From a virus, in the IMG/VR virus record IMGVR_UViG_3300028610_000134, positions 1-25,797 of that record: a stretch of 25,797 bases of DNA. One strand, 5' to 3'. The position numbers and the translations under genes are program-made. Within the stretch, counting starts at the first letter, position 1, and every line of letters begins with the position of its first letter. The notes under the pieces were generated by a model. It saw only the letters and a list, made by a program, of their open reading frames with translations. It was not told the DNA's origin and did not search any database. Positions 1 to 25,797 of the stretch are shown piece after piece.

Positions 1-13
1 GCTCTTCCGATCT
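1..13. other. Residual Illumina adapter at contig edge
   Basis: The first 13 bases, GCTCTTCCGATCT, are exactly the 3' end of the standard Illumina TruSeq read adapter. The reverse complement, AGATCGGAAGAGC, is the sequence commonly used for adapter trimming. It sits flush with the contig end, and phage coding sequence resumes at base 14. The final codons of the gene reading into this end are therefore artificial. Confidence 0.93.
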
Positions 14-2801
14 TGCTGCTAGGCGGCTGCTCGTCCTGCCCCTCCACCCTGTGCTCCAGCCGGGGTAGGAGGGGTGGGGGTCGCCGCTTCGGCTGTGACT
101 CCGTGCCTCTCCCCAAGTCGTTCGCTACCTGCACCGCCCCGTTCAGCCCCCTCACCTTGGCGAACCGCGCCAGCTCCGCAGCCGTGACCATCGGAGCCTC
201 CGACAGGAGTCCCGCGTAGGACCCCAGCTCTTCCGCACTCAGCCCGTCCACCGTCGCCTGCGACAGCCCCGCCTCGACGATCATCTCCTCTGCCAGTGCC
301 CGAGCGTCCGCGTCGTCCACGTTGCCGAGCAGCATAGCTCCGGCTGCGCCGTACAGGAATCGCTTCGAGTCCCGGAGGTCCATCCGCTTGGCGAAGGCCA
401 GCACGTCAGCGATGCGGGCGCTGCCCGGATCGATGCCCGCCAGCCCTGCCTCTGGCGTGGCCGCCGGCAGCTTGATCCCCAGCTCGCTGACCAGGTCGGC
501 GTACTGCTTCTCGTGGATGAGGCTGCTGAAGCTGGGCTGCTCCTTGATCTTGGCGCGGATCTGCGGCAGGTTCACCTTCCCCTTGAACCCCTGCTCGATC
601 CCGAACAGGCTCCCGAAGTGCTCGTCCATGACCAGCTCTTCCGCCGTCCTGGTGCGGGAGCCCTTCCGCTGTAGCTCCCGGATGGCTCTGATCGCGGACC
701 ACTGAGCTGCCTGCACGTCGCTCACGTCGACCGGCGAGCCCGTCAGCTCCTGCATCGCCCTGGCCACGTCCCGCATCGCGGGTCCCGCGCCGAGCCCTTC
801 AGGGACGCGGACCTGATCTCGGCCGAAGCCGAACCCGGCCTTCATGTGCGTATCGACCACCAGGCGCTGCGACTCTCCCACCAGGTTCGCGTAGAAGGGG
901 TCCACCTTCGGTCCTGACAGCATACCTCCGGCTCGAAGCATCTTCGGGTCGAGGAGCTGTTCGTTCGTCAGGCCGAGGATCTTGTGGGTGTTGTTGAACG
1001 ACGTGGGCGTGATCCCCCAGGCCGCCGACGCCTCGTCCACCATCCGTGTGATGGACGCCGCATCCGTCGGACGACCGAGGGCTTGCCAGTCCCGCCAAAT
1101 CTGGAGGGAGGCGCCGAGGTTGTCGGGCACAGCGATGTTCGGGCTGGTGCTGGCCAGCAACGCAGAGAAGCGGGGGGCGTCGGCACCGAACGCCTGGCGG
1201 AGGGTCCTGGCGGAGCTACGATACCAGTGGGCCATCTCGCTTCCGAGTATGGCCATCTGGACTCCCTGCTCCGTCTCCGGCATGAGGCTGAAGACACGGA
1301 GCGCGTCGTCCTGGACCTTCTGACTCCGCTTCCGTCCGGTCTTCGTAAACTCGAAGTTGCGCTGCTCCTCCGGCGTCATCAGCTCGAAGAACCTCTCCCG
1401 CCTGGCCTCCGCTCTGGCCGGGACCAGCTCGTCCAGCTCCGCCCGCAGCGAGGCGTTCGCAAACTCGTCGGCCGCCGCCACGGTCTTGAATTCAGGGTGG
1501 GCCAGGTTGAGGTAGCCCCACTGGTCGTTCTCCAACGCGAACGTCTGAGCCGCTGACTGCTGGTTCCCGGGGAAGACCTTGGTGATCGCCAGCTCGTGCT
1601 TCCCGTGGGCCTCGCTGGCCTCGTCGAACCAGGAGCCGACCATCAGACTCTCGTCGCTCTCTAGCAGCTCCTTGTGCAGCTTGATGTACTCGCGCACCTC
1701 GAACGTGGTCGGCGCCTCATCGAAGAGCTGACCGTGCGGACTGCCACCCGGCTGCTTGGTCGCCACTGCCCACACGTCCTCACCGCCGAAGTCCCGACCC
1801 GTCCGTGGATCGATGGTGCTCCCGCCGTTGGCGATGTGGGCTTCCGAGATGATCCGCGAGTTGTCCGTGAGCGTGAGGCCGGCGGGTACAGCCGACGGCG
1901 GTCGTGCCGGGGGCACGTCCTTGCCTGGTGCGAAGGGTCCAGGAAGCGGCTCCTTCACGGCCTTGGCTGCGTTCGGTCCGCCCCTGGAGCGCGACAGCTC
2001 GTCGAGTGCCAGGGCGTCCGCCTTCCGTTCGGCGTCCGTTCCGCCACGGTGCAGCTTCGTCGCCAGGCGACGGGCGGACGCCTCGTCCAGCTTGAAGTCC
2101 TCCTGGATGCGGAGGATGTCCCGCTCGAACATATCCTCCGGGTCGATCCCCGGGCGGAACGGCCTCACCTTGTCCTCACCCCGGAGCTGCCTCGCCCGGA
2201 GGTCTTCGACGGACGGCATGCGGGGGAGACCCGTCGCCTCGTCGACGAAGGGTGACAGCTCGTCCATGTTCCTGGCGAGCACGCCCACGTCGCCGGCGGC
2301 CTCCGCCGACTTCCTCGCTGCCTTGGCTGCCTTGCGAGCCCGGGCGATGGGACCGAAGAACGCAGTGGCGGCCGTCTCCGGCCCGAGGATGTCCAGCGGG
2401 TTCTCGCCGGCTACGAAGTCCAGTGTACTTTTCGCGGATCCCAGCGGGTCCGAAGCGATCTTCCGCCCGGCACCCGCTGCCAGCTGGCCCACCGCCTGGG
2501 CGCCACGCTGTCCGAGCCCGAGGAGCCCGACAGTGGCGGCCAGGGGATTCCCAGCTGCGTCCTTCAGAAACTGCCCTGCCTTCCCTGCGACACGGCCCAC
2601 GGTCCTCGCACCTTCGGCCACATCAGAGAACGTGGTGAACGGTGACTCCAGCTCTTCGCCGGAGCTTACTGCCCGCTGAAGGGCCTCCACGTCCGCTGTA
2701 CGCCCTTCGGTGGCCTCGAACACAAACCTGGACACCTCACGGCCGCTCGCGCCGTCAGCGATCATCTGGCGGGCTTCTCGAAGAATCTCCTGCTGGTTCA
2801 C
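1..2801 (-). CDS. Very large virion/ejection-type protein, C-terminus missing (partial)
   Basis: The frame is open from a GTG at 2801 to the contig edge, about 929 codons, with no stop. The start GTG shares its first G with the TAG of the upstream gene (TAGTG), and an in-frame TAG a few codons further upstream rules out an earlier start. The N-terminus is helical and carries a DGASxxxVxxxVxExTxG motif (about residues 16-33) that recurs in the gene at 4318-5886. Ala/Gly-rich helices follow to about residue 170. A globular stretch spans about 335-420. Around 535-655 there is a segment with ASTSPN, SGPKVDPFYANL and VVDTH motifs that resembles DUF7178-type phage domains. Size and position after other ejection-type genes suggest a protein delivered with the DNA, but this is inference. 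The last four codons are adapter. Confidence 0.85.
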   Translation of the reverse strand, partial: MNQQEILREARQMIADGASGREVSRFVFEATEGRTADVEALQRAVSSGEELESPFTTFSDVAEGARTVGRVAGKAGQFLKDAAGNPLAATVGLLGLGQRGAQAVGQLAAGAGRKIASDPLGSAKSTLDFVAGENPLDILGPETAATAFFGPIARARKAAKAARKSAEAAGDVGVLARNMDELSPFVDEATGLPRMPSVEDLRARQLRGEDKVRPFRPGIDPEDMFERDILRIQEDFKLDEASARRLATKLHRGGTDAERKADALALDELSRSRGGPNAAKAVKEPLPGPFAPGKDVPPARPPSAVPAGLTLTDNSRIISEAHIANGGSTIDPRTGRDFGGEDVWAVATKQPGGSPHGQLFDEAPTTFEVREYIKLHKELLESDESLMVGSWFDEASEAHGKHELAITKVFPGNQQSAAQTFALENDQWGYLNLAHPEFKTVAAADEFANASLRAELDELVPARAEARRERFFELMTPEEQRNFEFTKTGRKRSQKVQDDALRVFSLMPETEQGVQMAILGSEMAHWYRSSARTLRQAFGADAPRFSALLASTSPNIAVPDNLGASLQIWRDWQALGRPTDAASITRMVDEASAAWGITPTSFNNTHKILGLTNEQLLDPKMLRAGGMLSGPKVDPFYANLVGESQRLVVDTHMKAGFGFGRDQVRVPEGLGAGPAMRDVARAMQELTGSPVDVSDVQAAQWSAIRAIRELQRKGSRTRTAEELVMDEHFGSLFGIEQGFKGKVNLPQIRAKIKEQPSFSSLIHEKQYADLVSELGIKLPAATPEAGLAGIDPGSARIADVLAFAKRMDLRDSKRFLYGAAGAMLLGNVDDADARALAEEMIVEAGLSQATVDGLSAEELGSYAGLLSEAPMVTAAELARFAKVRGLNGAVQVANDLGRGTESQPKRRPPPLLPRLEHRVEGQDEQPPSSKIGR

Positions 2802-4309
2802 TATCGCCTACCCCCCGGTGCCACGTCGAGGCGGATCACTCCAACCCTCCACGCCTTGTTCCTGGCCTGCGTCACCTTCATGCGAACGGTCCGCCCGGTC
2901 TTCCGCACATCGGTCTGCGCGGACAGCGGGCTGACCACCAGCTCGTCCCCGTTGTCGTCGGGGTAGTTCTTGAACGTCAGGGTGCCAGTCACGTCCCCGA
3001 GGGTCTTGTCGTCGGGGATGATGTGGAGCACGGTCATGATCTGATCGCCGTTCCCGATCTCGATGGGACCGGTCTCAGCGAAGGGGACCTGGTTGTCCAT
3101 GCCCAGGCCCTTCTCGTGCTCCATGGGCTTCGACGCGCTGGACACCGGCTTGGTCCAGATCGGGTGCTGGGTCGCGCCCCGGTCCACGCCGTCCGTCCTG
3201 GGCAGCACCCCGAAGTACCATATCTTCTGATTCACGTTGTAGACGACGTACCGGTTGTTCTCGATCGAGTTGGCCGAGGGGTAGAACCACCACACCTCAC
3301 CAAACTCAGCCATGGGCACGGCCGCCACCTTCGACCGCTGGATGAAGTTGAAGTCGGAGAACACGTAGTCCCCCACCTCCGACGGCAGCTCCCGCGTGAA
3401 CCCGTCGTACACGAAGAAGCCCTTCCGGCCCATCCAATAGTGACGGCTCTGCATGGCCGCCATAGTCCGCCGGCTCATCGCTCCGCAGTTGGCCCCTACC
3501 TGCACGAACTGGTACACGTCCTCCCCGCCGATGTACCTCATGGCCCAAATGTCCGTCTCGGTCCAGATCAGCGTCTCGTTCCGGCCACGTCTCCCTGCCA
3601 GGATGTCGCCGGAGCCAGGCATGGGGAAGTCCCCCGCCTGGTTGGTCGCCAGAGGCGCCCAGGTGGTGCGGTCGTTCTGGTCGCTCCACGCGACGAGCCG
3701 CCTGTCACCGTCCGCCCCGAGGGCGACGAGGAACCTCTCGGGTGTCACCACGATCGCGTTCGCGGTCGGGGCGTTCGCCACCGCCACGAAGTCGTTGGCG
3801 ATGTTCAGGTCCCAATCGTAGATCCCGTTGTCGGGCCACGGGCAGCCAACGAGCACCTGACCGAAGTTATCGAACGACCACGACCCTGCTTCCAGGATCT
3901 GGTTGTTCACGTCCGACACCACACCACCGTAGGGACCGGCGCCGTAGATACCCTCGCCGTACGCTCCACCGTCCACGACGGTCGCGTGCTCCGTGCCGCA
4001 GCTGATGCCGGCCGGAGTGATCTCGGTGAGGACGCCGAGTGAGAACGCCCACGCTTTGCAGTAGGACCCGAACGCAACTTCAGCCACCCCGTTGTCCCTC
4101 TTCCATGAGAGGATACCCCGGGTCGGCTGATCCATGGAAACGAGTGCGTCCGTGATGTCGGTCAGCTGCTGCCAGCCACCTAGCGGCTGGAGCGCCCCCT
4201 CGAACCAACGGACCAGGGTGCCGTCGAACCAGCGCCCCTTGGTCTCGTACTCTGTGCCGTTACGGAAGAACCCAGGCGGGAACTTCAGCGGAAAAAGCTG
4301 CTTGGCCAC
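2801..4309 (-). CDS. P22 gp10 / tail nozzle-like structural protein
   Basis: The 502-residue product opens with a stretch near residues 9-45 of the form PPGFFRNGTEYETKGRW...LVRW.EG...P.GGW. This is typical of a podovirus tail protein family related to P22 gp10 (stabilisation protein) and to tail nozzle subunits. The rest is rich in Trp, Gly and beta-strand patterns (for example GIYGAGPYGG near 120 and WMGRKGFFVYDG near 295), compatible with a propeller-like fold. P22 gp10 has 472 residues, so the length fits. It would attach below the gp4-like adaptor encoded at 12701-13345. The start is ATG, and the stop overlaps the GTG of the next gene (TAGTG). The class is fairly secure; equivalence to P22 gp10 is inferred. 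Confidence 0.72.
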   Translation of the reverse strand: MAKQLFPLKFPPGFFRNGTEYETKGRWFDGTLVRWFEGALQPLGGWQQLTDITDALVSMDQPTRGILSWKRDNGVAEVAFGSYCKAWAFSLGVLTEITPAGISCGTEHATVVDGGAYGEGIYGAGPYGGVVSDVNNQILEAGSWSFDNFGQVLVGCPWPDNGIYDWDLNIANDFVAVANAPTANAIVVTPERFLVALGADGDRRLVAWSDQNDRTTWAPLATNQAGDFPMPGSGDILAGRRGRNETLIWTETDIWAMRYIGGEDVYQFVQVGANCGAMSRRTMAAMQSRHYWMGRKGFFVYDGFTRELPSEVGDYVFSDFNFIQRSKVAAVPMAEFGEVWWFYPSANSIENNRYVVYNVNQKIWYFGVLPRTDGVDRGATQHPIWTKPVSSASKPMEHEKGLGMDNQVPFAETGPIEIGNGDQIMTVLHIIPDDKTLGDVTGTLTFKNYPDDNGDELVVSPLSAQTDVRKTGRTVRMKVTQARNKAWRVGVIRLDVAPGGRR

Positions 4310-4317
4310 AGGCCCTC

Positions 4318-5886
4318 CTACAGGCGGTTGGAGTCAGGATTGATCAGGCCGCCGGGCTGGGCCAGGACTGCTCCCCTGGTCACGCCACGGATGGTCTCGA
4401 TCCCACCGAAGAGCTGGGCGAGTTTGCCCTGCTTCAGGAGGTTGGTCAGCTGCTCGATCCCCGCCTCACCATCTGTGAGAAGAGCCTCGCCCACCATCTC
4501 CATGATGATCTTGCGCCGGCGTGCCGGCCGCGAGACCGCCTTGTAGACGGACGAGAACAGTCCACCGACCTGGGGCACGTCCGGCGTGATCTGCGGCAGC
4601 GCCTTGTCGATCGCGCGGATCAGCTCCTCCGCTCCTTCCTGTCTCGACAGCAGCTCGATGAAGTTCTCGTTCGCCCGGGCGAAGCCAGGGAAGACTCGCT
4701 CCATCTGCGTGTCGAGGTGGATCCGCGTCTGCGAGATCCGGTTCATCGAGGTCACGTTGCCGGTGGCCTTGGCCGACCGGAACTGGTTCCGCAGTCCGTT
4801 CCGCACGCTCTGAAGCTGCTCGAACGTGACCGTCTTCAGGTTCCCCACGTCACCCTTGATCACGGACCGAGTCGCGTCCGAGATTTCACTGTTCGAGGTC
4901 AGGGCCTTGATCAGGGGCTTGTTGTTCGTGACCCTGTCGTCGAACGCCCTGAAGACCTGGGCCGTTGCCTTCCGAACTTCCTCCGGCATGACACGGGCTC
5001 GCAGGACTTCCAGTGGTCCGCCTGCCCGTCCGATGGCTCGCGTTCCGCCAGTGGCGAACCGCTGGGCCTGGACCCCTAGCTCCGGGGCCACGTCAGCGAG
5101 CACGGACACCTCACCACCGATCTGCGTCGACCGCTGGCGCACGAGATCGAACAGCTCGTCCGCAGTCTTGCCCGTCTGCTCGACCGCTTCCTTGGACGCG
5201 ATCCTAGCCAGGGACGCATCGCTGCGGAGCATCCGCCCCACACCGGAGAGGATCGGACCCGCGAGCCCGATCGCCACACCGAACGGAGCGCCGAGAGCGA
5301 AGCCCCCTGCTCCCGCCTTGAGCCGTTCCGCAGCACCGACGGTGCCGGGCTCCTGCCCAGCCTCCGCCTCGCCGGCAGCGAGTGCCGCCGACTCAGCTCC
5401 ACCCACGCCGCCAAGGGCGAGGGCCTTGCGGAAGATCCCGCCTGACGCCTTGGCCGCGATCTTGCCGGCGCCCATACCTGGCACAAGCAGCCCGGCCGAC
5501 TCGGCCAGGAGGCTCGCGCCTGGGTTCACCTCGCGGCGATTCTCCAGCCGCTCCGCGAAGCCCTCTCCGAGAACGTCGTCCGCTGCACCGAAGGAGATCC
5601 CCTGGATGAAGGACTCCGCGAAGTCGCGGGTCGGGGAAACGGTGCTGGCCTGCTGGAGCGCACTCTCGGGGTCAGCGTCCGCCTCGTCCCTGCCCATCTC
5701 GACGATCTGCTGGCTCGAAGAGTTCTTCAGTGCGTCCGGCCCGAGGGCCAGGCCGAGAGACATCATCCCGGGGAACTGCCCCCCGGTCTTCTCGCGGACC
5801 ACGGCGTTCACGTCCATCATGGAGGCGCCGTCGTCGAGCGCGGCCTGGGCCTGTTCAAGCAGGATCAGGAGTGCTTGCTCGTTCAT
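4318..5886 (-). CDS. Putative ejection/internal virion protein
   Basis: This 522-residue protein starts with ATG behind an AAGGGG ribosome-binding site. Its first 36 residues contain DGASMMDVNAVVREKTGG, matching in spacing the N-terminus of the very large gene at 1-2801. Residues about 90-215 are Ala/Gly-rich, with phrases such as LLVPGMGAGKIAAKASGG and LGAPFGVAIGLAGPIL that could be amphipathic or membrane-active helices. The remainder is largely charged helix. Podovirus ejection proteins commonly combine such segments and sit next to tail-neck genes, as here. No catalytic motif is visible. A structural role other than ejection is possible. Confidence 0.7.
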   Translation of the reverse strand: MNEQALLILLEQAQAALDDGASMMDVNAVVREKTGGQFPGMMSLGLALGPDALKNSSSQQIVEMGRDEADADPESALQQASTVSPTRDFAESFIQGISFGAADDVLGEGFAERLENRREVNPGASLLAESAGLLVPGMGAGKIAAKASGGIFRKALALGGVGGAESAALAAGEAEAGQEPGTVGAAERLKAGAGGFALGAPFGVAIGLAGPILSGVGRMLRSDASLARIASKEAVEQTGKTADELFDLVRQRSTQIGGEVSVLADVAPELGVQAQRFATGGTRAIGRAGGPLEVLRARVMPEEVRKATAQVFRAFDDRVTNNKPLIKALTSNSEISDATRSVIKGDVGNLKTVTFEQLQSVRNGLRNQFRSAKATGNVTSMNRISQTRIHLDTQMERVFPGFARANENFIELLSRQEGAEELIRAIDKALPQITPDVPQVGGLFSSVYKAVSRPARRRKIIMEMVGEALLTDGEAGIEQLTNLLKQGKLAQLFGGIETIRGVTRGAVLAQPGGLINPDSNRL

Positions 5887-5895
5887 CTATACCCC

Positions 5896-7125
5896 TTACT
5901 TGTTTCGCGGAAGTTCCGCGAACGGATCGTCGGCTGGAGTCAGGGTGTTGCCCCCAGCTCCTGGCAGCATCCGGCCCTCCGCGTCGAACGGGAGGGACCG
6001 CAGGCCGTCGGCGGAGCGGGGATCCCGGACCCTGTCGAACGGATCCGCCCCTGCCTCGATGTCGTTTGCGATGTCGCGCATCAGCTGTAGCTTGAACCGG
6101 ACGGTCTCCGGCTTGTCCCGGGGAAGCGGGATGGCGAACTGCCGAAGCCGCTCCACTTCTTGGTTCGACGCCTGGGCGCCCGACCGAGACTTGATCACCA
6201 GCGACAGGATGTCCTGCGCTGCCGCGTTGAAGATTTGCACGTCGGCCTTCGTGAAGGACTTGAACACGGCGAGCAGACCCGTCTGCTGCGCGGCCCACGT
6301 CTCCAGGATGCCGTAGGGCTCGTACCCCTCCGGCGACAGCTGACGGGTGATCGTGTCGAGGTGGCGGTGGATCGCCCTGGCGAACCGGCCGTCCTCTTCG
6401 TTCCCGCCTGCACCGTCTTCCGCGAGCCGGCCCACGACGCGCTCCGTCCCATCAATGGCCTCACCCGTGATCGGGTTCATGAGGAATTCGTACTTGATCC
6501 CCGTGGCCAGGTCCGCCCGCTTCCCGACGATCAGTCTGTGCTCCGTCGGGACCGGCAAGGCGCCGGCAAGGATCTCCCCGGTCGCAGCTGAGATGAGGGT
6601 CCCGTTCGACAGGTCCGGGAACGCCAGGACGATGTCGCCACTTGGCGTCCGCACCTTGATCGGGGTCCGTAGGTCGCGGGGGTCCTTCGGCACTTCGGAG
6701 CGGCCCAGGTCAGCGATCTCCCGGCCGGTCCGCTTGTCGATCAGGACCCGGTGCATCTCCCCGTCCTTCATGACTTCGGTGATCTGCGACATGAGGTCGA
6801 GCGCCGGCGACAGCTCCAGGTTCGCGTCACCGATCTGCTCGTTGTGCTTCTCGCGGAACGCCCCTGCCGCCGTCCCGATCGCACCTACCGTGGAGAAGAG
6901 GTTCTGTCCCTGGCCAGCCGCCATGAGTCCGGCGAAGCCGCCCTGCAACACAGCCTGCCGGCGGGCCTCTGCGTTCTGGTCCCCGGACAGACGGGGGTCA
7001 TCGGCGCCCCCGAACAGCTTCCCGACGAACCCGGGCTGCGACCGCTTCAGGAATTCCTCCCGTGCCTTTGCTCGCTGTAGCGCCTCGTTCCGAGGGGCCA
7101 GCTCTGCCAGTGGTCCTAGCGGCAT
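5896..7125 (-). CDS. Putative virion/ejection-associated protein
   Basis: The product has 409 residues and begins with ATG that overlaps the stop of the upstream gene as TAATG, implying coupled translation. Residues about 60-90 (GGFAGLMAAG to GTAAGAF) form a small hydrophobic Ala/Gly helix like those in neighbouring ejection-type proteins. The middle has beta character (RVLIDKRTGREIADLG, IKVRTPSGDIVLAFPDLS), and about 240-360 is helical. No named family is recognised. Position in a run of three such genes between fibre and nozzle genes suggests an internal virion protein. This is a context-based guess. Confidence 0.65.
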   Translation of the reverse strand: MPLGPLAELAPRNEALQRAKAREEFLKRSQPGFVGKLFGGADDPRLSGDQNAEARRQAVLQGGFAGLMAAGQGQNLFSTVGAIGTAAGAFREKHNEQIGDANLELSPALDLMSQITEVMKDGEMHRVLIDKRTGREIADLGRSEVPKDPRDLRTPIKVRTPSGDIVLAFPDLSNGTLISAATGEILAGALPVPTEHRLIVGKRADLATGIKYEFLMNPITGEAIDGTERVVGRLAEDGAGGNEEDGRFARAIHRHLDTITRQLSPEGYEPYGILETWAAQQTGLLAVFKSFTKADVQIFNAAAQDILSLVIKSRSGAQASNQEVERLRQFAIPLPRDKPETVRFKLQLMRDIANDIEAGADPFDRVRDPRSADGLRSLPFDAEGRMLPGAGGNTLTPADDPFAELPRNK

Positions 7126-7871
7126 TAGAAGCCTCCGAAGGTGGGCGACAGATCAGTGCCCGGCACCCTGCCAGGCGGAGGCGGCTGCACGTTGATCGGC
7201 CCCGGCCGGAGCGGATCACCCACGCCGAACGGAACCTCGTTCCCGCCACCGAAGAACTGAGACGCGATGGTGCCGGCCGCGATGCCCGTCCCGAGCGGAT
7301 CGGGTCCCGGACCCTCCGCTACCTGGCCGGCAGCGAGAGGACCAGCGGTCTGCCCGAGCAGTCCGGCGCCCGCTTCCAGGCGACGGATGAGCTGGTTCGC
7401 GTCAAGGGCCTCGTTACGGAACGGCTGCGCCCCGAGGGCGAGCTGCCCCGCCTGGCCGAAGCCTTGAAGCCGGAGCTGGACCAGCTGCTCGTTCGTCAGC
7501 CTGGCCTCACGCTCGCCGGCAAGCGACTCCCCGATGGCGGCCCGCGAGCCCCGCTCCGAACCGGAGAGGGTGCTGCGCTGCCGGGCATCCCGGATAGCTC
7601 TCGCCTCGCGGAAGTCGCCCCGCTCCTGGATCCGCCCTTCCTCCTGTTCGAGGAACGGGTTCAGGAAGCGGTTGATCGACTCCATGTCGAAGTTCTCGGC
7701 GGTCGGGCCGGCGCCTTGGATCTGCTCCGCGCCCTCCATGCCGAACTGCCGCATGAAGTCGATGAATTCCTGTGACTGCTGATCCGGTCCCTGACTGGAC
7801 TTCGGTCCGCCGATGAACTTCGAGACCAGACTCGACCCGGCGCCAATGGCCAGGGGAAGTAGTGGTGCCAT
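7125..7871 (-). CDS. Putative internal virion / DNA ejection protein
   Basis: This 248-residue product begins MAPLLPLAIGAGSSLVSKFIGG, a short hydrophobic N-terminus common in podovirus internal virion and pre-neck proteins. It continues as a Gln/Arg/Glu-rich, probably helical body (about residues 30-170) and ends Pro/Gly-rich. The ATG at 7871 follows a strong GGGAGGG site, and the stop overlaps the next ATG as TAATG. No enzyme motif is visible. The class is plausible, the precise role unknown. Confidence 0.65.
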   Translation of the reverse strand: MAPLLPLAIGAGSSLVSKFIGGPKSSQGPDQQSQEFIDFMRQFGMEGAEQIQGAGPTAENFDMESINRFLNPFLEQEEGRIQERGDFREARAIRDARQRSTLSGSERGSRAAIGESLAGEREARLTNEQLVQLRLQGFGQAGQLALGAQPFRNEALDANQLIRRLEAGAGLLGQTAGPLAAGQVAEGPGPDPLGTGIAAGTIASQFFGGGNEVPFGVGDPLRPGPINVQPPPPGRVPGTDLSPTFGGF

Positions 7872-7883
7872 GAGTGTCCCTCC

Positions 7884-8225
7884 CTAGAGACTACGTTCGT
7901 ACAGTTTGAGGTCGTTCACTACGCGCCAGCCTTCACCCTTCAGCACCTTGGCCCACCCTGTCCGCCCGATGAAGACTGCTCGGTTGGCGCCCTGCGAGCG
8001 CCCCCACTCGTATGCTCGGTCCGCCGCGATGAACACGTCGGGAAGATCACCTACCACGATGTGGAAGATCATCTGCTGCTTCGACCCCATGGAGACCAGG
8101 AGGAAGCTGTCGTTCTCGAAGAACGCGCGGACCCGGCCGCTCCTGGCGGCGTCCACGAGATCCTTCTGAGACATGATGTGGCCGCCCTCGCGGAGCGCCC
8201 GCTCGAACTTCTGCTGGTCTATCAC
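7884..8225 (-). CDS. Small hypothetical protein, possible acetyltransferase-fold internal virion protein
   Basis: The 113-residue product starts with GTG. Its start overlaps the stop of the upstream gene by four bases (GTGA), so it is probably translated by reinitiation. It has the alternating helix/strand pattern of a small alpha/beta protein. The C-terminal part, AYEWGRSQGANRAVFIGRTG then VLKGEGWRVVNDLKLYERSL, resembles the end of GNAT-fold proteins, where a terminal Gly-Trp/Phe turn is followed by a strand ending in LYER. Small GNAT-like proteins occur beside ejection genes in T7-like phages (for example T7 gp13). No acetyl-CoA loop is convincing, so the fold assignment is tentative. Confidence 0.6.
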   Translation of the reverse strand: MIDQQKFERALREGGHIMSQKDLVDAARSGRVRAFFENDSFLLVSMGSKQQMIFHIVVGDLPDVFIAADRAYEWGRSQGANRAVFIGRTGWAKVLKGEGWRVVNDLKLYERSL

Positions 8226-9064
8226 TGGTAGACCTTTCTCAGGTACTCCTCGACCAGGACAACGTCCGCGTCTGACAGCTTGGTGCTGTAGAGGATCACC
8301 TCACCGAAGTAGGCGCCCACGGGTTCGGTCTCCGCGAACGACGACCCGAGGTTGAACACCTCCATCAGCTGGAGGGTCGGGTTCCCCAGGTCTTCCACCG
8401 TGCCCCCGTTCACCTTGAACAGCATGTCCGAGTTATCGGAGGCGGCCGAGAGGATGTAGCTGGTGTCCGTGGCCAGCGTCGTGGCGGACTCTTTCCATCC
8501 ACCGGTGGTGTCCCACCAGGCCAGGCGGAAGGAGCCGGCGTTGCGTCGGGCCACCACGCTCTGGCGGTTGGCGCCGGCCGCGTCCGACAGCTGGAGCAGC
8601 GTGTTGTTGTTCGCCGGCCACGCCGACGGGGTCTTGAACGCGAAGAAGAACGTGAACGCGCCCGGGGTCGCCTGCGCTCCCCGGTCCACGAACAGCCTGT
8701 CGGTCGCGCCGTCGAACTGGACGCCCGGCAGCTCACCGAAGATGTTCAGGTTGTACTGCGGGTTCGTCGTGCCGCCGGCGAAGTCGTACCCGCTCCACTT
8801 GTCGATCCACGAGGCCACGTCTATGCCCTCTGCGACGAGGGCCAAGTCCTTCGAGACGAGCCGAAACTCCCGCGTCCCCGTGACTGTGGGGAAGATCGGG
8901 CCGGTCAGCTCGTCCTCGATCTCCTGCTTCAGCGATGCGAAGGTGCCCGACAGCGTGTCGAGTATGCGCTCCAGGTCATTCCTGAATACAGCCTCGCCCA
9001 GCTGGTCGTACTGGTCCGGGGCCGAAGGGAATCGGACCTTCAGGCGCTCAGTCTTTACCCCCAT
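8222..9064 (-). CDS. LamG/concanavalin-like fibre or receptor-binding protein
   Basis: This is a 280-residue protein. Residues 1-60 are helical and could trimerise or anchor in the virion. From about 80 to the end it has the features of a LamG/concanavalin-A-like lectin domain: a short FDGATDRLFVD strand, TFFFAFKTP, regular beta strands, and the closing signature GEVILYSTKLSDADVVLVEEYLRKVY. That signature is very common at the end of phage and bacterial laminin-G-like domains. It probably binds surface glycans. The ATG at 9064 overlaps the preceding gene by ten bases. Lack of a long beta-helix argues against a depolymerase. Confidence 0.75.
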   Translation of the reverse strand: MGVKTERLKVRFPSAPDQYDQLGEAVFRNDLERILDTLSGTFASLKQEIEDELTGPIFPTVTGTREFRLVSKDLALVAEGIDVASWIDKWSGYDFAGGTTNPQYNLNIFGELPGVQFDGATDRLFVDRGAQATPGAFTFFFAFKTPSAWPANNNTLLQLSDAAGANRQSVVARRNAGSFRLAWWDTTGGWKESATTLATDTSYILSAASDNSDMLFKVNGGTVEDLGNPTLQLMEVFNLGSSFAETEPVGAYFGEVILYSTKLSDADVVLVEEYLRKVYQ

Positions 9065-9264
9065 CTATCCGACACCTTGTTGACTGCGTACGCTCCCACT
9101 CCGCCGAAGACGACGGACAGGAGCCCAATCCCGCCGGCCACGACCGCGCCCTCGAAGCGGGTCCATGGCCACAGGTCGAGGAACAGGCCGAGCATGATCA
9201 CCACCCACAGCGAGAACACGACGAAGAACGCCGACAGGCTGGCCGCGAGCTGCACCCGGGCCAT
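9055..9264 (-). CDS. Two-TM small protein, holin candidate
   Basis: The product is 69 residues from the ATG at 9264. It has two hydrophobic segments, about residues 6-30 (ASLSAFFVVFSLWVVIMLGL) and 38-62 (GAVVAGGIGLLSVVFGGVGA), joined by a short loop, and a short basic tail. Size, topology and position directly after the transglycosylase gene fit a class II-like holin. The frame remains open upstream, but residues before this Met are hydrophilic and would overlap the transglycosylase gene. A GGGAAGG sequence lies five bases before the chosen ATG. Another membrane protein role cannot be excluded. Confidence 0.65.
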   Translation of the reverse strand: MARVQLAASLSAFFVVFSLWVVIMLGLFLDLWPWTRFEGAVVAGGIGLLSVVFGGVGAYAVNKVSDRWG

Positions 9265-9301
9265 GGATACCTTCCCGCCCTCCTCCTTGAGGAAGGACCA
9301 C

Positions 9302-9796
9302 CTATCGTTGCTCAAGGATCCTCGCCCGGTGGATGACTTCGTCGACGTAGGGCTGCCTGCGGAGTTTCCCGGTGACTCTGTTTCCACCGAGCCCTCCGTT
9401 GTAGGCGGCCAGGGCCTGTGACCAGCTACCGTCCCCCCTCTCCTGTGACCAGATCAGATGTTTGCAGCCGTAGTAGAGCCCGAGCGACGGGTCCAGCAGC
9501 TGCGGAATGTACTTGCCCGTGAAGCCGCGTTCTCTGGCGACTTGCCCCATCACTTGCAGCAGTCCCCAGCTGGTGGCCAGCTGCCACTGCTCTCGCTTCT
9601 GGCGCCGAGTCGTCAGGTTAGGGACGACGTAGCGACGGTAGAAGCCGGGCTCTTCACGGACTGCGTCGGGGTCCCAGCGGGACTCCTGTGCCACCCAGCT
9701 GTTCATGACGGAACTTGGAGCGAGGCCCCACTCGTTCCCCTCGAACAGTTGAGAATCCGAACGGAAATGCTCTGCTAGATCGCGTAAACCCTGCAT
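9302..9796 (-). CDS. Lytic transglycosylase (SLT/lysozyme-like)
   Basis: This 164-residue enzyme carries the SLT-family signature. VAQESRWDP (35-43) contains the likely catalytic Glu38, SWGLLQVMG (76-84) follows, then LDPSLGLYYGCKHL, and AYNGG (131-135) closes the active site. It should cleave the glycan strand between MurNAc and GlcNAc with formation of an anhydro end. No signal peptide is seen, so release would depend on a holin, or the protein may act from the virion. The ATG at 9796 is preferred over an upstream TTG at 9844 because GGGAGG lies six bases before it. The start lies inside the end of the upstream metallopeptidase frame. Confidence 0.85.
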   Translation of the reverse strand: MQGLRDLAEHFRSDSQLFEGNEWGLAPSSVMNSWVAQESRWDPDAVREEPGFYRRYVVPNLTTRRQKREQWQLATSWGLLQVMGQVARERGFTGKYIPQLLDPSLGLYYGCKHLIWSQERGDGSWSQALAAYNGGLGGNRVTGKLRRQPYVDEVIHRARILEQR

Positions 9797-10367
9797 CCTG
9801 TACCTCCCGCTCGTCGAGCATGAGAGCCGGTAGACAGTGCCCAACCTCGTCGGGCATCATCGGGTGCTGCGTTGGCCCGACCATGAGGTGGATCAGCTCG
9901 TGCCGGATAGTCTGCTCCAGATCCTGCCCCGCCAGGTCGTCCTTCAGGACGATGCTATCGATGAACCAGGCGCCCTTGAATTCACTCGCGCGGCTCCCCA
10001 CGAAGCTCCACCCTTCCGCGAACAGATGCCACTGGATCTGGTGGTACGGAGCGTAGTCGCGCGTCTCGATCCCCTCGTGCTTCAGGCACTCCTCCGCCTC
10101 GCGGTAGAACCGTAGACCCTCTGGCCCCATCTGCGCTTTGCGGAGGTCCCGGAAGAAGTACCGCTTCAGAAGCAGCTCGCCTCGCGGACTCCGGCCGAAC
10201 CGGTTCTCCGGGTACTCGCTGAAGTAGGCTTCCTCGAAGTGCTTCGCTCGTATCAGAAACTCGGGGGCTTCCTGCGCTGGCAGGAGCATGAACGTCCCGA
10301 ACGCCCCGATCACGACCATGGAGACCATCAGAGCTTTCGCAAGGCTCTGTACCACCCGGCCGAGCAC
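9654..10367 (-). CDS. Membrane-targeted HELIH metallopeptidase-like protein
   Basis: The product is 237 residues from a GTG at 10367 whose G is shared with the TAG of the previous gene (TAGTG). Residues about 10-30 form one hydrophobic segment ending LLPAQEAPE, a signal anchor or signal peptide. A zinc-metallopeptidase motif RHELIH occurs at 155-160, with candidate third ligand His168 (QHP) and Cys178 downstream. This HExxH-x7-HP...C layout is seen in small secreted peptidase-like proteins. Its place in the lysis block suggests action in the periplasm or envelope, but the substrate is unknown. The last 47 residues overlap the transglycosylase gene in another frame and look compositionally biased, so the true C-terminus is uncertain. 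Confidence 0.75.
   Translation of the reverse strand: MLGRVVQSLAKALMVSMVVIGAFGTFMLLPAQEAPEFLIRAKHFEEAYFSEYPENRFGRSPRGELLLKRYFFRDLRKAQMGPEGLRFYREAEECLKHEGIETRDYAPYHQIQWHLFAEGWSFVGSRASEFKGAWFIDSIVLKDDLAGQDLEQTIRHELIHLMVGPTQHPMMPDEVGHCLPALMLDEREVQDAGFTRSSRAFPFGFSTVRGERVGPRSKFRHEQLGGTGVPLGPRRSP
9803..9808 (-). promoter_or_regulatory. Shine-Dalgarno site of transglycosylase gene
   Basis: GGGAGG on the minus strand lies six bases before the ATG at 9796. It decides the start against the TTG at 9844, which has no spaced ribosome-binding site. Confidence 0.7.
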
Positions 10368-10606
10368 TATTCGATCATCCAGTTGAGGGCGAACGTCAGC
10401 ATGGCACCAACGATTCCTGCCAGAGCTGCGAGCGCCGCCCATCCCCCCTTGATCCGGTCGTACTTGGATTCGAGCATGTCGACCCTACTTGCGACTGCGA
10501 GACTCGCCGCTCCCTGTCGGTGAACCTCTTCGTGAACGGCTTCGAGTTTCCCCTCGACTCGGCCTAGCGATCTCTGGATCTCCCGGAACGCTTGTCCGTT
10601 ATCCAT
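10367..10606 (-). CDS. Coiled-coil plus C-terminal TM protein (XhlA-like/holin-associated)
   Basis: The 79-residue product has an N-terminal heptad-like helix, about residues 4-55 (EIQRSLGRVEGKLEAVHEEV, then VASRVDMLESKYDRIKGG). A single C-terminal transmembrane segment follows at about 54-77 (WAALAALAGIVGAMLTFALN). This arrangement matches small phage lysis-associated membrane proteins such as the XhlA type. It starts at ATG just after the stop of the fibre gene, and its TAG overlaps the GTG of the metallopeptidase. Together with the next three genes it forms the lysis block. Holin or accessory function is inferred from topology and context. Confidence 0.7.
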   Translation of the reverse strand: MDNGQAFREIQRSLGRVEGKLEAVHEEVHRQGAASLAVASRVDMLESKYDRIKGGWAALAALAGIVGAMLTFALNWMIE

Positions 10607-10607
10607 A

Positions 10608-11327
10608 TCACGCCAGCTCCTTCGTGATCCGCATGGCTTCGAGGTAGGATCCGTTGCCGGCCTCGACTACCAGGGCCGACGTGCCCCCACCACTGGAGAA
10701 GCCCTGCGTGAGCCACGCCTCGTAGTAGTCGCCGTCGGCGGTGGCCACGTCGAGCACGGCCACGTCTACCGAAACGTCGCCCGAGTTGGTCTGATCGATC
10801 CCGTCATTGAAGTACGGGATCCGGGCCTCACCGATGATCTCAGAGCCGTTCTTCTTGATCTGGATGAGCATGAACCGGCCGTCGTCCCCACCGCCCGCCG
10901 AGCCGGCGGTCTTCGGCCCCTTGATCGAGGCGCGGATCTGCCACAGCCCGGTGCCGTCCGCTGGGACGGTCATGCGGGTGATGTCGGGAGTGGAGAGGCT
11001 GCCCTCGTCGAAGACGTTCGTGCCCCAGCCCATCTTGGTGGCGGAGTTCTTGGGCACGGACTGACTCGAAGACAGCTCCGAGCGGGCGCCGAGCGCCGTC
11101 GGGGGATTGTCCTCCAGCGTAGTCACGCGCGTCTCGATCGCGTCGATCTCCCCCTCCAGGGTCGTGAGCTGGGCCTGCAACAGGCCGATGACCCCGTCTA
11201 TGCCGAGCAGGATGTCGGCGTCATCTTCCCCGAAGACGGCGTTGAGGAGGCCGCCCCACGAGCCGATGTCACCACCCACGTCGGGCAGGAGCCAACCGTA
11301 ATTTGCAGTGGGATCTTGTACAGCCAT
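10608..11327 (-). CDS. Fibre protein with YGW...GGxxxxWG N-terminus and C1q-like domain
   Basis: This 239-residue protein starts at ATG behind GGGAGAG. Its N-terminus, AVQDPTANYGWLLPDVGG...WGGLLN, is a widespread phage fibre motif of the type YGWxxPxxGGxxxxWGxxLN, probably a virion attachment segment. Residues about 40-75 form a heptad coiled coil (LLQAQLTTLEGEIDAIETRV). From about 80 on there is a beta-sandwich pattern with MTVPADGTGLWQIRASIKG and GRFMLIQIKKNG, resembling the C1q/TNF-like trimeric heads of fibres. It is a tandem paralogue of the next gene upstream and probably contacts the host surface. Confidence 0.75.
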   Translation of the reverse strand: MAVQDPTANYGWLLPDVGGDIGSWGGLLNAVFGEDDADILLGIDGVIGLLQAQLTTLEGEIDAIETRVTTLEDNPPTALGARSELSSSQSVPKNSATKMGWGTNVFDEGSLSTPDITRMTVPADGTGLWQIRASIKGPKTAGSAGGGDDGRFMLIQIKKNGSEIIGEARIPYFNDGIDQTNSGDVSVDVAVLDVATADGDYYEAWLTQGFSSGGGTSALVVEAGNGSYLEAMRITKELA

Positions 11328-11336
11328 GATCTCTCC

Positions 11337-12701
11337 CTAAGTGAGTTCGGCGCCTGGGACAGCAATCGTCCAGACGAGTCCGCTCGCGTTCGTAGTGTGC
11401 TCGAATCCGTCCGGGTCCTCAGACGTGACGTTCGCCGCCCTGGAGGCTGCACGGATCGACTGTACATTCGAGGCGCCCTCGAACCCGCCATCGCCCGAGT
11501 AGGCGTTGGGGGTGACGGGGTAGGCCACGAACACGTAGTCGGAACCCGGTGCCCCGACAGCGAGGAACAGCGTATCCTTCGGCCCCCACGAGGGGGTAAT
11601 TACCAGCGGGTTGATCTGGAACCCGAACGGCGCACCACCGTCCTGGTCCTGCACCACCGCTTCGACCGCCTCGCCGGGCACGTTGTGCGATGCCTTCGGA
11701 ATCACGTAGGCCACGGACGCACTGGTCCTACCGAGACTCGTAATGAAGCTGGCCGTCTCGGCGGAGCCGGTAGCGACCTTCGTCACCACCACTCCGTCCG
11801 TCACCGTACTGGTCGCGCCGGCGTCGAGAATCACACTCCAACCACCGGGGGGCGTGATAGTCACGTTCGCCCGGGAGTTGAAGCAGATGACGATGAGGTC
11901 GCCCGTGACGTGCGCCCCGATTGCCACGCTGTGCGTGGTCCGCGAGGTCAGGTTCGTGATCGTGGCGTTGCCCACCGTCGGCGGGATAGTCACGATCGGA
12001 GACCAGTGCCGGTACATCTCGAAGAACGACCGCATGACGCCCTGGCTGATCTGCTTAGTGGCAACCCCGGTGTCGTTGTAGTCGTACGTGATCTCCAGCT
12101 CGTAGTAGTCCGTCTCGACGGCGTCGTCCAACGCCTCGATCGAGATGGTGATGTCCCCGCTCCGGTCCTCGTGAACGTCGTCGTTCATGTAGTGCTTGCG
12201 GGCGACCGCGATCTCTGTGCTGCCGTTCTTCACGATCCGCAGGAGGAGGCTAACACCGTCGTCCCCGCTGGCGGTCGTGTACGGCAGCGTGACCTGGCCC
12301 CGGATGGTGAAGAGGCCGTCCAGGTCCGACGGAACCGTGAGCCGCGTCGGCTGAGTCGACAGGTCCACCACGCCGCCCAGGTCGAAGTCCTCCGTGTCCC
12401 ACACGATGTCTTCAGCGGACGCCTTGGCCAGCTGCACCGTGGAGACGAGATGGACGCGCCCGTACGCCGGGCGTGGTGACACCGATTCTAGCTGCTCGAC
12501 CCGCTGCTCCAGCTCTTCCTTGTTCGTGATCGCCAACGCGATGGCGTCGGCCAGCTGGCTGATCACGGTGTCGACGGACTCGATGGCTGCGCCAAGGGCC
12601 TCACCGATCGCCTCGTTCAGCTCAGTGCCCCAGGTGTCGTCAGAGCCGCCGTCCGTGGGAAGGTCCCAGCCGTAGTTGGTGGTCGGATCCTGTACGGTCA
12701 T
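11337..12701 (-). CDS. Longer paralogous fibre protein with extra C-terminal beta domain
   Basis: This 454-residue protein repeats the architecture of the gene at 10608-11327. It has TVQDPTTNYGWDLPTDGG...WGTELN at the N-terminus, a coiled coil around 60-75 (NKEELEQRVEQLES), and a C1q-like sandwich with RLTVPSDLDGLFTIRGQV and LLLRIVKNGS. It carries about 200 more residues. This extra domain (about 250-454; GDLIV near 265, then TLFLAVGAPGSDYVFVAYP) matches in motif spacing the protein at 22538-23239. The ATG overlaps the adaptor stop as TAATG. It is likely an adhesion fibre whose tip domain was gained by module exchange. Confidence 0.75.
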   Translation of the reverse strand: MTVQDPTTNYGWDLPTDGGSDDTWGTELNEAIGEALGAAIESVDTVISQLADAIALAITNKEELEQRVEQLESVSPRPAYGRVHLVSTVQLAKASAEDIVWDTEDFDLGGVVDLSTQPTRLTVPSDLDGLFTIRGQVTLPYTTASGDDGVSLLLRIVKNGSTEIAVARKHYMNDDVHEDRSGDITISIEALDDAVETDYYELEITYDYNDTGVATKQISQGVMRSFFEMYRHWSPIVTIPPTVGNATITNLTSRTTHSVAIGAHVTGDLIVICFNSRANVTITPPGGWSVILDAGATSTVTDGVVVTKVATGSAETASFITSLGRTSASVAYVIPKASHNVPGEAVEAVVQDQDGGAPFGFQINPLVITPSWGPKDTLFLAVGAPGSDYVFVAYPVTPNAYSGDGGFEGASNVQSIRAASRAANVTSEDPDGFEHTTNASGLVWTIAVPGAELT

Positions 12702-13345
12702 TAGAACACCAACCGGGGCTCGTCGACCATCTCGCCGCCGAAGATGAGCCGCTGTGTGGCCAGGCCCATCTTCTCAAGGCGCTCTTCCAGCTCACCCTTC
12801 CACACGGGGATCCGGTTGTCGTCCTTCAGGTATGGAGCACTCTCCAGGAGCGCCGCGTACAGGTAGATGTCGGGATTCTCCGTGAGGAACCGACTGGTGG
12901 GAACGGTCGAGGAGACCGGAGTCAGCTTCGCCCAATACTGCGCCTGGAGCGCGAACGTGGCGTTCGGCTCCGGGGCGACGATCAGCGTGGTGTTGCCGGC
13001 TCCGTCCTGGCGGATGGCGCAAGCTGCGGGCACACCGGTAGCGTCCCCGGACAGCAGGGCCTTGTACTTGGTGAGCCCGCCGAGGTCGGTGAGCACGAGG
13101 GGGCCGAAGACGTTCGGGCCATCGTGCGCCACCGAGTACAGCGAGTCGATGTCGGACGGAAGGTCAGTCGCTTCCGCTGAGACCGATAGCGGGGTCAGGT
13201 CCACCAGCTGCTTCGCCCGGTCGTCCCTCTTGATCCTCGCTTCGCCCCTCTGGATGAACCCCGGAATCGTCGCCGTCAGGTCCGTCCTGTTCAGAACGTC
13301 CGCGATCTCCGCTACCAGCGTCGAGTAGTTCGTGATCACTGCCAT
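12701..13345 (-). CDS. Head-tail adaptor (P22 gp4 / T7 gp11-like)
   Basis: The product has 214 residues. The opening ITNYSTLVAEIADVLNRTD then IPGFIQRGEARIKRDDR is characteristic of podovirus adaptor proteins that form the ring below the portal. The central part has the usual SLPSDI-type segment (here DLPSDIDSLYSV) and beta strands (TTLIVAPEPNATFALQAQYW). The C-terminus has helices for ring packing (YLYAALLESAPYL and LEERLEKMG). The ATG at 13345 fits the family start exactly. The gene is followed by fibre genes through a TAATG overlap. Its start lies 182 bases inside the end of the glycosyltransferase frame. Confidence 0.82.
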   Translation of the reverse strand: MAVITNYSTLVAEIADVLNRTDLTATIPGFIQRGEARIKRDDRAKQLVDLTPLSVSAEATDLPSDIDSLYSVAHDGPNVFGPLVLTDLGGLTKYKALLSGDATGVPAACAIRQDGAGNTTLIVAPEPNATFALQAQYWAKLTPVSSTVPTSRFLTENPDIYLYAALLESAPYLKDDNRIPVWKGELEERLEKMGLATQRLIFGGEMVDEPRLVF

Positions 13346-14144
13346 CGTCTAACTCTGCCTTTGCCTTTGCTTCAGCCCGCATCGCGTCGGCCGCCCAAAC
13401 GTGGTCCGGCCCGAATACCTCAGTGCCGATGTGCTGGATCCTCTTCGAGAGGTCGTGGTCGATGAACAGCGTGACTCCGTGCTCCGCCACTAGCCGGCAG
13501 AAGTACACGTCCTCACCGATCTGCGCCTTGCGCTTCGGCATCCACTCGTACCACCACCAGGGACCGTTCTCCCGGGGATCCGGTAGCGCCTCGAACACGT
13601 CCCGGCGGATGAGCACGAAGCCGAACCCCATGGCATCCACCTCTTCCAGGCCGGTCGACTCGGGCTGCGTCTCTAGGAGCACGCCCTTGCCGCCCACTTC
13701 CGCTTCCTTGTCGGCTACGGTCTTGACACCGAGCCACCGGATCGGAGGCGCCCGTGAAGGATAGTTCACGCCCACCATCGCCTCCTGGTGAGTCAGCAAC
13801 TTCACCAGGGCGTCGGGCGGAAACCTCATGTCCGAGTCGATGAACAGGAAGTAGTCGGTCGGCTTCTGCATCGCGCCCATGACCAGCGCCTGCCGAGCCG
13901 TGTGGACGTACGTCCCGATCTGGAACCCTACGCCGAGGGTGTCGATGATGCCGGGCTTCACGAAGTGGCTCGCCGTGAAGGACATCATCTGCGCCAGGTC
14001 GTACGCGAAGGCGGCCTTCACCTCCGACTGACACGGCACGAGGACCATGACGTTGACGCCGGGCCGGGTCTCCAGCTCGCCGTCGACTTGCTTCTCCATC
14101 TTCTTCAGCTCGCGCTCTTGGCGCCTACGCTGCTGTCGGTTCAC
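13164..14144 (-). CDS. GT-A type glycosyltransferase-like protein, C-terminus doubtful
   Basis: The frame gives 326 residues from the GTG at 14144, which has GGAG four to five bases upstream; a GTG at 14156 is also possible. After a basic helical N-terminus it shows a GT-A fold pattern. NVMVLVPC (31-38) is the first nucleotide-sugar-binding strand. FLFIDSDMRFPPDALVKLL (99-117) holds the DxD-type metal site (Asp103, Asp105). AMGFGFVLIRRDVFEAL lies near 171-187, and IGEDVYFCRLVAEHG near 209-223 is the usual acidic acceptor helix. It probably transfers a sugar, perhaps to a virion protein or host glycan. Beyond about residue 265 the frame overlaps the adaptor gene and reads as Asp/Gly-rich shadow sequence. 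A TAG in the +1 frame lies at 13349-13351. Confidence 0.82.
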   Translation of the reverse strand: MNRQQRRRQERELKKMEKQVDGELETRPGVNVMVLVPCQSEVKAAFAYDLAQMMSFTASHFVKPGIIDTLGVGFQIGTYVHTARQALVMGAMQKPTDYFLFIDSDMRFPPDALVKLLTHQEAMVGVNYPSRAPPIRWLGVKTVADKEAEVGGKGVLLETQPESTGLEEVDAMGFGFVLIRRDVFEALPDPRENGPWWWYEWMPKRKAQIGEDVYFCRLVAEHGVTLFIDHDLSKRIQHIGTEVFGPDHVWAADAMRAEAKAKAELDDGSDHELLDAGSGDRGRSEQDGPDGDDSGVHPEGRSEDQEGRPGEAAGGPDPAIGLSGSD

Positions 14145-14159
14145 AGGACTCTCCACAGG

Positions 14160-14483
14160 CTAAATTCTGCCGGGCCTCGTTCGCCAGGCGCTGTTGTCCG
14201 GGTCGTTGAGCCACGCCGTAAACGCGACCCCGTCCGGGTCTTTCCGCTCGTTGATGATCCCCCGCTTGACCAGGCTGTAGTAGATCGCCGTGGGGACCCG
14301 CGCGACGTGGTTCTGGAACTGGTCCCAGCGCCCGCCCCGCTCGTTGAAGTTCATCTTGTTGTTGCGGATGATGTCGGTCACGTCCTGCTTGGTGTGGATA
14401 GTCACATCCCCATCACCGTGCTGGAGGTGAATCCGCTTGATCGCCTGTTCAGGCGTCTCGTTCAGCTTCCTCGCTCTGCTCAC
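14160..14483 (-). CDS. Conserved-looking hypothetical phage protein
   Basis: The product is 107 residues from a GTG at 14483 that overlaps the preceding stop by four bases (GTGA). The N-terminal half is helical (RARKLNETPEQAIKRIHLQH). The second half contains TAIYYSLVKRGIINERKDPD then AFTAWLNDPDNSAWRTRPGR, a Trp/Pro-rich ending that looks like a recurring phage hypothetical family. A longer start at 14588 is rejected because the extra residues are Arg-rich shadow of the overlapping gene. It lies between the Rz-like and glycosyltransferase genes. No function can be assigned. Confidence 0.72.
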   Translation of the reverse strand: MSRARKLNETPEQAIKRIHLQHGDGDVTIHTKQDVTDIIRNNKMNFNERGGRWDQFQNHVARVPTAIYYSLVKRGIINERKDPDGVAFTAWLNDPDNSAWRTRPGRI

Positions 14484-15037
14484 AGGCTTATCTTCCAAGA
14501 GAGGTTGATGGCGACGGGTCCGACACAGGGGTTGCCCCCGGAGCAGACGCCGGCGAACGGGCCAATACCCAGCTGTGGGATGTACCACGGCTTCTTGGTC
14601 GGCCGTACCACCAACAGGCTATAGAGGCTGTCGCCCCTCGTTAGGGCGATCTTCAGTGCTTCACGGGTTAGGTCGTGGGCGGCGCTTTCCGTCTGGTACG
14701 ATATTTTCCAGCGGTTACTTTGCTCCACGACTTCCACTATCACCTCGTCCCGCTGCTCCTCGCCTGGCGTGACCGCCGGGGGCAAGTTGCGGATGCGTTC
14801 GACGATGACAGGTTCCCGAGCAGCGGCTTCCTCCGCGCTGGCTACGGCCTGTGAGCGCAGCTCTTCCGCTTCGGCCTGCAAGTCCACTACCCGGGACCGT
14901 AGTTGTCGGCTCTCGGCCATCGCCACCTTGACGCGGGCCTCCCAGGCGTCTGCACGTCCGCCGTAACAGCGGTCCACCCCCATAACGAGGGCGACCACTG
15001 CTCCGACGATCAGCAGACCCTTCCAGATCGGCTTCAC
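14480..15037 (-). CDS. Membrane-anchored coiled-coil protein, Rz/i-spanin-like
   Basis: This is a 185-residue protein with an N-terminal anchor (about residues 5-22, WKGLLIVGAVVALVMGV). A long charged helix spans about 28-75 (MAESRQLRSRVVDLQAEAEE). A second helical stretch runs to about 140. The C-terminus is beta-rich with a Cys pair (GVCSGGNPCVG) and ends INLSWKISL. A type II anchor plus periplasmic coiled coil is the classical inner-membrane spanin layout, although spanins usually sit beside the endolysin and this gene does not. It starts at GTG sharing a G with the preceding TAG (TAGTG). A structural or envelope role is the alternative. Confidence 0.7.
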   Translation of the reverse strand: MKPIWKGLLIVGAVVALVMGVDRCYGGRADAWEARVKVAMAESRQLRSRVVDLQAEAEELRSQAVASAEEAAAREPVIVERIRNLPPAVTPGEEQRDEVIVEVVEQSNRWKISYQTESAAHDLTREALKIALTRGDSLYSLLVVRPTKKPWYIPQLGIGPFAGVCSGGNPCVGPVAINLSWKISL

Positions 15038-15240
15038 TACGCCGCCGCGACGGTGCCGGTCAGGATGCCGGCCGCGATCAGATCCTTGATCACGGTGCCG
15101 AGCAAGTCCGACAGCTCGTCATTCGACGCCGAGTTGCAGTCGATGTCGAGGTCTGCGGTCCAGTTGGTGAGTGCGTACACCCGCGATCCCGAAACCGGGT
15201 GGTTCGGAACATCGGTACGGATCCTCTGTGGGACTGCCAT
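15037..15240 (-). CDS. Small hypothetical protein
   Basis: This 67-residue protein starts at ATG with GGAGG a few bases upstream, a strong site that supports it as real. It has an N-terminal beta-like part (RVYALTNWTADLDIDCNSAS) and a helical C-terminus (DLLGTVIKDLIAAGILTG). No TM segment or enzyme motif is seen. Its place between the sulfotransferase and the Rz-like gene says little about its role. Many tailed phages carry proteins of this size and type in the head module. Confidence 0.68.
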   Translation of the reverse strand: MAVPQRIRTDVPNHPVSGSRVYALTNWTADLDIDCNSASNDELSDLLGTVIKDLIAAGILTGTVAAA

Positions 15241-15241
15241 C

Positions 15242-15778
15242 TTAACCTCCGTGCGAGTACGAGTAGCCGTACCGCTTGATTTCGTTTTTCCAGCGGGCGG
15301 CCACGTAGTCCCGGGTCGCCTCGTCGTAGTGGCTTGAGTAGTGCTGCTTCTTGGTGGCCGTCCGGGCCGCCCCGAGGTTCACTTTGGGGAGCACGACCGG
15401 CTGCCGAAGCACCGACCCCAAGTCGTTTTCTATGGTCTCGAACCGCATGATCCGGTCCGCGATCTGCGTGTGAAGGCCCCACATTTCTCCTTGGACCGGG
15501 AAATACTTCCAGTGGCGCTCCATGAACCTCTCGATCCATGCCACGCCGAACGGGAGCCCCCGTGCGCCGGAGAAGTAGAACCAGCTCACCCAAGCGTCCC
15601 AATGGTTCCGTACGGCCGTGAAGACCGTCCAGTCGGGGCCAGGGTGCTCGATCAACGGGGCGTGGTGCCCGTCCTTCCTCTCGAAGCCAAAGTCCTGCTC
15701 CAAGAGCTGCCGCGTTGCCTTGCTCGCGGTCTTAGGGCTGGCGAGGTAGACCATGCCCAACTTGTGAGAGATGAGCAT
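15242..15778 (-). CDS. Sulfotransferase family protein
   Basis: This 178-residue protein has both PAPS-binding signatures of sulfotransferases. VYLASPKTASKATRQLL (10-26) is the 5'-phosphosulfate loop, and FTAVRNHWDAWVSWFYF (53-69) is the 3'-phosphate site with Arg57 and Ser65 at the expected spacing. His38/His39 lie between them as possible catalytic residues. The end, HYSSHYDEATRDYVAARW then IKRYGYSY, matches the closing helix of many short bacterial and phage sulfotransferases. It should move a sulfate group from PAPS onto a hydroxyl, likely of a carbohydrate, but the acceptor is unknown. The ATG follows GAGGAAC. It lies in the head-to-tail module close to a glycosyltransferase gene. Confidence 0.87.
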   Translation of the reverse strand: MLISHKLGMVYLASPKTASKATRQLLEQDFGFERKDGHHAPLIEHPGPDWTVFTAVRNHWDAWVSWFYFSGARGLPFGVAWIERFMERHWKYFPVQGEMWGLHTQIADRIMRFETIENDLGSVLRQPVVLPKVNLGAARTATKKQHYSSHYDEATRDYVAARWKNEIKRYGYSYSHGG

Positions 15779-15798
15779 GGTTCCTCGTCAGGCTAGTC

Positions 15799-16314
15799 TT
15801 AGTCCGAAGACCTCGACGTGAGGTGGGCGACCAGAGAGATCGCCTCACTGTTGAGCTGGACCTCGTCGAGCAGTGCCTGGAGGTGATTCTCCAGCACGCC
15901 CGTCCCCAACGTGGAGAAGAGGGTAGCTGTGTCACCGACTTGCTCGAAGTCGATGTCGGTCTCCGATGACAACAGGTAGATCCCGTTGCCGGCAGTCCCC
16001 GGCACTCTCGCGGAGAGAGTGATCAGAGTCGCAGCGGTCGTGACCACCGCGCTCATGTTCGGGTTCTGCAAGGTTCCCGTGTCGAAGTACGTGGCTGCGA
16101 CACCGGTGCCCGTGGCGTTGATCGCCAGCACGAGGTTCGCAAGCGAACCCGTGTCGTTGGCCGAGGCACCCCCGATGTCCACATCGTACGCCGAAGCCGG
16201 CGTGGCGATATAGGTGTAGAGGATGGCCCCGATCGTGAAGGCATCGGTAGCAACAGGCGAAGCGTCGAACTGAAGCTGCGCCGAAGCACGCACCAAGTCT
16301 GCTGGTGCAAGCAT
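15799..16314 (-). CDS. Beta-domain structural protein next to capsid gene
   Basis: The product has 171 residues and starts at ATG behind AGGAGACAGG. Residues about 20-120 follow a pattern frequent in phage virion and hook-type proteins. It runs FTIGAILYTYIATPASAYDV, then SLANLVLAINATGTG, an NPNMSAVVT strand, and LITLSARVPGTAGNGI. The ending is a helix (ENHLQALLDEVQLNSEAISL). It follows the major capsid gene after a hairpin, so it could be a head decoration, head fibre or neck protein. The role is inferred from place and fold pattern only. Confidence 0.7.
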   Translation of the reverse strand: MLAPADLVRASAQLQFDASPVATDAFTIGAILYTYIATPASAYDVDIGGASANDTGSLANLVLAINATGTGVAATYFDTGTLQNPNMSAVVTTAATLITLSARVPGTAGNGIYLLSSETDIDFEQVGDTATLFSTLGTGVLENHLQALLDEVQLNSEAISLVAHLTSRSSD

Positions 16315-16344
16315 GTTCCTGTCTCCTGAGAAGGTGAAGGGTGC

Positions 16345-16363
16345 GGGGGCCGTGTAGGCCCCC
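16345..16363 (-). terminator. GC-rich hairpin after the capsid gene
   Basis: A perfect seven-base-pair stem, GGGGGCC and GGCCCCC around a five-base loop, lies 28 bases after the capsid stop codon. No T-run follows on the minus strand, so it is not a classical intrinsic terminator. It may act as a partial terminator, processing site or 3' stabiliser that lets capsid mRNA exceed downstream mRNA. Confidence 0.5.
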
Positions 16364-16390
16364 TAACCCGGTTCTAGCCGTCGCCTAGCT

Positions 16391-17359
16391 TCAGCTGGTG
16401 TTCAGGTCCGCCGTGAGACCGAGAGCGGCCTCGTTCTTGACCTCCAGCGTCCACTCCGCGATGAGCATACGCTTCTCAGCGTCACCCGTCTTCGCCAGCT
16501 TGACGGTGCGGAACGAGCGGAGGTACAGGACGTTCAGGAACTCGAAGTCCAGATACCACGCATCACGCTCCCGCTGGAACCTCGAAGGGATCACCTTCAG
16601 GGTGCCGAAGTCGGAGACGTACACGTCGATCGCAGCGATCACGGCCGACGGCGAAGGATCGACGTTGCTCATGTCGAAGTTCCGCGTGACCACGCCCGAG
16701 AAGTTGGACACGGCCTGCTTGTTGAAGGGACCCACGAACAGCGAACGGAGGTTCGCGCCGGTGGTCCACATGAGGGACACGGTGCTCTTGAGCAGAGCCT
16801 CCGTGAAGGCACGCTGGGTTCCGTCGCCACGCGCGTCATTCGGGATGCCGCTCGTCCACGTCGGGCTGGACCCGTCGCCGGCGAAAACGTCATTCGACTT
16901 GACGTGCGAGCCGAGGCCCGCGCTGACACGAGCGGTCGTGCTGTTACCAGCAACGGCGATCGTGTTCAGGAAGCATGCCCGCTCGATGTCGCGCCGCAGC
17001 TCCAGGCCCCGTCTCGGGATCTGGTAAGCCATCTCCGAGCGCCGTCCAGCCTTGTCCACGACCTCTTCGGTATCCGAGATCAGGAAGACCTTCCGACTGA
17101 TCTGCGTGTGGTTCCCCACACGGACCGAGGCGGTGATGGCGGAGAACGACGTGATGTCGTCTCCTTCGAGCTGCGCGTTGTCCGTGGCGCTGGCGAGGAC
17201 ATCCGTCTGCCACTCTTCCAGCGTCTGCTTGGCCGAACCTCTGCCTGCGGCGGAAAGGAACGGGGTCTCCTCCGGCGACACATCGTAGATGATGTCGCTG
17301 AGTGATTCCCGCAGTCCCTTCGCGTCGTAGCGGAGGAAGGTGTTGGCTACTATGGCCAT
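16391..17359 (-). CDS. Major capsid protein (SU10/DUF5309 type)
   Basis: This 322-residue protein has the full pattern of the SU10/DUF5309 capsid family, HK97-fold related. It shows DIIYDVSPEETPFLSAAGRG (22-41), EEWQTDVLASATDNAQLEGD (48-67), VGNHTQISRKVFLISDTEEV (82-101), and EMAYQIPRRGLELRRDIERA (109-128). The end, EWTLEVKNEAALGLTADL, is the usual one. It forms the capsid shell together with the scaffold upstream. The ATG is preceded by GGGAGC. It lies after the scaffold and before a hairpin, as expected for the most highly expressed structural gene. Confidence 0.9.
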   Translation of the reverse strand: MAIVANTFLRYDAKGLRESLSDIIYDVSPEETPFLSAAGRGSAKQTLEEWQTDVLASATDNAQLEGDDITSFSAITASVRVGNHTQISRKVFLISDTEEVVDKAGRRSEMAYQIPRRGLELRRDIERACFLNTIAVAGNSTTARVSAGLGSHVKSNDVFAGDGSSPTWTSGIPNDARGDGTQRAFTEALLKSTVSLMWTTGANLRSLFVGPFNKQAVSNFSGVVTRNFDMSNVDPSPSAVIAAIDVYVSDFGTLKVIPSRFQRERDAWYLDFEFLNVLYLRSFRTVKLAKTGDAEKRMLIAEWTLEVKNEAALGLTADLNTS

Positions 17360-17388
17360 GGTTCTCTAGCTCCCTGCGAAGTTGCACG

Positions 17389-18537
17389 CTAGGCGTCGTC
17401 GCCCAGCATGTCGTACAAGAGTGATTCAGCGTCTTTGACGCTGCCGGTCTGAGACAATCGCTGTCGAGCCGCGACTCTACGCTTCGAGCCAGACTTCACT
17501 CGCCTGCGCCTGGTTCCGGGCTTCAGCACTCCGGTCGGCTGGCCTTTCGGCTTCTTGCCCTTACGGGCGGCCCGACCTCGTGCGAGGAGTTCGTCGTACA
17601 GCATCGCCTTACGCAGCGCCACTACGGCGCGGTGATCAACGATCGTGTTCACTTCAGCTTCGGTGAACCCCATCGAGTTCTGTGCGTAGGCGTGCAGCCT
17701 GGTCAGCTCGGCCTCTTGGACCTCGCTGTCCTTGGCCCACTCCGGGATCGCCACCATCATGCGCTTGCCCTGGTCCACCTTGAAATCTTCGAGCTGCTGA
17801 GTATGGTCAGCGATCGACTCATCGCTGACTCTCTTCTGCTCGGCGGCGAGTGCGTCCAGCTTTCGCTGGTGCCTCGCCCACTTGGCGGACTCGGTAGCGA
17901 AGCGGGTCGGATCCTCAACTTCGAGGGTGTCCCAATCCGGCTCCTGCGGCATGCTCGACGATAGCGCCTGCTCCACTTGCTTGAGGCGCTGCCCGTAAAC
18001 ATCTCGGCTCTCGCGTAACGTCGCAGCCTCTGCGTCCATCTCACTTCGGGACTTGGCGAGTTCTTGCGACTTCTGCGTGTTGTGAGCGCGGAAGGAGTAG
18101 CTTTGGGTCAGGTCTTCGAGGGATACCTCGTGCTCCTTGCCGTCCACCAGAACGGTGTACGTCTCGGCCTCTTCTTCAGAGGCGGGGTCCTCGATTACGT
18201 TCCCATCGGCGTCGACGTATTCGTACTCGTACTCTTCCTCTTCCTCGTCGGCCGCCGGGCCGTCGTCCTTCTCGGGCTCTTCATCTCCGAGCGGGGGGTC
18301 GTCCTCTACTTCGAGGGCTTCCTCTTCCTCCTGCTCGCCTTCGCCTGGACCTGGAGCGTCGTCCTTGGCGGGCGGGTCGCCTTTCTCGGGACCAGCGGCG
18401 ATCATTGTCTCGCCTGCTACGTCTTCATCCGAGAGCAACCCTAACAGCTTGGCCTCTGCGTCGTTCACATCACCGCCGGCAGCAAAGAGGTGCCGTTCGA
18501 GCGGTGCGTCGTCTGTTCCTGGTTCGTTGTCAGCCAC
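17389..18537 (-). CDS. Capsid scaffolding protein
   Basis: This 382-residue protein lies between portal and capsid genes, the standard scaffold position. Residues about 50-125 are extremely acidic (for example EEEEEYEYEYVDADGNVIED). Residues about 130-300 are charged and mainly helical (ELAKSRSEMDAEAATLRESR). The C-terminus is strongly basic (RKGKKPKGQ, GTRRRRVKSGSKRRVAARQR), suited to binding the capsid subunits during assembly. It starts at GTG with GGAGG nine bases upstream. There is no sign of a fused protease domain. Confidence 0.83.
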   Translation of the reverse strand: MADNEPGTDDAPLERHLFAAGGDVNDAEAKLLGLLSDEDVAGETMIAAGPEKGDPPAKDDAPGPGEGEQEEEEALEVEDDPPLGDEEPEKDDGPAADEEEEEYEYEYVDADGNVIEDPASEEEAETYTVLVDGKEHEVSLEDLTQSYSFRAHNTQKSQELAKSRSEMDAEAATLRESRDVYGQRLKQVEQALSSSMPQEPDWDTLEVEDPTRFATESAKWARHQRKLDALAAEQKRVSDESIADHTQQLEDFKVDQGKRMMVAIPEWAKDSEVQEAELTRLHAYAQNSMGFTEAEVNTIVDHRAVVALRKAMLYDELLARGRAARKGKKPKGQPTGVLKPGTRRRRVKSGSKRRVAARQRLSQTGSVKDAESLLYDMLGDDA

Positions 18538-18574
18538 GTTCTAGCCTCCGTGTGGGAGTCGGCCGGGCCAGCGT

Positions 18575-18826
18575 TCACTGGAGATCGGGTATCGACTCTT
18601 CCTCATCGTCCTCGTTGCTCTCTTCCTCCTGCGAGGCGAGGAACACGAGGTGCCGTAGAATGTCCGCGAGTGCGTGGCGTTTGTGCCATGCCGCCTCACG
18701 CTCATCCACGGTTGAAGCTGCCATCCACTCGTCGACGTATTCGTCCGCCGAGACCTCTAGGGCCTCGTTCAGAATCGGGTCTTCGAGCAGTTGACGTGCG
18801 TGTCTAGCTCTCTGTTGCTGGTCCAC
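18575..18826 (-). CDS. Small acidic protein between portal and scaffold
   Basis: This 83-residue, mostly helical protein has RARHARQLLEDPILNEALEV near the start and a very acidic end (EEESNEDDEEESIPDL). Short proteins with a QLLEDPxLxEAL segment are often found immediately after the portal in podovirus-like genomes, perhaps as assembly partners. It starts at GTG with AGAGAGG upstream and follows the portal stop by about a dozen bases. The function is unknown. Confidence 0.75.
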   Translation of the reverse strand: MDQQQRARHARQLLEDPILNEALEVSADEYVDEWMAASTVDEREAAWHKRHALADILRHLVFLASQEEESNEDDEEESIPDLQ

Positions 18827-18838
18827 AGGCAGACCTCT

Positions 18839-21049
18839 CTATTGCTGGGGCTGGTTGGCTGCCGCCGCAGCGGCTTCCTCGCGTGCCCGTTCTTCTTGAA
18901 TCAGCTTCACGGCGCTGACGCCGGCGTCCTGCTGGAGCCGATCGGCCTCCGCCGCTGCCTTGAGCACCGCCTCGTTCGTCTTCACGGCGGCCTCGTTCCT
19001 GACGCGCTCTGAATCGACCGCGAAGGTGCGGGCGGTCTTGTCACGCTCTCGGTCGTCCTTGAGGAGCATTTCCTGCTCTTTCAGCGTCAGCTCCTTGGCC
19101 TTGGCCGCCTGGTCCCCCTGGACCCGCAGCATCTCGATCTGAACCAGCTGCTCTTCCGGCGAGGGCTGCTCGCCCTTCTGCGCCTGTTGCTCGTCGAATT
19201 CCTGCTGCTGTTGCGGTCCCCACATCTCGAAGAATTCGTCGGCCGTCGGGAATCCCGCCAGCTGCGTGATCTTCGCAAGGGTGGTGCGGATGCCCCGCCA
19301 GGTCACGATCGGAGCGCCGGCGCCCATCAGGGACTCCTGCTTCTCCAAGATCAGCCCGAGGATCTGTAGCTTGTCCTCGACCAGGCCGGTCCCGAGCGCC
19401 ACGTTGACGCGCACGTCCATCGTCGCGTCCCACTTGTCCGGGTCGACGGCGATGTACTCGCCCCGTAGCCGGACGATCCTGCGCCGGGTCTCGTCCTTGT
19501 GCTGGACAAGCAAGCGGAGGATTCCCTTGTACAGATCAGCCACGCCAGTCTCAGCGAAGATGCGGGCGATCAGCTCCAACTGCTGCTGAGAGCCCGTCAC
19601 GCTGGCCTGAACGGCCGCCTTCGTCGTGGACTGGAGGACGGAGGGGTCTAGCCCCTGAGACGCCTTAGAGCGCCCTGTGCGGTCTTCCTTGACCGAGTTG
19701 AGGTAGTTCAGCATCTCCAGGGCTTCCGAACCGACCCAACGGTGCGGAATCTCCCGGATCATCTGCGGGCGCTTCACCCGGATGATGCGGGACAGCTTCC
19801 GGGACAGAACGTCCTTCATGTTCACTTCTGAGGCCACCACCTCCTGGACGGGGTCGATCGCGTTGGCGAGCGAGTCCAGCGAGGCGCGGGTCACGTAGGA
19901 CATGATCCGCTGGAGATCCATGGTCAGGTCGGACATGGAGAGCCCGACGAGCGTGTGAGGCTCCGGCTCCGGGGTCAGGAAGGCGAACGGGATCTCGTCG
20001 ACCAGCTCGCCCTTGCCCTCGCCGTTGGCGATGACCCAATCGGCGCCGATGCAGTCGTACCGTCGCAGTTCCGCGATGCCGTCGCCGTCCACGTCGATCC
20101 GGGCGTACAGCTCCGCAAACTGCGTCAGCTCCGCCGCGTCGTCCACCACGGGGTCCGGTCGGCCCCCGCTGTCGAGTCGTCGAGCGGATGCCGCGTCACT
20201 CTGAGCGGCCTTCTGGCGAGTGCTGCCGGCGTGCTCGTTGACCAGGTCTTCGTCGAAGCCCCGGGCGATCAGCTCGTCAGCGGGCACATCCCGGACGTGG
20301 CCGACCAGCATCGCGTCGTGCTTGGTCTTGGCCTCCGGGTCCCATATCATCTCCTCGACCGGCGTGGCTGCGAACCTAACGCGCCCTTCGGCGCTGATAA
20401 AGCGAGCCTCCAGGTCGAAGATTTCCTCGCGCTGCTCGTTGAGCCCGGCCGGCGTGTCGGTCATCTCCACCTCGAACACGCCCTGCTCGTTCTGGAGCAC
20501 GCGGGAGATGGCGCCGATCTCGGCCAGGGTCACGCCCTCGAACCGCTCGATCTGCGGCTTGCGGTTCTTCTCGAACCACCACTTGATTACGCCGAGCCGG
20601 CGGGTCAGAGCGTCCTTGAACCAGCTGTGAAACTCCAGGAAGCCGTCGTTGTCCTCGCGGACGACGAGATTCACGAAGTCGGTCTGCTGCTTCGCCAGCT
20701 CGATGTCCTCGCGGCCCCGACCGATGAATTCGACGACCCTCTCGGGGCCGAAGAACACACGGAGCAGGGAGGGCATGGTGGCGCGGATCGCGTCACGGAC
20801 GACGGTCAGAACGATCTCTGAGCGGCCCTTGACCTCGTTTCCGAACGGTTCGCCCCGGTAGAAGGCTGTGGCCTTCGCCAGGAAGGGATCCAGGTGCTCT
20901 TCGCGCCAGCTCTCCGCCTCTTCGGCCATCTCCTGGAGCAAGCCGTTCAGGTCTGCCAGCTCCGCTGCTTCGGCCTCTTCGAGGGTCGTGGGCTCCGCGT
21001 CCTGGTCCTCGATCTGCGTCTCGTCCGCGACGTAGTATTCGCTTTGCAC
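18839..21049 (-). CDS. Portal protein
   Basis: This 736-residue protein fits the large podovirus portal class, whose P22 member has 725 residues. Residues about 50-110 show the typical opening, LAKATAFYRGEPFG then GRSEIVLTVVRDAIRATMPS and FFGPERVVEF. The middle (about 300-460) has IPFAFLTPEPEPHTLVGLS and a long portal-helix region. The last hundred residues form a Gln/Glu/Ala-rich helix, like a P22-type barrel or its tail. A dodecamer at one vertex would bind the terminase and later the adaptor. It starts at GTG sharing a G with the terminase stop (TAGTG), so the two may be translationally coupled. Confidence 0.9.
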   Translation of the reverse strand: MQSEYYVADETQIEDQDAEPTTLEEAEAAELADLNGLLQEMAEEAESWREEHLDPFLAKATAFYRGEPFGNEVKGRSEIVLTVVRDAIRATMPSLLRVFFGPERVVEFIGRGREDIELAKQQTDFVNLVVREDNDGFLEFHSWFKDALTRRLGVIKWWFEKNRKPQIERFEGVTLAEIGAISRVLQNEQGVFEVEMTDTPAGLNEQREEIFDLEARFISAEGRVRFAATPVEEMIWDPEAKTKHDAMLVGHVRDVPADELIARGFDEDLVNEHAGSTRQKAAQSDAASARRLDSGGRPDPVVDDAAELTQFAELYARIDVDGDGIAELRRYDCIGADWVIANGEGKGELVDEIPFAFLTPEPEPHTLVGLSMSDLTMDLQRIMSYVTRASLDSLANAIDPVQEVVASEVNMKDVLSRKLSRIIRVKRPQMIREIPHRWVGSEALEMLNYLNSVKEDRTGRSKASQGLDPSVLQSTTKAAVQASVTGSQQQLELIARIFAETGVADLYKGILRLLVQHKDETRRRIVRLRGEYIAVDPDKWDATMDVRVNVALGTGLVEDKLQILGLILEKQESLMGAGAPIVTWRGIRTTLAKITQLAGFPTADEFFEMWGPQQQQEFDEQQAQKGEQPSPEEQLVQIEMLRVQGDQAAKAKELTLKEQEMLLKDDRERDKTARTFAVDSERVRNEAAVKTNEAVLKAAAEADRLQQDAGVSAVKLIQEERAREEAAAAAANQPQQ

Positions 21050-22536
21050 TAGGGCACTCCTACTGATCGGTCGGGTAGCTCGTCATTCCAGGCACTACCG
21101 GCCCAGCCGCTGCCGCTGCTGCCCATGAGCACGCTCACGTCCTCTGCGAAGGTGAGCATGAAGGCGTCCGCGAGGTCAGGTGACGGCACGCCGCGCTTCC
21201 GCATCTCGTCCTTGGTCTCGACCTGGATCTTGCCGCTCGACAGATACTTGTACGTCGGCTTCACCAGCTCTGAGATGGTCGTTTCGACCGGATCGTGGTC
21301 CTTCCGGGTCATGGGCGGCACTTTCACGTCCTTGCCCTCGAACCACTCCCGTACGCGCCACCACAGCTCGTCACGGAGCCGGTGGTAGCGATCGTCGATG
21401 TTGGCGGTCTCCGCCACGTTGATCCCGCGCACGGGGAGTCCCAGCTCGCAGAGCCGGTCGACGACACCGCCGCCGAGCCCGTTCACGTCGATCAGGATGG
21501 TCTCCGGCCGGTCGGACGGCATGGTGGCGTCCCACTTGGCCTTGATCCGCCCAGCGGTCTGCATCAGGTCGACGCCTTCCCAGGTCTCGACGCTGATCAG
21601 CTCGCGTTTCGTGCGGACGGCCAGGGCGTTCCGGGCCGACCCGAATCGAGCTACGTCAACCCCCCATACGCTGGGAGCGCCGGGCACAGTCACGATGTCT
21701 CGTGATCTGGATGCCTCGACTAGCTCGAACGGGACGACTTGGTTCTCGTCGCCCTTCGGAAACTCCCCCAGGACCCGGATCCGGTAGGCGTTCGACTCCT
21801 CGCCGTACCTGGAGGCGATGTCCTGCACGAAGTCAGGGATCGCTCTCTCACTCGGGATTCCCGTGGGCCAGTCGACTCCGGCGGCGCGGATGTGGTATGT
21901 CCGCCAGTTGTCGGCCATCTTGTTGAACACGTCGAAGAACAGCCCCGAAGTCCGCACCGGGTTGCCGGCGAGGACCGTTGTGGCGTTATCACCCGACATC
22001 GAGCCCGAGCCGGCCTCGAAGATGGGTTCGGGGATCCCCGACGCCTCGTCACCGATGATCAGGACGTGGTCGGAGTGGATTCCCTGTAGCGCCTCCGGCA
22101 TTTCAGGGCGAGCGGACCGTGCGGTGAAAAATGACTCCGACGGGCTCGCCAGCAGCTCGATCCGGTCGCTCTTAAAGTTGTAGAGCCCGTGGAGCGCCGG
22201 CGGAAGCCGTTTGCCCCAGGACAGGATCTCTGTAAACAGCGAATCGAACAGCTGGCCCTTCGTGGGCGCCGTGGCGACCGTTTTCTGCGGGAACCTCGTT
22301 AGCAACATGGCCCAAACCATCCATGCCAGCACACAAGTCTTCCCGACGCCGTGAGCGGACCGTACGCCGATCCGGCGCTCCCCAGCGCCGAAGTCCCGGA
22401 GCAGATCGCTCTGCCACTCGTCCGGCTCGACCCTGAAGACCTCTTTGACCAGATTCACCGGCCCCATGGCCCCCATCGGCGGCCCGTACCGGCTGATGAA
22501 GTCCTTCAGGATCGCGTGAGGCTCGTAATTCGGCAT
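21049..22536 (-). CDS. terL: Terminase large subunit
   Basis: This 495-residue motor protein has a complete ATPase and nuclease. The ATPase part contains SAHGVGKT (60-67, Walker A), VLIIGDEA (158-165, Walker B with catalytic Glu) and LAGNP (189-193, coupling motif). The nuclease domain has WGVDVARFG (291-299, Asp294), ILIDVNGLGGGVVDRL (347-362, Asp350) and SPDLADAF (452-459) as the metal-binding acidic residues. It packages DNA through the portal encoded immediately downstream. It starts at ATG one base after the stop of the preceding gene. No recognisable small subunit lies upstream in this window. Confidence 0.95.
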   Translation of the reverse strand: MPNYEPHAILKDFISRYGPPMGAMGPVNLVKEVFRVEPDEWQSDLLRDFGAGERRIGVRSAHGVGKTCVLAWMVWAMLLTRFPQKTVATAPTKGQLFDSLFTEILSWGKRLPPALHGLYNFKSDRIELLASPSESFFTARSARPEMPEALQGIHSDHVLIIGDEASGIPEPIFEAGSGSMSGDNATTVLAGNPVRTSGLFFDVFNKMADNWRTYHIRAAGVDWPTGIPSERAIPDFVQDIASRYGEESNAYRIRVLGEFPKGDENQVVPFELVEASRSRDIVTVPGAPSVWGVDVARFGSARNALAVRTKRELISVETWEGVDLMQTAGRIKAKWDATMPSDRPETILIDVNGLGGGVVDRLCELGLPVRGINVAETANIDDRYHRLRDELWWRVREWFEGKDVKVPPMTRKDHDPVETTISELVKPTYKYLSSGKIQVETKDEMRKRGVPSPDLADAFMLTFAEDVSVLMGSSGSGWAGSAWNDELPDRSVGVP

Positions 22537-22537
22537 G

Positions 22538-23239
22538 CTACTGCTGGTTGACCGATCGAGCCACTGCCGACGTAACCGCCTGGCTCACTGTGCGGACCAA
22601 ACCGCCACCACCGCCGGCAGCCGCAGCCGCTGGCCGGATACCGACCGTTTGTGTGACCCACTGGTCCGAGCCCGACGCCGTGAAGGCGCCCGGATCCATC
22701 GAAGCCGCTGCGAGCGACCGTGAACACACCCCGAGCCCCGGCTCAACTGCCGGAGCATCCGTGAACTGGTTGTCAGCGAAGTCGGTCGGATACCCCACTG
22801 CCGTTACGTTCCCATCCCACGCAGCCATCGCCAGCCACAGTGTCTCTTCAGCGTCCGTCCACCCCGAGAGGGTCAGGAGCGGAGGATTCACCGAGCCGCC
22901 GTTCCCGTTGGCATCCGAGCCCTCCGGCGCCGTCGAGGCGTGGGCGCCCGTGATGTGAAACAGCCGGTGCGACGAAAGCCGGGAAAACTGGTTCGTCCAA
23001 GCGAAGTTCGCCTGCTCGCCGGTCAGGATCTTGAACCACACATCCGACACAAGGACGGAAGACATCGCCTCCGTCATGATCCGCGTCCACCCCGCCAGCG
23101 TAATCGTGCCCGAGCCGTTTCGGTTTGCCTGGAGGACCAGAAGATCCCCCTCAACCGTCCCGGCCGGAACGACCACATCGTGGTTCGTGGTGGAGCCGAC
23201 CTCCTCTCCGTATGTGGCGGCTGCTACGATCGCGGCCAT
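22538..23239 (-). CDS. Fibre-type beta-sandwich protein
   Basis: This 233-residue beta-rich protein has GDLLVLQANRNGSG (31-44), AGWTRIM (49-55), TLWLAMAAWDGNVTAVGYP (about 130-150) and a Ser/Ala segment ending DPGAF. The same elements with the same spacing form the C-terminal domain of the fibre gene at 11337-12701, so the two share a module. Residues about 200-215 are an Ala-run/Gly-run linker. The last 20 residues (VRTVSQAVTSAVARSVNQ) form an amphipathic helix. It is likely a virion surface or adhesion protein. It is unusual immediately upstream of the terminase gene. Confidence 0.72.
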   Translation of the reverse strand: MAAIVAAATYGEEVGSTTNHDVVVPAGTVEGDLLVLQANRNGSGTITLAGWTRIMTEAMSSVLVSDVWFKILTGEQANFAWTNQFSRLSSHRLFHITGAHASTAPEGSDANGNGGSVNPPLLTLSGWTDAEETLWLAMAAWDGNVTAVGYPTDFADNQFTDAPAVEPGLGVCSRSLAAASMDPGAFTASGSDQWVTQTVGIRPAAAAAGGGGGLVRTVSQAVTSAVARSVNQQ

Positions 23240-23242
23240 GGG

Positions 23243-23551
23243 TTACGCCTGCTCATGAGGCAGGATCGAGACCGAGATGTCGATGGCGCCGTTGCCGTCC
23301 GCGTCCACGCGGAGCAGAACGCCCTCCGGCAGCACGAAGTTGCCGTTCCCGGCAGCGGTCAGGGTCGTGTCCGAGCCTACCGCGATCCAGGTGGTCCCGT
23401 TGTCGTACGACGCCTGGAGAGTGTACGTCCCGGTGTCGAAGTCTGCGCCCCAAGCCGCGAAGGTGCCAAGGCCGCCGCCCCATGCGATCACGGAACTTTG
23501 TGCGTCGGCGCCGGCGATGGCTTCGGCGTCTAGTCTGAAGAGTGCGGGCAT
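23243..23551 (-). CDS. Small beta-rich structural-type protein
   Basis: The product has 102 residues and starts at ATG behind GGGAGAAA. It is built of beta strands: TYTLQASYDNGTTWIAVGSD (about 43-62), TLTAAGNGNFVLPEG, and LLRVDADGNGAIDISVSILP at the end. The pattern of a strand with YDNGTTW followed by a FVLPEG turn and a final strand is familiar from small phage virion proteins of unknown role. It lacks signal or TM segments. It could be a decoration or fibre component. Confidence 0.68.
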   Translation of the reverse strand: MPALFRLDAEAIAGADAQSSVIAWGGGLGTFAAWGADFDTGTYTLQASYDNGTTWIAVGSDTTLTAAGNGNFVLPEGVLLRVDADGNGAIDISVSILPHEQA

Positions 23552-23564
23552 TTCGTGTTTCTCC

Positions 23565-23912
23565 CTACGTTGGTAGCAAGTGAGCTGTCATGAGCCCCAT
23601 GATTAGCGGTACGGTCCAGTCAAGCCAGCTGTCCGCCGCCTTGAGCTGCACCCCGGCCTCCGCCCACTGCCGGCCGAACACGAACCGCCCCAGGTCACCC
23701 CATTCGCGGACCGTGTAGAAGAACATCGCCGCCCCGTACCCCACGCCCGCTCCGAAGGCGGGTCCGGGGTCGAGGAACAGCAGAAAGAGTCCCCACCCGG
23801 CGCAGACAGCCGCCGAGCAGATGAGCCCGTGATTGATCGGGCTGACGAGCGGGTGAAAGACGATTCTGGCGAGCCACGGATGCTGGCTGATCCAGTCGTC
23901 GATCCTACTCAG
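23565..23912 (-). CDS. Hidden small membrane protein with apparent CTG start
   Basis: The frame from CTG at 23912 to TAG at 23565 encodes 115 residues with protein-like composition. It has IDDWISQHPWLARIVFHPLV, a hydrophobic stretch at about 29-67 (LICSAAVCAGWGLFLLFLDP then GVGYGAAMFFYTV), WGDLGRFVFGRQWAEAG, and a closing hydrophobic helix DWTVPLIMGLMTAHLLP. The first ATG is codon 63 and no GTG or TTG is placed better. The CTG overlaps the lipoprotein TGA as CTGA, mirroring ATGA and GTGA overlaps elsewhere here. Without it there would be a gap of about 340 bases in an otherwise gapless operon. A sequencing error hiding an ATG or GTG is the alternative. Confidence 0.7.
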   Translation of the reverse strand: MSRIDDWISQHPWLARIVFHPLVSPINHGLICSAAVCAGWGLFLLFLDPGPAFGAGVGYGAAMFFYTVREWGDLGRFVFGRQWAEAGVQLKAADSWLDWTVPLIMGLMTAHLLPT

Positions 23913-24403
23913 AAGTCAGCGCCGACGTACGAACTCATCGACGGGCTAGGCGTGATAAACAGCGTTCCGGTGTCGCAGCGGAGTGAGGTCATAGGGATGG
24001 GTCGCGGGGGCATGGTGACGAGCCCTCCGCCGGTGATGTCGAGCAGAATGTACCCGCCGCTGTCCAGGAAATGCCGGCTGACCTCGTACGTGTGGTCTCC
24101 GAAGCCTTGGATCTGTGGCTGGAGGGTCCAGCGGGATCCGCCCCTCGACATGATGATTATTCTCATCGAGAAGGACGACTGATTCTCCACGTTGAGGTAG
24201 GCCGAGGCGCCTTGGCAGTCCTGCTCCTCCAGAGTCGCCTCGTCACGCGGATCTAGCTCCGCGCGGCCCATCGAGCACCCCGTGAGGAGTGCGAGGGCCA
24301 GGATTATGGCCATGACGATGAAGAAGGAGCCCACCACGCCTTGATTCCGGCGCTGGGAATTCCTCTTCACGTCGCGGTATCTCAACCCGGTCAGGGCCTT
24401 CAT
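23909..24403 (-). CDS. Phage-encoded lipoprotein
   Basis: This 164-residue protein has a basic N-terminus (KRNSQRRNQG) and a hydrophobic core (SFFIVMAIILALALLTG). A lipobox LLTGC follows, with the modified Cys at residue 43 and Ser-Met after it. The mature part is about 120 residues and beta-rich (SAYLNVENQSSFSMRIIIMS and GGYILLDITGGG), with two further Cys. Ser at +2 favours sorting to the outer membrane in Gram-negative hosts. Possible roles are superinfection exclusion, outer spanin or virion-associated envelope protein. The ATG overlaps the previous stop as ATGA. Confidence 0.8.
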   Translation of the reverse strand: MKALTGLRYRDVKRNSQRRNQGVVGSFFIVMAIILALALLTGCSMGRAELDPRDEATLEEQDCQGASAYLNVENQSSFSMRIIIMSRGGSRWTLQPQIQGFGDHTYEVSRHFLDSGGYILLDITGGGLVTMPPRPIPMTSLRCDTGTLFITPSPSMSSYVGADF

Positions 24404-24669
24404 CTATCGAACCCCGCGCCGCGAATCGGGAAGCAGTACATCGGCTCCGGGAGATCCACCCGGAAGGCGCCGATCTGCTCGTCCTGGTACGCCTCTGCCA
24501 TCACACGGACAGGTCCCGGTACTTGTACCTGGACCTCGTATGGCTCTGGAACGTACTCCACGATCCGGTCCACTTCGGCCGGCTGGAGCCAACAGATCAG
24601 CAGGACGCCGCCGATGACTACGGCGACGATCGCAGTGACCCACCAAGGGAGCTTCATGTCGAGTTTCAC
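24400..24669 (-). CDS. Single-span membrane protein upstream of lipoprotein
   Basis: This 89-residue protein has one transmembrane segment near residues 9-28 (WWVTAIVAVVIGGVLLICWL). A probably periplasmic tail follows, rich in Val/Pro/Glu (VDRIVEYVPEPYEVQVQVPG). The GTG at 24669 is chosen because AGGAGG ends five bases before it. A GTG at 24675 overlaps that same AGGAGG and so cannot use it. The overlap with the lipoprotein gene suggests the two products act together at the envelope. No coiled coil is obvious, so a spanin label would be speculative. Confidence 0.75.
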   Translation of the reverse strand: MKLDMKLPWWVTAIVAVVIGGVLLICWLQPAEVDRIVEYVPEPYEVQVQVPGPVRVMAEAYQDEQIGAFRVDLPEPMYCFPIRGAGFDR

Positions 24670-24674
24670 AGACA

Positions 24675-24680
24675 CCTCCT
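24675..24680 (-). promoter_or_regulatory. Shine-Dalgarno site that fixes the membrane-protein start
   Basis: A perfect AGGAGG lies five bases before the GTG at 24669 and overlaps both the stop of the preceding gene and a competing GTG at 24675. It points to 24669 as the true start. Confidence 0.7.
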
Positions 24681-25248
24681 AAGTAGCGTCGAATTCACGT
24701 CCCTGAATGATAGCCTGGAAATTGTCCATGTTGACCAGGTTGTCTCGAATCGTCATCTCGACCTTGTCGCCCGCCTCGAAGATCGGCACGTAGCCGGCCT
24801 TGAAGAGCGACCACCGAATCACCATCACGTCGGGGATCGTTCCCCGGTTGAGCGAGACGATCGGCAGATCCTGCGCTGAGAGGTGCGCGAAGTCCAGCGT
24901 GGTCTTGATCGCGTCCTCGAACACCACGATCGACTCGTCGTCCGAGTTGACCGCCTGCATCAGGCACCCGTTCGTGAGCGCCGCGCCGAAGCCGAACCAG
25001 TCCGTGTAGATGATGTTCAGGTCGACCGCCGTGAACACCGCCCGGGAGAAGATGAACCGCTTCCCGGCCGGCACGATGTGCTGGAAGTTCTTGGGCGTCG
25101 TCCCGTCGATGTTCATGTCGGTGGACACGCCGAGGCCGTCGAGCGTCAGATGCTCCTCGACCCACTCCGAAGGCGGAATCGCCTGCGGGGCTACGAATAC
25201 TCGGTCGAGCCCCATCTCCAGGTGCTGGGCGAAATTCCGGTTGATCAT
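24679..25248 (-). CDS. Beta-rich virion-type protein
   Basis: This 189-residue protein starts at ATG, overlapping the stop of a micro-gene by four bases. After a short helical N-terminus it has GTTPKNFQHIVPAGKRFIFS (about 49-68), then FGFGAALTNGCLMQAV (about 86-101). An IKTTLDFAHL segment follows, and near the end VEMTIRDNLVNMDNFQAIIQ. This order (PAGKRFIFSR strand, GAALTNG turn, final IRDNL-type strand) recalls a recurrent family of phage structural proteins that may sit on the capsid or tail surface. The exact role is unknown. Confidence 0.7.
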   Translation of the reverse strand: MINRNFAQHLEMGLDRVFVAPQAIPPSEWVEEHLTLDGLGVSTDMNIDGTTPKNFQHIVPAGKRFIFSRAVFTAVDLNIIYTDWFGFGAALTNGCLMQAVNSDDESIVVFEDAIKTTLDFAHLSAQDLPIVSLNRGTIPDVMVIRWSLFKAGYVPIFEAGDKVEMTIRDNLVNMDNFQAIIQGREFDAT

Positions 25249-25355
25249 CGCCGCTTCCCTGCCGCCTTACGTGCGCGGCGAGCAAGCCACTGCTGCCAAG
25301 GCAGACGCTCCTCCAGGAGGAGAAGCAGGATCAGCCCGACCAGGACTTGGACCAT
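25245..25355 (-). CDS. Micro membrane protein (36 residues)
   Basis: The frame encodes 36 residues: a hydrophobic helix MVQVLVGLILLLLLEER and a strongly basic tail (LARRARKAAGKRR). The ATG at 25355 is preceded by an in-frame GTG at 25358. The stop TGA overlaps the next ATG (ATGA), as in other real junctions here. The hydrophobic helix plus basic tail is a credible single-span inner-membrane peptide. Confidence 0.6.
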   Translation of the reverse strand: MVQVLVGLILLLLLEERLPWQQWLARRARKAAGKRR

Positions 25356-25359
25356 CACC

Positions 25360-25464
25360 CTAGATGCTGAACCGGATCGGGGGATACCACCGGCCGGAGC
25401 CGACTCGATACCCGAGGGCGAAACTGCCGATCGCCACTGCGACGAATCCGATGAACAGAAGCAT
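25360..25464 (-). CDS. Micro membrane protein (34 residues)
   Basis: The frame encodes 34 residues starting MLLFIGFVAVAIGSFALGYR, one hydrophobic helix, and ending in a short Gly/Arg/Trp/Pro tail. The ATG at 25464 has AAGGACAGG upstream and its TAG is followed at once by the next micro-gene. It is the first protein gene after the tRNAs. The function is unknown; envelope association is likely. Confidence 0.6.
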   Translation of the reverse strand: MLLFIGFVAVAIGSFALGYRVGSGRWYPPIRFSI

Positions 25465-25510
25465 GATCCTGTCCTTATTAAAGGAAATGGCGTTTTGCTT
25501 ACATAAGAGC

Positions 25511-25582
25511 GTAACCGGGAGGACTCGAACCTCCGACCCGCAGCTTAACAGGCTGCCGCTCTACCGACTGAGCTACGGTCAC
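25511..25582 (-). tRNA. tRNA-Asn (anticodon GTT)
   Basis: The 72-base sequence folds completely. Acceptor GTGACCG pairs with CGGTTAC (one G-T pair). The D stem is GCTC/GAGC and the anticodon stem is GCAGC/GCTGC with loop CTGTTAA. The T arm is GGAGG-TTCGAGT-CCTCC. The anticodon GTT reads Asn codons. CCA is not encoded and would be added after transcription. Confidence 0.95.
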
Positions 25583-25663
25583 ATGGTGGCCCCAGGTCCG
25601 TGGCCCGGCTCGCTGACTACCCCGTTGGGGGCGCCGTGGCGGCCATGACAGACCAGGGGGCCA

Positions 25664-25680
25664 ACGCTGCTTTGCAGCGT
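25664..25680 (-). other. Hairpin between the two tRNA genes
   Basis: ACGCTGC and GCAGCGT form a perfect seven-base-pair stem with a three-base loop in the spacer between tRNA-Tyr and tRNA-Asn. No T-run follows. It may guide tRNA precursor processing or be a weak terminator. Nothing else is recognised in the 151-base spacer. Confidence 0.35.
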
Positions 25681-25733
25681 CTGCGGTATCACGGCTTCAG
25701 AGCATTAGTTACTCATCCACCGTACACACACAG

Positions 25734-25797
25734 TGGAGCGGGGAGGGGTCGAACCTCCAAGCCTTCAGCAGGCAGCTGGGTTACGGCCAGCGGGGCT
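25734..25797 (-). tRNA. tRNA-Tyr (anticodon GTA), 5' part cut off by window end
   Basis: The visible part has an anticodon stem GCTGG/CCAGC with loop CCGTAAC (anticodon GTA). A long variable arm GCCT-GCTGA-AGGC follows, then T arm GGAGG-TTCGACC-CCTCC and the 3' acceptor strand CCGCTCC with discriminator A. A long variable arm with GTA fits bacterial-type class II tRNA-Tyr. The D arm and 5' acceptor strand lie beyond the window. Loop position 33 is C instead of the near-universal T. CCA is not encoded. Confidence 0.72.

Follow-up and report, generated by a model that had tools for sequence, protein, structure and literature searches.

In bacteria, the overlap of a stop codon with the start codon of the next gene drives reinitiation by terminating ribosomes, and the extent to which the Shine-Dalgarno sequence contributes varies, according to those parts of Huber et al. 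(2019, PMC6728339) that are drawn on here. The pairs documented there are of the ATGA or TGATG type. CUG is a poor start by comparison: its output in Escherichia coli is about 0.86% of that of AUG, and it accounts for 0.024% of bacterial starts (PMC11497404). Evolution of a start codon to CUG is very rare, with 2 cases among 61,358 ancestral AUG codons (PMC5622118). In leadered mycobacterial reporters, CTG is not enriched, whereas ATT initiates well (PMC4633059). Reinitiating eukaryotic ribosomes, on the other hand, accept near-cognate codons, as described for caliciviruses (PMC5972666).

Here, we analyze a 25.8-kb virus record (IMGVR_UViG_3300028610_000134; its whole length is referred to as the window), in which a 115-residue frame without an early standard start follows a lipoprotein gene. 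The arrangement resembles the termination-reinitiation pairs covered by the cited parts of PMC6728339 in its four-base NTGA overlap, its co-directional genes and its weak or absent Shine-Dalgarno sequence, but the overlapping codon is CTG. With calicivirus reinitiation it would share a start-codon identity relaxed by coupling to the upstream stop; that process, however, takes place on eukaryotic ribosomes with the help of an upstream RNA element dedicated to it, and no bacterial or phage equivalent is established here. Our reading of the locus is that of a real, fast-evolving three-helix membrane gene placed after the lipoprotein gene and restarted at the overlapping CTG, to which we assign a probability of roughly 0.47.

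Results

Organization of the Locus

The terminase, the SU10-type portal and the major head protein of the virus are encoded on one strand. On the minus strand, 116 codons without a stop extend from position 23915 to 23565 and end in a TAG (23565–23567). On its 5′ side an in-frame TGA (23916–23918) closes the frame, with a single CTT codon between it and the CTG; the codons that follow this TGA read CTT CTG AGT AGG ATC. From the CTG to the TAG (23565–23912, minus strand), the frame comprises 115 codons, as the sequence-only reading had described, and encodes a predicted three-helix membrane protein. It is located between the gene for a 164-residue predicted lipoprotein with an LTGC lipobox (23909–24403, minus strand) and a gene for a protein of 102 residues (23243–23551, minus strand). 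The gap between the TAG and the latter gene is 13 bases long, and the Shine-Dalgarno sequence of the 102-residue gene, AGGGAG, overlaps the TAG itself.

Upstream of the lipoprotein gene lies a gene for a 91-residue protein with one N-terminal transmembrane segment (24400–24675, minus strand); its stop and the ATG of the lipoprotein gene overlap as ATGA. The layout of these two genes, a single-transmembrane protein followed by a lipoprotein, resembles an i-spanin/o-spanin pair; against the PHROG models the lipoprotein gives only a weak Rz-like match (E = 0.057). Further upstream on the same strand, two tiny open reading frames for predicted membrane proteins of 36 residues (25245–25355, with a stop that overlaps the ATG of a 189-residue gene) and 34 residues (25360–25464, with a Shine-Dalgarno-like AAGGACAGG upstream) may also be skipped by gene callers. 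A tRNA-Asn (GTT) is found at the contig end (25509–25582, minus strand), upstream of the structural operon.

Coding Potential of the Frame

To assess the coding potential, a codon model was derived from 14 large genes in the window, and 114 stop-free pieces in wrong frames and 68 true pieces of 115 codons served as controls. The log-likelihood ratio of the 115-residue frame is +18.3 nats, or 0.159 per codon. The wrong-frame pieces reach at most −0.073 per codon, and the true pieces do not fall below 0.041. The score is similar to that of the adjacent lipoprotein gene (19.1), which has homologues at the protein level. The GC content by codon position (0.63/0.49/0.83) resembles that of the neighboring genes. 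The openness of the frame is unremarkable on its own, as an open frame of such length occurs in 5% of composition shuffles.

The 56 N-terminal codons, which lie 5′ of any standard start, display the same pattern (0.63/0.50/0.82; shuffle p-values of 3e-4 to 6e-4). The codon choice of this half taken alone is weakly positive (+2.4 nats), and the support for the N-terminal part therefore comes mainly from the codon-position GC. An echo of a plus-strand gene with coinciding third positions was considered as a source of this contrast and discarded, since no open plus-strand frame of at least 40 residues there has the third-position alignment that could account for it. Among the 32 coding-like frames of the window, the 115-residue frame is the sole one whose first ATG, GTG or TTG lies deep inside (codon 57) while the part upstream is non-negative. 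That part scores +1.1; in the other frames whose first start comes later than codon 7, the corresponding part ranges from −1.0 to −29. The frame thus has the codon usage and codon-position composition of a protein-coding gene; judged on these codon statistics it is very probably translated, and we are confident that it represents a real phage gene.

On the opposite strand, a frame antisense to the lipoprotein gene (23829–24182, plus strand) also has a coding-like score. It is less conserved in the relatives than the lipoprotein and is, therefore, probably a composition echo.

Comparison with Related Loci

Searches with the 115-residue protein against viral contigs, phages, plasmids and species genomes revealed no significant homologue. 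Sequence conservation of the kind that marks a coding gene was consequently not found for the frame; an orphan phage gene is not required to have it. The sequence-only reading had proposed a search against phage proteins as a way to examine the start codon in homologues, and this search left no orthologous start codon to read.

A search with the terminase identified four syntenic relatives (L001–L004) with the same neighborhood and terminases that are 80–87% identical. Synteny searches with the terminase, the portal, the lipoprotein and the 189- and 102-residue neighbors yielded these four close relatives only, and the slot is occupied in one of them. The lipoprotein is conserved in all four (36–47% identity), and the 102-residue protein has a relative, 53% identical, in L004 only. 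In L001, L002 and L003 other genes directly follow the lipoprotein gene and the membrane gene is absent; its absence from three of the four relatives implies that the gene is dispensable in this group. Five named phages with distantly related terminases contain no such module. The stretch from the lipoprotein to the terminase is highly variable in L001–L004 despite the similarity of their terminases, and is likely a hot spot of gene exchange.

In L004 (IMG/VR contig IMGVR_UViG_3300017530_000059), the slot after the lipoprotein gene is occupied by a 91-residue open reading frame for a multi-helix membrane protein (3262–3537), with a coding composition (GC by codon position of 0.59/0.46/0.79). 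An overlap of eight bases (ATGTCTAG) joins its start, an ATG without a Shine-Dalgarno sequence (−1.9), to the lipoprotein stop. The two N-termini read MSRF in L004 and LSRI in the window, which places the ATG of L004 at the residue equivalent to the CTG, in an alignment whose homology is not significant. An RE motif followed by a D..(x)D segment before the last helix is common to both proteins. When roughly 17,000 open frames from 175 loci were scanned with this motif, which was built from those two frames, convincing matches were limited to the same two. In a MAFFT alignment the proteins appear to be 33% identical, a value that does not exceed that of shuffled sequences (p-values of 0.05 to 0.17). 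Because the alignment does not surpass the shuffles, the L004 frame is, by this sequence comparison, regarded as a positional counterpart and not as a homologue.

The counterpart resembles the 115-residue frame in its slot, its small multi-helix product, a start that overlaps the lipoprotein stop, the lack of a Shine-Dalgarno sequence and an xSR[I/F] beginning. It differs in the use of ATG, the eight-base overlap, a different frame relative to the lipoprotein, a product that is 24 residues shorter and the presence of an extra gene behind it. This extra small gene (L004:3434–3748, containing ...KKILREGVARGRKLSPKQKGLFGLIAGG...) lies between the membrane frame and the 102-residue gene and is absent from the window. 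Together, composition, place in the operon and the membrane frame in the same slot of L004 support the earlier proposal that a small membrane protein is encoded by a hidden frame here.

The CTG and the Lipoprotein Stop

The candidate CTG start (23912–23910) overlaps the TGA of the lipoprotein gene (23911–23909) as CTGA (23909–23912, minus strand) and has no Shine-Dalgarno sequence. The duplex score at this position is −2.6, compared with a background median of −4.2 and values of mostly −5 to −12 at annotated starts. If the CTG acts as the start, the overlap is that of a termination-reinitiation pair, a property that any TGA stop would yield as NTGA. The −1 frame of every TGA stop supplies an NTG, and the outcome is ATGA, GTGA, TTGA or CTGA. 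C is the commonest third base here (43%), and CTGA ends three of the seven TGA-ending genes of the phage. The overlap is therefore uninformative, and the argument of the sequence-only reading, that CTGA copies the ATGA/GTGA geometry of neighboring genes, carries almost no weight. The base that creates the CTG is the wobble base of the last lipoprotein codon, Phe TTC, which is used 219 times in the phage against 15 times for TTT.

Coupling itself is plausible, as the slot lacks a Shine-Dalgarno sequence both here and in L004, where the ATG overlaps the lipoprotein stop, and translation of the 115-residue gene is probably coupled to that of the lipoprotein gene. Of the earlier suggestion of a CTG start driven by termination-reinitiation, the coupling is thus plausible, and the CTG remains a candidate start. 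The CTG is our leading candidate for the main start of the gene, with about an even chance of being so. In any case, standard gene callers would miss or truncate the gene.

Alternative Explanations

Several other accounts of the frame have to be weighed. The start may have been lost by a recent mutation or an assembly error near the junction; the frame would then represent a gene in decay or an artefact of the sequence. The sequence comes from one metagenomic contig with no second copy in the viral, phage, plasmid or genome collections, the gene is missing from most of the relatives and hence dispensable, and the TTC bias of the last lipoprotein codon could alone have made the CTG or degraded the start. 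The remaining frame is, however, intact, with no stop and with a coding composition to its end, and its own stop abuts the Shine-Dalgarno sequence of the next gene. Furthermore, the end of the lipoprotein matches those of its homologues (GADF/GADI/GADV), so the junction looks undamaged, and we consider a lost or misread start unlikely. The statement of the sequence-only reading that no usable ATG, GTG or TTG exists is correct for the first 56 codons but overlooks a GTG (23742–23744, minus strand), which is the first canonical in-frame start, is preceded by GGAG at a distance of five bases and gives a product of 59 residues. This could be an ordinary short gene, with 23745–23912 as its leader or a remnant. 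The Shine-Dalgarno duplex at this GTG (−7.0) is near the median of the phage genes, and the coding score is strongest 3′ of it (+15.8 of the +18.3 nats). Yet translation from the GTG would begin within the second hydrophobic segment, in the predicted helix 51–70, and lose the most hydrophobic segment, residues 29–47, although the N-terminal part retains its coding periodicity. The local RNA fold (−27.9 kcal/mol) exceeds in stability those at all annotated starts (−8 to −22, the most stable being −22.2), and a gap of 164 bases would be left in a tightly packed operon, at a slot that the counterpart in L004 fills. The short gene is, for these reasons, decidedly unlikely.

Ribosomes that terminate on the lipoprotein gene might instead use another near-cognate codon, most likely the ATC three codons after the CTG (23901–23903, minus strand; 112 residues) or the additional one at 23891. 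AUU and AUC are known near-cognate starts. The Shine-Dalgarno pairing at the two ATC codons is slightly better (−4.6 and −5.1) than at the CTG, and it is ATT and not CTG that performs well in the mycobacterial reporters (PMC4633059). Against this, GTAGG precedes the ATC at 23903 with almost no spacing, and the first residues of the L004 counterpart align with the CTG (MSR/LSR), which renders such a start improbable. Even less credit is given to a chance open frame in GC-rich DNA: the incidence of such lengths in shuffles and the lack of a database homologue would agree with it, but the codon score lies beyond the wrong-frame distribution, position-specific GC is found in both halves and the frame fits exactly between its neighbors. 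The frame might also be appended to the C-terminus of the lipoprotein if ribosomes shifted by −1 ahead of the TGA. Its register, −1 relative to the lipoprotein, would allow this, as would the absence of a stop from one codon before the lipoprotein TGA onwards. The sequence GCT GAC TTC TGA, however, has no slippery heptamer, and the Phe-tRNA would pair poorly on CTT. In addition, the counterpart in L004 has an ATG of its own and is read in another register, and a three-helix membrane protein joined to a lipoprotein makes for an awkward topology. The frameshift fusion was rejected for want of a slippery site and is the least probable of these accounts.

Predicted Product

Single-sequence AlphaFold models of the 115-residue protein and of the L004 counterpart show a helix at the N-terminus and hydrophobic helices after it, at low confidence (pLDDT 58–60). 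No PHROG, Pfam or NCBIfam model matches the 115-residue protein. The protein resembles phage holins and other small membrane proteins of lysis modules in its size, its three hydrophobic helices and its position beside a single-transmembrane protein and a lipoprotein, but differs from them in having no match to these families and in the lack of an identified endolysin in the window. A holin would be recognized by a family match or an adjoining endolysin; neither was found among the models and the window proteins scanned. To judge from the gene layout, the product could serve the phage envelope or a lysis module as an accessory protein in the membrane.

Discussion

A coupled restart at the CTG would proceed as follows. 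Having completed the lipoprotein at the TGA, ribosomes would not leave the mRNA but would begin again at the overlapping CTG, using the initiator fMet-tRNA. Such a restart would deliver a low dose of the membrane protein, and a low dose might be enough for a membrane accessory, which, to go by the layout of the genes, would act beside the transmembrane protein and the lipoprotein. A broader proposition is that, in this phage, coupled reinitiation relaxes the choice of start until a near-cognate CTG that arises from the stop codon of the preceding gene, as in any NTGA, regularly starts a membrane gene; we hold this to be possible but doubtful.

If the CTG is not used, the locus still contains a small orphan membrane gene. 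If it is used, the locus provides a natural case of a bacterial virus in which reinitiation takes place at a near-cognate codon, and it exposes a concrete blind spot in those gene callers that accept no starts other than ATG, GTG and TTG. In GC-rich genomes, nearly half of the −1-frame NTGs at TGA stops are CTG, and even weak use of this codon would matter for annotation. If the phenomenon is general, genes 3′ of CTGA overlaps in GC-rich phages would be systematically missed by such callers.
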